The notes under the pieces were generated by a model, which did no database searches, was not told the origin of the DNA, and was given only the letters and a program-made list of their open reading frames with translations. Shown here piece after piece: positions 1-64,000 of a stretch of 64,000 nucleotides of DNA. The stretch lies in the NCBI RefSeq assembly GCF_000011385.1, contig NC_005125.1:1116001-1180000 (forward strand), written 5' to 3'. This DNA is from Gloeobacter violaceus PCC 7421 (GTDB lineage Bacteria; Cyanobacteriota; Cyanobacteriia; Gloeobacterales; Gloeobacteraceae). Every line of letters begins with the position of its first letter. Position 1 is the first letter of the stretch. The translations under genes and the position numbers were made by a program.

Positions 1-200
1 AAGAAGGCGACATCCAGGTCACCCCGCGCAATCTCGAATTTTTTTATAAAAGCGACGACAACCTCGCCAAGCTTGTGTGCACCTTCGAATTGATCGACGA
101 TTTGCAGTGGCAGCGGTTGCGCCGGTTTATGGACCGCTACGCCGCCAGCAACGGCATGGAGTACCAGGACCGAGGCCCGCAGGACAAAATGAAACAGTAG
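1..200 (+). CDS. C-terminal end of an unidentified protein (5' truncated by window edge)
   Basis: An open frame enters from the left edge (first full codon at base 3) and stops with TAG at 198-200, giving 65 residues that begin [18 protein letters not shown] and end QDKMKQ. The hydrophobic/acidic pattern followed by an amphipathic Q-W-Q-R-L-R-R-F-M helix resembles the C-terminal end of PilZ-type domains, but this is only a resemblance. It ends 22 nt before ribH on the same strand. Function is not recognised from the visible part. Confidence 0.6.
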
Positions 201-222
201 TGACACCGTCTCCCCTACCGCT

Positions 223-765
223 ATGACCGTCTTCGAAGGCAACCTCCAGGACACCCGGGATCTAAAATTCGCCATTGTGATCGCGCGCTTCAACGACCTG
301 GTGGTCGGCAAATTGCTGTCCGCCTGTGAGGATTCCCTCAGGCGCCACGGCGTCGCCGTCGGTCCCGATTCGCACCAGGTCGATTATGCCTGGGTGCCGG
401 GCTCCTTCGAGATCCCGATGGTGGCCCGCCAACTTGCCCTCTCCGGCCGCTACGACGCGATCGTCTGCCTGGGGGCAGTCATCCGCGGCCAGACCAGCCA
501 CTACGACCACGTCGCCTCGGAAGTGGCCAAGGGCATCCAGGCCCTCGCCTTTCAGACCGGGGTGCCGGTCACCTTCGGCGTGCTCACCACCGACACGATG
601 CAGCAGGCGATCGAGCGGGCCGGCATCAAGAGCAACCTCGGCTGGGAGTACGGCGAGAATGCCATCGAAATGGCCACCCTCACCCGCAAAATCCGCCACC
701 TTGTCGCCGTGCGCGCCGTTCAGCCCGAACTGCCCGAGCAAACCCCGCCCAGTTTGCTGCAGTAA
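223..765 (+). CDS. ribH: 6,7-dimethyl-8-ribityllumazine synthase
   Basis: The enzyme joins 5-amino-6-ribitylaminouracil with dihydroxybutanone phosphate to make the lumazine precursor of riboflavin, in the cytoplasm, normally as an icosahedral or pentameric assembly. The 180 residues carry the family landmarks in order: an IVIARFND start strand, PGSFEIP in the substrate site, [14 protein letters not shown] with the catalytic-site histidine, and [20 protein letters not shown]. Length is slightly above the usual 155-165 because of a C-terminal tail of about 20 residues. The next gene starts 7 nt downstream. Confidence 0.95.
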
Positions 766-772
766 CCTGCCG

Positions 773-2020
773 ATGCGCCGCTGTCTGCTGGTGTTGCTGG
801 TATGGCTGTGGCCGTGGTCGGCGGTAGCTCAGACTTCGTTGAAATTTGACCTGGACGGCGATGGTCAGGCTGAGACGATCGTCCTGGCGGGTAGCGAATT
901 GCGCGTGCGCACCCAGGGTAGGAGCGAGATCCGCATGACGCTCGCCCCTTCGGCCCGGGCGGTCGAGACAGTGCCCCTCTCGGGCCGGATGGCACTGCTT
1001 GGGGTAGTCTTCGAAGGGGCCGGCAGTCGCTGCTACGCGTTTTTTCGCTACCGCACCGGCAATCTTGCGGCGGTGCCGGTGGAGGTTGGCGAGGACGATT
1101 TTGCCGATCGGCGCATCTGTGCCACAGACCAGATGCAGGTGCGCTGGACGGATCTGAACGCCGACGGCAGCTCAGAACTGATTGTCGAAGAACGGCTCGG
1201 CCAGCCCAAGCGCGCCTTGCGCCGCCGCGTCTACCGCCACGCCGAGGGCAGCTGGAACGCCGCACCGCTGCTGTCGGGGCTCTCGGTGGACGGAGTGCCG
1301 ATTTTGCCCCAGATGGTCGGTTCTTACTATCGCGCCGAGGCGGGCGCCGCCCTCGAAAATTTGCAGGACTTGCAGGAACTGCGCACCAGTCCGGCCTTGC
1401 AGGTCGCTTTGCCGGTGGGCGGCGGGCCATATCAGATAACTTTGCGCACCCCGGGGGCGGAGGCCGGTGTGGTCGTCACCGGCGCCCAGCGCTCGGTGGA
1501 CCTGGCGCGCGGCGAGCAGGTGCTTACTTTGAGTGTCGCGGTCGGTAGCCGGACCGGCCGCCTCATCTACGACTCCGCCGCCGATTTTGCCGATCCGCCC
1601 TTGTTGTTGGTGGGCCTCGGCCGCGACCTCGACGGCATCTACCGGCCCGCGCCCTACGCTCCCCAGTGGCCTACCCTCGAAGCCTATCTGGCCCAGGGGG
1701 TGCTCATCGGCCTCTGGAACCCGCTGGGTAACGTCGGGTTGGTGCTGCGCGACAGCCTGCGCATCCAGGCGGGAAGCAGCCCGAACGGGGTGGTGCTCTC
1801 TTTGCGTCCCGCAAATAACTACAGCGTCGATCTGACGGCGGCGGTGAGCGCCCCTTACGATCTGGCGCTGGTCTCAACCGGAGGGCCGTCCTGGCTTGTG
1901 GATCTGCGCGGGGCGGATTTTTTTGCCCTCGCCCCCGCCCGCTGCAACGGCGAAGGCCGTCCGACCTGCGCCCCGACCGCCAACCCGGTACTCTACCGCC
2001 GCCGCGACGCCCCTTCGTAG
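773..2020 (+). CDS. Secreted protein with FG-GAP/VCBS-like calcium-loop motifs, function unknown
   Basis: The ATG at 773 is chosen inside a longer open frame because it gives a clear signal peptide (MRRCLLVLLVWLWPWSAVAQ) and starts 7 nt after ribH. The mature part has two aspartate-rich loops, FDLDGDGQAE just after the signal and DLNADGSSELIVEE near residue 130, typical of FG-GAP/VCBS blades. The rest of the 415 residues matches nothing I recognise. It is probably periplasmic or exported and may share a transcript with ribH, though the functions look unrelated. Confidence 0.7.
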   Translation: MRRCLLVLLVWLWPWSAVAQTSLKFDLDGDGQAETIVLAGSELRVRTQGRSEIRMTLAPSARAVETVPLSGRMALLGVVFEGAGSRCYAFFRYRTGNLAAVPVEVGEDDFADRRICATDQMQVRWTDLNADGSSELIVEERLGQPKRALRRRVYRHAEGSWNAAPLLSGLSVDGVPILPQMVGSYYRAEAGAALENLQDLQELRTSPALQVALPVGGGPYQITLRTPGAEAGVVVTGAQRSVDLARGEQVLTLSVAVGSRTGRLIYDSAADFADPPLLLVGLGRDLDGIYRPAPYAPQWPTLEAYLAQGVLIGLWNPLGNVGLVLRDSLRIQAGSSPNGVVLSLRPANNYSVDLTAAVSAPYDLALVSTGGPSWLVDLRGADFFALAPARCNGEGRPTCAPTANPVLYRRRDAPS

Positions 2021-2058
2021 CAGAAGTTGGTACGATAAAAAAGCGCAATTTTAAGGAT

Positions 2059-2271
2059 ATGGCCGTGGTCACCCCCAGCACCACCAAGACCCTCGCGGAC
2101 TGGACGCCCCAAGAAGTGGCAGAGCTGGCCCGTCGCCTCGAAAACGACGATTACGAGCACGCCTTCGACGCCCTCGCCGACTGGCAAGTGCTCAAGGCCC
2201 TGCAGTATCGTCGTCCCCAACTGGTCGATGCCTACGTGCATCTGCTCGAACTCGAAGAGGACGAATCGTAA
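2059..2271 (+). CDS. Small conserved cyanobacterial protein (DUF2555-like)
   Basis: A 70-residue acidic helical protein with [25 protein letters not shown], then a tryptophan-containing helix and [10 protein letters not shown]. From memory this resembles the cyanobacterial DUF2555 family, whose function is unknown. A good ribosome site (taagga at 2052-2057) lies just before the ATG. The stop is 4 nt before the next gene, so the two are probably cotranscribed. Confidence 0.7.
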
Positions 2272-2275
2272 CCCC

Positions 2276-3436
2276 ATGGCCAAACATCGCTTTCTGGCGG
2301 GCAAAAAGATCGACCCCCAGCCGATTGGGGCGGGCATCTCGGTGAGTGCCCTCATCGACAACACGTTTTTGGCTTACAACGCCGGCCGGCTGCGCGAGGC
2401 GGCCCGGCTTTTAGTCGAGCGCATGCTGCGTCCGGGGGTGACTGTAGGCGTGACTCTGAGCGGCGCGCTCACGCCCACGGGATTGGGTATGGCGGCGATT
2501 ATTCCGCTCATGGAAGCGGGGTTTATCGATTGGATCATCTCCACGGGCGCCAATCTTTACCACGACACCCACCACGGCATCGGCCTCGATTTGCGCCGCG
2601 GCCGGGCCGATATTTCCGACGTGGTCCTGCGCGAAGAGGGCGTGGTGCGCATCTACGACATCTTCTTCGACTACGACGTCTTGCTGTCGACCGACCGCTT
2701 CTTTCGCGAAATCTTTAAAGCTCCCGAGTTTCAAGCCGCCATGGGCACGGCCGAATTTCACTACCTGGCGGGCAAGTACATCGCTGAGCGCGAGCGGCAG
2801 TTGGGCCTGGAGAATAAATCGCTGCTTGCCGCGGCTTATCGTCTCGGGGTGCCCATCTACACCTCCAGTCCCGGGGATTCTTCGATCGGCATGAACATCG
2901 CGGCGATGGCCCTCGACGGCAAAGGTCCGCGCCTCGATGTCTCACTCGACGTCAACGAGACCGCGGCCATTGTGCTGGACGCCAAGCGCTCCGGGGGTGA
3001 GAGCGGGGTCTGGATTCTCGGGGGCGGTTCACCCAAGAACTTCATGCTCCAGACCGAACCGCAGATCCAAGAAGTCCTGGGCATTCAAGAAAAGGGGCAC
3101 GACTACTTTTTGCAGGTGACCGACGCGCGGCCCGATACTGGCGGTCTGTCGGGGGCTACCCCCTCCGAGGCGGTCTCCTGGGGCAAAGTGGATCCCGACC
3201 GGCTGCCGGACACGGTGGTCTGCTACGTCGATTCGACGATTGCTCTGCCGCTACTGACCGCCTACGCCTTGGATAACGCTGAGTCCCGCCCGCTCAAGCG
3301 CCTCTACGACCGCCGGGGCGAAGTGATGGCCAAGCTCAAAGCCGAATACGAGGCGGCCCAGGCGGCTGGGGGAAGAGATCACAATGTGGGCGAACCGGCT
3401 CCCGAGCACATATCCTCGCAGGCCGCCGGCCGTTAG
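2276..3436 (+). CDS. Deoxyhypusine-synthase-like protein (bacterial DHS/homospermidine-synthase family)
   Basis: Homologues of eukaryotic deoxyhypusine synthase occur in cyanobacteria although bacteria have no eIF5A; they probably make or use a polyamine such as homospermidine, by NAD-dependent cleavage of spermidine. The ATG at 2276 starts [11 protein letters not shown], 386 residues, close to family length. The motif SWGKVDPD contains Lys304, which corresponds to the catalytic lysine of human DHS in SWGK. The NAD-site stretches [12 protein letters not shown] and LGGGSPKNF are present. The C-terminal 25 residues look disordered. Substrate is inferred, not shown. Confidence 0.85.
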
Positions 3437-3565
3437 GTTTGTAAGCTGGGAAGGTAAAACCTTGGTTTGCTAGTGCTCATCTCCCAGTGTTCAGGGTAAG
3501 CACCTAGTAAATAGGAGTACGATAGTGTTCGAGGTTGTATTGAAATAACCTGCTTGAGGAATATC

Positions 3566-4573
3566 ATGATAGGCCCCGAACTTCTTAATACTCTACTTAG
3601 TATTCTGCAGAGTCTTGGCACTACTCTGATCGCTTTCTTATTTAGATATTACTTGAACGAATTGAGTGACAATCGCACCTTAAGCAGGCTCCGTACAACT
3701 GGAGTGATAACGATCCGTAGCACAAAGCGTGATGATGCCGAAAAGTCTAAGCGTCGCACTCAACAGATCGTTGCAGTGCTATTTACTGCTGTTCATGTTA
3801 CTCTGTCATCCTTGTTGCTTTTCCTCGTTGCCTCTATAAGTATCAGTCCTTTACTATTTGCACTCTCTATTGTGAGCATATTCATCTTTGCTCTAACCAT
3901 CAATGACGTTTGGACGAGGGCATTCGATTCCGCAGCGAGATTTAAACCGCAAGCGGAAATCGAGCTTACTTCGGATGTCGTCGCAATCAAAGACCAGATT
4001 AAGTCGATTATGATGCAGTTAAGAGCTTCATTGTTCTGGGATGATGGAGAAACACTCGGATACAAGATGCCTGGAGGTCTTCTCCGCTCTGAGAGAATGC
4101 TTGTATTCAAGATCACAAACAGTAAAAACTTACTTTTGGAGGTGTGTGGCTGCAAAATTCTAGGAAGCAGCAAAGAATTTAAGGGGCCTAGCGATGGTTC
4201 ATTCCTTGAAGATGCTTTGAATGTACAAAGTTTTATCGATCTCTTCTACGCTAGCAGTGTTCTTGCACAGGATGAATCGAAGTATTTGCCTATTAGCCCG
4301 GCAAGCAAAGGGTTGCATCCGTATGCGAACAATCTCAGTAGCTTGGACGAAAGTAGCAGTTCTGAACTGAACTGGAGCGAATTGGGTAACCGAGAAGTGT
4401 CTGTAGTGAAAAGGCACGGTAGAGTAGCAGGCTTTTATCTTCCTGTAAACACTGCTACCAAAGAGGAGATCCGGCAGGCTCATTTACAATTTGAGCAAGC
4501 ATTAGAGCAAGTTTTGAAGGAAAGTAACCTTACCGAAGACGAACTGAACAAATTACTGGATCTCTCGAGTTGA
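3566..4573 (+). CDS. Three-helix membrane protein of unknown function, partner of a PIN nuclease
   Basis: The start is set at ATG 3566, with tgagga at 3555-3560 as ribosome site, rather than an upstream in-frame TTG at 3554. The 335 residues have hydrophobic segments at about 7-29, 69-91 and 94-113, separated by a basic loop (RSTKRDDAEKSKRR), then a soluble C-terminal domain of about 220 residues without recognised motifs. The base composition is clearly AT-richer than flanking genes and codon use differs, suggesting acquisition. The stop is 6 nt before the PIN-domain gene, so the two form a pair. No function assigned. Confidence 0.7.
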   Translation: MIGPELLNTLLSILQSLGTTLIAFLFRYYLNELSDNRTLSRLRTTGVITIRSTKRDDAEKSKRRTQQIVAVLFTAVHVTLSSLLLFLVASISISPLLFALSIVSIFIFALTINDVWTRAFDSAARFKPQAEIELTSDVVAIKDQIKSIMMQLRASLFWDDGETLGYKMPGGLLRSERMLVFKITNSKNLLLEVCGCKILGSSKEFKGPSDGSFLEDALNVQSFIDLFYASSVLAQDESKYLPISPASKGLHPYANNLSSLDESSSSELNWSELGNREVSVVKRHGRVAGFYLPVNTATKEEIRQAHLQFEQALEQVLKESNLTEDELNKLLDLSS

Positions 4574-4579
4574 TCCGCT

Positions 4580-5017
4580 GTGCTCTTAGTGATCGATGCG
4601 AACATTCTGGTCGGTGAATCCCTACGAAAGCGCGGACAGGAACTCTTTTCTAACCCTGCACTCGAAATATTTGCAACCCAGAAAGTCGTAGAAGAATACG
4701 AATACGAGCTGGCAAAGCGCATGGAAGCAATGGTCCGAAAGGGCAATCAGAACTTGCAGAGTGCACAAGCTCTACGCGCCGCAGCCATCCAGTGCATCGA
4801 GAAGAATATTCAGCCAGTTCCTGAGCCCATATATCTCTCCAATAAAATGCAGGCCTTGCTGCGCATCCCCCGTGATCCTCAGGACTGGCCCACGGTTGCC
4901 TTGGCCTTGGTCCTGGAGGCCGGAATATGGACTGCTGATGGAGATTTTTTGGGGTGTGGACTGCCAACTTGGACAACAGAAACCTTGTCGGCATACTTGG
5001 CTAGCAATACCTCGTAA
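4580..5017 (+). CDS. PIN-domain protein, probable ribonuclease
   Basis: A 145-residue protein beginning at a GTG with VIDANILVG, the PIN-domain strand carrying the first metal-binding aspartate (Asp6). It continues with an acidic VVEEYEYEL helix near residue 40, Asp102 in PRDPQDWPTVALAL and Asp120/Asp122 in TADGDF, which fits the usual set of three or four acidic residues. PIN proteins are Mg-dependent RNases and often toxins. The expected small DNA-binding antitoxin is absent; its only partner is the membrane protein 6 nt upstream. AT-richer than its surroundings. Confidence 0.8.
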   Translation: MLLVIDANILVGESLRKRGQELFSNPALEIFATQKVVEEYEYELAKRMEAMVRKGNQNLQSAQALRAAAIQCIEKNIQPVPEPIYLSNKMQALLRIPRDPQDWPTVALALVLEAGIWTADGDFLGCGLPTWTTETLSAYLASNTS

Positions 5018-5071
5018 TGCTTGAAAGTTGTACCATTAAATCCTAGGCATTCGCACCGGTTGCCACGAGCT

Positions 5072-6100
5072 CTAATTTGCACTCAATACCGGCTTCGCTT
5101 CCAGACGCTCGATGGCCTCGTTCAGCAGCCTTTCTCCCTCGGGTACAGTCTCAATGCACATCAGTTGGGCGCGCAAAGCCGCCGCTCCGGGAAAGTCGCG
5201 CACGTACCAGCCCATGTGCTTGCGCGCCCGGCGTACCCCCGGCGCTCCGAGATAGTCAAAAAGCAAGTGGAGATGGACACAGGCCATCTCCAGGCGCGCG
5301 CGGGGTGTCGGATCGGGTAGTCGCTCGCCGGTGCGCAAATAGTGATCGATCTGACCCACCAAGTGCGGAGCCCCCATCGTGCCGCGCGCGCACATGACGC
5401 CGTCCGCTCCGGTCAACTCCAGACAGCGAATCGCCGCGTCGATTGAGAAGATGTCGCCGTTGGCGATGACTGGGATGGCCAGTTGCGCTTTGACCCGGGC
5501 TATCCACTCCCAGCGGGCGGTGCCTTCGAAACTCTGGGCGCGGGTGCGGGCGTGGACCGTGAGCATCTGGGCGCCGCTTTCTTGCATCAGGCGCGCAAAT
5601 TCGAGGATATTGATCTCCCCGTCGCTCCAGCCCAGGCGCGTCTTGACGGTGACCGGCAGGCTTACCGCCGCCGCGACTACGGCGACGATTTTGGCCGCGG
5701 TGGCCGGATCGCGCAGGAGCGAGGAGCCGCCGCCGTTTTTGGTGATCTTGTTGACCGGGCAACCCATGTTGATGTCGATCACATCGGCACCCTGGGCCTC
5801 GGCGACGCGCGCCGCCTCCGCCAGAAAGTCGGGGCGGCAATCGAACAGCTGGATGCCGATGGGCGTCTCGCCCGGCGCGATGTCCATGATCTGGGGCAGC
5901 GAGCGGCTGTAGTGCAGCCCCGAAGCGCTCACCATCTCGGTGTACAACAGCGAGTGCGGCGCATAGCGGCGCACCAGTTGCCGAAACGCCTTGTCGGTCA
6001 CCCCGGCCAGGGGCGATTGGAGCACGCGGCTGGCGAAGCGGTGCGAACCGATGGTGAGGGGTGAAGCGAGGCGTGCCCGGTGGGTGGCGGACAGTTCCAT
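5072..6100 (-). CDS. dusB: tRNA-dihydrouridine synthase
   Basis: A flavoenzyme reducing specific uridines of tRNA to dihydrouridine. The 342 residues form a TIM barrel: SPLAGVTDKAFR at the start, NMGCPVNKITKNGGGSSLLR with the active-site cysteine, VTVKTRLGW with the conserved lysine, VHARTR, and NGDIFS plus GVMCARGTMG at the phosphate-binding end. The sequence style is DusB-like, but the exact tRNA position is not determinable here, so the symbol is tentative. It is convergent with the PIN gene, and the next minus-strand gene upstream is 11 nt away. Confidence 0.9.
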   Translation of the reverse strand: MELSATHRARLASPLTIGSHRFASRVLQSPLAGVTDKAFRQLVRRYAPHSLLYTEMVSASGLHYSRSLPQIMDIAPGETPIGIQLFDCRPDFLAEAARVAEAQGADVIDINMGCPVNKITKNGGGSSLLRDPATAAKIVAVVAAAVSLPVTVKTRLGWSDGEINILEFARLMQESGAQMLTVHARTRAQSFEGTARWEWIARVKAQLAIPVIANGDIFSIDAAIRCLELTGADGVMCARGTMGAPHLVGQIDHYLRTGERLPDPTPRARLEMACVHLHLLFDYLGAPGVRRARKHMGWYVRDFPGAAALRAQLMCIETVPEGERLLNEAIERLEAKPVLSAN

Positions 6101-6111
6101 GGGGGGTTCCC

Positions 6112-6459
6112 TCAGCTGAGTTTGACGGCGGTGCCGGAGACGGAGACCATCAACATGCTGCCCCCTTCGGGAACGGCGATAGTTTCGTAGTCGATGTCGA
6201 CGCCAATCACCCCATCGGCGCCCAGTTCGCGCGCCTCGCGGGTCATCTCGTCCATGGCAATCTGGCGGGCTTTGCGCAATTCGCGCTCGTAGGCGGCGGA
6301 GCGGCCTCCCACGATGTCGCGGATCTTGGCAAAAAAGTCGGCGAAGACGTTGGCGCCCAGGATAGCCTCGCCGGTCACGACACCCAGATAACCCTGGACC
6401 GGGCGGCCTTCGATGGCGGTGGTGGTGCTGATAATCACAACAGGATGCTCCCGATTCAC
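6112..6459 (-). CDS. YbjQ/UPF0145 family protein
   Basis: A 115-residue protein with [33 protein letters not shown], a [19 protein letters not shown] stretch and [15 protein letters not shown], the landmarks of the YbjQ (DUF74) family, which forms small pentameric shells of unclear role. The start codon is GTG at 6459, and it overlaps the stop of the upstream gene in the four bases GTGA, so translation is probably coupled. Confidence 0.88.
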
Positions 6460-7127
6460 AGCAAGGTCTGCAGATAAGTTTGCACGATCGTCTCCAGCTT
6501 GCTCATAATCTCCTGCTGCTCCTGGGGATTGAGCCCGGTGTTGCGCAGCTCCAGGATCAGCTCGCCCTTGCGCTTGGGAAGACCGACGAAGCCTTTGTGG
6601 CCGTTGCGAAAGTCGGAGGCCGCAAATTCGCCGGCAATCCCCGCCAGATTAAATAATTCCGCCTCGCTGCGCTCGGGCACCAGACCCACGGACTGCTTGC
6701 ACACCAGGCGCAACTGTTCGATTTCGGGCCGCTCCACGATGAGCTTTTCGAGTTTGGCAAGCCGCCCATGCCAGTGGCGTTCCTCTTCGCCTTCCTCGCG
6801 CTCCATGCGCTCTTTGAGCAGGCGATTGTAATTTTCAAACAGGACGGGAGTGACACTCTGCTCCCAATCGCGAATGCGGCTGAAGACCGTGTGGATACTG
6901 CGGACGATCTTGGGTGTCGGGTTGTACGGAACCGCCTGACGGTTTGGCCCGTGCGGGTTGTAGCCCAGCATGATCCGCCGCAGGGTGTTTTGCGTAATGT
7001 TGCGTTCACCGGTGTACTGATCGACCGAAAGCAAACAAAAATCCGTCTGGGTCATGCGGGCTTCGTTGAGAAAATTCTCCAGCAATTGCCCAAGAGGGAA
7101 CTGACGTTTTGGAAGTGCACCATTCAT
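6456..7127 (-). CDS. Hypothetical protein, possible helix-turn-helix at N-terminus
   Basis: The 223 residues begin [23 protein letters not shown], followed by [15 protein letters not shown], a spacing reminiscent of XRE-type DNA-binding helices, then a charged, probably coiled-coil middle ([22 protein letters not shown]) and a C-terminal helix. No family recognised. Its stop overlaps the start of the YbjQ gene. Whether it is a regulator is only a guess from the N-terminal pattern. Confidence 0.6.
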
Positions 7128-7327
7128 TGCCGTTTACGTGTATACGGTGATACTATGTTATCCCATCGGCGGTAACTTACCGGTGCAGGCACCCCCGGGC
7201 ATGGGAAGGCGATCCCCGGTGCCGCCCGACACAATCCGTGGGATTTTTCACACTTTCGTGAGATTTTACTGGAAATACGCTCGGAGAGCGTGTAGTATTT
7301 CTCGCAGTCCTTCTCTTAAAATAATCT

Positions 7328-7570
7328 ATGTCAGCGGACGATACATTTGCCAATGCGCTCGAGGTGATCCAGTGCCTGCCGCTCGGTGATCCGCGTGTGC
7401 TCGACGCCTGCCGCAGGCTCGGGGAGATCACCAACGACCTGCAAAGCGCGATGGCGGCTGAGACCGACCTGGAGCAAGCCTGTGCCCTTGTCGAAGAGCA
7501 CGCTCACGACAGCGCGCGCAAGGCGGCAAGCTTTCTTATCGAGGTGTTGCGCCTCGCCCACAACCTCTAA
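7328..7570 (+). CDS. Small helical hypothetical protein
   Basis: An 80-residue, all-helical-looking protein (ANALEVIQCLPLGDPRVLDACRRLGEITNDLQ and so on), acidic, without motifs that I recognise. It stands alone between the divergent minus-strand gene to its left and convergent argH to its right. The 200 bases before it contain an AT-rich stretch (cttaaaataatct, 7315-7327) immediately before the ATG, with no clear ribosome site. Confidence 0.5.
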   Translation: MSADDTFANALEVIQCLPLGDPRVLDACRRLGEITNDLQSAMAAETDLEQACALVEEHAHDSARKAASFLIEVLRLAHNL

Positions 7571-7636
7571 TGGCGCGGGTTTTCGCCATGTCTTACCGAC
7601 TTATGCCGCTGGACATCCAGTAGACAATTTGTCCAC

Positions 7637-9043
7637 TTAATGGGCCGAAGCGGAGGGGAAATGTCCTTGCCAGCGGGCCTCGGCGCGCCCGAGGGCGGCG
7701 CGCACCTGCTCGAAGCCGGTGCCGCCGTAGCTGTTGCGGGCGGCCACCACCGTTCTGGGGGTGATAGCCGCGTAGAGATCATCGTCGAAGGCCGGATGGA
7801 AGTGCCGCCACTGGGCAATGGGCAGATCCCGCAGCAGTGCATTTGATTTTAAGCAGTGCTTGACCACTGCGCCGATGACGCCGTAGGCCTCCCGAAAGGG
7901 TACCCCCTTGCGCACCAGATAGTCGGCGGCGTCGGTGGCGTTGGAGAAATCTTCTTCGACAGCCCCGGCAAGCCGGTCGGGCTGAAAGACGATGCCTTCG
8001 GCCATCAGAATCGTCATCGCTTCTAGAGAACTTTCGACCGAGCGCGCCGCGTCGAAGATGCCCTCTTTGTCCTCCTGCAGGTCTTTGTTGTAGGCGAGCG
8101 GCAACCCCTTGAGCACGGTGAGCATCCCCATCAGGTGGCCGAAGATGCGGCCCGTCTTACCGCGCACCAGTTCCGGCACGTCCGGATTTTTCTTCTGGGG
8201 CATCAGGCTGGAGCCGGTGGCACAGCGATCGGTGAGGGTAAGAAAGCGAAATTCTTGCGAAGCCCAGAGGATGATTTCTTCTGAAAGCCGGCTCAGGTGC
8301 ACGGCAATCAGGCTCGCTGCCGCCAGAAATTCGACCACATAGTCGCGGTCGCTCACCGCATCGAGCGAATTTTCGCTGAGGGCGACAAAACCCAGAAGCC
8401 GGGCGGTGTAGTGCCGGTCGATGGGTAGGACCGTTCCGGCGAGCGCCCCGGAACCGAGCGGACAGACGTTGACGCGCTCGCGGATCTGCGTCAGCCGCTC
8501 GATGTCGCGCTCGCCCATCTCGATGTAGGCAAGCAGGTGGTGGGCGAGGCTCACCGGTTGTGCCCGCTGCAGGTGGGTGTAACCGGGAATGAGCGTCTCG
8601 ACGTGGCAAGCGGCCAGATCCAGCAGGGTGCGCTGAAATACGCCAAGTCGGCCGACAATCCGGTCGATACGCTCGCGCAGCCACAGCCTGAGGTCGGTAC
8701 CCACCTGATCGTTGCGCGAACGGGCCGTGTGCAGTTTCTTGCCCACCTCGCCCACCAGTTCCACCAGCCGCCGCTCGACGGCATAGTGCACATCCTCCTG
8801 TTCAAGACCCGGGCGGAACTGACCGGTGCGCCACTCCGAGCGGATCTGCTCAAGACCACCGACTAGAGCCTCAGCCTCCGCTTCGCTGAGGATGCCGCTA
8901 TGCGCCAGCATCCGGGCGTGGGCCGCCGAGCCGCTCAGGTCGTACTCGATAAGCTCGATGTCGAAGCCGATGCTCGCATTAAAGGCGGCGACGGTCGGGT
9001 GCAGGCCCGCTTCAAAGCGGGCGCTCCAGGGGGTGGCGGTCAT
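7637..9043 (-). CDS. argH: Argininosuccinate lyase
   Basis: Last step of arginine synthesis: splits argininosuccinate into arginine and fumarate, in the cytoplasm as a tetramer. At 468 residues it is normal length. Seen are [20 protein letters not shown] in the substrate site, and the fumarase/aspartase superfamily signature [12 protein letters not shown] with the catalytic serine loop. It is transcribed away from glnA; the 192 bases between the two starts carry the glnA NtcA promoter. Confidence 0.96.
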
Positions 9044-9120
9044 GGTGAACAGCAGACAGACAACTTCATCAGCATATCCTCACGCCGCTGCCGAAGCCTC
9101 CCGTAGCACACCCGAAGAGC

Positions 9121-9162
9121 GTATCTCAGACTACAAAACACCTCCCCGACCCTCCTTAGTAT
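9121..9162 (+). promoter_or_regulatory. NtcA-activated promoter of glnA
   Basis: At 9121-9134 there is a perfect GTA-N8-TAC palindrome (GTATCTCAGACTAC), the binding site of the cyanobacterial nitrogen regulator NtcA. Exactly 22 bases after it comes TAGTAT (9157-9162), matching the TAN3T -10 element of class II NtcA promoters, where NtcA replaces the -35 box. The start of glnA is 73 nt further on. Sequence match is direct; regulation is inferred from the known architecture. Confidence 0.9.
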
Positions 9163-9235
9163 GGGTTGGCCCTGCCCTGGCCGGCTTGGCTCCACTCTTT
9201 CACTTGGCCCACTACAGCTCTAGGAGAGCCTCGAC

Positions 9236-10654
9236 ATGGCGAAGACTCCCGATGACGTTCTCAAGATGATCCAGGATGAGGACGTCAAAATAGTTGACTT
9301 AAAATTCATCGATTTGCCGGGCACCTGGCAGCATTGTTCGTTTGCCACCAACCAGATCGATGCGGATGCTTTTGCCGAGGGCATCCCCTTTGACGGTTCG
9401 AGCATCCGTGGCTGGAAGGCCATCAACGAGTCGGACATGTTGATGGTGCCGGATCCGAGCACGGCGTTCATCGATCCGTTCTTCAAAGAGACGACTTTGA
9501 GCCTTACCTGCTCGATCCGCGAGCCGCGCACGGGCGAACCCTACGGCCGCGATCCGCGCACGATTGCCGCGAAGGCACTTGAATATCTCAAAGGCACCGG
9601 CATCGCCGACACTGCCTACTTCGGTCCCGAGGCGGAATTTTTCATCTTCGACGATGTGCGGTTCGATCAGACCCAGAATGCGGGCTACTACTATCTCGAC
9701 TCGGTCGAAGGCAACTGGAACACCGGCCGCAACGAAGGTCCCAATCTAGGCTACAAGCCCCGCAACAAAGAAGGGTACTTCCCGGTTGCCCCCACCGATT
9801 CGATGCAGGATATCCGCACGGAGATGCTGCTCACCATGGGCAGTCTGGGGGTGCCCATCGAGAAGCACCACCACGAAGTGGCCTCCGGCGGTCAGGCCGA
9901 ACTTGGGGTGCGCTTTTTGTCGATGGTGGAGGCGGCGGACGCGCTGCAGATCTACAAGTACGTGATCAAAAACGTCGCCCGCAAGCACGGCAAGGTAGCG
10001 ACCTTCATGCCCAAGCCAATCTTTAACGACAACGGCACCGGCATGCACACCCACCAGTCGCTCTGGAAGGACGGCCAGCCGCTGTTCGCAGGCGACAAGT
10101 ACGCCGACTTGAGCGAAATGGCGCTCTACTACATCGGCGGCCTGCTCAAGCACGCCCCGGCGATTCTGGCCTTTTCCAACCCGACCACCAACTCCTACAA
10201 GCGCCTGGTGCCCGGTTTCGAGGCGCCGGTGAACTTGGCCTACTCCCAGGGCAACCGCTCCGCTTCGATCCGCATCCCGCTGAGCGGCAAGAGCCCCAAG
10301 GCCAAGCGTCTGGAATTCCGCTGCCCCGACGCCAGCTCCAACGCCTACATCGCCTTTGCGGCGATGCTGATGGCGGGTCTGGACGGCATCAAGAACAAGA
10401 TCGACCCGGGCGAGCCTCTCGATGTCGATATTTACGAGCTGTCCGCCGAGGAGTTGGCCAAGGTGCCCTCCACCCCCGGTTCGCTCTCCGAAGCCCTCAA
10501 GGCGCTCGAAGAGGACCACGCTTTTCTGACCGAGGGCGGCGTCTTCAGCGAGGAGCTGATCAACGTCTGGATCGAGTACAAGCTCGAAAAAGAAGTGATC
10601 CCGATGTCGCTCAGGCCCCACCCCTACGAGTTCTCGCTCTACTTCGACGTCTAA
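9236..10654 (+). CDS. glnA: Glutamine synthetase type I
   Basis: Makes glutamine from glutamate and ammonium with ATP, the entry point of nitrogen into cyanobacterial metabolism. The 472 residues match the GlnA type I length. Landmarks: FDGSSIRGW near residue 59, the metal-binding EAEFFIFDD, the ATP-binding [16 protein letters not shown], and NRSASIRIP. The ribosome site taggaga lies upstream. It is controlled by the NtcA site described separately and ends in a hairpin terminator. An adenylylation-type tyrosine is not evident near the C-terminus. Confidence 0.97.
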
Positions 10655-10678
10655 GCGACGCCTGAGCGGTAACTTTCG

Positions 10679-10710
10679 CCCCGGCGGCTACGGCTTGGCC
10701 GGGGTTTTGA
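10679..10710 (+). terminator. Rho-independent terminator of glnA
   Basis: CCCCGGC (10679-10685) pairs with GCCGGGG (10698-10704) and is followed by TTTTGATTTTT. It lies 24 bases after the glnA stop, between glnA and convergent tadA. Confidence 0.85.
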
Positions 10711-10718
10711 TTTTTCGG

Positions 10719-11171
10719 TTACCTTTGCTCCTCAAACCACCTGCAAAGCAAATCCCGGCAGGCCCGCTCTTCAATGCCTGCAACAACGGGCAGGCGGTGG
10801 AAGCTTACGGCGCTCGCCGGTAAGTTGAGCACCGAACCTACTGCTCCGGCTTTGGGATCGTCGGCGCCGTAAACGAGCAGGCCCAGGCGTGATTGCAAAA
10901 TCGCACCGGCGCACATCGCACAGGGCTCCAGGGTGACGTAAAGCGTGCAGTCGGTCAGCCGCCAGTCGCGCAGCTTCGCGCAGGCGGCGCGCATCGCCAC
11001 GATCTCGGCGTGGGCGGTCGGGTCATAGTCGCGCTCGCGGCGGTTGGCGCCGGTAGCCAGGAGCACTCCGGACGCATCCACCACCAGCGCACCGACGGGT
11101 ACCTCCCCCACCCGGCCCGCCTCGCGCGCCAGCTCCAGGGCCATACCCATCCACTCGCTGTGACTTTTCAC
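10719..11171 (-). CDS. tadA: tRNA-specific adenosine deaminase
   Basis: Converts adenosine 34 of tRNA-Arg(ACG) to inosine. The zinc-deaminase motifs are complete: HAE (with the catalytic glutamate) in PTAHAEIVAM and PCAMCAGA. 150 residues, normal length. The start is a GTG at 11171, only 10 bases after the 3' end of tRNA-Gln on the same strand, and no ribosome site is visible; an internal ATG (11150) would shorten the N-terminal helix that the family normally has. Confidence 0.93.
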   Translation of the reverse strand: MKSHSEWMGMALELAREAGRVGEVPVGALVVDASGVLLATGANRRERDYDPTAHAEIVAMRAACAKLRDWRLTDCTLYVTLEPCAMCAGAILQSRLGLLVYGADDPKAGAVGSVLNLPASAVSFHRLPVVAGIEERACRDLLCRWFEEQR

Positions 11172-11181
11172 TTGGGCTTAG

Positions 11182-11254
11182 CTGGGGAACTAGGACTCGA
11201 ACCTAGAGACTTCAGGGCCAGAACCTGACGTGTTGCCAATTACACCATTCCCCA
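11182..11254 (-). tRNA. tRNA-Gln (anticodon CTG)
   Basis: The minus strand folds as a full cloverleaf of 73 bases: acceptor TGGGGAA/TTCCCCA, U8, D-stem GTG/CAC, anticodon stem TCAGG/CCTGA with loop TTCTGGC (anticodon CTG, reading CAG), variable loop AGTCT, T-stem CTAGG/CCTAG with loop TTCGAGT, discriminator G. U1-A72 and discriminator G fit glutamine tRNA identity. CCA is not encoded (CTA follows). tadA starts 10 bases downstream. Confidence 0.95.
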
Positions 11255-11347
11255 ATGGCTTATCCAAGCTCGCACACCGCTTTGGGCAGTGTCAAGCTGC
11301 GACCCTCTCTGTATGCTGTGAAAATCGACCGCTCTACAGGTGCACGC

Positions 11348-11950
11348 ATGCTCTCGCAGATCGTTCGCCCGATGGTGCATACCCAGATCCGGCTTCTGGC
11401 CGGTTCCGCAGCGCCGCGCTCGACGCTGGTCAATTTGCTTTCGCAGTGGCTCGGGTTCCTCGGGGTGCGCGCCCGGGTCACCCACCTGGAACCGGACACC
11501 AACCGCATCTACGTCTCTTTTTGCGTCGAGAAGCCTGAAGCCTGCGACCCCCACGACTGGCAACACATCCTAGGCAAACTTCAGCGCACCCCAGGAATGC
11601 CCACCGCCGCTCCGTTCGAGCCCACCCCCACCCAGCAGAGCCAGCTGCACCGCCTGCTCGCCCACATGATCCAGGCGGGCCAGGGCGAGGGGCCGATTCC
11701 CTGGGAGAATCTGAGACCCCAACTGATGGCCCTCGGTTTCGACGAGGCGACCTTGGCTGGGATCCGTTCGCATCTATCCAGTCCACAGCCGCTCGAAGCG
11801 GTGCTCGCGGAGCTCGATCCGGATGTGGCTGCCCTCGCCCTAGCCAGGGCCGTCGGTATCGCCATGCTTGATCGCCGCATCAACCCCTCAGAAGACAGTG
11901 CCCTCACTGCGCTGCTGCAGGCGATGGGGCGCAGCAATTCTGGAGATTAG
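11348..11950 (+). CDS. Hypothetical protein, possible TerB-like C-terminal helices
   Basis: The open frame begins at 11255, but that would place its start flush against the opposite-strand tRNA; the ATG at 11348 (MLSQIVRPMV, acagg upstream) is preferred, giving 200 residues. The N-terminal half contains an LLSQWLGFLGVRARVTHL stretch; the C-terminal half (LDPDVAALALARAVGIAMLDRRINPSEDSALTALL) resembles TerB-type helical bundles. No function assigned. Confidence 0.6.
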   Translation: MLSQIVRPMVHTQIRLLAGSAAPRSTLVNLLSQWLGFLGVRARVTHLEPDTNRIYVSFCVEKPEACDPHDWQHILGKLQRTPGMPTAAPFEPTPTQQSQLHRLLAHMIQAGQGEGPIPWENLRPQLMALGFDEATLAGIRSHLSSPQPLEAVLAELDPDVAALALARAVGIAMLDRRINPSEDSALTALLQAMGRSNSGD

Positions 11951-11992
11951 CCCGACCCGCTCGTTCGACTTGCGGATTGCTTCGCAGGCTTA

Positions 11993-13957
11993 CTAGTGGT
12001 CGACGGCCGTCAGAAATTGGGTGTTGCCGTTGGCGGAGACCACCGCGCCGATCGCCGCTACCGGGTCGATGCCGCCGGCTTCACCGCGGCCGGCGGTGCG
12101 CTTGAGCAGCTCACGGATCTCAGGCGGCTTGAGATCCGGCTGGAGGCTTTTGAGCATAGCGACCACTCCACTCACAAAGGGCGCGGCAGCGGAGGTGCCG
12201 CGCAGCAGCGCTCCGGCGTCGCGGGCGAGCACGTCGGGGCGGGGTACGCCGTCTAGTTGGGGACCGCGGCCGCTGTGGGGGACGATGGCGAACTTGCCCC
12301 CCTTGGCCTCCAGGGCACCGACCATTAGACTCTGGGCGGCGAGGGCGTAGGGGGCGGCGCTGATGCTCGCGGCGTTGCTGGGCGATTCGAGCACGGCTGC
12401 CTGGCTCACACCGACCCGCAGCGCCCGGCCGCGCATGGTCTGGGGGGGCATGGCGCTACCGACCGCGATCGCAAAATATTCACCGCCGCCGGTGACCGGG
12501 ATGAAGCCGGGCTTGCCGAAGTTGGCGGAGCCGGGCCGGGCCAGCCGCAGCACCTCCTTGGGCGGCTTGCTGCCCAACTGGTTGTCGTTGGAGAAGCCTA
12601 CGACTTTGTCGGAGCGCGCCTCGCGCACTTCGAGGGTCAGATCGCTCGCACGCCGGGCCACCGGAGCGTACTCGTCGTCCCAGGCGACGAAGACCTGATT
12701 GTCCGGTAACCGGCGCGGCCAGAAAAAGCGGATCTGGGTCTGCCGCTGCGGCCCCAGCAGCAGCCTGCGGCCGTCGAAGCGGCCGCCGTCGGGAAGGTAG
12801 GCAAGCGAACGGTTGTAGTTGCCCGCCGCCACCACCAGCGAAGTGCCGCGCTTGGCGAGCTTGCGGCCTAAAGCCTGGGCGAGCGGGCCGTCGCCGCGCA
12901 AAAAGCTCTCTTCAGGAATCGCCTTACCCAGCGAGACATTGATCACATCGGCCTCCAGCGCCAACGCCCGGTCGATCGCCCGGTAGACGTTGCCGCCGGG
13001 AGCACTGCCTACCGAGAGCAAAATCAACTGCGCCTCAGGGGCGACCGCTCGGAGAATGGCGGCGACGGCGGTGCCGTGGGCCTTACCGGCGGCACTTTCG
13101 CCGCGCACCGCCCCGACCGTTTCGGCGTACAGCACCCCGCCGCCGCCGGCGAGTCGTGGGTCTTTGGGATCAAAGTCGCCGTCGATGACAGCCACTTTGA
13201 CGCCCTTGCCCGTCCAGCCGCGCTGGTGCAACTTGGCCACATCGGCGGGGCTGTCGATCCGGGCCGGCAGTCGAGGAGCCTGCTGTTGTTCTTCTTCGCT
13301 GGGAAGCGAAATTCCCAGTACGCACTCCTGGGCGGCGAGTTGTTCGAGCCGCTGGGTAGCTACTGCTCCCACTACCCGGTCGTAGGCGATTGCCTGCGGG
13401 TCGAGGCCGAAGCTTGCGAGGGTTTGCCTTTGGGCTGCGGTAAGGTCGGGATGCAGGGTGACTTCGACTTCGAGTGCTGCCGGGTTACCTCCGGGACGGC
13501 CGCCGTCCAGGGCGGCCAGGTAGCTGGCGATGGTCGAATCCATCTTGGTGAGGTGCCGGTCGTCGATGTGTACGACAAAGTCGAGCCGGGACAGCGCCCG
13601 GAGCACCCCCGGCGTCGCCGCCAGCGGCGAGCCGCCCCGCACGGCCCGCGCCGCATCGATGCCCAGATCTTCGAGTTTGATGCGCTGGGTTTCGCTCAGC
13701 GCGGGCAAGGCGAAGACGACCACGTCAATTTTCGCCTCCGGTTTGCCGCGCACGGTTTTGCGCCGGCTAAATTCGAGCACCCGCGGCCCGAGGCGGCTTA
13801 TGGTCTCGTCCGCTCCGGCCCCCGCCGGTTGGGCGTTTACCGCTACCCCCGGCCACAGGCCGAAAAGGGCGGCAAGCAGGAACTGGATTGCGACAACCCG
13901 CCCGCCCAGCCCCAGGGCGCCGGCGCGCAGATTGTGTAGTGAGAAACCCGACGACAT
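11993..13957 (-). CDS. Secreted subtilisin-family (S8) serine protease
   Basis: The ATG at 13957 gives 654 residues with an N-terminal hydrophobic segment (VVAIQFLLAALFGLWPGVAVNAQ) acting as signal or anchor. The catalytic triad is visible: Asp in VAVIDGDFD (about residue 258), His in HGTAVAAIL (about 292), Ser in GTSAAAPFVSGVVAMLKS (about 584), with oxyanion Asn in VVAAGNYNRS. The region before the catalytic domain (residues 50-240) may be an inhibitory propeptide. It is third in an operon after a sigma factor and a membrane protein, 19 nt after the latter, suggesting control by that sigma factor. Confidence 0.9.
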   Translation of the reverse strand: MSSGFSLHNLRAGALGLGGRVVAIQFLLAALFGLWPGVAVNAQPAGAGADETISRLGPRVLEFSRRKTVRGKPEAKIDVVVFALPALSETQRIKLEDLGIDAARAVRGGSPLAATPGVLRALSRLDFVVHIDDRHLTKMDSTIASYLAALDGGRPGGNPAALEVEVTLHPDLTAAQRQTLASFGLDPQAIAYDRVVGAVATQRLEQLAAQECVLGISLPSEEEQQQAPRLPARIDSPADVAKLHQRGWTGKGVKVAVIDGDFDPKDPRLAGGGGVLYAETVGAVRGESAAGKAHGTAVAAILRAVAPEAQLILLSVGSAPGGNVYRAIDRALALEADVINVSLGKAIPEESFLRGDGPLAQALGRKLAKRGTSLVVAAGNYNRSLAYLPDGGRFDGRRLLLGPQRQTQIRFFWPRRLPDNQVFVAWDDEYAPVARRASDLTLEVREARSDKVVGFSNDNQLGSKPPKEVLRLARPGSANFGKPGFIPVTGGGEYFAIAVGSAMPPQTMRGRALRVGVSQAAVLESPSNAASISAAPYALAAQSLMVGALEAKGGKFAIVPHSGRGPQLDGVPRPDVLARDAGALLRGTSAAAPFVSGVVAMLKSLQPDLKPPEIRELLKRTAGRGEAGGIDPVAAIGAVVSANGNTQFLTAVDH

Positions 13958-13976
13958 GCCCGACCACTCCACCGAT

Positions 13977-14621
13977 CTAAAGACTTTCCAATTGAACCGC
14001 TTCGTCGAAGCGCACGGGCAGCACCTGGGCGGGACGCAGTTCGACGACCGCGACCGCTGTGCTGCCCTGGCGGGTCTGCATTTTGCTGGCCAGCGGGGCA
14101 CTGGTGGCCTGGATGCGGTAGGTGCGGCCGTTCAAAATCAGCGATTCGAACTTCAGCACCGCATGGGCGGCATCGACGGGAACCAACGAACCGACCAGGG
14201 CGGTACCCGCCGGAAAGGAGACCGCTCCCACCCGCCCTTCGACCGGCAGGCGCACCGCCGTATTGGCCACCAGCGTCTCGGCGGGCGCCCGGTAAACCAC
14301 TTGGCCGCGGGCGCCGCGCTCCAGCCACAGCGGAAAGCGCACCGGCTCGGGCACATCGGTGAGGCTCTGGGGCTCTGAGAATTCCTCGGTGTGGGGCGCC
14401 GGAGCGAGCAGCAGCCCCGGCAGGCGGCCCGTCAGCACCACCGCCAGACCGGCTGCCGCCAGGGAGGCCGGGGCTGCCCACAGCCACGGCGAGGGGGTGC
14501 GCCGGGACGGACGGGTCTGCGGTGGTGCACCGGCTGGGCGGTGCCGCCCCGGGCTGCGCACCCAGCCGGAATTTTTGATCAGGGTCGGCAGCGCCTTTTC
14601 GAAGCGATCAGGGTTCATCAT
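13977..14621 (-). CDS. Single-pass membrane protein with VirB10/TrbI-like periplasmic domain; possible sigma-factor partner
   Basis: The start at 14621 (or the adjacent ATG at 14618) is chosen for the ggag about 10 bases before it, and overlaps the end of the sigma gene by 14 bases. The 214 residues comprise a basic, proline-rich cytoplasmic tail, one membrane segment (WLWAAPASLAAAGLAVVLTG, about residues 47-66) and a beta-rich outer domain with FPAGTALVGSL and LILNGRTYRIQATS, which recalls VirB10/TrbI barrels. The gene order sigma - membrane protein - protease suggests an anti-sigma role, but no zinc-binding anti-sigma motif is seen. Confidence 0.6.
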   Translation of the reverse strand: MMNPDRFEKALPTLIKNSGWVRSPGRHRPAGAPPQTRPSRRTPSPWLWAAPASLAAAGLAVVLTGRLPGLLLAPAPHTEEFSEPQSLTDVPEPVRFPLWLERGARGQVVYRAPAETLVANTAVRLPVEGRVGAVSFPAGTALVGSLVPVDAAHAVLKFESLILNGRTYRIQATSAPLASKMQTRQGSTAVAVVELRPAQVLPVRFDEAVQLESL

Positions 14622-15465
14622 GGGGGTCTCCAAAGATCTCCTTGGCAAATCGAGTTCCATCGCAGTCGTGACAAAATGATTCTCCCAACAGCGCCACCAG
14701 TCGGTTGCGGATGCGCCCGAGCCGCCGGGTGACGGCCGCCCGGGTCACCCCCAGCGAGCCGGCGATCCGCTCGTGGCTTTCGTCGAAGGCGTAGGCGCGC
14801 TCGATGAGCACCTGCTCCTCCGGCGTGAGTGCCTCGATAGCCTGCCGGAAACGGCAGGCGCACTGCTCTTCCAACAACTCAAAATCCGGTGAACTTCCCC
14901 TCGACACCAGCACATCCTGCAGAACGGCATCGCCGCCCTGGCCGAGCGGCGTATTCAGCGAAGCGGGGTTGGCGAGCGCCTGGGCCTGGGTGCGCGAGCG
15001 CTCGGCGCGCAGCCCCAGGTTCCGGGTGCGCCCCCAATAAGGGTTGTCGCGGCGCTTCAGTTCGGCAAAAGTCGTGCGCAGTACCGTGGCCTTCAGCCAG
15101 GTGCCAAACCCGGCCCGCGCCGGGTCAAAGTTGTCTAGTTCCCCGGTCGTCAGCCGGATGAGCACCTCCATGACAAAATCCTCCGCATCGAGAGGACGGC
15201 TGCCCAACTGCCAGAAATCTTTGCGCTTGAGAAACGCCCGGCTAAATCGCGCCACTTCCTCGACAAAGACGTTCAATCCCGCTTCGCGCAACGCCCCGTC
15301 GGCGGACTCGACGGCCTGCAACCGGGCGGACAGAGCATAATCCCGATTGCAGCAGCTTGCCTCCCGCTGCCGCAACAGCGGCTTCAGATTGCCTGCCAGG
15401 CGATCGAGGTCGGTTACGGCCATCTGCTTCACATTTTCGAACAACGGTGCAACAGCACTTTCCAT
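14608..15465 (-). CDS. Sigma-70 family factor, ECF-like
   Basis: The 285 residues hold region 2 (DAEDFVMEVLIRLTTGELDNFDP with AGFGTWLKATVLRTTFAELKRR) and region 4 (ALTPEEQVLIERAYAFDESHERIAGSLGVTRAAVTRRLGRIRNRL), with no region 3 between, as in ECF-type factors. An N-terminal extension of about 90 residues and a C-terminal tail with CHDCDG are unusual. It leads a minus-strand operon with a membrane protein and a subtilisin. Confidence 0.85.
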   Translation of the reverse strand: MESAVAPLFENVKQMAVTDLDRLAGNLKPLLRQREASCCNRDYALSARLQAVESADGALREAGLNVFVEEVARFSRAFLKRKDFWQLGSRPLDAEDFVMEVLIRLTTGELDNFDPARAGFGTWLKATVLRTTFAELKRRDNPYWGRTRNLGLRAERSRTQAQALANPASLNTPLGQGGDAVLQDVLVSRGSSPDFELLEEQCACRFRQAIEALTPEEQVLIERAYAFDESHERIAGSLGVTRAAVTRRLGRIRNRLVALLGESFCHDCDGTRFAKEIFGDPHDEP

Positions 15466-15725
15466 GGTTCGCTATCCATCGAAACACTCCCGGAGCGGCA
15501 ACCTGTGTCCGAATGTCCGGCCTTCTTCAAGTCGCGGGTCGGACAGCGTGGTATCCTACCTGCCCATGGGCAAAAGGCCGACCGGCGGTTACCTCGAAGG
15601 CCAACAGGTCGATGCCCGGGCAAAGTTGTTCGCCTTCGCGCACACCCGCGTGGTAACCGAACCCCTCAAAATGACCCATGTGCACTTATAGAACGAGAAT
15701 GAAGCACGACAAGGAGCAAGGTATC

Positions 15726-16784
15726 TTGATATTCCAAAGGGCATTCGCTGCTTCTCGCCCCCGCGGGCGATCGGCGCTTTATCGCCTGGGGCCTGGGCTG
15801 CTGGCCGCCTCGGGCCTGTGCGCGGCTTTGGCGGTCTTCAGTGCTTCAGCACCCGCCCAATTGCCCGCCTGCGCGCGCACCGACTTCAACTGCGACGGCA
15901 AACCCGATGTAATCTGGCGTAACTTGGGTACCGGCGCCGAGGCGGGCAACAATCTGGTCTGGTACATGGACGGCCTGACCTACCTCTCGGCGGCCAACCT
16001 GCCTGCCCAACCCGATCTCAATTGGCAAATCGGCGGCACTGGAGACTTCACGGTCGACGGCAAGACGGACATCGTCTGGCGCGACTCCGGCACCGGCCTG
16101 AACTACGTCTGGTCGCTGGAAGACGACGACGATGACGATGATGACGATGACGACGATGATGACTTCGAACAGATCCCGCTACCGGCGGAGACGGATCTCG
16201 ACTGGCAAATTGTCGCGGTGGACAATTTCGGCAACAACGCCCAACCGGACATCCTCTGGCAGAACACGGCCACCGGCGAAGTGCGCATCTGGTACATGAA
16301 CGGAGCCGTGCGCGTCTCCACGACCATCCTTGGGGCGGAGAGCGACCTCAACTGGCGGATCGCGGGGGCGGGCGACTTTAACGGCGACGCCAAGCCGGAC
16401 ATTCTCTGGCGCAACTACGGCAGCGGCAGCGAGGCCGGCGCTCACCGCGTCTGGTATCTGGACGGCACCACCTTCACCGAGTCGGCGACCTTTTCGCCGG
16501 TGACCAATCTCGACTGGGAGATCGTCGGGGTGGGCGACTACGGTAAGCTTCAGAGCGGTGCTATCCCGCAGGTCGTCGCAGGCCAGGACGGCCAGACCGA
16601 CATCGTCTGGCGCAACAAGGTCACCGGCGAGAGTGCCATCTGGCTGATGAACGGCATCACCTTTAATCTCACCGGCTACCTGCCCCAGGTGGTCAATGTC
16701 GCGTCTTTGAACGCCGCCAACGGACTTCCGAGCACAACGCAAATCCAGGGCACCCCCAGCCCCTGGTCGGCAATTACCAAGTAA
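15726..16784 (+). CDS. Secreted FG-GAP/VCBS repeat protein with a 14-aspartate run
   Basis: A 352-residue exported protein: signal peptide ending SASAPAQ, then about six repeats of roughly 47-50 residues of the type DFNCDGKPDVIWRN...W..dG...L...LNWQI, each with an aspartate-rich calcium-type loop. The TTG at 15726 is chosen because aaggagca plus seven bases precedes it exactly as before the start of the paralogue at 16822. A run of 14 Asp codons (16122-16163, mixed GAC/GAT) replaces the normally Thr/Ser-rich segment of one repeat. Probably a beta-propeller or surface protein binding calcium; ligand unknown. Confidence 0.8.
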   Translation: MIFQRAFAASRPRGRSALYRLGPGLLAASGLCAALAVFSASAPAQLPACARTDFNCDGKPDVIWRNLGTGAEAGNNLVWYMDGLTYLSAANLPAQPDLNWQIGGTGDFTVDGKTDIVWRDSGTGLNYVWSLEDDDDDDDDDDDDDDFEQIPLPAETDLDWQIVAVDNFGNNAQPDILWQNTATGEVRIWYMNGAVRVSTTILGAESDLNWRIAGAGDFNGDAKPDILWRNYGSGSEAGAHRVWYLDGTTFTESATFSPVTNLDWEIVGVGDYGKLQSGAIPQVVAGQDGQTDIVWRNKVTGESAIWLMNGITFNLTGYLPQVVNVASLNAANGLPSTTQIQGTPSPWSAITK

Positions 16785-16821
16785 GACTTCTGCCCAGGTT
16801 GTAGCGAAGGAGCATTTTTTC

Positions 16822-17805
16822 ATGAAGATTTTCGACATTCCAGGTGTAATAGGTCAGGCGATTGGCGTCCGGGGGGGCCTGCTGATCGCGTCGATGGCCG
16901 GTGTGGCGCTGGTGCTGGCAAGCACCTCCGCACCCGCCCAGACCGCCTGCGTCCAGAGCGATTTTAATTGCGACGGCAAGCCGGACATCCTCTGGCGCAA
17001 CTACGGCACTTTTAACGCCGGCAAAACCGGTGTGTGGTTCATGAACGGCACTACCTATCTTTCGTTCGCCGATCTGCCGGTGGAGACCAATCCCGACTGG
17101 CAGATCGTGGGCACGGGCGATTTCAACACCGACGGCAAACCCGATATCATCTGGCGCAACAAGGCCACCGGTGCGAATTCCGTGTGGCTGATGAACGGCA
17201 CCCAACGCCTCTCGACGGTCACCCTGCCTGCCCAAAGCGATCTGAACTGGCAGATGGTGGGCGTGGGCGACTTCAATGCCGACGCCAAGTCCGACTTGGT
17301 CTGGCGCAATAAAGCCACGGGCGAAAATTCCGTCTGGTTGATGAACGGCACCACCCGCACTTCGACCGTCGCGTTGCCCGCCTGGACTGGCACCGCCTGG
17401 CAAGCCGTGGGTGTGGGCGACTTCAACGCCGACAAAAAGCCCGACTTGCTCTGGCGCAATAGCACCACCGGCCAGAACACCGTCTGGTACATGAACGGTA
17501 CCACCCGCACCTCGACCGCCAACCTGCCCACCCAGGCCGATCTCAACTGGCAAATCGGCGGCGCAAAAGACCTCAACAACGACGGCAAAGCCGAAGTCCT
17601 CTGGCGCAACCAGACCAGCGGCGAGAACGCCGTCTGGAACCTGAACGGCACAAAAGTCTCCTCGACACCCTTCTTGCCGCCGGTGAACGTTTACGCACCG
17701 GTGGATCGCACGGCCAGCAAGGGCTTGGCGAACACCCCCCAAACACAGGGGAAAAATTCGTTCTGGTTTTTCGACTCACAAGCTATAAACTACAGCCAGA
17801 ATTGA
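16822..17805 (+). CDS. Secreted FG-GAP/VCBS repeat protein (tandem paralogue)
   Basis: The 327 residues start MKIFDIPGV, with signal peptide ending TSAPAQ, then about six repeats such as DFNADAKSDLVWRN followed by SVWLMNGTTRTSTV and LNWQ. It has the same organisation as the gene 37 bases upstream but lacks the poly-aspartate run. The C-terminal 40 residues of both proteins have a similar TQGK/TQIQG tail. Tandem duplication is the simplest explanation. Confidence 0.85.
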   Translation: MKIFDIPGVIGQAIGVRGGLLIASMAGVALVLASTSAPAQTACVQSDFNCDGKPDILWRNYGTFNAGKTGVWFMNGTTYLSFADLPVETNPDWQIVGTGDFNTDGKPDIIWRNKATGANSVWLMNGTQRLSTVTLPAQSDLNWQMVGVGDFNADAKSDLVWRNKATGENSVWLMNGTTRTSTVALPAWTGTAWQAVGVGDFNADKKPDLLWRNSTTGQNTVWYMNGTTRTSTANLPTQADLNWQIGGAKDLNNDGKAEVLWRNQTSGENAVWNLNGTKVSSTPFLPPVNVYAPVDRTASKGLANTPQTQGKNSFWFFDSQAINYSQN

Positions 17806-17929
17806 GGTTGAATGCGGACGCTCTAAGCGAGATGGTTGTTCACCTGCTTACACAGTACCCTGGGCTGATGATGCGTGCTCGGTAGAAAGCGACTATTATC
17901 GCAGCTGACTCCTCCTCTCGCCTGAGTGC

Positions 17930-20857
17930 ATGGGACTGCTGGAGAAAAGGCTGCAGGTGACCAACAAAAGTAAAGCAAGTAAGGTCAGGGCTCTGTCTAC
18001 CTATGGGGCGCGACTAGGTTTGCTAATTGGCTTTCTTTTCAGTTCTCTCCACCCGGTCGATGCCCAGCACCAAACCGGTGATGTCAGTGCATCAGCTTTG
18101 CGACTAGAAGAAGCAAAAGATCTAAGTACTCAGGTGGAAAAGCTGCGGGACAGTGGTAAGTATGCAGAGGCGGTTCCACTGGCCCAGCAAGCCTTGACAA
18201 TTCGAGAAAGCACTCTTGGCCCGCAGCATTCAGAAGTGTCTACAAGCCTGAACGACTTAGCTGTTCTCTACATCCGCAAAGGAGAGTATGAACAGGCTGA
18301 ACCCCTGTTGCGTCGAGCTTTGGCAATACGCGAGGAAACCCTGGGTATACAACACCCGGATGTGGCCAGAAGCCTAAGTAACTTTGCAGCTCTCTATAAT
18401 AGCCAGGGCAAGTATGTTGAAGCCGAACCCTTACTGCTCCGTGCTTTAGCCATACGGGAGCGCTCTTTAGGCTCAGAACATCCAGATGTAGCTAGAAATT
18501 TAAGCAATCTTACTACTCTATACGGCAACCAGGGCAAATATGTTGAGGCTGAACCCTTGCTGCGTCGTGCCGTGGCAATTCTGGAGAAAGCTTTCAGCCC
18601 AACCCATCCTAACGTGGCCATGGGTATCAATAATCTCGCTGAACTATACAGAAACCAAGGGGGGCAATATGCAAAAGCGGAGCAGTTGTTCCGTCGCTCT
18701 TTATCGATCCTGGAAAGCACCCTTGGGCCTGAACATCCAAACGTAGCCCTCAGTTGTAGTGGTTTAGCTGATCTGTACCGGGACTGGGGCAAATATGATT
18801 TAGCGGAACCACTTTACAAGCGTTCTTTAACTATCGTCGAGAAAGCTCTAGGGCCTGAGCATCCGCGAACCGCTACGAGTCTTAATGACCTAGCAACACT
18901 GTATCTATACACAGGCAGATATGTACAAGCTGAACCCTTATTCAAACAAGCGCTGGCCAGCCGGGAAAAAAGCCTTGGAGCGGAACATCCAGATGTTGCC
19001 CAAAGCCTGTACAATCTTGCTGAATTCTACGGTAGCCAGGGTCGGCTTTCCCAGGCAGAGCCCTTGCACCTGCGAGCTTTGGCCATTCGCGAAAAGGCGC
19101 TTCCTGCGGACCACCCGGCTATCAGTGAATCTTTGCAGGAGTTGGCCATACTCCAGGCCCGGCAGAAAAAACTCGGTCCGGCTGTACAGCTACTCAATCG
19201 CAGTCTCAACATTCAAGAGCGCAACCTGACGCTTGCTCTCAGTACCGGTTCAGAGAAGCGCAAGCGCGATTACCTGACGACCGTGGCCAGGACCACCGAT
19301 ACCGCTCTCTGGTTTCATCAGCAAGTTGCGTTACAGGATGCGGAGGCAGCGCGCCTGGCAATGACCACTGTCTTGCGCCGCAAAGGACGACTGCTCGATG
19401 TCCTCAGCGATACCAACACCGCACTGCGCCAGCGTCTCGAACCCAACGAGCAGAAACTGCTGGATGAATTGACGGCAACCCGTTCCAACTTGGCGGCTCT
19501 GGTTTTCCGAGGATTGGAAGACGATACTCCCGAACAGTACCGGGCAAAGGTGGCAGCTCTGGAGACCCAGGCGGAGCAGTTGGAGGCCAACCTCAGCCGC
19601 CGCAGTACTGAGTTCGTCCGGCAGAGCACCTCAGTGACGCTCGAATCGGTTCAGCGACGGTTGCCAGCGGACACAGCCTTGGTCGAGATCGTTCAGTACC
19701 GACCGCTAAATGTACAGGCGGCGGAGCGGAACAAGCAATTTGGAGCAGCGCGATACGCCGCTTATCTGCTGGACGGACAGGGCAGATTGCAGTGGTTGGA
19801 TCTGGGAAAGGCTAGAGATCTCAATGCGGCTGCCACGGCACTGCGCCAGCGTCTACAGGATGGCGAGCGCTCGGCGGCAAAGCTCAAACCCCTGGCCCGC
19901 CGCCTCGATCAGCAGTTGATAGCCCCCATTCGCCGCAAACTGGGCAATACCCGCCAGATCTTGATTTCCCCGGACGGATTGCTTAATTTGTTGCCGATTG
20001 CCGCCCTGGTCGACGAGCGCAACCGCTATCTGGTCGAGAACTACACGATTAGCTACCTGAGTTCCGGTCGGGATTTGCTCAGACTGGGCCGCTCACAACC
20101 TGCGGCCCAATCCGCGCTGATCGTTGCCAATCCCAACTTCGACAATGCCGAAGTCGCCCGGACGCGCTCGGCGGGGGAGGAGCGCAAGCGCAGTGCCGAA
20201 CCGGTCGCGGCGGATCTGGGCAAACTGCGCTACGATCCGCTGCCGGCTACGGCCGAGGAGGCGGAGGCGATCGCCGGGTTGCTGCCCGAGGCGCGGGTGC
20301 TCACCGGCAGAAATGCTACCGAGAATGCTCTTAAGCAGGTGAAGGGACCGGGGATTTTGCATATCGCCACCCACGGGTTTTTTCTGGAGGCAGCTGAGGA
20401 GCAGGTCAAAAATCCACTGCTGCGCTCGGGACTGGTCCTGGCCGGGTTCAACCAGCGCGACAGCGGCGGCGACGATGGGGCGCTCACGGCTTTGGAGCTG
20501 TCGGGGCTGAATTTACAGGGCACCCGGCTGGTGGTGCTTTCGGCCTGCGAGACGGGGTTGGGGGAAATCGCGAGCGGCGAAGGGGTCTATGGCCTGCGGC
20601 GGGCGCTGACGCTGGCGGGGGCGGAAAGCCAGTTGGTGAGTCTCTGGCAGGTCGAAGACGAGGGCACCCGCGATCTGATGGTGCAGTACTACCGGCAGTT
20701 GCAGCAGGGGGCAGGCCGCGGCGAGGGGCTGCGCAAAGCTCAGCTCAACTTGCTCAAAAGCAAGCAGTACAGCCATCCGTACTACTGGTCGTCCTTTATT
20801 CTCTCGGGGGACTGGCGACCGGTACAGGGGCTTTTTCAGAGCACAGCAGGGCGATAG
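17930..20857 (+). CDS. TPR-repeat protein with C-terminal CHAT (caspase-like) domain
   Basis: The 975 residues have an N-terminal hydrophobic segment (LGLLIGFLFSSLHPVDAQ, probable signal), about nine kinesin-light-chain-type TPRs of 42 residues (pattern YxQAEPLLRRALAIREKxLGxEHPDVAxSLxNLAxLY) to about residue 420, a helical linker, then a CHAT domain. The CHAT catalytic pair is intact: His815 in LHIATHGFF and Cys873 in VVLSACETG, followed by GVYGLRRALTLAGAESQLVSLWQV. CHAT proteins are protease-fold effectors; the target is unknown. The TPR half is visibly AT-richer than the CHAT half. Start: ATG 17930, no strong ribosome site. Confidence 0.9.
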   Translation: MGLLEKRLQVTNKSKASKVRALSTYGARLGLLIGFLFSSLHPVDAQHQTGDVSASALRLEEAKDLSTQVEKLRDSGKYAEAVPLAQQALTIRESTLGPQHSEVSTSLNDLAVLYIRKGEYEQAEPLLRRALAIREETLGIQHPDVARSLSNFAALYNSQGKYVEAEPLLLRALAIRERSLGSEHPDVARNLSNLTTLYGNQGKYVEAEPLLRRAVAILEKAFSPTHPNVAMGINNLAELYRNQGGQYAKAEQLFRRSLSILESTLGPEHPNVALSCSGLADLYRDWGKYDLAEPLYKRSLTIVEKALGPEHPRTATSLNDLATLYLYTGRYVQAEPLFKQALASREKSLGAEHPDVAQSLYNLAEFYGSQGRLSQAEPLHLRALAIREKALPADHPAISESLQELAILQARQKKLGPAVQLLNRSLNIQERNLTLALSTGSEKRKRDYLTTVARTTDTALWFHQQVALQDAEAARLAMTTVLRRKGRLLDVLSDTNTALRQRLEPNEQKLLDELTATRSNLAALVFRGLEDDTPEQYRAKVAALETQAEQLEANLSRRSTEFVRQSTSVTLESVQRRLPADTALVEIVQYRPLNVQAAERNKQFGAARYAAYLLDGQGRLQWLDLGKARDLNAAATALRQRLQDGERSAAKLKPLARRLDQQLIAPIRRKLGNTRQILISPDGLLNLLPIAALVDERNRYLVENYTISYLSSGRDLLRLGRSQPAAQSALIVANPNFDNAEVARTRSAGEERKRSAEPVAADLGKLRYDPLPATAEEAEAIAGLLPEARVLTGRNATENALKQVKGPGILHIATHGFFLEAAEEQVKNPLLRSGLVLAGFNQRDSGGDDGALTALELSGLNLQGTRLVVLSACETGLGEIASGEGVYGLRRALTLAGAESQLVSLWQVEDEGTRDLMVQYYRQLQQGAGRGEGLRKAQLNLLKSKQYSHPYYWSSFILSGDWRPVQGLFQSTAGR

Positions 20858-20985
20858 GGCCGGGCGCTGGGAGGCAACTTTGCGCTTCGCGATGCGGTTG
20901 GAGCGATTTTTGGTTGCCCAGATAACGGCTGGTCGGCTGGCAACTTTGATGGGTAAGGGTTTTTATCGTGGCATCTGGCAGTTGG
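20858..20985. other. Spacer without recognised gene before repeat copy A
   Basis: The 128 bases after the CHAT gene contain no convincing reading frame or terminator. The interval to the next gene start is 550 bases in all and is mostly filled by dispersed repeat copy A and an inverted repeat. Confidence 0.5.
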
Positions 20986-21200
20986 TTTTGCACGAGGGTC
21001 TGTGGAGCGAGAGGCGGAACCCCCTTCGGGTTCCCCTCTCGCGCTCTCCAACCTCCCCGCCTCGCGGGGCGTGCCACCCCCCCGACACCCCCCCGGACTT
21101 ATTGGCGAGGTCGGCGGGAGAGGGGGTGGGCGGGCTTGGCCGATGTTTCTGGGGCTGGCACGCTTTGCGGGGAGACTGCGGCCAGGCGTGGTGCAAATTA
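20986..21200 (+). repeat. Dispersed repeat copy A (3' part diverged)
   Basis: It shares with copies near 32060, 34117 and 41731 a segment starting TTTTGCACGAGGGTCTGTGG, a 36-base hairpin at 21007-21042 (GCGAGAGG..GGAACCC / GGGTTCCCCTCTCGC) and a CCCCCCGACACCCCCCGGACTTA tract. After about 21110 this copy diverges from the others. It lies 128 bases after the CHAT gene, same strand. Short frames in it are shadows. Confidence 0.85.
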
Positions 21201-21327
21201 GGGTTTTTGAGCCGGAGTTGCTCCGTGGGCTGCCGGGTGGGAATGAATAATAATTGCACGCCGGTGTTACCTTCGCTTCACAATCTGCCCAGAGCAATCT
21301 AGAGGCTCGCAAGTGCGACGGGCCGAC

Positions 21328-21369
21328 AATCCGGCCGGTCAGATCGTCTTGAGTAGGAGCGGCCGGATT
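21328..21369 (+). promoter_or_regulatory. 10-bp inverted repeat upstream of ugd
   Basis: AATCCGGCCG (21328-21337) and CGGCCGGATT (21360-21369) are perfect inverted copies separated by 22 bases, ending 38 bases before the ugd start. They could be an operator or the stem of a leader RNA; no T-run follows, so it is not a standard terminator. Confidence 0.5.
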
Positions 21370-21407
21370 ATCAGATTAATTGCCAACAACTGATGAGGGG
21401 TTATTTT

Positions 21408-22799
21408 ATGCGCGTCTGCGTTATCGGTACTGGCTATGTTGGTTTGGTTACGGGAGCCTGTCTGGCCCATATCGGCCACGACGTTGTGGGCGTGGACAAC
21501 AACGCCGCCAAGGTCGCCCAGATGCAAGCGGGAATCTCCCCCATTGTTGAACCGGGCCTCGAAACGATCATGACCGGGGCGATGCAGGCGCAGCGGCTGG
21601 CGTTTACGACCGATATCGCCGCCGGGGTGCGCCACGGCGAGGTGATCTTTATTGCCGTCGGCACCCCGGCTCTGCCGAGCGGCGAGAGCGATACACGGGC
21701 GGTCGAAGCGGTGGCTAGGGCGATCGGCACCCACCTGGACGGCAACTACAAAGTGATCGTCAACAAGTCGACCGTGCCCATCGGCTCGGGGGACTGGGTG
21801 CGGATGCTGGTGAGCGAAAACGCTGCGCCGGATGTCGATTTTGATGTCGTGAGCAACCCCGAATTTCTGCGCGAAGGCTCGGCAGTATTCGATACCTTCA
21901 ATCCGGATCGCATCGTGCTTGGGGGCAGCGGCAGGCGGGCCGTCGCTTTGATGAAAAAGCTCTATGAACCGATTACCCAACGGCAAGTGGCCGCCGAGGC
22001 CGCTTTGCCCCCGGTGCCGGTGGTGGTGACGGACCTGGCCTCTGCCGAGATGATCAAGTACGCGGCGAACGCCTTTTTGGCCACCAAAATCAGCTTCATC
22101 AACGAAGTAGCCAATATCTGCGACCGGGTCGGCGCCGATGTGCAGCAGGTGGCCCTGGGCATGGGCCTCGATTCGCGCATCGGCGGCAAATTTTTGCAGG
22201 CGGGTCTTGGTTGGGGAGGATCTTGCTTTCCCAAGGATGTCGCAGCCCTGGTGCACACTGCCTGCGACTACGGCTATGAAGCGAAGCTGCTGGCGGCGGC
22301 GGTGGCGGTCAACCGCTCCCAGCGCTATCTGGCTATCGAAAAATTGCGCCAATCGCTGGGTATCCTCAAAGGCAAGACGATCGGTCTGTTGGGTCTTACT
22401 TTCAAGCCCGATACCGACGATCTGCGCGACGCCCCGGCCTTGGATCTGGCCGCCGAGTGCCGGAGATTGGGGGCTCGGGTGAAAGCCTACGACCCGACCG
22501 TCCGCCCGGAGCGTCCGCCCGCGGGCCTCGAAGCGGGTGTGGCCGTCTGCCCCGAGAGCCTCGCAGTCGGTTGCGACGCCCTGGTGCTGGTGACCGAGTG
22601 GGCCGAATTTCGTACCCTCGACTACGCCGGCCTGGCCCGGTCGATGGCAAGAGCGCTAATCGTGGACGGGCGCAACTTTCTCGATCCCCAGATTCTCGCA
22701 GCGGCGGGCTTTACCTACGTGGGCATCGGCAAACCCGGGGCCAAAGCGGCGCCGGCCGCCCCCGAAAAAGCGGCGCCGGTGCTCGCCATCGCCGGCTGA
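21408..22799 (+). CDS. ugd: UDP-glucose 6-dehydrogenase
   Basis: Oxidises UDP-glucose to UDP-glucuronate with two NAD+. ATG 21408 (tgagggg upstream) starts MRVCVIGTGYVGLVTG, the Rossmann fold. Also seen are the strand VIVNKSTVPIGSGD, NPEFLREGSA, the catalytic Cys in GWGGSCFPKD and GLTFKPDTDDLRDAPA in the UDP-binding domain. 463 residues with an Ala/Pro-rich tail. It opens the polysaccharide locus; with the epimerase at 29461 it can supply UDP-glucuronate and UDP-galacturonate. Confidence 0.95.
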   Translation: MRVCVIGTGYVGLVTGACLAHIGHDVVGVDNNAAKVAQMQAGISPIVEPGLETIMTGAMQAQRLAFTTDIAAGVRHGEVIFIAVGTPALPSGESDTRAVEAVARAIGTHLDGNYKVIVNKSTVPIGSGDWVRMLVSENAAPDVDFDVVSNPEFLREGSAVFDTFNPDRIVLGGSGRRAVALMKKLYEPITQRQVAAEAALPPVPVVVTDLASAEMIKYAANAFLATKISFINEVANICDRVGADVQQVALGMGLDSRIGGKFLQAGLGWGGSCFPKDVAALVHTACDYGYEAKLLAAAVAVNRSQRYLAIEKLRQSLGILKGKTIGLLGLTFKPDTDDLRDAPALDLAAECRRLGARVKAYDPTVRPERPPAGLEAGVAVCPESLAVGCDALVLVTEWAEFRTLDYAGLARSMARALIVDGRNFLDPQILAAAGFTYVGIGKPGAKAAPAAPEKAAPVLAIAG

Positions 22800-22835
22800 C
22801 CTTTCGCATCCACACTCACACAAGGACCTGCGGCG

Positions 22836-24059
22836 ATGAGAATTACCGTGTATTCTCACGATTCCTACGGCCTCGGCAATGTGCGCAGGATGATCGCCAT
22901 TTGCGAACACTTGCTTGCCACGACCGAAGATCTGTCCATCTTGCTCATCTCCGGCTCGCCGATGCTGCACAGCTTCCGGCTCCCTGAGGGCCTCGACTAC
23001 ATCAAGCTGCCCTGCCTCAACCGCGGCCAGACCGGACGGCCCACCGCCAAGTACCTCAAGACCGGCCTCGCTGAAACCGTGCGCCTGCGCTCGGAGCTGA
23101 TCTTGCAGGCGGTGGCCCACTTTCACCCGGACGTGCTGCTGGTCGACAAGAACCCCCGCGGCCTGGAGGGCGAACTGGAGGATACGCTTTACTACGTCGA
23201 GCAGATGCTGCCGCCGACGCGCTGCGTGCTGCTGTTGCGCGACATTCTCGACCGCCCGGAAGCGACGATCGCCCTGTGGCAGAAGCAGGGCTTTCATAAG
23301 ACGATCGAGAAATTCTACGCATCGATTCTGGTGGCGGGTATGCCCCAGGTGTTCGATCTGGTGCGCGAGTATCAACTTCCCCAGGCGACTGCCCGCAAAG
23401 TGCACTACTGCGGCTACATCGCCAAGCCCGCCGGGGTGCAGTCGATCGCCCAAATCCGCACCGGTCTCGGTATCGCAGCGGACCGGCCGCTGGTGCTGGT
23501 CACCCCGGGTGGAGGTGAGGACGGCTTTCAGCTGGTCGAGCGGTATCTGGCGGACCTCGAACGCTCGCCAGACGGGGCTTTTCACAGTCTGGTGATCCTC
23601 GGGCCGGAGATGCCCGCCGAGCGCCGCCGGGACTGCTTTGCCGCCGCGACGCGCCTGCCGCACCTGCACATGCTCGAATTTACCGACGATCTGACCAGTT
23701 GTATAGCCGCCGCGGACGCGGTGGTCTCCATGGGCGGCTACAACACCATCTGCGAAATCCTTACCCTCGGTAAGCGGGCGGTGGTGGTTCCGCGCGTGCG
23801 GCCGGTCGAAGAACAGTGGATCCGCTCCTCGCGGCTCGAACACATGGGGCTGCTCACCGCCCTTCACCCCGACCGCATCCAGGCGGGCGAATTGTACACA
23901 GCCGTGCAGAGCGCCCTCGCTCAGCCTGTCCGTCCTCCCTGCGCGCGCTTTGATCTCAACGCCCTGGGCCGCATCACCCACCACCTGCTTCCCGGCGGCG
24001 AAACGCCCGTCCCACCCGCTTACGTTCCGGCTCTGCCGCCTCTGGAGGTCGCCAGCTGA
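22836..24059 (+). CDS. MurG-like (GT-B) glycosyltransferase
   Basis: A 407-residue protein starting ITVYSHDSYGLGNVRRM, with a nucleotide-sugar site of the GT28/MurG style: LVTPGGGEDGFQLVERY, LEFTDDLTSCIAAADAVVSMGGYNTICEILTLGKRAVVVPRVRPVEEQ. The GGYNT/E motif binds the UDP or GDP sugar. A Pro-rich tail ends the protein. Its stop overlaps the start of the next, related gene (TGATG), so the pair is translated together. Acceptor unknown. Confidence 0.82.
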   Translation: MRITVYSHDSYGLGNVRRMIAICEHLLATTEDLSILLISGSPMLHSFRLPEGLDYIKLPCLNRGQTGRPTAKYLKTGLAETVRLRSELILQAVAHFHPDVLLVDKNPRGLEGELEDTLYYVEQMLPPTRCVLLLRDILDRPEATIALWQKQGFHKTIEKFYASILVAGMPQVFDLVREYQLPQATARKVHYCGYIAKPAGVQSIAQIRTGLGIAADRPLVLVTPGGGEDGFQLVERYLADLERSPDGAFHSLVILGPEMPAERRRDCFAAATRLPHLHMLEFTDDLTSCIAAADAVVSMGGYNTICEILTLGKRAVVVPRVRPVEEQWIRSSRLEHMGLLTALHPDRIQAGELYTAVQSALAQPVRPPCARFDLNALGRITHHLLPGGETPVPPAYVPALPPLEVAS

Positions 24060-25243
24060 TGAAAAAGAAGCTTCTTTTTTACTGCCAGCACATTTTGGGC
24101 ATGGGCCATCTGGTCCGCAGCATGGAAATTGTCCGCGGCCTGGCGGACGATTTTCAGGTGTGCTTCATCAACGGCGGCGAGCAGGTGCCGGGCTTCGAGG
24201 TACCGGCGGGGATCGAAGTGATCAACCTGCCCGCCATCAAGACCGACGCCGCCTTTCGCACCCTGACTGTCGTCGGTCAGGCGGACGATCTCGAAGCCGT
24301 CCAGGCGGCCCGCCGCGACCGGTTGCTCGCGATCTTGCACCGGTTTGCTCCCGACGCGCTTGTGATCGAGCTGTTTCCCTTCGGCCGGCGCCGGTTTTCC
24401 TTTGAACTGGTGCCGCTATTGGAAGCCGCCCGCGCCGGGGGTCGGACCAAAGTGATCTGCAGCCTGCGCGACATCGTGGTCACCAAGCAGGACCAGGCCA
24501 AGCACGAACAAAAAGTCTGCCAACTGATGAACCGCTATTTCGACTTGCTGCTGGTGCACGGCGACCCGCGCTTCCAGCCGTTGGAGGAGACTTTTTCGCG
24601 GGTGGCGGATCTGACTTGCCCGGTGCACTACACCGGCTACGTCGTCCAGCAGCCGCCCCCGGCCCCGCCCGCAGCCCTGCCCGCCGGGCCGCTCATCGTC
24701 ACGAGCATCGGCGGCGGCCGCTTCGGCCACGAACTGATCGCATCGACCATCGGCGCTTCCGGGATCCTCCAGGACCGGCTGCCGCACCGCTTCGCCATCT
24801 TCTGCGGACCGTTTATGCCCGAGGAGACCTTCGAGCGCTTCCGAGCGCTGGCCACTTCCTTGCCGCGCACCACCGTCGAGCGCTACACGCCCCATCTACT
24901 CAGTTACCTGCAAAAAGCCGACCTGTCGATCAGCATGTCCGGCTACAACACGACGATGAACGTGCTGACTACCGGCGTGCGGGCGATGCTGCTCGCTTTT
25001 ACCGGCAACGACGATCTCGAGCAAACGATCCGCTCCCAAAAACTCGAAGACCTGGGCGTCGTCGCCCGCATCCACCCGGAGGAGCTGCTGCCGGAGCGCT
25101 TCGCCCGCAAAATCCTCGCCTGCCTGGAGCGCGAGCCCACGACTTTTCATTTCGACCTCGACGGCGTGGCGCGCACGGCAGGACACCTCCGCGCCCTGCT
25201 TGCCCCCGCCCTGCCCACCGCCGCCGTCGGCCATTGCCGTTGA
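24059..25243 (+). CDS. MurG-like (GT-B) glycosyltransferase (paralogue of the preceding gene)
   Basis: 394 residues beginning KKKLLFYCQHILGMGHLVRSMEIVRGLADDF, the same N-terminal pattern as the upstream protein, with the donor site IVTSIGGGRFGHELI, LLSYLQKADLSISMSGYNTTMNVLTTGVRAMLLAFTGNDDLEQ. The conserved SGYNT and E/Q positions are kept. Overlaps the upstream gene by one base; 66 bases separate it from the following glycosyltransferase. Likely acts on the same glycan or lipid acceptor. Confidence 0.82.
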   Translation: MKKKLLFYCQHILGMGHLVRSMEIVRGLADDFQVCFINGGEQVPGFEVPAGIEVINLPAIKTDAAFRTLTVVGQADDLEAVQAARRDRLLAILHRFAPDALVIELFPFGRRRFSFELVPLLEAARAGGRTKVICSLRDIVVTKQDQAKHEQKVCQLMNRYFDLLLVHGDPRFQPLEETFSRVADLTCPVHYTGYVVQQPPPAPPAALPAGPLIVTSIGGGRFGHELIASTIGASGILQDRLPHRFAIFCGPFMPEETFERFRALATSLPRTTVERYTPHLLSYLQKADLSISMSGYNTTMNVLTTGVRAMLLAFTGNDDLEQTIRSQKLEDLGVVARIHPEELLPERFARKILACLEREPTTFHFDLDGVARTAGHLRALLAPALPTAAVGHCR

Positions 25244-25309
25244 TCCCGGGGCAGGGTTGCACCGCACCCCACTACCATCACCAACCGCTACCGAGGTGTG
25301 AGAGCCGCC

Positions 25310-26545
25310 ATGAGCCTGAAAGTCTGCATCGCAACCCTTGAATTTCCCCCCGATGTCGGGGGGGTCGGCGAATCGGTCCACCGCATCGCCCACTTCCTGC
25401 GGGATCTGGGCTACGAAGTGCACATCGCCGTCTTTCGCTCGGAACCTAAGGCTGTGCTAAGCCAGGGTCCGCGCCGCGCCCAGTGCCTCACCACCGAGCA
25501 GGACGGCCTGAGCGTCCACCGCCTCAAACCGCCCATCCGCTCCGCCGATGCCTCCAAACAGGAGATGCTGAGCGATCTGTACTTTCAGCTGTGCGCCCTG
25601 CACCGGCGCTACAGCTTCGATGTGCTGCACGCCTTTTTCTTGAGCGAGACAGGCTATCTGTTCACCCTGCTCGGCCGCGAATACGGCGTGCCGGTGATCA
25701 ACAGCATCCGCGGCTCGGACATCCACAAGCACATGTTCAGCCCGCTACTGCACGCCCAGATGGTCTGGACCCTCGAAAATTCCGCCTGGGTGACCTTTGT
25801 CAGCCGCGACCTGCAAAGCCGGGCAGCGCTCTTTGCCCCGGCCATCCGCGACAAATCGTCGGCTTTCTGGAATTCGATCGACCCGGTGCGCTTTGAGCAT
25901 GTCGGGGATCCCCCCGTCCCTCCCCTGAGCGGCACCGTCATTGGCTCGGTCGGCCGCTTCCGCGACAAAAAAGGGATCGAATTTCTGCTGGATGCCTGCG
26001 GCCGCCTGCTGGCCGAATCGCTCGACGTTACCCTGCTGCTGGTGGGAGACTTCGTGCCCAAAGAAGCCGCCTACTGGCAATTGGAAGTCGAAAATGCCGG
26101 CCTGGGCGACCGGCTGGTGGTAACGGGACTATTGCCCCGCGAGCAGGCGCTCGCCTGCTACGCCCTCCTCGATATCTTCGTCATCCCTTCGCTGCACGAC
26201 GGCTGCCCGAACGCCCTACTGGAGGCGATGACGGCGGGCCGGGCGATCGTGGGCACCCGCGCGGACGCCATCGGCGAAATTCTGGATCACGAGCGCGACG
26301 CGCTTTTGGTTCCCCCCTGCGACAGCGAAGCCCTCGCAGCCGCCCTGGGCCGCCTCGTCGCTTCGCCGGATCTGCGCCGCCAACTGGGAGAAGCCGCCCG
26401 CTACAAAGTCAGCGAATGGCTCGCCCCCTGGATCGAACAGCAGCACTGGAGCGAAATCTACCGGCACGTCCTCCAGCAGACCGATGCCGCCGCCCATAGC
26501 CTGCCTGCCACCGCCGTCGAACTGCCCCTGGCGGCTGACCACTAG
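25310..26545 (+). CDS. GT4-family glycosyltransferase
   Basis: Retaining GT-B transferase of 411 residues. N-terminal acceptor motif LEFPPDVGGVGESVHRIAHFL; C-terminal donor site with IGSVGRFRDKKGIEFLLDA, ALLDIFVIPSLHDGCPNALLEAMTAGRAIVGTRADAIGEIL, where the E-x7-E region (ALLEAMTAG) is typical of GT4. The ATG at 25310 is preferred to the GTG at 25298. Third glycosyltransferase in the locus. Confidence 0.9.
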   Translation: MSLKVCIATLEFPPDVGGVGESVHRIAHFLRDLGYEVHIAVFRSEPKAVLSQGPRRAQCLTTEQDGLSVHRLKPPIRSADASKQEMLSDLYFQLCALHRRYSFDVLHAFFLSETGYLFTLLGREYGVPVINSIRGSDIHKHMFSPLLHAQMVWTLENSAWVTFVSRDLQSRAALFAPAIRDKSSAFWNSIDPVRFEHVGDPPVPPLSGTVIGSVGRFRDKKGIEFLLDACGRLLAESLDVTLLLVGDFVPKEAAYWQLEVENAGLGDRLVVTGLLPREQALACYALLDIFVIPSLHDGCPNALLEAMTAGRAIVGTRADAIGEILDHERDALLVPPCDSEALAAALGRLVASPDLRRQLGEAARYKVSEWLAPWIEQQHWSEIYRHVLQQTDAAAHSLPATAVELPLAADH

Positions 26546-26568
26546 CAATGCACTTTGGGATATTTACC

Positions 26569-27606
26569 ATGCGCAAGCCAACTGTCTGTCTTATCGTCTC
26601 GCCGCGCGAGCGCTTCAGCTACACGCGCGAGTCGCTCGAAAGCCTCTATACCCACACGGACTACCCTTTCAAGCTCGTCTACGTCGACGGCGGCTCCCCC
26701 GAGCCGGTGCAGCGCTACTTGCAACAGCAAGCCGCCCTTCGTGGGTTTGAACTGATTCGCACCGCACACTACCTGGCCCCCAACCAGGCGCGCAACCTGG
26801 GCCTGGCCCGCTGCGGCGACAGCGATTACGTCGTATTTGTCGATAACGACATTCAGGTCACCCCGGGCTGGCTGGAGCGGCTGGTCGACTGCGCCGAGAC
26901 CACCGGTGCCGCCGTGGTCGGTCCGCTCGTCTGCATCGGCACTCCCGGCGAGGAGCGCGTGCACCTGGCGGGCGGCGAAGCGCGCATCCTCCAGCAAACC
27001 GGTGAAGACGGCCGCGACGAGCGCCGCATCCACGAAAAGCACTACTTCGTCAACCGGCCCCTCGCCGAGGTGCTGGGCAAGACCGCCCGTCGCCCCTGCG
27101 AATTTGCCGAATTTCACTGCGTGCTGGTGCGCGCCTCGCTGATGGGCCGCCTCGGTCCCCTCGACGAAAAGTTACTCAGCACCCGCGAGCACATCGATTT
27201 TTGTCTGACGGTGCAGCAGGCGGGGGGCAGCATCTGGGTGGAGCCCGACTCGGTGGTGACCTACGTGCCGGGACCGCCCTTCGACTGGTCGGATCTGTCC
27301 TACTTCCTGCTGCGCTGGAGCGACGCCTGGGAACTGGCGAGCCTCAAGCATTTTCGCAAGAAGTGGGGCCTGGCTAAGGACAAGTACTTTCAAAAGCGCC
27401 TCGACCGCCTCGGCCACCGGCGCCACCAGGCGTTCTTGCGCCCGCTGGTGCGCGCCCTGAGCCTCGGCGGCGAGTACGACGCCGAACTGGAGGCGATGCT
27501 CTCTGAGATGGAGAAGCAGCTCAACCGCTACCTCACCGACCGCCTGGGTGCGTCCGCTACTGTACCACCCGCGCCGGTACCGACTGCCGCTGCGGCCCAG
27601 GAGTAA
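26569..27606 (+). CDS. GT2-family glycosyltransferase
   Basis: GT-A fold: PTVCLIVSPRERFSYTRESLESLYTHTDYPFKLVYVDGGSP, NQARNLGLARCGDSDYVVFVDNDIQVTPGWLERLV (with the DND metal motif), and a later region ending in FLLRWSDAWELASLKHFRKKWG. ATG 26569 is preferred because of ggga 8 bases before it; an ATG at 26548 is also in frame. 345 residues. Cytoplasmic or membrane-associated, no membrane helix seen. The ABC exporter gene starts 3 bases after its stop. Confidence 0.88.
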   Translation: MRKPTVCLIVSPRERFSYTRESLESLYTHTDYPFKLVYVDGGSPEPVQRYLQQQAALRGFELIRTAHYLAPNQARNLGLARCGDSDYVVFVDNDIQVTPGWLERLVDCAETTGAAVVGPLVCIGTPGEERVHLAGGEARILQQTGEDGRDERRIHEKHYFVNRPLAEVLGKTARRPCEFAEFHCVLVRASLMGRLGPLDEKLLSTREHIDFCLTVQQAGGSIWVEPDSVVTYVPGPPFDWSDLSYFLLRWSDAWELASLKHFRKKWGLAKDKYFQKRLDRLGHRRHQAFLRPLVRALSLGGEYDAELEAMLSEMEKQLNRYLTDRLGASATVPPAPVPTAAAAQE

Positions 27607-27609
27607 GCC

Positions 27610-29427
<1,818 letters not shown>

Positions 29428-29460
29428 CACCATCCACACCTACATCCAGCGAGTCAAGCC

Positions 29461-30507
29461 ATGAAAGTCTTAATCACCGGGGTAGCCGGCTTCATCGGCT
29501 ACCACCTGGCGGCGCGTCTGCTCCAGGAAGGCAGCAAAGTCTACGGCATCGACAACCTCAACAGCTATTACGACGTGCGCCTCAAAGAAGCGCGGCTCGC
29601 GCGGCTGGTGCCGCACCCGCAATTTACCTTCCGGCACCTCGATATCGCCCGCCGCCCGGCCATGTTCGAACTATTTGAAAGCGAATCGTTCGACTGTGTC
29701 GTCCACCTGGCGGCCCAGGCAGGCGTGCGCTATTCGCTCAAAAATCCCTTCGCCTACGTCGACAGCAACCTGAGCGGCTTCGTCAACCTGCTGGAGTGCT
29801 GCCGCACCAGCGGCATCGGGCATCTGGTCTACGCCTCCTCCAGTTCGGTCTACGGCGCCAACACCAAAGCACCCTTCTCGGTGAGCGACAACGTCGATCA
29901 CCCGGTCTCGCTCTACGCCGCCACCAAAAAAGCGAACGAGTTGATGGCCCACGCCTACAGCCACCTGTACGCCCTGCCGACCACGGGCCTGCGCTTTTTT
30001 ACCGTCTACGGCCCCTGGGGACGGCCGGACATGGCCTATTTCAAGTTCGTCCAGGCCATCGAAGCAGGCAAGCCCATCGACGTCTACAACCACGGCCACA
30101 TGCAGCGCGACTTCACCTATATCGACGACATCGTCGAGGGCATCGTCCGCCTCCTCCCCCGCGTTCCCACCCATGCAGGAGCTGCCCCCTACCGCATCTA
30201 CAACATCGGCAACCACCAGCCGGTGAGTCTGATTGAATTTATCGAAGTCATCGAGCAGGCCCTGGGCAAGCGGGCCGTGAAAAACCTGCTGCCGATGCAA
30301 CCTGGCGATGTGCCCGCCACCTGCGCCGATGTGGACGACCTGATGCGCGAAGTCGGCTTCAAACCGAGCACCCCACTCACCGTCGGCATCGAGCGCTTCG
30401 TCTGCTGGTACCGCGATTACCTGAGTGCCGCTTCGCCCGTTGTGCGCACCACCACCACCGTCCGCCCGCGATGGCCCGCCGTAGCGCCCGTCGAAGTCGC
30501 GGGTTAG
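29461..30507 (+). CDS. NAD-dependent sugar epimerase, probably UDP-glucuronate 4-epimerase
   Basis: 348-residue extended [14 protein letters not shown] binds [25 protein letters not shown], the SSSVYG serine and YAATKK catalytic Tyr/Lys. The GVRYSL..P..Y..SN and [17 protein letters not shown] segments are those of UDP-glucuronate epimerases, which fits ugd in the same operon. The porin gene begins inside its last 37 bases in another frame. Confidence 0.87.
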
Positions 30508-31985
30508 CCGCCCTGCTCGCCTCGCTGTTGCTCGGGGCGGAGCCACTGACAGCTGAGCCGGACCCTGCCGTCTCGCAGCTGGCGGATGTGCGCTCAGGCG
30601 AGTGGGCCGAGCGCACGCTTACGAGCCTGGAGCGGCAGCTGGGTCTGCCGGACCCTGCCCGTCCGCATGCACAGCTCATCTCGCGCGCCGAATTTGCCGT
30701 TCGCCTCGGTCGGGTGCTCGCGGCCGTCGAAAAATCGGCGCAACAGGCGAATGCGCTGGATGCCGAACAATTCGACGCCCTGCGGCGGCTGCAACTGGAG
30801 TTTCTTCCCGAGCGCGAAGGGCTCACCGCCCGCCTCGAAAACCTCGAAAAGCGCCTGGACCGGGCCAGGTACGCCCCGTTTGACAGCAAAACCACCATGA
30901 GCGGCCAGGTGATCTTCGGCCTGAGCACCCTCAGCAACACGCTCGACGACGACGAGGGGGACAGCACCGCCGTGCGCTTTAGCGGCCGGGCGCGCCTCAC
31001 CTTCGACACGACCTTCGGCCGCAACGACCGCCTGCGGGTGCGGCTGCAGGCAGGCGACTTTCCCAACTACGGTTCGCTTGCCGGCACCGACATGGCCCGT
31101 CTCGGGGTAGGGGGCAACACCAACCGGGTCTTCAACGTCGCCCGCCTGGAGTACCGCTTCGACCTCGCCAAAAATCTGCGCGTCTACATCGGAGCCCTGG
31201 GGGGCCGCCTCGACGACTTCACCGACGCACTCCATCCGCTGGTGGGCAGCACCGGCAGCGGTGCCATTTCGCGCTTCGGCCAGCGCAACGCCATTTACCG
31301 ACTCATCAGCGGCACCGGCGTGGGCGTGCGCTGGGAGGCCACCAAGACCCTCACCCTCTCGGCGGGTTTCGTGGCCGACTTCGGCTCCCTGGCCGAGGAC
31401 GACGATCTCGACGATGTCAGGCAGACCGACCGCTTCCTGCCCACCGGGATACTCGCGCAATTGAATTTCCAGCCGAGCAAGACCACAGGGATTGGCTTGA
31501 GCTATATCCGCACCTTCAACGCCACCGACACCGGCACCGGCAGCGACCTGGCCAACGACCCCTTCGACGGCGACAGCAAGCGCACCTTCGCCGATTCCTA
31601 CGGCCTGCAGGGGTTCTGGAAGATTTCCCCAGGCTTTCAAATCGGCGGCTGGTTCGGCCTCACCGAGGCGCGCGCCGAAGATCTGCCCGGCCGTCCAGGA
31701 TCCAGCATCGTCAACTACGCACTCTCCTTTGCCTTTGCAGATCTAGCAGGCAAGGGCAACCTGGGCGGCCTGGTAATCGGCCAACCGCCCCGCGTCACGC
31801 GTAGCGACCTGGGAAACAAATTCCAGGACCCGGACGGGGCGGTGCATCTAGAAATTTTCTACCGCATCCGCCTCACCGACCGCATCTCGATCACCCCTGG
31901 CTTACTCACAATCTTCAACCCCGAAAACAACCGAAACAACCCAACAGTGCAGGTCGGCACCCTGCGCGCAACGTTCGATTTTTAG
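30471..31985 (+). CDS. Outer-membrane porin, cyanobacterial SLH-OprB type
   Basis: 504 residues: signal peptide ([19 protein letters not shown]), a shortened SLH-like segment ([14 protein letters not shown]), coiled coil ([29 protein letters not shown]), then a beta-barrel region of alternating aromatic strands ending in Phe (LRATFDF), as outer-membrane proteins do. Cyanobacterial relatives are called iron-uptake or Som porins. The start overlaps the epimerase gene by 37 bases; ggcccgcgatggc-type context gives no clear ribosome site, so a slightly later start is possible. Confidence 0.88.
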
Positions 31986-32059
31986 AGTAGGTGCCAGGGA
32001 AAAACCGTTTCCTGTCCAATTTTGCACAGCGTTTGCCTGAGCCGCCCCACACCCCAATG

Positions 32060-32285
32060 CCTTTGCAGCCCAACGGCGAGCCAGCCCCATCGCCGCAGTC
32101 GACACGCGTCGTGCACGCACTGGAAGAATAAGCCCAGCCCACCCGCCAATTCTCGTTCCCAACCATGCCGCTAAGTCCGGGGGGTGTCGGGGGGCCGGCA
32201 GCCCCTCGACGCGGGGAGGAGGAGAGCGCGAGAGGGGAACCCGAAGGGGGTTCCACCTCTCGCACCCACAGATCCTCGTGCAAAA
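32060..32285 (-). repeat. Dispersed repeat copy B
   Basis: Minus-strand copy of the family: begins TTTTGCACGAGGATCTGTGG at 32285, hairpin at 32228-32263, then the CCCCGACACCCCCCGGACTTA tract, a TGGGCTTATTCTTCCAGTGCG block and a GCACGACGCGTGTCGACTGC block shared with copies C and D. It starts 47 bases after the stop of the minus-strand host-attachment gene and fills most of the 346-base gap to the convergent porin. Confidence 0.9.
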
Positions 32286-32331
32286 CCAACCGCCAGGCTG
32301 AAAACTATCATCTGGGCAACTTCAAACTGCT

Positions 32332-32823
32332 CTATGGCCGCCGGTGCGCCGGCAACAAATTTTCCCCGGCCAGATGCGCCTGCAACTCAGCCGCCCTCAG
32401 TTTGCAGAGATCCTTTGCCAACTCCTCCAGGCGCACCTGAGCGCCCAGCAGCGGAGCGAGCGCCTCGCGGACAAACCCGAGCATCCGCCGCTCCGCCACC
32501 AGCACCACCTGGCGCGCCTGACACCGATCGGCGCGGTGGGCGGCCTCCTGGGCGGCCAACCTAGCAAAGCGCCGCTCAAACTCCTCCGCGTGGTTTTCGC
32601 GGTGATCGTCGTAGGCGTGGGCAGGACCAGCCCCTGGTCCACGGTTGCGCCCCGTCTTGGTCTCAGACCACAGCTGCCGCCCGGCGGCCTCGCGCTCGGC
32701 GTTGATGAGCGTCTCCCCTTCGACAAGCGTCGGCCCAGGCTCCCACTCGGGAAATTCCGGCCGCTCCAGGGCCAAAAAACGGGCGCGCGCCGCGTCGATC
32801 GCCAGTACCAGGATATCGTTCAT
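32332..32823 (-). CDS. Host-attachment-like protein (AtsD/baeRF type)
   Basis: 163 residues with the family pattern: ARFLALERPEFPEWEPGPTLVEGETLINAEREAAGRQLWSETKTGRNRG, then AHAYDDHRENHAEEFERRFA, VLVAERRMLGFVREAL and LRAAELQAHLAGENLLP. The family was named for plant attachment but relates to eRF1-like domains; its biochemical role is unsettled. It follows a small gene by 4 bases and is probably cotranscribed with it. Confidence 0.82.
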   Translation of the reverse strand: MNDILVLAIDAARARFLALERPEFPEWEPGPTLVEGETLINAEREAAGRQLWSETKTGRNRGPGAGPAHAYDDHRENHAEEFERRFARLAAQEAAHRADRCQARQVVLVAERRMLGFVREALAPLLGAQVRLEELAKDLCKLRAAELQAHLAGENLLPAHRRP

Positions 32824-32827
32824 GTCA

Positions 32828-33136
32828 TTACAGCATGCGGATATTCGGATGGCCCACTTCCTCGACGTACTCGCTCAATACTTGCCTGAGAAAGTCGGCG
32901 CCCGCCGGGGTAATCAGACCGAGGTGGGCAGGTTTCGGCTCGCTGAGGCGCGACTTGAAAACATGGAACAACCCCTCGCGGGGGCCGACCTTCACCCAGA
33001 CTTGATCGCCCAGACCGGGGTAGAGCACCGTGCAGCGGCTCTCATCGCGGGGGATCACCCTCAAAATCGGATCGACCGCGCGGGCAATGCGCCCCACGGA
33101 CGCCAGAAATGCTTCGGTGTCAATTTTGCCTGTCAT
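32828..33136 (-). CDS. Small hypothetical protein upstream of the host-attachment-like gene
   Basis: The ATG at 33136 (MTGKIDTEAFLASVGRIARAVDP) is preferred to the upstream part of the frame, which looks noncoding. The 102 residues are mixed alpha/beta (SRCTVLYPGLGDQVWVKVGPREGLFHVFKSRLSEPKPAHLGLITPAGADFLRQVLSEYVEE). No family recognised; spacing of 4 bases to the next gene indicates an operon. Confidence 0.65.
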   Translation of the reverse strand: MTGKIDTEAFLASVGRIARAVDPILRVIPRDESRCTVLYPGLGDQVWVKVGPREGLFHVFKSRLSEPKPAHLGLITPAGADFLRQVLSEYVEEVGHPNIRML

Positions 33137-33212
33137 ACGCCGAGCCTCCCTGTCTGTAGCCAATTTCAAAGTAAGCAAAAAAGGTGAAAAACCTGGGAAA
33201 CAGCCACCGCGC

Positions 33213-33383
33213 TTATTCGAGCAGTTTGGTGATCCCATCCAGGGCGATTTCGCGGCCGGTGCCCGCAAACGGGTGCTCCGGCGGCAAAAACAGCAGACAG
33301 TGTTGGGTACTTAGTAGCGCAGAATACGCTACCGGCGGAATCTGGAGCCGGGGCGCAAAAAATCTTTGAAAATGCCCCAGCAT
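33213..33383 (-). CDS. Possible 56-residue protein
   Basis: A short minus-strand frame, ATG at 33383 to TAA at 33213-33215, gives 56 residues whose end (HPFAGTGREIALDGITKLLE) is strikingly protein-like compared with shadow frames nearby. There is no ribosome site, so it could also be the surviving end of a larger lost gene. It lies in the 430-base gap between the small gene at 33136 and mscL; nothing else convincing is seen there. Confidence 0.4.
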   Translation of the reverse strand: MLGHFQRFFAPRLQIPPVAYSALLSTQHCLLFLPPEHPFAGTGREIALDGITKLLE

Positions 33384-33566
33384 TCAGACGCAGAGTAAAC
33401 GGCCTCAACTGAAATTTTCGGGAAGCTTGCCGACTGTCCCCGGATGGGCGACGTATACTCACCCACAGGCGATACAGCTCGGTAAAGCAACGCTTCCATA
33501 CAAGAAAAGCAGCCGACTTTCTGAGATTATTCACGTATGTTTATCTCGACCATTGGAGGTTCCAAG

Positions 33567-33983
33567 ATGCTGGACGGATTCAAACAATTTTTGCTGCGGG
33601 GGAATGTCGTCGACTTGGCCGTGGGCGTGGTCATCGGTGCCGCCTTCGGAAAGATCGTCGAAACCCTGGTTTCAGGATTCATCACCCCGCTGATTGCCGC
33701 CATCGGCGGCCAGCCGGATTTCTCGGGTCTCTACTTCACGATCAACAACAGCAAGTTCATGTACGGCCAGTTCATCAACGCGATCATCTCGTTTTTGATC
33801 ATCGCGGCGGTGGTCTACTTTTTGATCGTGCTGCCGCTCAACGCCCTGATTGCGCGGGCGCACAAGGAACCGTCCCCCGACCCGACCACCAAGAAATGTC
33901 CCGAATGCACCAGCGAAATTGCGATCGATGCGCGCCGCTGCCCTTTTTGTACTTCGGTGCTGGTGGGTTCGCCGACGAAGTGA
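33567..33983 (+). CDS. mscL: Large-conductance mechanosensitive channel with C-terminal zinc ribbon
   Basis: Tension-gated pore in the inner membrane that releases solutes on hypo-osmotic shock. ATG 33567, with ttggagg upstream. 138 residues: N-terminal helix MLDGFKQFLLRGNVVDLAVGVVIGAAFGKIV, first pore helix, periplasmic loop, second helix (INAIISFLIIAAVVYFLIVLPLNAL). The C-terminus carries a CPEC-x10-CPFC zinc-ribbon knuckle (Cys111, 114, 125, 128) instead of the charged helix of E. coli MscL. Confidence 0.95.
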   Translation: MLDGFKQFLLRGNVVDLAVGVVIGAAFGKIVETLVSGFITPLIAAIGGQPDFSGLYFTINNSKFMYGQFINAIISFLIIAAVVYFLIVLPLNALIARAHKEPSPDPTTKKCPECTSEIAIDARRCPFCTSVLVGSPTK

Positions 33984-34116
33984 GCCGCAGCATTCCCGAA
34001 TTTTTTACCGTCAGCCGGCAACTATGGAGCTGTCTCCCGTCCGCGATCAAAAAAGAAAACGTCGCGCGCCGAGCCGATCGGGTACTTCCACTTTTGGGTT
34101 CTCCGGTTCTTTGGTC

Positions 34117-34335
34117 TTGCACGACAGTCTGTGGAGCGAGAGGCGGAACCCCCTTCGGGTTCCCCTCTCGCGCTCTCCCCCTCCCCGCGTCGAGGGGCTG
34201 CCGGCCCCCCGACACCCCCCGGACTTCAAGGCACGGCTGGGAACGAGACTCTGTGGGTGGGCTGGGCTTATTCTTTTAGGGCCTGCACGACGCGTGTCGA
34301 CTGCGGCGATGGGGCTGGCTCGCCACTGAGCTGCA
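34117..34335 (+). repeat. Dispersed repeat copy C
   Basis: Plus-strand copy with the hairpin at 34136-34171, identical in 36 bases to copies A and D, followed by the CCCCGACACCCCCCGGACTT tract, the GGGCTTATTCTT block and the GCACGACGCGTGTCGACTGC block. It begins 134 bases after the mscL stop. The 409-base gap between mscL and folC holds no other recognised feature. Confidence 0.9.
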
Positions 34336-34392
34336 GGAGTGTCCAGTGCGTCACAATAGTCCAAATAATGTAGATATCTACTACCCAAACCA

Positions 34393-35634
34393 ATGACGGC
34401 TGGAGGTTATCTCGATCACCTGCAAAAATTTGGCGTTCACCTGGGCTTGGAGCGCATCCAGGCGCTGCTTAAGCGCCTGGGGGAGCCGCAGGTTGCCTTC
34501 CAAGCCGTGCATGTGGCGGGGACCAATGGTAAAGGCTCGGTCTGCGCTTATCTGAGCCATATTTTGCAGACGGCCGGGTATCGGACGGGGCGCTACACTT
34601 CACCCCATTTGCTCGACTGGAACGAGCGCATCTGGATTGACGGTGCTTTTATCTCGGATGGGGCTTTGCAGGCGTGCCTGGCAAAAGTGAAAGCCTCCGC
34701 CGAGCATTTGCCGAAAAGTTTGGGGGAGCCTACCCAGTTCGAGATTGTCACGGCCGCTGCGTTCTTGCACTTTGCCCAATCTGCCGTCGAAGTGGCGGTA
34801 GTCGAGGTCGGACTGGGCGGACGACTCGACGCCACCAACGTCTTCGAGCAGCCGCCGGCGAGCGTGATCACCGGTATCGGCCTGGATCACTGCGACCAAC
34901 TCGGCTCCACGCTGGCGGCCATCGCCGCCGAAAAAGCCGGGATTTTGCGGTCCGGCTGCCCCCTGGTCTGCGCGCCGCTGGCCCCGGAAGCGATGCAGGT
35001 GGTCACTGAAAAGGCACTGGCGTTGGGCGTTGTGATCACCTTGGCCGAGCCTGCCCACGAGGTCGCCCCGGGTGAGGCGCAGTGGCAAGGATTTCGTTAC
35101 CGGCTCCCCCTCGCAGGTGGGGTACAGCTGCAAAACAGCGCCACCGCCCTCGCCACCTGCCAAGTGCTCCGGGAGCGGGGACTGCCCATTGATGAAACAG
35201 CGATCCGCACCGGCCTCGAAAACACCGTTTGGCCGGGACGCTACCAGTGGCTTGGCGAACGGTTGCTGCTCGACGGTGCCCACAACGAAGACAGTGCCGT
35301 GTACCTGCGCCGCTATCTGGATACCCTCCACCCCAAAGAATCCATCCGCTGGATCGTGGGCATTCTCGAAAGCAAGGACGCGCGAGCCGTCTTAAAAGCT
35401 TTGCTCCGTCCGGGCGACGCTTTTGTAGCCGTCCCCGTTCCCGACGCCCGCTCCCATCCGCCCGAGAGGCTGGCCTCCATGGCGCAGACCATGGGCATAC
35501 ACTCCATCGCAAGCGCCTCCGGTTTTTCTGAAGCCCTTCAGCTTAGCGATACAGAGCAGTTGACGGTGATCGCCGGCTCTTTGTACCTGGCGGGGGCGGT
35601 GCTGCGGGACTGGCCGCGCCTCCAAAAGCAATGA
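34393..35634 (+). CDS. folC: Dihydrofolate synthase / folylpolyglutamate synthase
   Basis: Adds glutamate to dihydropteroate and folates. 413 residues of the Mur-ligase fold: HVAGTNGKGSVCAYLSHIL (P-loop), TGRYTSPHLLDWNERI, VEVGLGGRLDATNVF, TGIGLDHCDQLGSTLAAIAAEKAGILR, and LLLDGAHNEDS in the C-terminal domain. All catalytic motifs seen; usual length. Confidence 0.95.
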   Translation: MTAGGYLDHLQKFGVHLGLERIQALLKRLGEPQVAFQAVHVAGTNGKGSVCAYLSHILQTAGYRTGRYTSPHLLDWNERIWIDGAFISDGALQACLAKVKASAEHLPKSLGEPTQFEIVTAAAFLHFAQSAVEVAVVEVGLGGRLDATNVFEQPPASVITGIGLDHCDQLGSTLAAIAAEKAGILRSGCPLVCAPLAPEAMQVVTEKALALGVVITLAEPAHEVAPGEAQWQGFRYRLPLAGGVQLQNSATALATCQVLRERGLPIDETAIRTGLENTVWPGRYQWLGERLLLDGAHNEDSAVYLRRYLDTLHPKESIRWIVGILESKDARAVLKALLRPGDAFVAVPVPDARSHPPERLASMAQTMGIHSIASASGFSEALQLSDTEQLTVIAGSLYLAGAVLRDWPRLQKQ

Positions 35635-35713
35635 AGCGATTCGTGGCCGCTGCGGCTGGAAGACCTTCGGGACCAACCGATAGCATGGGAAAGATTTTCT
35701 CAGGTGCTCCAGG

Positions 35714-38485
35714 ATGCTCACCGCCGATCCGGCCCAGGACGTTTTGCGCTCGATGCGCCGACCGTTGGATCTCATCTTTGCTCCCAAAAGTGTGGCGGTA
35801 ATTGGCGCCACCGACCGGCCGGGCAGCGTCGGCCGCACGATCCTCGCCAATTTGTTGAGCAATCCCTTCGGCGGCACGGTCTTTCCGGTCAACCCCAAGC
35901 GGCCCGCCGTGCTGGGTGTCAAAGCCTACCCGACCATTGCCGCGGTCGGTGAGCGGGTGGAACTGGCCATCGTCGTCACCCCGGCCGCCACGGTGCCGGG
36001 GGTGATCCGCGCATGCGCCGAGGCGGGAGTGCCGGGGGCGATTGTCATTTCCGCCGGATTTCGGGAGACGGGGGAGGCGGGGGCCGAACTGGAGCGGCAG
36101 GTGCTTGCCGAGGCGCGCAAGGGCGGGATGCGGATTGTCGGTCCCAACTGCCTGGGGGTGATGAACCCGCATTTGGGCTTCAACGGCACGTTTGCCGGTG
36201 CCATGGCCAACCCCGGCAACCTCGCGTTTCTCAGCCAGAGCGGTGCTCTTTGCACGTCGATTCTCGACTGGAGCTTTCGCGAGCACGTCGGCTTCAGCGC
36301 CTTCGTCTCGATGGGCTCGATGCTCGATGTGGGCTGGGGCGACTGGATTTACTATCTCGGGGATGACCCCCGCACCGAGAGCATCGTCATCTACATGGAA
36401 TCGATCGGCGACGCGCGCTCGTTTTTGTCGGCGGCGCGGGAGGTGGCCTACACCAAGCCGATCATCGTCATCAAGGCGGGCCGGACTGCGGCGGCGGCCC
36501 AGGCCGCCACCAGCCACACGGGTGCCCTCACCGGCAGCGACGAGGTGCTGGATGCCGCCTTCCGGCGCACGGGCGTTCTGCGGGTGGCGAGCATCTCGGA
36601 GCTGTTCAATATGGCCGAAGTGCTCGCCAAACAGCCGCGTCCGCGGGGGCGCCGGCTCACCATCCTCACCAACGCGGGCGGGCCGGGGGTGCTCGCCACC
36701 GACGCCCTCGTCGGCGCGGGGGGCGAACTGGCGGCACTGTCGCCCGAGACCGTCGCCGAACTGGACAAACTGCTGCCCGACCACTGGAGCCACGGCAATC
36801 CGATCGACATTTTGGGCGACGCCGAACCCGAGCGTTACACCCAGGCGCTCGCCGCCGCCGCCCGCGATCCGGGTAGCGACGGGCTTTTGGTGATCCTCAC
36901 CCCCCAGGCGATGAGCCAACCCACCGAGACCGCCCGTCAACTGGTCGAATGCGCCCGTGAACTGCACCACAAGCCGATTTTGGCCAGTTGGATGGGAGGA
37001 GCGGAAGTGGCGGCGGGAGAAGCGTTGCTCAACCGCGCGGGCGTTCCCACCTACACCTATCCAGATACCGCCGCGCGCATCTTCAACTACATGGGGCTCT
37101 ACAGCTACAACCTGCGCGACATCTACGAGACGCCCTCCGCCACAGAAGCGGACACAGGCATCGAGCGGGCCGCCGCCGAAGGGATACTCACCGCCGCCCG
37201 GCAAGCGGGCAGGACGCTGCTCACCGAATTCGAGGCCAAAGCGCTGCTGGCTGCCTACGGCATCCCGACGGTCGAGACGCGCGTAGCAGCGGACGAAGAG
37301 GCGGCCGTCGCCGCCGCGGGGGCGATCGGCTACCCGGTGGTTGTAAAGCTGCACTCCGAGACGATTACCCACAAAACCGACGTGCAGGGGGTGCACCTGA
37401 ACCTGGGGGACGCAGAGGCCGTGCGCGCCGCCTACCGCGCCGTCGCCGGGGCGGTGGAAGTGCAGGAACGGGCGGGCAAACTCCAACCCTCCCCGCAGAA
37501 ACCCCATTTTCTGGGGGTGAGCGTGCAGCCGATGGTTCGCCTCGACGGCTACGAACTGATCCTGGGCAGCAGCATCGACGCCCAATTCGGGCCGGTGCTG
37601 CTCTTCGGCACCGGCGGACAACTGGTCGAAGTCTTCAAAGACCGCGCCCTCGGTCTGCCACCCCTCAACACCACCCTGGCACGGCGGATGATGGAGCAGA
37701 CGCGGATCTATGGGGCGCTGCTGGGGGTGCGCGGCCGGGGGCCCGTGGATCTCGCCGCCCTGGAGCGGCTCCTGGTGCGCTTCAGCCAACTGGTCACCGA
37801 GCAGCCGCGCATCCGCGAAATCGATATCAATCCATTACTGGCCCGACCCGGCGACAGCGACGCCCCGACGCTGATTGCCCTCGACGCCCGCGTCGTGCTG
37901 CACCCGGAAACGATTCCCGACGGCGATCTGCCCCGGCCCGCCATCCGGCCCTACCCCCTCCAGTACCGCACCCCCTGGACCTTGCGCGACGGGACCGAAG
38001 TGCTCATCGAACCGATCCGGCCGGAGGACGAACCGCTCGCGGTGCACTTCCACGAGAGCCTCTCGACTGAAAGCGTCTACCAGCGCTACTTCCAGATTCT
38101 CAAGCTCAGCCGCCGCGTCGCCCACGAACGCCTCGCCCGGCTTTGCTTTATCGATTACGACCGGGAGATGGCCCTGGTGGCCAAAATTCACGACCCCAAA
38201 AGCGGGCGGGCGCAGATCGTCGCCGTGGGGCGGCTCAGCAAAATCCCCGGCACCACCCGGGCGGAATTTTCGATGATGGTCAGCGACCGGCTCCACGGCC
38301 AGGGACTGGGCACCGAAATGCTCAAACGGCTCATCGCCGTGGCCCGCGACGAAAACCTCGGCGCCATCCGCGCCGAAATCTTGACCACCAACCTGGTGAT
38401 GCAGCGCATTTGCACCCGACTCGGATTTGAACTGGTCGAACGGCCGGGCGACCCCGTCCAGCTCGCCGTGCTCGAACTAACCTGA
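35714..38485 (+). CDS. NDP-forming acyl-CoA synthetase fused to GNAT acetyltransferase
   Basis: 923 residues in the Pat-like order: CoA-binding Rossmann domain ([22 protein letters not shown]), succinyl-CoA-ligase-type domains with the phosphohistidine loop ATSHTGAL (His about 267), an ATP-grasp domain (about 480-720; [26 protein letters not shown]) and a C-terminal GNAT domain from about 750 ([37 protein letters not shown]). Similar fusions regulate acetyl-CoA synthetase by lysine acetylation. Whether the synthetase half is active is not decidable here. Start ATG 35714, alternative ATG 35753. Confidence 0.88.
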
Positions 38486-38489
38486 GGCT

Positions 38490-38564
38490 ATTAATTACTT
38501 AGTTGACAGGTCCACGGAGCGGGCGGTAGGCTGAGCGCAAGAGCAATTAATAATTTAGTAGACA
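38490..38564 (+). promoter_or_regulatory. Promoter flanked by two 19-bp direct repeats (putative repressor operators)
   Basis: Direct repeats at 38490-38508 and 38546-38564 match in 16 of 19 positions (ATTAATtAcTTAGTtGACA type), 56 bases apart. The first contains TTGACA (38503-38508), followed 18 bases later by TAGGCT (38527-38532), a plausible -35/-10 pair; the second repeat would lie just after the transcription start. Two sites covering the -35 and the start suggest a repressor. A downstream M56 peptidase points to the BlaI/MecI class, but no such regulator gene is in the window. Confidence 0.55.
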
Positions 38565-38617
38565 CGGGCAATTCACGGTTGTTGCGCCTTTTCGGCCCTA
38601 TGCGATTTTTCTGCCCC

Positions 38618-39328
38618 ATGAGCACCGACTACCGACCGCTGATCCAGTTGGAGAACGTTTCGAGGGTTTTTGTCACCGATGCCGTGGAGACGCGCGCCCT
38701 TTCGGAGGTGAGTCTGACGGTCGGGGCGGGCGAGTACGTGGCGATCGCCGGTCCGAGCGGTTGCGGCAAGTCTTCGTTGCTGTCGATTTTGGGCCTGCTC
38801 GATACACCCACCGGCGGCGAGTATTTTTTTGAAGGAAAGCCGATGTCCCGGCTTGGCCCCAGCGAGCGTTCGCGCCTGCGCAACCGCCGCATCGGCTTTA
38901 TCTTTCAGGCGTTCAATCTGATTGGCGATTTGAGTGTCGCTGAGAACGTCGAATTGCCCTTGACTTACCGGGGGCTTGCGGCCGGCGAACGCGAGCGGCG
39001 CGTCGAAGCGGCCCTGGAGTGCGTCGGCCTCGCCCACCGCCGCAAACACTGTCCGGCCCAACTGTCGGGCGGCCAGCAGCAGCGCGTCGCCGTCGCCCGC
39101 GCCCTGGCGGGAAGGCCGCCGCTTTTGCTGGCGGACGAGCCGACCGGCAACCTCGATTCGGCCAACGGTGAAACGGTGATGGAGCTTCTGGGCGAATTGC
39201 ACCGGGGCGGCACCACCATCTGCATCGTCACCCACGATCCGCGCTTTGCCCGCTGCGCGAGCCGCACCATCCACCTGCTGGACGGGCGCGTCGTCCATTC
39301 GGATGCCGTGCCGGTGCAAGCCCAGTGA
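38618..39328 (+). CDS. ABC transporter ATPase, LolD/MacB type
   Basis: 236 residues from ATG 38618 (ATG 38600 and TTG 38579 are possible earlier starts; none has a clear ribosome site). Walker A GPSGCGKSSLL, Q-loop FQAFNLIGDLSVAENVELPL, signature LSGGQQQRVAVARAL, Walker B LLLADEPTGNLD, switch THD. The AFNLI and TGNLDS segments are typical of the MacB/LolD/FtsE group. No permease gene is adjacent; the next gene is a membrane metallopeptidase, 52 bases downstream. Confidence 0.88.
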   Translation: MSTDYRPLIQLENVSRVFVTDAVETRALSEVSLTVGAGEYVAIAGPSGCGKSSLLSILGLLDTPTGGEYFFEGKPMSRLGPSERSRLRNRRIGFIFQAFNLIGDLSVAENVELPLTYRGLAAGERERRVEAALECVGLAHRRKHCPAQLSGGQQQRVAVARALAGRPPLLLADEPTGNLDSANGETVMELLGELHRGGTTICIVTHDPRFARCASRTIHLLDGRVVHSDAVPVQAQ

Positions 39329-39380
39329 AACGCACTCAAAAAGTACCCGCTCCACCGCTTCCTACACCCAACGAGCCGCC

Positions 39381-41627
39381 ATGCCCCACTTGAGCGTGTT
39401 TGTCGATCTCTCAGCCGCGATTGCCGAGGCATTGCTCAACGGTCTATGGCAGGGTGCCCTGCTGACGGCGGTGGTGGCCATGCCGATGGCTTCGGCAAAG
39501 CGCCTCAATGCCGCGACCCGCTACGCTGTCTGGTGTGCTGTGCTGGTGACGGTGGCCGTCCTGCCGCTGGTATCCGGGCGGCTGCCCACCGTCCCTGCCC
39601 CGGTTCCCAAAGGGGTGGAACGGGTGGTACCTGCCTCTGCGGTTGCGGGGGCTCCGGCCGCCGTCTCCATTGCGGCGCCCGTGGAAGCACCCTCCGCCCC
39701 GGCTCCAAGCGATTCCGATTGGCAATTGCCGCAGGTGCCCGACAGCTGGCCTGTGGGGCTGGTTGGAATCTGGTTGAGCTTTGCCGGTTATCGGTTGGCC
39801 GGCGTCCTGAACAGCTTACGCGCTCTGCAGCGGCTCAAAGCGCGCAGTATGCCGCTGCAGAGCGCCTATCGCGAGGCTCTGGAGCCGTGGCTTGCGACCA
39901 CCCCCCGACCGGTGCGGCTGTGCAGCGCTCGGGACGTGCCGGTGCCCGTGGCGGTGGGTCTTTTTAACCCGACGGTGATCCTCCCGGAGGCGCTGCTGGC
40001 ACAGCTGAGCGATGGCGAACTGGAGCAGATCGTTTTGCACGAACTGGCGCATCTGCGCCGCTGGGACGACTGGACCAATCTGGTGCAAAAGCTGATCGAG
40101 GCCATCTTTTTCTTTCACCCCGCCGTGCTGTGGATCGCCCGGCGGCTCGATACCGAGCGGGAGATCGCCTGCGACGACGCTGTGATCGCCGTGACCGGCA
40201 AACCGCTCCCTTACGCCGCCTGCCTGGCCCGGTTGATCGAGCTGACGCGCGCTTCTGGGACGAGTCGGCTGCAACCCGGGGTGCTGAGCGGCACTTCCCA
40301 GATCCGGCGGCGGGTCGAAATGCTGCTCAAGCGCGACCGCAACACCCGGCCCAGGCTCTCCTCGCCGATTTTGGCGGCGGCGGCGGTGCTGTTGAGCGCT
40401 TCGGCCTTTGCCGTGCAGATGGTGCCGGTGGTGTTGGTCCCTCGCTCCGAGGCCGCTCTCGATTTTGAAGCGGATCTCTTGGTGGATCTGGGCCTCGATT
40501 CGGGGGCGTTTGCCGCCGACTTCGAGCGCGCCCGCCAAGAACTGGAGCGCGCCGAACAACGGCGCGAGGCCGAGTACGCCCGCCTGGAGCTCGAACACAC
40601 CAGGCACGAGGCGGAGTACGCGCGCATGGAAGCCGAGTTCGAGCGGATGGCGAAGCGGGCTGTGGCGGAGCGCACCGCCCCGAAAGTGGCTCGCCGTGGC
40701 GAAGATCCGATCGAAATTCCCGTTCCCGATGACGAGGAAGAGGCTTTGCGGGAGTTTAGCGGCGTCGTGCTTGCCACCGAGACGCTGGAGGAGGCGATTC
40801 CCTCGCCCCAGGAGGTGCTTGCTGCGATTGCATCGATGCCGTCGGCCTCCGATCGCGCCCGCGCCCTGGGAGCTTACGCCGAGGGCGAAGCAAAAAACGC
40901 TGCACCGCTCACGCCCGCTTTTTTTAGACTGATCGAGGGTTTGCCTGCTGACGACGATCGCCGTCGGGTGCTCTCTACGGTTCTTGAAAGATCTGATCTG
41001 GAGGAGAGTGTCCTGCTGCGGGTGCTGCGCAGTGTCCAGAGCTTGACTGCGGACAGCAGCAAGCGCCGGGTGCTTGTCGAGGTGCTCCACCTGCCGCCGC
41101 CCGAAAGCGAAGCCATTGTTGCGGGGGTGCTGCAGGGGATCGATACGCTCGCTTCCTCCGGTGACCGGCGGCGCGTGCTGGGTGAACTGCTCGATTTGCC
41201 CCCGAGCGAGAGCGTCACCCGCGGTGCCCTAAGAGCGGTGCACGGCATTGCGGCGAGCGGCGACAAAGCGAACGTGTTGCTCAAGGCGGCGGCATTGCCG
41301 CTTGGCGAAGCGGGCCTTGCCGCCTTTTTTGACGCCTACGCCGGGGTCAGTTCCTCCAGCGACAAGCGGCGCGTGCTCTCGCGGCTGCTCGAACACCAGG
41401 GCGGCGGCTATCGGCCGGTGATCCTGGGCATTCTGGAGGCGATGCAGAGTATTCCTTCGAGTGACGACCGCGCCCGGCTGCTGTTGCGCATGGCCCCGCA
41501 AGTCGCCACTACCCACGACCCGACGCTGCTCGCTGCCTTTTACCGGGCCTGCGATTCGATTCCCTCGGCCACCGACCGCCGTCGCGTCCTCACCCGGCTG
41601 GGCCGGCTGGCCGTCGAGCAGCTCTAG
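39381..41627 (+). CDS. M56 (BlaR1/MecR1-like) membrane metallopeptidase with C-terminal repeat domain
   Basis: 748 residues from ATG 39381. Membrane helices near residues 13-37, 46-66 and 124-145; then HELAHLRRWDDW (zinc His220, Glu221, His224) and FFFHPAVLWIARRLDTEREIACDDAV, the M56 signature; another helix near 365 (ILAAAAVLLSASAFAVQMV). Then a charged heptad-like coiled coil (AEYARLELEHTRHEAEYARMEAEF) and, from about residue 480, eight units of about 37 residues each containing (S/A)xxD+RRVL. No penicillin-binding domain. Likely a signal-transducing protease acting with a repressor. Confidence 0.85.
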   Translation: MPHLSVFVDLSAAIAEALLNGLWQGALLTAVVAMPMASAKRLNAATRYAVWCAVLVTVAVLPLVSGRLPTVPAPVPKGVERVVPASAVAGAPAAVSIAAPVEAPSAPAPSDSDWQLPQVPDSWPVGLVGIWLSFAGYRLAGVLNSLRALQRLKARSMPLQSAYREALEPWLATTPRPVRLCSARDVPVPVAVGLFNPTVILPEALLAQLSDGELEQIVLHELAHLRRWDDWTNLVQKLIEAIFFFHPAVLWIARRLDTEREIACDDAVIAVTGKPLPYAACLARLIELTRASGTSRLQPGVLSGTSQIRRRVEMLLKRDRNTRPRLSSPILAAAAVLLSASAFAVQMVPVVLVPRSEAALDFEADLLVDLGLDSGAFAADFERARQELERAEQRREAEYARLELEHTRHEAEYARMEAEFERMAKRAVAERTAPKVARRGEDPIEIPVPDDEEEALREFSGVVLATETLEEAIPSPQEVLAAIASMPSASDRARALGAYAEGEAKNAAPLTPAFFRLIEGLPADDDRRRVLSTVLERSDLEESVLLRVLRSVQSLTADSSKRRVLVEVLHLPPPESEAIVAGVLQGIDTLASSGDRRRVLGELLDLPPSESVTRGALRAVHGIAASGDKANVLLKAAALPLGEAGLAAFFDAYAGVSSSSDKRRVLSRLLEHQGGGYRPVILGILEAMQSIPSSDDRARLLLRMAPQVATTHDPTLLAAFYRACDSIPSATDRRRVLTRLGRLAVEQL

Positions 41628-41730
41628 TCGTTCGCTCCACATCGCAATTGGCTGAACTGGACGCACTGGCGGGGGAAATCGGCAAACTGGCGGCAGGTTC
41701 TTGAAGATTGTTGGCTGGGGGTTTGCTGGG

Positions 41731-41962
41731 TTTGGCACGAGGGTCTGTGGAGCGAGAGGCGGAACCCCCTTCGGGTTCCCCTCTCGCGCTCTCCCCCTCC
41801 CCGCGTCGAGGGGCTGCCAGCCCCCCGACACCCCCCGGACTTATCGGCACGGTGGGCATGAGAATTGGTGGGTGGGACGGGCTTATTCTTCCAGTGCGTG
41901 CACGACGCGTGTCGACTGCGGCGAAGAGGCTTGCTCGCCGTTGGGCTGCGATTGTGTTGGGA
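41731..41962 (+). repeat. Dispersed repeat copy D
   Basis: Plus-strand copy: start TTTGGCACGAGGGTCTGTGG, hairpin at 41752-41787, CCCCGACACCCCCCGGACTTATCGG tract, GGGCTTATTCTTCCAGTGCG and GCACGACGCGTGTCGACTGC blocks. It starts 104 bases after the M56 gene. The rest of the 544-base gap to pyrFE has no recognised gene, though bases 41645-41703 read as a protein-like tail (LAELDALAGEIGKLAAG) that could be a gene remnant. Confidence 0.9.
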
Positions 41963-42171
41963 AGTTAAGCCGTTCAAGGGACGTGACAACCTGATGGTCA
42001 ATGGTTTGCCCCTGGCACCCTTTTTTTCAGTTCCGTTCGCACAGAAAAACGTGCTGAAACGCTCCAGCGGCTGCAACCGGTGCAGCGAAAAACCGGGAGG
42101 TTTGTCCTGGGGCATGCCGCTGGAGTCGATAACTGCGCCTATCATGGCCCAAAGGGCGGCGGTATAGAGCC

Positions 42172-43626
42172 ATGAATTTTTTCGACAAACTGGACAAGGC
42201 CATCGCGCAGCAAGGCAGTCTGCTGTTTGTCGGCCTCGATCCCAACCCCGAGATGCTGCCCGAGCGCTACGGCCGGACCGCGTCGATTGCTGCTTTGCGC
42301 GACTGGATGCGCGCCCTCGTCGAGCAGACCGCCGCTTCTATCTGCGCCTTCAAACCGACCCTCGGTTTCTATCAGGCCCTCGGTCCGGCCGGGATCGACC
42401 TGTTGCTGGAGGTGCTCGAGTGGATCCCGCCGCACCTGCCGGTCATTTTGGATGCCAAACACGGCGATCTCAACACCGGTACGCAGCTCGCGCGCACGTT
42501 CTTTGAGGACTGGGGGGTCGATGCGGTCACCATCAATCCCTTTGCCGGTCAGGATGCGGTGGCGCCGTTTTTGCTCTACCCGCGCAAAGGGGTATTCGTC
42601 CTCTGCCACACCGCCAATCCGGCGGCCCAGGCGATGCAAGCGCACCCGGGCCAGCAACCGCCGCTGTATCAACAGGTGGTCCGCGAGGCGAGGGGTTGGG
42701 GTCTGCCCGAACAACTGGGCCTGGAGGTGGGTACGGTCCGGCCGGAGATCCTGGCGCGCGTGCGCGCCGCCGCACCCGAGCGGCTCATCATGGTGCGCAG
42801 CCTCTGGGCCGCACCGCCGGGGGCGCTCGCGTCGATGCTCGCCGCCGGCCTCGATGCAGCGGGGGCCGGTTTGCTGGTGCCGGTGCCCCAGGAGTGTCTG
42901 GGGGCAGACACTCCTGGCCTCAGCGTCGCAGCGCTGCGCTGCGAAATTGAAGCGATCCGGACTGTCCCCGGGGATGTACCGAGCAGCTGCACCCTCTGGC
43001 AACCGGATGTCTGCCTCATCGAAACCGATCGGCTCCTGGATCTGGCCTTGCAGCTGTTCGACACCGGCTGTATTCTCTTCGGCGAGTACGTCCAGGCCAG
43101 CGGTGCGGTGTTTCCGTACTACATCGATCTCAGGCGGATTATCTCCAACCCGCAGCTCTTTCAGCAGGTGCTGCTCGCCTACGCGGAAATCTTGAGCACC
43201 CTGTCCTTCGATCGCATCGCAGGAATTCCCTACGGCTCGCTGCCCACCGCCACCGGACTGGCGCTTCACCTCAACCGGCCGCTGATCTTCCCGCGCAAGG
43301 AAGTCAAAGCCCACGGCACCCGGCGGGCGATCGAGGGCACCTTCTATCCGGGCGAAACGGTCGTGGTGATCGACGACATCTTGATCACCGGCAACAGCGC
43401 CGTAGAAGGGGCGCGCAAGCTCCAGTCCGTCGGATTGGTGGTCCGCGATATCGTCGTGCTCATCGAGCACGGTCCTGAGGCGAGCGCCTTTTTGCAATCG
43501 CAAGGGTACAATGCCTACGCCGTACTGCCCTTTGAACGTATCGCCCGCACTCTGCATCAGGCTGGACGTATCGACGACAGCCAGTACGCCGCCCTCGGCG
43601 AAGACAAGCTTGCGAGCGCGAGTTGA
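42172..43626 (+). CDS. pyrF: Bifunctional orotidine-5'-phosphate decarboxylase / orotate phosphoribosyltransferase
   Basis: Catalyses the last two steps of UMP synthesis in one chain of 484 residues, with decarboxylase first and phosphoribosyltransferase second, an order found in cyanobacteria and opposite to eukaryotic UMP synthase. The N-terminal half has FVGLDPNPEMLPERY and LDAKHGDLNTG (Lys/Asp catalytic pair); the C-terminal half ends with the PRPP loop VVVIDDILITGNSAVEGA. The middle LDLALQLFDTGCILFGEYVQASGAVFPYYIDLRRI starts the transferase domain. Confidence 0.94.
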   Translation: MNFFDKLDKAIAQQGSLLFVGLDPNPEMLPERYGRTASIAALRDWMRALVEQTAASICAFKPTLGFYQALGPAGIDLLLEVLEWIPPHLPVILDAKHGDLNTGTQLARTFFEDWGVDAVTINPFAGQDAVAPFLLYPRKGVFVLCHTANPAAQAMQAHPGQQPPLYQQVVREARGWGLPEQLGLEVGTVRPEILARVRAAAPERLIMVRSLWAAPPGALASMLAAGLDAAGAGLLVPVPQECLGADTPGLSVAALRCEIEAIRTVPGDVPSSCTLWQPDVCLIETDRLLDLALQLFDTGCILFGEYVQASGAVFPYYIDLRRIISNPQLFQQVLLAYAEILSTLSFDRIAGIPYGSLPTATGLALHLNRPLIFPRKEVKAHGTRRAIEGTFYPGETVVVIDDILITGNSAVEGARKLQSVGLVVRDIVVLIEHGPEASAFLQSQGYNAYAVLPFERIARTLHQAGRIDDSQYAALGEDKLASAS

Positions 43627-43632
43627 GCCGCC

Positions 43633-44580
43633 TCAGGCCAACTTTTGCAACGCAGGCTCGGTCCTTTGCGATGGTGCGAGGCCCTGCTCGCTGCGTTGCC
43701 AGGCTCGCCAGTAGGCGCCCAAACGCCGCACAAAGGCGCCGGGCGTCTCGGCGTAGAGCTTGATCCCCAGGGGCTTTGCCAACCGCTGCAACTCGGTGCG
43801 CCGCCGATCGATGTCACTCAGCAGCCAGGCTCCCTCGGCGGCATAATCGACGGGGATTTGCTTTGCGACGGTCTCATAGAGGACTGCCAGGTCGTGGTCG
43901 TCCCCCAGGTAGTCGGCCAGTTGATGGGCCTGGGTGGCGCAGGGCGCCAGCAATTCCGGCCAGAGCGGGGTGAGCACCTCGTACTGGTGCCAGAGATCTT
44001 TGACGCGTTTGCGCCAGGTGTGAAAGTGCTCCGGGTCGGGATCGGCAAAGGCGGCCTTCATCGCCCGGCGACCTTCGCGGTAGACCCACAGCAGACCGTC
44101 CTCGAGAAGCTTGAATCCCTCGCGCTCCAGCGGCCAGTCTGCAAGCCGCTCTTGTAGGCCGACCAGAGCCACGACAACGTCGGTAACGGCCGTGCGGTCA
44201 AGTTGGGTGCTCGCAGCATTGCGGTCGATGGCGTCCGCGAGGGCGTCAAACAAACCGTCGGGCAATGGCCCTACCTGGTCCTTGCGCACCTTGGCCAGCG
44301 TCTGGGTAAGCACGTGGGCGTCGCGCGCCTCGGAGAGCGCCCGTCCGGCCTGCTGAACGACCCGGTCTTCGCCTTTGTACCTGCCCGCTCCCAACTCGGC
44401 GCGCACTAGGCGCAGCAGTGCGCGCAACCGCTTGAACAGCTTGCGGGCGGAGTGCACGGCTGCTTCGGGTTGCTCGTCGTACCGGGTGCCCAACAGTTCG
44501 AGCGCTTCGGCAATCTGCTCACGGACAATGCGCCGAATTTCTTGCGCAACCGGTTGCGAAGCCGACAGTTCAAATGGCAT
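43633..44580 (-). CDS. CHAD-domain protein
   Basis: 315 residues, starting at ATG 44580 with aaggaagg as ribosome site. Helical CHAD pattern: AAVHSARKLFKRLRALLRLVR near the N-terminus and, in the second half, FHTWRKRVKDLWHQYEVL with its conserved His and basic residues, then DYLGDDHDLAVL. CHAD domains bind polyphosphate; they often accompany CYTH phosphatases, which are absent here. Convergent with pyrFE, 6 bases apart. Confidence 0.85.
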   Translation of the reverse strand: MPFELSASQPVAQEIRRIVREQIAEALELLGTRYDEQPEAAVHSARKLFKRLRALLRLVRAELGAGRYKGEDRVVQQAGRALSEARDAHVLTQTLAKVRKDQVGPLPDGLFDALADAIDRNAASTQLDRTAVTDVVVALVGLQERLADWPLEREGFKLLEDGLLWVYREGRRAMKAAFADPDPEHFHTWRKRVKDLWHQYEVLTPLWPELLAPCATQAHQLADYLGDDHDLAVLYETVAKQIPVDYAAEGAWLLSDIDRRRTELQRLAKPLGIKLYAETPGAFVRRLGAYWRAWQRSEQGLAPSQRTEPALQKLA

Positions 44581-44656
44581 CTTTGCCTTCCTTGCGTGTA
44601 CCAATACTCCAAGTTAGCCCACCGCCAGGCCAATCACCGCCACCATCGAAGGCGCG

Positions 44657-44890
44657 TTAGCGCACCAGCCGCAGAGCGCTCCACACTGCAGCACTGCCTA
44701 CAACGGCAAATAAAATGCTCGTCATCAAGGGAAAGTAAAGCGTCACTCCGCCGCCGCTGTAGACGACGTCCCCCGGCAACCGCCCGAGCGGCTCGGGCAC
44801 ATGCTGCCGAGCGGCGGGCCAAAGCGAGCCGGCAAAGGCGGTACCCACAACCCCGGCCAAGAATAGCAGCAATCCCAACCCTTCAGCCAT
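44657..44890 (-). CDS. DUF2905 family small membrane protein
   Basis: 77 residues from ATG 44890: a membrane helix (GLGLLLFLAGVVGTAFAGSL), the family hallmark GRLPGDVVYSGGGVTLYFPLMTSILF and a second helix. Inner-membrane protein of unknown function. Confidence 0.82.
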   Translation of the reverse strand: MAEGLGLLLFLAGVVGTAFAGSLWPAARQHVPEPLGRLPGDVVYSGGGVTLYFPLMTSILFAVVGSAAVWSALRLVR

Positions 44891-45029
44891 GCACAAGCCT
44901 TGCCATCGACGACATGTTCCCCAGCGGGGCACTCTTTTGTTGTAGTCGTATCAGTCCCGACAATCCATCGACCAAAAGACACAAGCAATCCGTTCCAGGG
45001 GCGGACTTCAGCAAAACGCCCACGGGCGC

Positions 45030-45614
45030 CTACGGTTGCAACGCAAATTCTTTGCAGACTTGCCAGCGCCCACCCCCATGCATCAGCAGGGTTAGACGGT
45101 GCACCGCAAATTCCATGGACAACGGCCGGTCTTTAAATTGAGGCCAGGCGCGCGCAAAGTTTTCCTGCGTTAAATCCCGAAAAGCAACGGTCATGTGGGG
45201 AACATAACGCCGGGAGCGCGACCTCTCGACGACGCCCAGCACCCGCTCGAATCGCTCCGCAAGGGAGATCTGCAAAGCTTCGAGGGCTGCATTGGCTACC
45301 ACATCGATATAGATGACCCGCGGCGGGAAAGCCGCAAATCCCGACAATGCCACAACAAAACGGGGCTGCTTGTCGGCGAAATTCAGCAGACAATCCTCAA
45401 GCCACTCCCGCTCCGCAGCGGGCCACTCGAAAGGCGGCTGCAACGTAATATGCGGTGGCGATCTCAGCGCGCCGCAACTGGCAAAATGGTCGGCAAAAAT
45501 CTGCTGGATGCGCTCGACTTCCTGGGCAATTACCCCTGGAGGCAGCACCGCCACGAAATAGCGATCGTGCTCCCCGGCGCCCCCCCGGACTCCAGAAGCG
45601 CCCGCCTTCGCCAT
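45030..45614 (-). CDS. 2'-5' RNA ligase/cyclic phosphodiesterase family protein (LigT-like)
   Basis: 194 residues from ATG 45614. The two catalytic HxT motifs are present, HITLQPPFEW and HMTVAFRDL, with RYFVAVLPPGV at the start. 2H phosphoesterases act on cyclic-phosphate RNA ends. It begins one base after the petM stop, so the two are probably cotranscribed. Confidence 0.87.
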   Translation of the reverse strand: MAKAGASGVRGGAGEHDRYFVAVLPPGVIAQEVERIQQIFADHFASCGALRSPPHITLQPPFEWPAAEREWLEDCLLNFADKQPRFVVALSGFAAFPPRVIYIDVVANAALEALQISLAERFERVLGVVERSRSRRYVPHMTVAFRDLTQENFARAWPQFKDRPLSMEFAVHRLTLLMHGGGRWQVCKEFALQP

Positions 45615-45615
45615 T

Positions 45616-45726
45616 TCAGGCTTCTTTGCCCTCACCGCGCAGCTTGAGGACACCAAAACCGATGGCCATACCCACCAGCGTCAGTACGAAAACCAACCCT
45701 GCTACAAAAAAGATCTCGCCCGTCAT
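45616..45726 (-). CDS. petM: Cytochrome b6f complex subunit VII
   Basis: A 36-residue single-helix protein (MTGEIFFVAGLVFVLTLVGMAIGFGVLKLRGEGKEA) with the PetM pattern GMAIGFGxLKLxG near the C-terminus. It sits in the thylakoid or, in Gloeobacter, the plasma-membrane cytochrome b6f complex. ATG 45726 is preceded by a gag-rich ribosome site. The frame upstream of it is noncoding. Easily missed because of size. Confidence 0.82.
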   Translation of the reverse strand: MTGEIFFVAGLVFVLTLVGMAIGFGVLKLRGEGKEA

Positions 45727-45886
45727 CGCCTCGGCTCCCTCGTTGTTGGTGCTTTTGTACCAAATTGCCAAGATCCTACGCAACAGCAGCCCAAATGCAC
45801 ACAAAACTTCACGCATTTGTAGCGATAGCAACGCAGTTTAGCCGCACCAGTGGTAATCTGACTGCAGAATTTCTTTACAACAAGTT

Positions 45887-47065
45887 ATGAGCAGCGCCCC
45901 AAAACAGACTATCGCTCCGCATGGCGGAACGCTCATCAACCAGGTGGCCACCGCTGAGCAACGGCAGAAGTATCAGGACGGCGCCGGGGGCTTTAAGCGC
46001 GTTCGCATCGACGATCGGGCCGTCTCGGATCTGGAGTTGATCGCCATCGGCGGTTTCTCGCCCCTGACCGGCTTCATGGGCAGCGAAGATTACCATTCGG
46101 TGGTCGAGAAGATGCGCCTGACCAGCGGCGTGGTCTGGTCGATCCCGATTACGCTGCCGGTGAGCGCCGAGGTGGCCGAGACGCTCGAAATTGGCGAGAG
46201 CCTCGGTCTGGAGGACAGCACCGGTACCCTGGTGGGCATTCTCGACCTGGCTGAGAAGTACACCTACGACAAGCTGCGCGAGGCCGAAATGGTCTACCGC
46301 ACCACCGACGAGAAGCACCCGGGCGTCAAGGTGGTCTACGGCCAGGGCGATGTTTATCTGGCCGGTCCGATTATGCTCCTGGAGCGCCGTCCCCACCCGC
46401 TGTTCGCCTCCCGCCAACTCGACCCGGCCGATTCGCGCCAGGCGTTTATCGACAAGGGCTGGCGTTCAGTGGTCGGTTTCCAGACCCGCAACCCGATTCA
46501 CCGCGCCCACGAGTACATCCAGAAGTGCGCCCTGGAGATCGTCGACGGCTTGTTCCTGCACCCGCTGGTCGGTGCCACCAAGAGCGACGACATCCCCGCC
46601 GATGTGCGCATGCACTGTTACGAAGTGCTGATCGAGAAGTACTACCCGCTCGACCGCGTGATCCTCGCCATCAACCCGGCGGCGATGCGCTACGCCGGTC
46701 CGCGCGAGGCGATTTTCCACGCCCTGGTGCGCAAGAACTACGGCTGCACCCACTTCATCGTCGGGCGCGACCACGCGGGGGTGGGCGACTACTACGGCAC
46801 CTACGACGCCCAGTACATCTTCTACGAGTTCGAGCCGCAGGATCTGGGGATCACGCCGCTGATGTTCGAGCACGCCTTCTACTGCAAGCGCATCGCGGGC
46901 ATGGCCACCACCAAGACCAGTCCCTCCGGCCCCGAGGACCGGATTCATCTCTCCGGCACCAAGGTGCGGGCGATGCTGCGCGAAGGTCTCGAGCCGCCGC
47001 CGGAATTCACCCGCCCCGAGGTGGCCCGAATCCTCATCGAGGCGATCCAGAAGCAAGGCCAGTAA
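45887..47065 (+). CDS. sat: Sulfate adenylyltransferase (ATP sulfurylase)
   Basis: Activates sulfate with ATP to adenosine phosphosulfate. 392 residues of the single-chain Sat type: [11 protein letters not shown], the nucleotide-binding [18 protein letters not shown] (QTRNP and HxxH), [18 protein letters not shown] and [10 protein letters not shown]. Divergent from petM; a strong terminator follows. Confidence 0.96.
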
Positions 47066-47088
47066 ACCCTCCTGGGGTTTCAACCCAG

Positions 47089-47134
47089 CCCAGGTAGCGC
47101 CGGATCAGATCAATCGGCGCTACCTGGGTTTTTT
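47089..47134 (+). terminator. Rho-independent terminator of sat
   Basis: A 14-bp perfect stem, CCCAGGTAGCGCCG (47089-47102) with CGGCGCTACCTGGG (47115-47128), 12-base loop, then six T. Confidence 0.95.
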
Positions 47135-47231
47135 GCACAAAGGCGGTGCATTCAACATGTCGTCCTGCGCTATCCGCCCGAGCTAAAGGGTCTGTTCGAG
47201 CCTTTCGCGCCCCAACTGGCCGCGGCGTTTG

Positions 47232-47783
47232 TCAGTCTGTGAGCGTCCGGGCCGCCAGAAACCAGGCGGCAACGGTCATGCCGCACCAGATCTCGCCGTC
47301 GGCCACTTTGGAGGGGATATCGGCGACGGCCACCGGCACCGCGGCAGTCACTTCAAAGGGGTCTTCGCCCTCCAGGGGATCGCTTTGCAATTGGCGGCAG
47401 ACAAACACCGTGCACCACTCGTCGGTGAGGCCCTTGCACGGGTTGAAGCCGCCCACTTCCTGCCACAGTGCCGCCCGAAAGCCGGTTTCCTCACGCAACT
47501 CGTTCTGGGCGCCTTCGAGGGCGCTTTGACCGATTTTGCGCCCGCCCCCCGGCAGTTCGAGGCTCTCGCAATCGCGCAAGTAGCGGTACTGGCGCACCAT
47601 CAGGACGGTCTTTTCGTCCATCAACGGCACCACCAGCACCGAGCCGGGCGTCTGGACATAGTAATATATACCCGTATTGCCCCCGGCGGTCCGAAAGTGG
47701 TCGCGCCGGTAGCTCCAGTAGGGGTTGGTGCCGAGGGTCTCGCTGTCGAGTTTTTGCCAGGAATCGAGGCTTTCGCTGCTCAT
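47232..47783 (-). CDS. Nudix hydrolase, ADP-ribose pyrophosphatase type
   Basis: 183 residues from ATG 47783. The Nudix box GGGRKIGQSALEGAQNELREETGF is complete (G-x5-E-x7-REUxEExGU). The N-terminal SETLGTNPYWSYRRDHFRTAGG and VPLMDEKTVLMVRQYRY are usual for ADP-sugar pyrophosphatases. Divergent from the second Nudix gene. Confidence 0.88.
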   Translation of the reverse strand: MSSESLDSWQKLDSETLGTNPYWSYRRDHFRTAGGNTGIYYYVQTPGSVLVVPLMDEKTVLMVRQYRYLRDCESLELPGGGRKIGQSALEGAQNELREETGFRAALWQEVGGFNPCKGLTDEWCTVFVCRQLQSDPLEGEDPFEVTAAVPVAVADIPSKVADGEIWCGMTVAAWFLAARTLTD

Positions 47784-47959
47784 GAAGCTTTCGAGAATTT
47801 GGTGCGGGTGGTGCAGTCGTCCCGCCGCGTCGCGGACCAACCGCGCGGGCAGGACGGGGACAGTATACCAAAAAATCATCTTTACCCGGGAATCGGGCTC
47901 CGTTACAATAGCGGGCGCGCAAACATCGATTCCGCTTTGCCACCCGACAACAGGTCCGA

Positions 47960-48454
47960 ATGAAGAGAATGCCGCCCAAAGCCGCCGCTGCCGCCGCGCC
48001 CGCATTGCCCGACACGTTTATTCCCCAACCGCTGTACGACCAGATTCTCGCCAATCTGCCCATCGCCTGTGTGGATGTGGCTATCGTCGCCCAGGGTGCG
48101 GTCCTGCTCGTCAAGCGCAAGGTGCCCCCGGCGATGGGGCAGTGGTGGGTACCCGGAGGCCGGGTGCTCAAGAACGAAATGATGAAGGATGCCGCCCGGC
48201 GCAAAGCCTTCGAAGAGGTCGGCATCGAATGCCACGTGGGGCCGATCATCCACACCGCCGAGACGATCTTTCCGGACGGTCCCTCGGGTATCCCGATCCA
48301 CAGCATCAACAGCTGCTTTTTTTTGTATCCGGTCGCCGCGGTCGGAGCACCCGTGCTCGATCGCTTCCACGAAGAATATCTCTGGGTGCAGCGCATCGCG
48401 GACGGACTGCACCCCTACGTGGTCAAGTGCTTGATGGGCGCGGGCCTCGACTGA
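47960..48454 (+). CDS. Nudix hydrolase, GDP-mannose hydrolase-like
   Basis: 164 residues: IACVDVAIVAQGAVLLVKRKVPPAMGQWWVPGGRVLKNEMMKDAARRKAFEEVGI contains the Nudix box with R-K-A-F-E-E, and the WWVPGGR-type entrance as in GDP-mannose mannosyl hydrolases. Substrate only inferred. 176 bases from the divergent Nudix gene; convergent with the SRPBCC gene, 3 bases apart. Confidence 0.82.
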   Translation: MKRMPPKAAAAAAPALPDTFIPQPLYDQILANLPIACVDVAIVAQGAVLLVKRKVPPAMGQWWVPGGRVLKNEMMKDAARRKAFEEVGIECHVGPIIHTAETIFPDGPSGIPIHSINSCFFLYPVAAVGAPVLDRFHEEYLWVQRIADGLHPYVVKCLMGAGLD

Positions 48455-48457
48455 ACT

Positions 48458-49714
48458 TCAAAATGGAGCGTCCTCGTCCTCCTCGTCGTCCATCGGCATC
48501 TGCACCTCGGCCGACGAGAGGTCCGCAAAAGCAAGCATCTCGTCGGCTTGGGCTCCAAAGTGCTCTTCGCCGCCGGGTGGCAGGTGTTCTTCTGCAGACG
48601 GCGTCCATGGGTTGAACGGGGTCTGGTCCGGCTCGGCCAGGAGCGTCGCGGACGCGGCTAAAAGCTCGAAAGCCGCCGCCGGCTCTGGACCCGAGGCGGT
48701 GGGGAACTCGGCCGGGGCCGGCGGCTCGGAGGTACCCACCTGCGGCGACTCCTCCGCTTCTTCCTCGGCGTAGCGGCAGACGGGCAGGCCCATCGCCTCC
48801 CACTCGGTAAAACCGCCCGCGTACTCCAGGACCGGGAAGTAGCCCGCTTCTTGGAGGATGAGCGTCCCACGCGCCGCGATGCCGTCGAGGTCGCTGTAAA
48901 GCACGACGGGCAGTTCGAGGGTGCTTTCCATCTGCTCGAACTGCTCGTAGACAAACAATTCAAGTCTATCCAGGGAAGCATTAGCCGCTCCTTCGATGTG
49001 CCCTTGTTCGTAGTCGCTGCTGAAGCGCACATCGATGAGCAGCAACGGGTTACCGCTTTGGAGCAGTGCGAGCAGGGCAGAAGCGTCGATGTGGCGGGCA
49101 CCGGCATGCACAAAGACACCGCTCGCCTCAAACACAGCAGCGGGATCGTTGCCATTGCCTTTTGCCAAACGTTCCGGCCACCCGGCTTCGCTGCGGAGCA
49201 AGCGCGTCAGCGCTGCGTCGAGCGGCTCGCCTGCCAACCGATGGCTGTCGAGCCGAGCTTCGAGCGTTTCCACCATCGGCCCCAGACGGCTGAGATCCTC
49301 TGCAAGATGGGCTGCGAAGGTTTCTTGGAGCGCCTCGGGGCCGTCGGTTTCGAGTGCCGTGGGCAGTTCGAAGAACATTTCGACGGTGAGTCGGGTCGCC
49401 TCCCCTGCAGGGGAGGGCTCGAAAGTCACCGATCCGCTGTTTTCAAAGTCGCTCTGCACCGAGCGCCAGGCAATCCGGCGGTTGGGTTCTAGTTCGGTAA
49501 TATAGACCGTCCACTCCTGCGCGGTACCGCCGATATCGCCGCTCCAGCGCTGGATGTGGCAGTTAGTGGGATCGAGTTCGACGCTTTTGACGTGGTGGAA
49601 AAATAACGGCGAACATTCAAACTGTTTCCACAGCGAATAGAGCAGTTCCGCTTTTGCCTGGACTTCCACGGTGGTGCGGTGTGGAGCGCGGACCGTAGTC
49701 GCTTCGGACGCCAT
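48458..49714 (-). CDS. SRPBCC (START-like) domain fused to inactive rhodanese domain, paralogue 1
   Basis: 418 residues. Residues 10-150 form a polyketide-cyclase/COQ10-like SRPBCC domain (VEVQAKAELLYSLWKQFE, WSGDIGGTAQEWTVYITELEPNRRIAWRSV). After about 210 comes a rhodanese domain: LLLIDVRFSSDYEQGHIEGAANASL, VVLYSDLDGIAARGTLILQEAGYFPVLEYAGGFTEWEAMGLPV. The active-site cysteine loop (normally YCxxGxRS) reads YSDLDGIAA, so no sulfurtransferase activity is expected. A Pro/Glu-rich acidic tail follows. A paralogue lies just upstream on the same strand. Confidence 0.8.
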   Translation of the reverse strand: MASEATTVRAPHRTTVEVQAKAELLYSLWKQFECSPLFFHHVKSVELDPTNCHIQRWSGDIGGTAQEWTVYITELEPNRRIAWRSVQSDFENSGSVTFEPSPAGEATRLTVEMFFELPTALETDGPEALQETFAAHLAEDLSRLGPMVETLEARLDSHRLAGEPLDAALTRLLRSEAGWPERLAKGNGNDPAAVFEASGVFVHAGARHIDASALLALLQSGNPLLLIDVRFSSDYEQGHIEGAANASLDRLELFVYEQFEQMESTLELPVVLYSDLDGIAARGTLILQEAGYFPVLEYAGGFTEWEAMGLPVCRYAEEEAEESPQVGTSEPPAPAEFPTASGPEPAAAFELLAASATLLAEPDQTPFNPWTPSAEEHLPPGGEEHFGAQADEMLAFADLSSAEVQMPMDDEEDEDAPF

Positions 49715-49870
49715 GGCAGTCTCCCTGGATTTAAGACACTTTTATCACAAGAATTTTGTTTGCCCAAGTCGCTCAGAGCCTTTGTCTTCAGAATTTTGAG
49801 CGGCGAATACTGGTAGAAACTATGTAGATTTTATATTTTTCTTTTTGATCCCTAATTGGGATGTTGGATT

Positions 49871-49906
49871 GCAAAAACAAAGGCCCGGGCATTCGCTACC
49901 CAGGCC
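49871..49906 (-). terminator. Terminator of the second SRPBCC-rhodanese gene
   Basis: On the minus strand GGCCTGGGT pairs with ATGCCCGGGCC imperfectly (one mismatch in the 7-bp core) and is followed by TTTGTTTTTGC. It sits about 50 bases after the stop at 49958; a perfect GCCGCGC/GCGCGGC hairpin lies just before it. Confidence 0.65.
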
Positions 49907-49957
49907 GGTTTGTCTCGATTCGACATGCCGCGCAACGGCGCGGCTGCAAGCGGCAAG

Positions 49958-51151
49958 CTAGCGGGGATCGGTCTTGGCGCTGTCCTCGTCCCTCTGTTCC
50001 TGCCTGCGCAGGAACTCTTCCTCGCTTAAGGCCGCGTTCTCGCCAGCACGGCCCATGGGGGAACCGTAGGCTTGGGGCTTGACCTTTTCCTGGCCGTCGG
50101 CCGTGCTGCCCACCACCGGGTTGTCGTTGGGGGTCGGGGCGGTGATCACGCGATCGATGTACTCCTCGCGCTCGGGCAACCCCTTGCTCTGGATCTGACC
50201 CATGGTCTGTGTCTCGACGGGCTGACCCGCCGAGCGCCAGGCGGCGAAGCCGTCGGTGTAATCGAGCACGTTGGTGTAGCCAACTGCAAGCAGGCGTTGG
50301 GCAGCAACGGCACTGAGGCCGTCGCCGCTTTCGGAATAGACGATCAACTGCCGATCGCCCTCGCCGCTCATCGGGGCGGTGATTTCGCGCGCAATCTCCT
50401 CCAGAGACTCCAACGGCGCGGCGTTTGCCCCCTGGATGTGGGCCGCTTTGTAAGCTTCCAGCGGACGCACATCGAGCAGAGTGAAGGCCACCTCCCCCCA
50501 GCCGAGGCGATTCGTCAATTCGGTGGTGGTAATCACCCCGCCCCGCGGGGCATGGTCCATGTCGTATTCGGCCGGTTCGATACGGGTGGGCAAGTCCTGG
50601 GCGATCATGCCTTCTTCGCCTGCCAGCACCGCCTGCAAAGCCGCTTCCATCGATTCACCCTTCTGGGTTCGTTCGGCAATGCGCCCGTAGATTCCTTCGC
50701 AGTAGGTCTTGAAGCGGGTGAGATCCTCCTGCAAGCCTTCGTCGAAGCGATTTTTCACCCAGACCGCTTCGGCGATATCGCCCAGGGCACCCATGGGCGG
50801 GTCGTAGCCGATCTGAGCAGTCAGCTGCGTACCTACGCCCGCACGGGGTTCGAAGGTCAACGAACCGCTGTTCTCGAAACCTTTTACCGAGCGCCAGGCG
50901 ATTACCCGGTTGGGGGTGAGGGTGCTGATTTCGGCGTCCCATTCCTGCTCGATGCCGAAGATTTTGCCCTTCCAGTGCTGCACCAGACGGTTCTCTGGAG
51001 CCGTGCGCACCTCCAGGATGTGGCGGAAGTAACGGGGAAAATTTTCAAATTGGGTCCAGAGGGCGTAGGCCAGCTCCGGGGGGGCGGCGATATCGATGCT
51101 CACCCTGTGGTTGCCGTGGGCAGCAACGGTATCACTGGTACCGATTGCCAT
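49958..51151 (-). CDS. SRPBCC (START-like) domain fused to inactive rhodanese domain, paralogue 2
   Basis: 397 residues with the same order as the downstream paralogue: VSIDIAAPPELAYALWTQFENFPRYFRHILEV and WKGKIFGIEQEWDAEISTLTPNRVIAWRSVKGFENSGSLTFEP (SRPBCC), then FTLLDVRPLEAYKAAHIQGANAAPLESL and LIVYSESGDGLSAVAAQRLLAVGYTNVLDYTDGFAAWRSAG (rhodanese). The cysteine is again replaced (SESGDG). A charged C-terminal tail ends in EFLRRQEQRDEDSAKTDPR. The AT-rich 240-base spacer separates the two paralogues. Confidence 0.8.
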   Translation of the reverse strand: MAIGTSDTVAAHGNHRVSIDIAAPPELAYALWTQFENFPRYFRHILEVRTAPENRLVQHWKGKIFGIEQEWDAEISTLTPNRVIAWRSVKGFENSGSLTFEPRAGVGTQLTAQIGYDPPMGALGDIAEAVWVKNRFDEGLQEDLTRFKTYCEGIYGRIAERTQKGESMEAALQAVLAGEEGMIAQDLPTRIEPAEYDMDHAPRGGVITTTELTNRLGWGEVAFTLLDVRPLEAYKAAHIQGANAAPLESLEEIAREITAPMSGEGDRQLIVYSESGDGLSAVAAQRLLAVGYTNVLDYTDGFAAWRSAGQPVETQTMGQIQSKGLPEREEYIDRVITAPTPNDNPVVGSTADGQEKVKPQAYGSPMGRAGENAALSEEEFLRRQEQRDEDSAKTDPR

Positions 51152-51417
51152 GAATGCCTCCTGATCAGGTTCGATTGCTTATTACACCCAGCTTTACAAG
51201 ACAACTAGCCTTTTCCATCCACCGCAAGTGAGAAATGTTGCGTTCGTCCCGTCCGGAGAATTGATTTAACAGCCGAAGGGACTATTTCTTCAGGTGTAGG
51301 TATCAAAAACTCTGCCGCCTATCCTGCGCCTGCACACCCAGAAGGTCGGATTCTCGAAATTTTCCCAGCGATAAACGATCCTGCCGGTCGGGTGACTTCG
51401 TATTTTAGATGGCGTTG

Positions 51418-51539
51418 GACGATTCGCACGGCGCAGGGCGCCGAAGGGAAGGATACCTGTGCAAAAGTTGCCCTGGCAGGCTCCGTACACCGCCGCCTGC
51501 CCTACTGGTTCGATGTCGAGGCGTTCGAGGCTCACTTTT
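51418..51539 (+). pseudogene. Deleted, frameshifted remnant of a SARP/BTAD regulator gene
   Basis: Bases 51418-51475 match the start region of the intact regulator gene (minus strand 59212-59155) in 55 of 58 positions with no gap, but its ATG is AGG. Bases 51491-51538 match the codons for RRLPYWFDVEEFEAHF (58826-58779) in 44 of 48 positions. About 330 bases between them are gone and the two parts are in different frames. The remnant lies 26 bases before the ECF sigma gene. The remaining sequence from 51152 to 51417 has no recognised gene. Confidence 0.85.
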
Positions 51540-51564
51540 TCGGCCATTGCTGGAGAACTAGCGC

Positions 51565-52167
51565 ATGAGTACCGTTGAGGACTACGGCCACCAGGCTGGG
51601 AGCGAAGGTGATCTCACACAACTACTATGCAACTGGCAGCGCGGAGACCGACAAGCTCTCGACCGCCTGGCACCGATTCTTGAAGGCGAACTGCGCCAAC
51701 TGGCCCGGCATCTATTGCGCTCGGAGCGCTGCGGACATACCCTGCGGCCGACGGCCCTCGTCAACGAGGCCTATCTGAGGCTGATCGACCAGCGCCAGGG
51801 CTGGCAGAACCGCGCCCACTTTTTCGGAGTGGCGGCCCACCTGATGCGACGGGTACTGGTGGATTACGCCCGCGCCCGCGCCCGACACAAGCGGGGTGGC
51901 GGGGCATGCATGCTGTCTTTGGATGAATCCCTCGCGGTGGCCGCGCCAGAGGCCGATATCGATCTGCTGATCCTGGATGCGGCGCTGGAGCGGCTGGCTA
52001 TCCACTCGCCCGAGGAGTGCCGGGTGGTCGAGTTGCGTTATTTTGCCGGTCTTACCATCTCGGAGACTGCCGAGGTACTGGGTCTGTCGGCAGGAGCGGT
52101 TACCCGCCGCTGGGCCTTCGCCCGCGCTTGGCTGCGTCGGGAACTGGGTGATGAGACTTCCGAGTGA
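51565..52167 (+). CDS. ECF-family RNA polymerase sigma factor
   Basis: 200 residues: region 2 (LEGELRQLARHLLRSERCGHTLRPTALVNEAYLRLIDQ, FFGVAAHLMRRVLVDYARARARHKRGG) and region 4 (LAIHSPEECRVVELRYFAGLTISETAEVLGLSAGAVTRRWAFARAWLRREL). The TALVNEAYLRLI and HLMRRVLVDYAR motifs define the ECF type frequently found next to TPR-containing Ser/Thr kinases; here such a kinase is 7 kb downstream at 59412, beyond an AT-rich insertion. Confidence 0.9.
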   Translation: MSTVEDYGHQAGSEGDLTQLLCNWQRGDRQALDRLAPILEGELRQLARHLLRSERCGHTLRPTALVNEAYLRLIDQRQGWQNRAHFFGVAAHLMRRVLVDYARARARHKRGGGACMLSLDESLAVAAPEADIDLLILDAALERLAIHSPEECRVVELRYFAGLTISETAEVLGLSAGAVTRRWAFARAWLRRELGDETSE

Positions 52168-52177
52168 AGTGTACTTC

Positions 52178-52339
52178 ATGCCCAAACACCTCAGCCTCCA
52201 ACCGCATTTGAGCCCGGAGCAACTGTTCGAGCACTATCGCCCGGCGATTGGTCATTCCGTTCGCTTACCCCGTGTAGTACAAATCTGGAAACCGCGGCGT
52301 AGATTATTCAAGCATGCCGGGGAACTTGCGAAAAATTAA
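52178..52339 (+). pseudogene. Probable N-terminal fragment of an IS630-type transposase
   Basis: The short frame MPKHLSLQPHLSPEQLFEHYRPAIGHSVRLPRVVQIWKP resembles the N-terminal helical segment of cyanobacterial IS630 transposases and then degenerates. It lies exactly at the junction between GC-rich sigma gene DNA and the AT-rich cluster and overlaps the end of the KS gene on the other strand. No inverted repeats identified. Confidence 0.35.
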
Positions 52340-53575
52340 TGATACGTTATGTCCCCCAAATCCAAATGAATTTGACATCGCTACATCCACAATTTTGTGA
52401 CGACTTTCCTTCGTCACAAAATCGAGATCGCATTCAGTATCAGGATTTTGGAGATTGAGCGTGGCAGGGATCTGGTCCTTAGTGATCGTCATGATTGTTG
52501 CGATAGCTTCAATCCCCCCCGCTGCTCCTAAGAGGTGACCAGTCATCGATTTGGTGGAGTTGATAGGAATCAGAGGAGCTAGTTCTCCAAATGCAAGACT
52601 AATTCCTTTAATTTCCATTGCATCGTTAGCAAGGGTGCTAGTGCCGTGGGCATTAATGTAATTGACCTGGCCAGGAGATAAGTCGGCATCCTCGATAGCC
52701 AGTCGCATTGCCTGAGCTGCCCCAGCACCGGTTGGTAAAGGAGAAGTGATATGATGTGCATCACAACTAGCTCCATATCCGATCAATTCTGCATATATCT
52801 TTTTACCGCGCCTGAGAGCGTGTTCAAGTTCCTCAAGCAAAAGGATTCCTGAACCTTCTCCAATGACAAATCCATCCCTACTTTTATCAAAAGGTCGACT
52901 AGCTTTTTCCGGTTCCTGATTGAGAGTAGATACAACTCTAGCAGCTTCAAACCCTGCGATGACCAATGGTGTGATGGGCGCTTCGGTGCCTCCAGCAATC
53001 ACTGCTTGAACATGCCCCAACTGAATTAACCGAAAAGCATCTCCAATCGCATTGGAACCGGCAGCACAAGCAGTAGCTGGGCAAAAACATGGCCCCGTCG
53101 CTCCAATTTGAATAGCGACCTGAGCAGCAGCCATATTGCAAATCGTCATCGGCGTCAAAAAGGGACTGCAACGATCTGGTCCTTTCTGGGCATAAACATT
53201 TGCTTGTGCTTCGAAGATTCGGATTCCCCCAATGGCTGTACCAATCACGACCCCCACTTGACTGGCATTCAGTGCATCGATCGAAAATTGAGCATCGTCA
53301 AGGGCCTGCCTAGCCCCGGCAATAGCGAACTGAATACATCTTTCGGTGCGCTTAGCTGCTTTTAATGATAGATAATCTGACGCCTCAAACCCCTTTACTT
53401 CAGCAGCAATCTGGCAACGATGATGCGATGTGTCAAAGTACGTGATCCGACTCACCCCAGATCTGCCAACAAGTAACTGCTGCCAGAAGGATTCTGGATC
53501 ATTTTGTAGAGGAGTAATTGATCCCATGCCTGTGACGACAACGCGCTTTAACTCTCTTTGATTCCTGCTTTTCAT
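52304..53575 (-). CDS. fabF: Beta-ketoacyl-ACP synthase II-type condensing enzyme
   Basis: 423 residues of thiolase fold: RVVVTGMGSITPLQND, the active-site Cys in ATACAAGSNAIGDAF, His in NAHGTST, second His in TGHLLGAAGGIEA, and NSFGFGGHNVSLIF. Elongates acyl-ACP with malonyl-ACP. Clearly AT-richer than chromosomal neighbours and near an E1/E2 pair, so it is likely a pathway-specific rather than the housekeeping copy; no acyl carrier protein is nearby. fabF is used for the family, not a claim of orthology. Confidence 0.88.
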   Translation of the reverse strand: MKSRNQRELKRVVVTGMGSITPLQNDPESFWQQLLVGRSGVSRITYFDTSHHRCQIAAEVKGFEASDYLSLKAAKRTERCIQFAIAGARQALDDAQFSIDALNASQVGVVIGTAIGGIRIFEAQANVYAQKGPDRCSPFLTPMTICNMAAAQVAIQIGATGPCFCPATACAAGSNAIGDAFRLIQLGHVQAVIAGGTEAPITPLVIAGFEAARVVSTLNQEPEKASRPFDKSRDGFVIGEGSGILLLEELEHALRRGKKIYAELIGYGASCDAHHITSPLPTGAGAAQAMRLAIEDADLSPGQVNYINAHGTSTLANDAMEIKGISLAFGELAPLIPINSTKSMTGHLLGAAGGIEAIATIMTITKDQIPATLNLQNPDTECDLDFVTKESRHKIVDVAMSNSFGFGGHNVSLIFRKFPGMLE

Positions 53576-53696
53576 TTCTTATTTCCTATCTCGGCCAGTG
53601 AAAAGTTTCTTAAGCTGGTTATTGCTACACCAACCTTCGGTTAGGCTTGCAGCAAACCTGGGCCGTCTGGGCTGTCAGACAACTTAGCCGTTTTAT

Positions 53697-54851
53697 TCAT
53701 AATTCACTTGAAAAAGATTCGACTTGCTGAGCGATATCATTCAAAAAGAGTGCGGCCCCAGCTCCGTTGATCAAGCGATGATCGAAAGTCAATGCTATGT
53801 TGGCAACCTGTTTACCCGCCTGCCCATAGGTTGAGCCGATGAACATGACAGCGACTGCAGGGGCTACCAGGGCAGGTGTTGCGTCAACAATTCCATATTC
53901 ACCAAGGTATGACAAGGTGATTTGGGTTGACTCAGAAGCTTGATCTCCTTCTTTGATTGCTTTTCTCATCTGTCGCCGTGCTGTATTTGCGAATGCTGCA
54001 GGGCTCAAACAGTCTGCCTCAGGGATCACTGCCGTAATTAGTTCGTCATTGGGTCTGGCAATCGCAATCCCCAGGTTTAGAAGACGGTACTCTCGAACCG
54101 AATTTTCACCTGTCAAAACAGAACGAAATTTGGGGTGTTTCTTACTTGCTTGTGCTACACAATAGGCGAACATCTGAAATTCAGAAGGCAAAGGAGAATC
54201 TCCTCTGTTCGTGAGAATCTGAATCCCTTCTTGAAGGCGAAACCAAGCCACTGGGCGTGAAATGGTCCCCGGCACTACCAATTCAGTGCTGCGCTTGAGT
54301 CGATAGAGCAGTGTTTTCTGTTTGCCGGATATAGAGCGCTCCAGGTAATCGCAACGAACTTGCTCCAGACTCGGTAAAATTTCTGGGTTTGACTTCGCAG
54401 CAACGTATTTGTCTACATCCCGTGGCATCAGCTTTTCCGTTAGAGCTGAGATCTGGAGCATCTCATCTTCAGGGATCCCCAACTGCTTACAGTAGGCGCG
54501 GGTTCGTGGCGGAATTACGGCCGAAGAGGAAGGGGCAATCTGGGATTTTGGCTTCGTTTCAGGAAACTCCGCTTTTCGTGGCTCCAAGTGCGGGGCGGCC
54601 GAATGCTCGATAATGGTTTGGATCCGTGCAACTGGACTTCCAACGAGGACAACATCATTTTCTTCCACCAGCCATTCTTGAATCACTCCTTCATAAGGTG
54701 ACTCCACATCCATCAGAGCTTTGTCCGTCTCTATGACGTAGATTGCCTCATCCCGCTTGATGTGCTCACCGGAGCGCTTGAGTAGTCTGTCAATCAAAAC
54801 TTCCTGCAAACCCTCTCCCAACTGGGGAATCTTGATTTCTGTGATGACCAT
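53697..54851 (-). CDS. 2-oxoacid dehydrogenase E2 component (lipoyl acyltransferase)
   Basis: 384 residues: lipoyl domain with the lipoylated Lys in IETDKALMDVES, a linker, an E3/E1-binding peripheral domain (PPRTRAYCKQLGIPEDEMLQISALTEKLMPRDVDKYV) and a catalytic domain ending FDHRLINGAGAALFLNDI, with the catalytic His and Gly. Transfers an acyl group from the E1-generated lipoyl thioester to CoA. It follows the E1 gene by 6 bases. The substrate, pyruvate or branched-chain, cannot be read from sequence. Confidence 0.88.
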   Translation of the reverse strand: MVITEIKIPQLGEGLQEVLIDRLLKRSGEHIKRDEAIYVIETDKALMDVESPYEGVIQEWLVEENDVVLVGSPVARIQTIIEHSAAPHLEPRKAEFPETKPKSQIAPSSSAVIPPRTRAYCKQLGIPEDEMLQISALTEKLMPRDVDKYVAAKSNPEILPSLEQVRCDYLERSISGKQKTLLYRLKRSTELVVPGTISRPVAWFRLQEGIQILTNRGDSPLPSEFQMFAYCVAQASKKHPKFRSVLTGENSVREYRLLNLGIAIARPNDELITAVIPEADCLSPAAFANTARRQMRKAIKEGDQASESTQITLSYLGEYGIVDATPALVAPAVAVMFIGSTYGQAGKQVANIALTFDHRLINGAGAALFLNDIAQQVESFSSEL

Positions 54852-54857
54852 CTGCCG

Positions 54858-55420
54858 TTACTCTAGAGTTGTATAAATTGCTTCTAACACCCTTGTCAAG
54901 TCGGGCAGCACGGCATACTCCAAGACTGGATTGTAAGGAATAGGCACATCCGCCCGTGCCACCAGTTGCGGTGGAGACAAAAAGTAATTAAAACGTTCTG
55001 GCATGGAGATCATTTCTGTGATGACAGCCTGACCGAAACTACACGTACGACTGTCCTCATTGATCACAACCAACCGTCCAGTTTTTGAAAGGGATTTTTC
55101 AATCGTTTCCCAGTCACACGGCACAAGCGTAAGCAGGTCAATGATCTCGATCGAAATGTCCTCACTTGACAATCGTTCAGCTGCTTGCTCCGCCAACTCC
55201 AAACAGTTTCCCCACGTTACGACCGTGACATCGCCTCCTACCCGCCTAATTGCAGCTTTTCCCCACGGAATAGCTTGATAGTTCTCCACAGGCGTCCGCA
55301 TCCTCATGATGTGCTTCGGGATCAATATCAACGATGGATCTTCATCCTGAAATGCAGACCAAAAAAGCCCAACTGCATCGGTGGGTGTGCTGGGAACGGC
55401 CACCCGAATACCTGGAATAT
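54858..55420 (-). pseudogene. 3' part of the interrupted E1 gene (beta-subunit C-terminal domain)
   Basis: The frame IPGIRVAVPSTPTDAVGLFWSAFQDEDPSLILIPKH... continues a transketolase-like E1 beta domain, including the C-terminal VVTWGNCLELAEQAAERLSSEDISIEIIDLLTLVPCDWETI and QLVARADVPIPYNP. It has no start of its own. It joins perfectly to the fragment upstream when the insertion sequence and one 9-bp target copy are removed. E2 starts 6 bases after its stop. Confidence 0.9.
55412..55420. repeat. Target-site duplication, left copy
   Basis: CTGGAATAT directly abuts the left inverted repeat of the insertion sequence; the identical copy is at 56581-56589. Confidence 0.9.
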
Positions 55421-55433
55421 CAGAAATGTTGAA

Positions 55434-56489
55434 TCAATGGACATATGTACACGCTCTGGGCAGCCGCGCTCTACGCCTCTGGCTACCGAGTAATTTTCCT
55501 AGCCAATGCACATAACTGATTTCTTGGCACATACAACATTGCAAGTAGCGCAACTTATCCAACCGTTGGCTCCCCCAAATCTTCGGCACGCTCACCAGTT
55601 CCAGCAACAGGTGGGCAATCAGGGTGATGTAGAGCTGCATCCGGATACCATTCTCATTTTTTGTCATCAGCCGCTTCAGCTTCAAATGCATTTTCAGAAA
55701 CTTCCATAACAGCTCTATTTGCCAGCGTTGACGGTACAGTTCCATCACCTCCTCGTCCCTGACTAACCATTCGCCTTCGGCAGGCAAATTGGTGACCAAT
55801 CGATACTCAGCCCGGTTCTCGATATCGCAGAAGTTGACCACCCGATACACCCCGGACTCTTTGCCCGTTCCCACCCGCATCTGGCCAGCATTGCCCTCGA
55901 AGGTGAGCTTGTAATTGCTCGGGATGCGCATTAAAAAATATTTGCTTGATGCCTGGGCATTTTTTAGATATTCCAGTCCTGCAAAGCCCCGGTCGAATAT
56001 ACCTACGCCATTTTCAGGAATCGCTTCAAGCATATCATTTACGAAGTTGGAATCGTGGTCGTAGCCAAAGTTGATCAGGCTACCCTCGGTGGCGCCGCTG
56101 CCGTGTTCAAGGCAGGTGAGCAGTTTGACCTGGTGATAGTCTTGTGCCCATAGCAATTTGCTTGTCAAGCCGACTACCGTCGAGTCAATTGGGCAAGGAT
56201 GTAGTTTTTTAGCGGGCAGTTCTCGCCTGACCCGGACCAGCAAGGCCTGATACAACTGCTCGAAGATTTGGAGAGAGCGGGACTTGCAGGCTTTGGAAAA
56301 AGTGGAGATATCGACGGGGATGCCAGTGTGGTTGACGCGTTTGAAGAGGTCCCGCATGCTGACGGTACTTTTGTCCATCACCAGGGCAAGCCAGCAACTG
56401 AAAAAGAGCCTGGAATCGAGAACAGGAAAATCATCATTGGGCAAGGAAGACAGAGCGGTTTTGACAAGTTGCGGAAAATCGAGTAGCAT
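55434..56489 (-). CDS. IS4-family DDE transposase
   Basis: 351 residues, intact. DDE residues: Asp in CPIDSTVVGL, Asp in GIFDRGFAG, Glu in the Y-x2-R-x3-E-x6-K signature (YRQRWQIELLWKFLK). The start ATG is 91 bases inside the right end of the element, and the stop codon overlaps the left inverted repeat. Nothing looks inactivated. Confidence 0.93.
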   Translation of the reverse strand: MLLDFPQLVKTALSSLPNDDFPVLDSRLFFSCWLALVMDKSTVSMRDLFKRVNHTGIPVDISTFSKACKSRSLQIFEQLYQALLVRVRRELPAKKLHPCPIDSTVVGLTSKLLWAQDYHQVKLLTCLEHGSGATEGSLINFGYDHDSNFVNDMLEAIPENGVGIFDRGFAGLEYLKNAQASSKYFLMRIPSNYKLTFEGNAGQMRVGTGKESGVYRVVNFCDIENRAEYRLVTNLPAEGEWLVRDEEVMELYRQRWQIELLWKFLKMHLKLKRLMTKNENGIRMQLYITLIAHLLLELVSVPKIWGSQRLDKLRYLQCCMCQEISYVHWLGKLLGSQRRRARLPRACTYVH

Positions 56490-56515
56490 TGTCTCAACAT
56501 AATGAAATTGAACAC

Positions 56516-56542
56516 AGCTCGAAGTTTACACGACTTCGAGCT
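56516..56542 (+). terminator. Hairpin inside the IS end before the transposase gene
   Basis: AGCTCGAAG (56516-56524) pairs perfectly with CTTCGAGCT (56534-56542), followed on the plus strand by GTTTTTGT. IS4-type elements often carry such a structure between their end and the transposase start to block expression from outside promoters. Confidence 0.7.
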
Positions 56543-56554
56543 GTTTTTGTAGGA

Positions 56555-58030
56555 TCAATTCCTGACATTCAACACTTCTGCTGGAATATGTGTCCACCAC
56601 CCCTCATTACTCTGGCTGTGCCAAGTGCTTCCACCTGGTAGATAGGCTCCGTAGGGCGCATAGAGTACCATTGGGCAACTCCAGTCGCCCTGTGATCGCC
56701 AGCGCAGCGTGGCAATTTGTTGCACCAATTGGTTAAAAGCGGGAGTAATGAAGTCTATAAACTGTAACTCAAATACAGGTTTGTAACCCGTTGCAGCCAA
56801 CCCTGCTGCAACGCCCACAATGGTTGCTTCTGCCAAAGGCGAGTTAGTAACTCTCTGTGAGAACTGACTACTCAACCCTTTGGTAAAGCCAAAGACTCCC
56901 CCTTTAGGATCCTCAATATCTTGACCAAACATGATCATTTGAGGGTAAAGTTGCAATGCTTCTCGCAGAGTCTGGTTTATGGCCGCAACCATCGTTGTGG
57001 TTCGTTCAACGGGTTGGAAAGGAACACATTGATGATCAACTTTTGAGCCATATAGATGAACCAAAATCTGATCAGGGTTTGGGGAGTTTTCCCGTTCGGC
57101 TTGCTGATAAATCTCGTCGATCGTCATTGCAGTTTTAAACTGCAAAGCCTGCCATTCAGTTGCTGTTAGCTCTCCAGCGTTGATTAGATGTCTGGCCAGT
57201 ACAGAAAGTGGATCCCGTTGCAGCATCGCATCGATCTCTTCTTTCGGACGGTAGATGCGATGATCATCAGAATTGGTATGGGAAACCAACCGATCCAATT
57301 CAACCCAAAGAATTGTAGGCCCATTTCCCTGTCTTGCCTTGGTAATGGCTTGTCCGCTGTGATTGAAAATTTCCGCAGGATGTCGTCCATCGACTCGAAC
57401 GAAAATCTCTTCATTGAATATGCCTAACCGGAATGGAAGTTGATGTTTGGTAGATGTGCTAATTCCATAGGCATTATCTTCAACTACGAATATCACGGGC
57501 AGCCTTTCTTGAACCGCCATACAAACTGCCTCATAAAATTCACCTTGTCTAACGGAGGCATCCCCAATAGTACAGATCACCACATCGGTTTTTTCAGAAT
57601 GTTTGATCCCCCATGCAGCGCCGACAGCAGGTAAGCATTGACTTGCGGTCGGTGTAGCAGGTGGGAAAATATTCAGATGTTTAGCTGAACAGTGAACAGG
57701 CATGCCTCGCCCACCGGTCGAAGACTTGGCGCAGGCAAAATAGTCCCAGGCTAACTGCTGAGCTGTGAAACCTTTTCCCAGCATCAATGCGCGATCTCGA
57801 TAGTACGTGAAAAGATAATCTTCACGATGCAAATGGTGGGTGATGGCAATCAAGGATTCATGCCCCATCCCTGGGATATGAATCCAGCCTTTTCCCTGGC
57901 GCATCAGATTCCCTTCACGCAAATCACCTTCACGTACAATCAACATCAAATTCAGTAATTCTTTCAAAGGAATTGTGAGAGATTGATCTGAGATCCTCAT
58001 CACTCTGTCGCACAGTGGATTCTGCGTCAT
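56555..58030 (-). CDS. 5' part of interrupted 2-oxoacid dehydrogenase E1, alpha-beta fusion
   Basis: 491 codons remain open, of which those to base 56581 are genuine and the last eight read into the insertion sequence. The first ~330 residues are the alpha subunit: GHESLIAITHHLHREDYLFTYYRDRALML and the thiamine-diphosphate motif GDASVRQGEFYEAVCMAVQERLPVIFVVEDNAYGIS. From about 350 comes the beta N-terminal domain (MIMFGQDIEDPKGGVFGFTKGL, SPLAEATIVGVAAGLAATGYKPVFELQFIDF). Without the insertion the gene would run 58030-54858 and encode 667 residues. Decarboxylates a 2-oxoacid and loads E2. Now probably non-functional. Confidence 0.9.
   Translation of the reverse strand: MTQNPLCDRVMRISDQSLTIPLKELLNLMLIVREGDLREGNLMRQGKGWIHIPGMGHESLIAITHHLHREDYLFTYYRDRALMLGKGFTAQQLAWDYFACAKSSTGGRGMPVHCSAKHLNIFPPATPTASQCLPAVGAAWGIKHSEKTDVVICTIGDASVRQGEFYEAVCMAVQERLPVIFVVEDNAYGISTSTKHQLPFRLGIFNEEIFVRVDGRHPAEIFNHSGQAITKARQGNGPTILWVELDRLVSHTNSDDHRIYRPKEEIDAMLQRDPLSVLARHLINAGELTATEWQALQFKTAMTIDEIYQQAERENSPNPDQILVHLYGSKVDHQCVPFQPVERTTTMVAAINQTLREALQLYPQMIMFGQDIEDPKGGVFGFTKGLSSQFSQRVTNSPLAEATIVGVAAGLAATGYKPVFELQFIDFITPAFNQLVQQIATLRWRSQGDWSCPMVLYAPYGAYLPGGSTWHSQSNEGWWTHIPAEVLNVRN
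56581..56589. repeat. Target-site duplication, right copy
   Basis: CTGGAATAT directly after the right end of the insertion sequence, identical to 55412-55420. Confidence 0.9.
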
Positions 58031-58177
58031 GTTTTTATCCTCTATTCCTCACCTGATTTGATAGGCGGTGTTGAAACACCCAATGCCTATTTCTGGCTTG
58101 GTCAAATCGCTATGAGCCCTCGGTTTAGCTGAGCTTGGAGCGCAGAGTATGTTCTCCAAATATCCCTTCTGTCTAAA

Positions 58178-58211
58178 CAACGCGACAAACGCCGACCATT
58201 TGATCGCTCGG
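58178..58211. promoter_or_regulatory. 34-bp motif upstream of the E1 gene (copy 1)
   Basis: Bases 58178-58211 match 59267-59300 in 30 of 34 positions (shared CAACGCGACAAACG and TTGATCGCTCGG). It is 148 bases upstream of the minus-strand E1 start. The 325-base gap 58031-58355 between E1 and the regulator gene otherwise holds only a 12-bp inverted repeat (58279-58308). A regulator-binding role is inferred. Confidence 0.5.
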
Positions 58212-58278
58212 TGGAAAAATTGTTTTGCCCGGACTCGCCTCTTTGCAAAAATTCTGAGATTGCACAATCACTCTCACT

Positions 58279-58308
58279 CATTTAAGCGCTATCAGAAGCG
58301 CTTAAATG
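58279..58308. repeat. 12-bp perfect inverted repeat between SARP gene and E1 gene
   Basis: CATTTAAGCGCT (58279-58290) and AGCGCTTAAATG (58297-58308) with a 6-base loop. It lies 47 bases after the stop of the minus-strand regulator gene. No T-run follows on that strand, so it is not a standard terminator; operator or RNA-end structure are options. Confidence 0.55.
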
Positions 58309-58355
58309 TAAAAAACTTTCCTACAAACTTTGCAGATGGGTCGGTGACCTTGTTT

Positions 58356-59195
58356 TTAGAGATTCTCGCCCCGGCGCAGCTCTTCGAAAAGGCGGGTTGT
58401 CTCAGCAGCCGGCGGGGAGTCCAACTCTCGGCGCAACAGGTGCACCAGGGTCTGGTACTGCCGCAGCGCTAGACCCGTCTCTCCCAGGCAGGCGTAACAG
58501 CGCATCAGTTCGCGGTGGGCGCGCTCCAGCAGATTGTCGCAAGAGACGATGCGCAGGTAGACGTCGGCGGCTTGCAAACTCCGCCCGATGGTGCTCAACA
58601 GTTGTCCCAGGGCAAACAGCGCCTCCACAAACCGCCTGTGCAGTTCCTCCCGCCTCTGCAGGCACCATTCGCTCTGGATCATCCCTTCGAGCAATTCGCC
58701 CTCGTAAAGGCCCGCGGCCGCCTCGAAGCAGGCGATGGCCCGCTCGGGGGCAGAGCTTTCCAGCCGCTTCCCCTCGGCAAAGTGAGCCTCGAACTCCTCG
58801 ACGTCGAACCAGTAGGGTAAGCGGCGATTGAAGGTATAGCGCTGGTGTTCGTAGACGATCCAGTCCGACGGGCCGAGGGCGCGGCGCAGATGGTGCAATG
58901 TGGTATGAAAACTGCGGCGCAACTGCAGCGCCGAGGCGTCGGGCCACAGCGCCAGGCCGAGTTGCTCCTTGGTGGCAAAGCGGCGCAGCAGCAGGCAGAA
59001 AAACAGCTCCCGGGGCCTGGCGTAGGTCCAGTCGGCAGCCGTCAGGGCGTACTCGCCCCGGTACACCGAAGCCGTACCCAGGGCGTAGATGCGCAGTGGC
59101 AGCAGCGTTTCACTCGGGTCGGCCGCGTTTGCCGACGGGTGATATGGGGTCTTACAGGGCAACTTCTGCACAGGTATCCTTTCCTTCGGCGCCAT
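58356..59195 (-). CDS. SARP/BTAD-type transcriptional regulator
   Basis: 279 residues: N-terminal winged-helix (YARPRELFFCLLLRRFATKEQLGLALWPDASALQLRRSFHTTLHHLRRALG, about 57-110) followed by a BTAD helical domain (RAIACFEAAAGLYEGELLEG ... RRFVEALFALGQLLSTIGRSLQAADVYLRIVSCDNLLERAHRELMRCYACLGETGLALRQYQTL). Proteins of this plan activate secondary-metabolite clusters by binding direct repeats. It lies beside the E1/E2/KS genes, shares an upstream 34-bp motif with E1, and is divergent from the kinase. GC-rich, unlike the E1/E2/KS genes. Confidence 0.87.
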   Translation of the reverse strand: MAPKERIPVQKLPCKTPYHPSANAADPSETLLPLRIYALGTASVYRGEYALTAADWTYARPRELFFCLLLRRFATKEQLGLALWPDASALQLRRSFHTTLHHLRRALGPSDWIVYEHQRYTFNRRLPYWFDVEEFEAHFAEGKRLESSAPERAIACFEAAAGLYEGELLEGMIQSEWCLQRREELHRRFVEALFALGQLLSTIGRSLQAADVYLRIVSCDNLLERAHRELMRCYACLGETGLALRQYQTLVHLLRRELDSPPAAETTRLFEELRRGENL

Positions 59196-59266
59196 GCGCC
59201 GTGCGAATCGTCAAACCCCACGCGAGGCAAGGTAGGAGTTACGAGGTAGAACTCCTCTCTGCCCAA

Positions 59267-59300
59267 CAACGCGACAAACGTCGATGAATTGATCGCTCGG
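59267..59300. promoter_or_regulatory. 34-bp motif upstream of the SARP gene (copy 2)
   Basis: Second copy of the motif at 58178-58211, same orientation relative to its gene, 72 bases upstream of the regulator start and about 112 bases upstream of the divergent kinase gene. Confidence 0.5.
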
Positions 59301-59411
59301 CATTGAAGCATTTTTTAGCGGGCGCAGGGCCAAGTCCCTGTTTGTCGGCAAAAACACCGCCGACAGCAAGCGCGCCGGAGTAAACTTTTCGCGCGTCCAG
59401 ATAGTGGAATC

Positions 59412-62153
59412 GTGTTGACGACTGAACAGTGGCAACGGGTGAAAAACCTGTTTGCCGAGGCGCTCGAAAAGCCTGCCGATGAGCGGCGGGCTTTTTTGGA
59501 GCGCTCCTGCGCGGACTGTGCGCAGATGCTGGCGGAGGCCCTTTCGCTGTTGGAGCACCACCGGGAGAGCGAAAACTTTTTGAACCGCCCGGTGGTCCAA
59601 CTGCTGGAGGAGCCCATACCAACTCTGCAGCCAGGAGACAATCTCGGCCCCTATCGGGTGGTGGGCAAACTCGGCCAAGGCGGGATGGGCAGCGTCTATC
59701 TGGCGGAGCGGGCGGACGCGCAGTACAGCAAGCAGGTCGCCATCAAAGTCCTGCGCGCCGAGCTCGGGACGGAGACACTGGTGCGGCGCTTCCGCCTGGA
59801 GCGGCAGATCCTCGCGGACCTCGATCATCCGAATATCGCTCACCTGATCGATGGCGGCACGACCGCCGGGGGGCTGCCCTACCTGGTGATGGACTACATC
59901 GACGGCGAACCGATCGACCGCTACTGCGAGCGTCGTCGCCTCGCCGTGCGCGCCCGGCTGGAACTGTTCCTGGGGGTGTGCGGGGCAGTTTCCTACGCCC
60001 ATCAGCGGCGAATAGTCCACCGTGACCTCAAACCCGGCAACATCCTGGTGACGGCGGAGGGAATGCCTCGATTGCTCGATTTCGGTGTCGCCAAGCTCCT
60101 GGAGCATGCAGAGAGTATCGCGCCGGAGGCAAGCCTTACGGTCGGGACCGAACAGCCCGCCGGGGTCACCGGAGGAGCGCTCACCCCCGAGTACGCCGCG
60201 CCCGAGCAGTTACACGGGGGGGCAATCACCCCAATCACCGATATCTACGCCCTGGGTGTGGTGCTCTACGAATTGCTCCACGGCAGTCGGCCTCCTCGCC
60301 CCGGGCCGGAGCCTGCTGCCCGACCCCAATCCAGTCAGCTTGAAGAACTCGACAGCATCGCCTGCAAAGCCATGTCCGTGGAGCCGGAAGGGCGTTACCC
60401 CTCAGTCGATGCCTTCGCCGCAGATATCAGGAATTATTTAGACGGTCGGCCAGTCACAGCCCGCGGTGTCTCCTGGCTCTACGGCGCCCGCAAGTTCCTC
60501 GGCCGACACCGAGTGAGTACCGCTCTGGCTGCGGCGGCACTGGCACTGGCGAGCGGTTACGGTTGGTCGTTGCTGGAGGAGCGCTTGCTGGCGGCCTCCG
60601 GTAAAACCGTGGTGGTGCTGCCCTTTAGCGAGCGGGGCAGCACCGGCGACGAGCGCCTTGCAGATGGACTCACCCTCAGCCTCACCACCCATCTGGGCAA
60701 GGTAGCGGCGCTCACGGTCATCTCCGACCGGGCGGCGATGCAGTACCGCGACAGTAGCCTTGCTCAGATCGGCGGCGACCTGGGAGCCACCGGCGTACTC
60801 ACCGGCAGCGTCCTGCGCTCGGGCGAGCGCGTCCGCATCGCCGCCCGGCTGGTGGACCCCCGCAGCGGCACCCAGTTGTGGGCGGAGCAGTATGACCGGA
60901 AACTGCAGGATATTTTTGCAATCCAGACGGAAGTGGCGCAGCGGATCGCCGCAGCCATGAAAGCAAAGCTTACACCCGAGGAAAAGATCCGCTTGGCGCG
61001 AGCGCCTGCCCAAAACGCCATGGCCTACCAGTACTATCTGCGCGGACGCGAGTACAACAACCGCTTTACGGTCAAAGACAACGAATACGCGATCGGTTTT
61101 TTCAAGCAGGCCCTGGCGCTCGACCCCGACTTCGCCCTTGCCCGGAGCGGATTGGCCGTCGGCTATCTCAACCGGTTTATCTACGGCGGTAAGGTGTCGT
61201 GGCGCGAGGCCGCCTGTCGGGAGGCGGGCCGCGCCGTTGCTCTGGAGTCCGGTCTGGCCGAGGCCCATAACGCCATGGCTGCCTGTTACTCGCAGATGGA
61301 ACTGCGCCTCCAGCCCCAGGCGATGGCGGAGTATCGCCGGGCCATCGACTTGAACCCAAATTTTTTCTCGGCAATGTACAACTACTCGGCCATCCTGGCC
61401 AGCCTCGGCAGGCTGGATGAAGGTCTGTATTGGATGAAAAAGGCGGTCAGGGTCAATCCGCTGTGCATCGGTTGTTATCGCTCGATTGCTTCCTACTACT
61501 GGCTACTGGGAGAAGCCGCAAAGGGCGATGTCTGGATCGATAAGGGTCTTGCCCTCATCCCGGATGGAGCGAGACTGCATGTGAGCCGTGGCCGCGCGTA
61601 TCTGCCTCGGGGGCGGTACGATGAGGCCCGGCAGATCGCCTTGCAGGTGCTTAAAGAGGAGCCGAACAATGCGGAGGCTTTGAGTCTGGCGGGGACGGCG
61701 GAGCGGCTGAGCGGGCGCTGGGAACGCTCGCGCCGCTACTACGAGAGGATGCTCAAGCTCACCGAGACCACGGACCTGGAGGATGCGGGCGACACCAGTT
61801 TGCGGGCACGGACCGCCCTCGGGTATCTCGCACTTCAGGAAAATCAACCGCAGCGGGCACACCGCCTGCTCGCGCAGAGTCTGGATTTTGACCGCAAGCG
61901 CATTGCCGAGGGCAATGAAGAATGGCTGTACTTTCGAGATATGGCGGTAATTCACGCCCTGGGCGGAGAACGGGAAGCGGCAGTGGTCCAGCTGCGCGAA
62001 GCGATCAAAAACGGCTACCGCGACGTGCATACATTGCAATTTGACCCAATCTTCGAGAACCTGCGCAGGGATAAGCGTTTCGAGCAACTTCTGACCGATC
62101 TCAGGGCACAGATAGAGAAGATGCGTTTGCGGGCGCTCGCCCAAGAATTGTAA
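59412..62153 (+). CDS. Ser/Thr protein kinase with membrane helix, TolB-like domain and TPRs
   Basis: 913 residues from GTG 59412. Kinase domain about 80-345: LGQGGMGSV loop, Lys112 in VAIK, HRDLKPGNIL (Asp205), DFGVAKLL (Asp223) and a degenerate APEQ segment. A membrane helix is at about 369-385. The outer part starts with a TolB/adenylate-cyclase-associated domain (VVVLPFSERGSTGDERLADGLTLSLTTHLGK, GVLTGSVLRSGERVRIAARLVDP) and ends in several TPRs (about 510-900). A PADERRAFLERSC N-terminal segment is common in kinases linked to ECF sigma factors. Confidence 0.92.
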   Translation: MLTTEQWQRVKNLFAEALEKPADERRAFLERSCADCAQMLAEALSLLEHHRESENFLNRPVVQLLEEPIPTLQPGDNLGPYRVVGKLGQGGMGSVYLAERADAQYSKQVAIKVLRAELGTETLVRRFRLERQILADLDHPNIAHLIDGGTTAGGLPYLVMDYIDGEPIDRYCERRRLAVRARLELFLGVCGAVSYAHQRRIVHRDLKPGNILVTAEGMPRLLDFGVAKLLEHAESIAPEASLTVGTEQPAGVTGGALTPEYAAPEQLHGGAITPITDIYALGVVLYELLHGSRPPRPGPEPAARPQSSQLEELDSIACKAMSVEPEGRYPSVDAFAADIRNYLDGRPVTARGVSWLYGARKFLGRHRVSTALAAAALALASGYGWSLLEERLLAASGKTVVVLPFSERGSTGDERLADGLTLSLTTHLGKVAALTVISDRAAMQYRDSSLAQIGGDLGATGVLTGSVLRSGERVRIAARLVDPRSGTQLWAEQYDRKLQDIFAIQTEVAQRIAAAMKAKLTPEEKIRLARAPAQNAMAYQYYLRGREYNNRFTVKDNEYAIGFFKQALALDPDFALARSGLAVGYLNRFIYGGKVSWREAACREAGRAVALESGLAEAHNAMAACYSQMELRLQPQAMAEYRRAIDLNPNFFSAMYNYSAILASLGRLDEGLYWMKKAVRVNPLCIGCYRSIASYYWLLGEAAKGDVWIDKGLALIPDGARLHVSRGRAYLPRGRYDEARQIALQVLKEEPNNAEALSLAGTAERLSGRWERSRRYYERMLKLTETTDLEDAGDTSLRARTALGYLALQENQPQRAHRLLAQSLDFDRKRIAEGNEEWLYFRDMAVIHALGGEREAAVVQLREAIKNGYRDVHTLQFDPIFENLRRDKRFEQLLTDLRAQIEKMRLRALAQEL

Positions 62154-62167
62154 CACCCAGTGCTAAT

Positions 62168-62527
62168 TTATCTTGCAGCAGCGATCGTCTGGTTGAATTG
62201 ATGACACACCTTTTCGAGGAGTTGCGCCAGGGCAAAACCTCTAAAAGTAAATTCATCGATAGGTCCATACATCATCTGCGAAGTTAGTGGGAAATATTTT
62301 TTATATTTAAGCGGCACGCAAAGCGCATCCCCGAGCAAGAGTGCAAGCAGCGCCCCTCTACAGTCAGGGCAACTGATAACAAAGCGCTCAACCGCGCAAG
62401 GCACGGTCTCTCCTCCCCCTGTGCCCGGTACTATTCGAACACTTATGATTCCTTCCGGCTCACATTTCGGGGGCTGGAGCCCAGTTCTGAAACTTCTTGA
62501 TTCGTCCTTGCGGCCTCTAATCGACAT
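62168..62527 (-). CDS. Hypothetical protein, tentative
   Basis: A 119-residue frame from ATG 62527, divergent from the following gene. It contains CPDCRGALLALLLGDALCVPLKYKKYFPLTSQMMYGPIDEFTFRGFALAQLLEKVCHQFNQ, which has real-protein character, but no ribosome site and no recognised family. If rejected, the 408 bases between the kinase and the acyltransferase have no gene. Confidence 0.4.
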   Translation of the reverse strand: MSIRGRKDESRSFRTGLQPPKCEPEGIISVRIVPGTGGGETVPCAVERFVISCPDCRGALLALLLGDALCVPLKYKKYFPLTSQMMYGPIDEFTFRGFALAQLLEKVCHQFNQTIAAAR

Positions 62528-62561
62528 AGGAATTTTTCTTCTGGTATAAGGCCAACGGGGC

Positions 62562-63764
62562 ATGCCGCCGTATTCATTTGGTGCAACCATGGTCGCCCAA
62601 TACAAGTCGCTTTCGCATGTCAAAATTGCCTCTACCGATGAAGAACGCGAAGCCATCTTCCGTTTTCGTTACCGCGTCTACATAGAAGAGATGAACCAGC
62701 GGCCTGCCCACGCCGATCACCGCCGTCAGCAGTTGTGTGATCCGCACGACCGGAGCGCCGTATTGTTCTACATCCGCGAGGGAGACGAAGTAGTGGCCTC
62801 GGTGCGCCGCAACTTTATCGACCTCGCCGATTGCCCCCCCGGGTGGTGCGAGGCATTCGCCCTCGATCGCTTCGCCGGCTTCGCTGCAGGCGCGCTCACG
62901 GTCAGCAGCCGTTTCGTGATCGCCCACCGCCTTCGCCACAGTACGATAGCGGCTCGACTGGTTGCCGGCGCCTATCGCCATTCTCGCGAAGCGGGTGTCC
63001 GCTTCGACTTTTTGCTCTGCCGCTGGTACCTCATTGATCTGTACGAACACCTGGGTTACCGACGCTACCTGCACAACTACCGCGATCCCAATGAGCCAGT
63101 CGGTTTAATGACACCGATGGTCTGCGTCCCCGAGGATGCGGAGTACCTACGATCAGTGGGGTCTCCCTTCGCCCGCGTGGCAGATGGTTTTCCCAACGAC
63201 ATCACAGGTGGGGTCTGGCTGTTCGAGCAATTCCCACAGCTTCCTGAATTCTCGTCTGTGCGGTCGACACCGCTTGAAGGGCGGTGGTCCAAACTTAGAC
63301 AAATCTTAGGCGGTCCGCCCGAACAAATCATCCGAATGCTGCGGGGTCTAAGCGAGGTGGACGCTAAAGCGCTCCTCAAACACGCTATCCTTCACCGAGT
63401 GCGTGTGGGTAGGGTGATTTTGCAGCCAGGGGATCAGCTCGGGGCACTGTTTATCGTCGTCTCCGGCACGGTCGCACTGGACTACCCTGGCAACTCCGAC
63501 CGGCCCCCGAATATTCTCTCGGTCGGCGAATGTTTCGCAGCCGAAGGGCTCCTGGCTTCCTGCGGCGCTACGGGACAGGCGGTCGCCCTCAGCGAGGTTC
63601 AATTACTGATCTTGCCCGAGCAGACCGTCGTCCAGACCGAACGCAAACACCCTCAGACCGTCTGCCGACTCCGCACAAACCTTTTGCAGGAGCCGTGCGG
63701 CAAATTTTTGTCCCCGGTTGTTCTTCACCCCGGCAAGCAGCAGACCAACGACAGACTGCACTAG
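62562..63764 (+). CDS. GNAT/N-acyl amino acid synthase-like domain fused to cyclic-nucleotide-binding domain
   Basis: 400 residues (ATG 62562; ATG 62589 is an alternative). Residues 18-190 are a GNAT/autoinducer-synthase-like fold: IFRFRYRVYIEEMNQRP, SAVLFYIREGDEVVASVRRNF, SSRFVIAHRLRHSTIAARLVAGAYRHSREAGVRFDFLLCRWYLIDLYEHLGYRRY, as in FeeM-type acyltransferases. Residues about 255-375 form a cyclic-nucleotide-binding barrel (AILHRVRVGRVILQPGDQLGALFIVVSGTVAL, VGECFAAEGLLA). The phosphate-binding arginine of cAMP proteins is not obvious, so the ligand is uncertain. Confidence 0.8.
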   Translation: MPPYSFGATMVAQYKSLSHVKIASTDEEREAIFRFRYRVYIEEMNQRPAHADHRRQQLCDPHDRSAVLFYIREGDEVVASVRRNFIDLADCPPGWCEAFALDRFAGFAAGALTVSSRFVIAHRLRHSTIAARLVAGAYRHSREAGVRFDFLLCRWYLIDLYEHLGYRRYLHNYRDPNEPVGLMTPMVCVPEDAEYLRSVGSPFARVADGFPNDITGGVWLFEQFPQLPEFSSVRSTPLEGRWSKLRQILGGPPEQIIRMLRGLSEVDAKALLKHAILHRVRVGRVILQPGDQLGALFIVVSGTVALDYPGNSDRPPNILSVGECFAAEGLLASCGATGQAVALSEVQLLILPEQTVVQTERKHPQTVCRLRTNLLQEPCGKFLSPVVLHPGKQQTNDRLH

Positions 63765-64000
63765 CCGCCCTCAGCCGTTAAACCGCTCGGTATTCCGAGG
63801 TCCTTGAAAATCCCTGCGGCTCCCTGGCGCAAAGTGCGAGTCATAGTCAACATTGTCAACGGAAAACGACTTTCGCAACCGTACCCACGACGCGGCCCAA
63901 CTGCACGAAGCACAACCGACGAGCCTCCACGCTGCCTCCGAGGACGGGTTGCCATCAACATAACCTGCACACCCCCACCGACGTCCATGGTTGGTTTGCC
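63765..64000. other. No recognised feature
   Basis: The last 236 bases contain only frames without protein-like composition; nothing supported. Confidence 0.5.

Follow-up and report, generated by a model that had tools for sequence, protein, structure and literature searches.

The genome of Gloeobacter violaceus PCC 7421 contains a PIN nuclease gene directly behind a gene for a membrane protein, and the question raised by this locus is whether such a protein can be the partner of a PIN toxin. We analyzed a stretch of 64,000 nt around the pair (contig NC_005125.1, positions 1,116,001 to 1,180,000 of the forward strand), which is called the window below and supplies all coordinates. We propose that the two genes form a type II toxin-antitoxin module with a PIN_2 toxin, in which the antitoxin has turned into an integral membrane protein; the probability of this reading is put at roughly 0.7. 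The features of the locus are as follows.

3437..5095, no strand: insert; the close relative G003 lacks it and has a Uma2 gene in the corresponding slot
3566..4573, plus strand: putative membrane-anchored antitoxin gene, 335 aa, ATG at 3566 (ORF call, hydropathy, C-terminal homology to PIN_2 antitoxins)
3572..3901, plus strand: predicted membrane region with a weak helix (residues about 3-32), a Lys/Arg-rich loop and two strong helices (about 68-112) (hydropathy)
3935..4261, plus strand: predicted soluble domain, KA1-like fold, beta-alpha-beta4-alpha (residues about 124-232) (AlphaFold2 model, structure alignment)
4388..4570, plus strand: candidate antitoxin part (residues 275-335) with a hairpin remnant of Phd-like type (280-293) and a conserved tail (299-334) (HMM matches)
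4580..5017, plus strand: PIN_2 toxin gene, 145 aa, GTG at 4580 (PF10130 match, alignment A4)

Gene organization, insertion site and neighborhood

The original prediction described a PIN gene with a gene for a 335-residue membrane protein 6 nt upstream, and both open reading frames were confirmed. An alternative TTG start at 3554 would extend the membrane protein to 339 aa. A second species of the genus, G002, possesses a diverged pair with identical gene order and the same 6-nt gap; thus, the layout of type II modules, in which the partner gene lies directly upstream of the toxin gene and nearly touches it, was found in both species. Both genes are indeed richer in AT than their flanks, with a GC content of 43% in the membrane-protein gene and 52% in the PIN gene compared with 63% and 65% for the genes on either side (61% in the window). 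Promoter-like and terminator-like sites between 3400 and 5120 were not more numerous than in shuffled sequences.

The base composition had been read as a sign of mobility, and a comparison with the close relative G003 supports this view. The blastn matches to its contig (L137) cover positions 2001-3436 of the window with 94% identity and 5096-5949 with 92% identity, with no match in between. The deoxyhypusine-synthase family gene and the Dus gene of G003 have the same order as in the window, the matches end at 3436 and 5096, and the slot is filled by a Uma2 gene (PF05685, E 3.4e-39; L137:868-1455, minus strand). This position, with the deoxyhypusine-synthase-like gene on one side and the Dus gene on the other, thus appears to be an exchange site between close species, and the AT-rich island corresponds, judging from these alignments, to a slot that holds different genes in different species. 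No repeats were found at the insert ends. The pair of G002 sits elsewhere, adjoining a stretch that is conserved in the window's genome (G000), G001 and G003. The left neighbor itself (2276-3436) is, in a bacterium, a member of the deoxyhypusine-synthase family (PF01916, E 2.9e-67); such a gene was not found in G002 at E 1e-50 and is present at E <= 1e-50 in 8 of the 11 genomes searched, own genome included.

A role of the pair in defense, proposed as another option, found no support. Nine neighboring genes were tested: those for lumazine synthase, DUF2555, deoxyhypusine synthase, Dus, YbjQ, argininosuccinate lyase, glutamine synthetase and a deaminase, and one gene of unknown function; they are thus housekeeping or unknown. 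PADLOC gave a single match among them, of the deaminase to a dCTPase model, and matched neither the membrane protein nor the PIN protein. The pair is not located in a defense island.

PIN_2 toxin

The PIN protein matches the Pfam family PIN_2 (PF10130) over positions 1-132 of the 133-position profile with an E-value of 1.9e-41 and a score of 141.9 bits (cut-off 22.4). It possesses the acidic residues D6, E39, D99, D120 and D122, which we take to be the active-site residues of the PIN domain; D6, D99, D120 and D122 are identical in all six proteins of alignment A4, and E39 is Glu in five of them and Asp in one. By sequence the toxin thus appears intact. It has no membrane region (maximum hydropathy 1.33), is 46% identical to the PIN protein of G002, and groups with PIN_2 proteins whose antitoxins are ordinary. 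A search of the PDB sequences with the PIN profile A4 gave no credible match, and thus no relative with a known structure turned up for this PIN group.

PIN_2 genes are present in 51 of 386 cyanobacterial genomes at E <= 0.001. Relatives of the PIN gene were further found on 13 of 72,556 plasmid records, on three of which an antitoxin-tail match lies directly upstream, and one viral contig carries a PIN gene with a small antitoxin. The same genus also has a decayed copy of PIN_2, interrupted by two in-frame stops (L008:1501-1824, contig 92 of G001).

Antitoxin tail of the membrane protein

Residues 276-334 of the membrane protein match an ORF located directly before a PIN_2 gene; such an ORF is present at another place of the same genome and also in G001. 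When a profile made from both membrane proteins was compared with 386 cyanobacterial genomes, 11 genomes matched at E <= 0.01. The five strong matches outside the own genome (E-values of 6.6e-12 to 5.3e-7) all fall into columns 284-346 and lie in frames of 84-120 aa. Three of them (G341, G176 and G111) directly precede a PIN_2 match, and two have no intact PIN_2 gene beside them, the one in G226 being followed by a cut-short PIN start and the one in G168 lying on a contig without a listed PIN_2 match. A weak match in G152 (E 0.0092) covers the tail, in an 89-aa frame, and was better matched in the tail search described below. Other weak matches were dismissed, namely that in G057 (E 0.0034), by translation a response-regulator/EAL-like protein, and those in G091, G100 and G175 (E 0.002-0.004), which cover membrane columns only.

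An HMM of 11 related antitoxins gave 56.3 bits for residues 275-334 of the window protein and 16.9 bits for the G002 protein, compared with 5.7 bits for the best of 2000 shuffles. With a general tail HMM the window protein scored 28.3 bits and the two best of 5000 shuffles 14.1 and 12.8 bits; the G002 protein reached 11.6 bits, which is below both of these shuffles. An HMM of the antitoxin head matched the window protein only at positions 28-41, the hairpin (10.5 bits, best shuffle 7.0), and therefore the first strand and helix of the Phd-like front are missing. In Phd-type proteins it is this strand and this helix that touch DNA. The N-terminal DNA-binding half of the Phd/YefM family (PF02604) was detected in the window protein neither by Pfam nor by the head HMM.

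To put this tail into the context of its family, we used a pattern search with six PIN proteins among species genomes, which returned 278 relatives, and examined every one of the best 80. An antitoxin-type ORF (median length 91 aa) lies directly upstream in 76 of these best 80 loci, which are partly non-independent (the 76 antitoxins have 75 different C-termini, and L082 represents G001, a genome of the window's own genus, with an identical PIN protein). Among the four loci without an assigned antitoxin, L088 and L112 are partial PIN matches, L103 is partial with an antitoxin broken by stops, and at L094 no antitoxin was found. The hairpin pattern typical of Phd-type antitoxins was found in 68 of the 76 upstream ORFs. 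The label Phd-like is taken here from this motif and from the fold of Phd-type antitoxins; when two of the small antitoxins were scanned with PF02604, one matched with E 0.028 and 14.6 bits, under the cut-off of 29.8, and the other had no match.

The remaining eight antitoxins, sorted by eye, have other fronts (L060, L062, L063, L064, L078, L079, L099 and L102). With a tail HMM built from the tails of the 68 and of three antitoxins of the window's genus, these eight score 28-54 bits, versus 14.1 bits for the best of 5000 shuffles. One of the other-front antitoxins has a RelB-like front (PF25734, E 1.2e-16). Since the fronts vary, 68 being Phd-like and eight of other kinds, and the tail stays, front-swapping with retention of the tail is a habit of the PIN_2 antitoxin family.

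The antitoxins of L060, L062, L063, L064, L078, L099 and L102 share the tail and an unusual front with the motif IPF-x-(L/V)-L; those of L062, L078, L099 and L102 matched no Pfam family above the cut-off. Four loci of Okeania (L066, L072, L076 and L080) encode antitoxins of 116-119 aa in which the tail motif, by eye, is tandemly doubled before the PIN gene.

None of the 76 antitoxins has a clear membrane region by hydropathy. The highest values are 1.63 for L125, whose start is probably over-extended, and 1.52 for L078, compared with 2.38 and 2.58 for the two membrane proteins. The locus therefore agrees with the pairs of PIN_2 toxin and small Phd-like antitoxin in the toxin family, the antitoxin-first order, the touching or nearly touching genes and the C-terminal tail, and differs from them in the antitoxin itself: the usual one is short and without a membrane region, whereas here, judging by sequence, a membrane region and a soluble domain take the place of its N-terminal half. 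The partner of the toxin thus ends, as far as homology tells, in the tail shared by PIN_2 antitoxins. The idea of a toxin-antitoxin pair is supported by precisely this homology between the C-terminus of the membrane protein and the small antitoxins of its toxin's own family.

Membrane region and soluble domain

Kyte-Doolittle hydropathy in 19-residue windows predicts two clear membrane helices in the window protein, peaking at 2.28 and 2.38 in windows that begin at residues 68 and 85/91; near the N-terminus there is a weak peak of 1.53. The peaks of the G002 relative are 1.69, 2.58 and 1.65. Of the three helices named originally, two hold and the N-terminal one is weak and only possible; we consider it doubtful because the soluble-type antitoxin L078 also has a window of 1.52. 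The helices also appear in a low-confidence model of the whole protein (pLDDT 44.2), which was left out of the structure searches. Membrane tethering of the pair, as proposed originally, is thus supported at the level of a prediction from hydropathy.

The loop after the first helix (residues 33-66) contains 10 Lys/Arg versus 4 Asp/Glu residues, and that of the G002 protein 4 versus 2. We used the positive-inside rule for topology. Because this loop is positive, the C-terminal tail would be cytoplasmic with either two or three helices.

The soluble domain was modelled alone from two sequences with AlphaFold2 (mean pLDDT 66.6, best blocks 77-88). KA1-type domains of AMPK and related kinases rank best against this model, with a VIA-align Z-score of 11.0 and 2.2 A over 92 residues for the yeast AMPK regulatory fragment (chain 3t4n_A); the list also contains the BamC N-terminal domain and PR-10/START-like domains. 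KA1 domains bind acidic lipids. The match of the model is a resemblance of fold and would not by itself indicate a function. Sequence searches with the membrane protein gave no Pfam family at E-values up to 10, no match in PADLOC and PHROGs, and a single NCBIfam match below the cut-off; the profile of the two membrane proteins (A3) had no credible match among the PDB sequences, the best being glycerol kinase with E 0.18.

The membrane proteins of the window and G002 are 31% identical, their membrane modules about 30%, and their pairwise match covers residues 14-248 (E 5e-27) and does not reach the tail. Over 289 aligned codons of the membrane-protein gene, the identity at the first, second and third codon positions is 0.49/0.57/0.29, a pattern that bears the mark of constrained coding sequence. 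The soluble domain taken separately is 34% identical between the two species, with codon-position values of 0.48/0.61/0.24.

This constraint bears on the question of what the membrane part does. The module could be an ordinary one, whose membrane part merely localizes the complex to the membrane or represents a neutral fusion without sensing, and we give this possibility somewhat less than an even chance. The lack of a defense neighborhood agrees with it, as does the low identity of the two membrane modules, to which no third could be added; the soluble domain, with its clear codon constraint, counts against it because a mere anchor needs no such constraint.

Distribution and history of the membrane form

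A search of 388 genomes of the class, including four from the window's genus, detected the membrane module in no genome other than G000 and G002. The profile A3 matched 16 of the 388; full-length matches in G000 and G002 follow from its construction, since these two genomes supplied its sequences, and the 14 remaining genomes (E 6.6e-4 to 0.046, 13-20 bits) have partial profile coverage and were taken as chance. Co-occurrence of the two families, which had been suggested as a check, holds in one direction: the membrane module is accompanied by a PIN gene in both of its cases, whereas the PIN family is regularly found without the membrane module.

The tail search in 386 cyanobacterial genomes detected 17 places below E 1e-5, of which 16 lie in frames of 39-162 aa; the 17th is the window's own, in a 352-aa frame, the window tail being a query row. 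Nine more places have E 0.0018-0.0084, and the six of them that fall in frames of over 280 aa were taken as chance. Peptide patterns of the membrane module hit 104 stretches in the species genomes, a scan that may not cover the window's near relatives, and 68 stretches in viral contigs, with no relative in either set; they hit nothing in phages, and three plasmid records with tails only.

A tree of the PIN proteins was built with 76 rows, of which 70 come from the 80 loci and six are additional. Outside the tree are L073, L099, L101, L102 and L114, where the PIN frame is cut short, and further L088, L112, L103 and L094, the loci without an assigned antitoxin, and L090. The two membrane-partnered toxins fall into one group of 12 (support 89/94, not starred) and are not sisters. 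The starred branches of this tree force two origins of the membrane partner; a single clade was not rejected (p-AU 0.187) in a 25-row tree hand-chosen from the 76.

The history of the locus might also be that of an accident, in which a membrane gene of unrelated origin became joined to the remnant of an antitoxin, leaving a pair without toxin-antitoxin activity. We consider this improbable: despite identities of 31% (membrane protein) and 46% (PIN), both genes are open in both species, with identical order and the same 6-nt gap, under codon-position constraint and with the acidic residues of the PIN protein kept. The observations that speak for a decayed fusion are the rarity of the membrane form, the decayed PIN_2 copy in G001 and the weak tail of the G002 protein.

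Proposed mechanism and comparison with known systems

In the proposed PIN_2 toxin-antitoxin module, the tail would be the toxin-binding part, as suggested by its being the shared part and by analogy. The cytoplasmic tail would bind and block the PIN nuclease and so keep the inactive complex on the inner side of the cell membrane. Phd-like antitoxins bind DNA with the half that this protein lacks, and the usual kind of autoregulation is therefore presumably closed to the pair. Release of the toxin would be tied to the fate of the membrane protein, either its turnover or a change in the membrane, and the freed PIN protein would then act as a ribonuclease, like toxins of the VapC type. This has a bearing on the open question of the toxin trigger, which here would have to act at the membrane.

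It can further be speculated that the antitoxin is a membrane-embedded sensor, whose membrane region and KA1-like domain monitor the membrane and free the PIN nuclease on disturbance, although we regard this extension as unlikely. The signals watched might be membrane charge, membrane integrity or the entry of an invader, and such a membrane signal would replace the protease-driven release of a soluble antitoxin. If true, this would to our knowledge be the first type II system whose antitoxin is itself a membrane sensor.

An exchange of roles is very improbable: the membrane protein would be the harmful partner (e.g. a membrane-damaging effector) controlled by the PIN protein, for instance by cutting its mRNA, and although membrane-acting toxins exist in other toxin-antitoxin systems according to the available part of PMC10440598, here the antitoxin tail is part of the membrane protein, and the PIN protein falls among PIN_2 proteins having ordinary antitoxins. 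Mere chance neighborhood was rejected because the membrane protein ends in an antitoxin tail and the pair recurs with the same gap.

Toxin-antitoxin pairs that act at the membrane include SpoIISAB of Bacillus, whose membrane protein is the toxin, countered by a small, soluble antitoxin, whereas in the window pair the membrane protein is the antitoxin. Membrane parts have so far been unexpected in type II systems. The available part of a 2009 survey (PMC2701414) lists PHD-PIN pairs, reports no type II system with a membrane component, and sets aside three pairs of a membrane protein and an Xre repressor on the ground that no membrane-containing type II system was known. The nearest published report, as far as the available part of the source goes, locates the helix in the toxin: a paper of 2025 presents the toxin ToxM, which has a transmembrane part, as the first possible membrane-associated type II complex (PMC11980606). 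ToxM-ToxR and the window pair have in common a type II complex predicted at the membrane. However, ToxM is described there as a BECR-fold toxin fused to a transmembrane domain, with a small RHH or HTH protein as antitoxin, whereas in the window pair the toxin is a PIN_2 protein without a membrane region and the membrane part belongs to the antitoxin. In the Panacea systems, as presented in the available part of PMC10440598, the PanA antitoxins likewise have exchangeable domains, and for one of these, the Panacea domain, a sensor role was proposed; unlike in the window pair, the transmembrane parts there belong to the toxins. No membrane-embedded type II antitoxin was found in the literature searched (phrases, titles and abstract starts, with subscription journals thinly covered). 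What appears new here is the homology of the C-terminal approximately 60 residues of a membrane protein to the short PIN_2 antitoxins; an antitoxin whose front has been swapped for a membrane module would make the tail the portable part.
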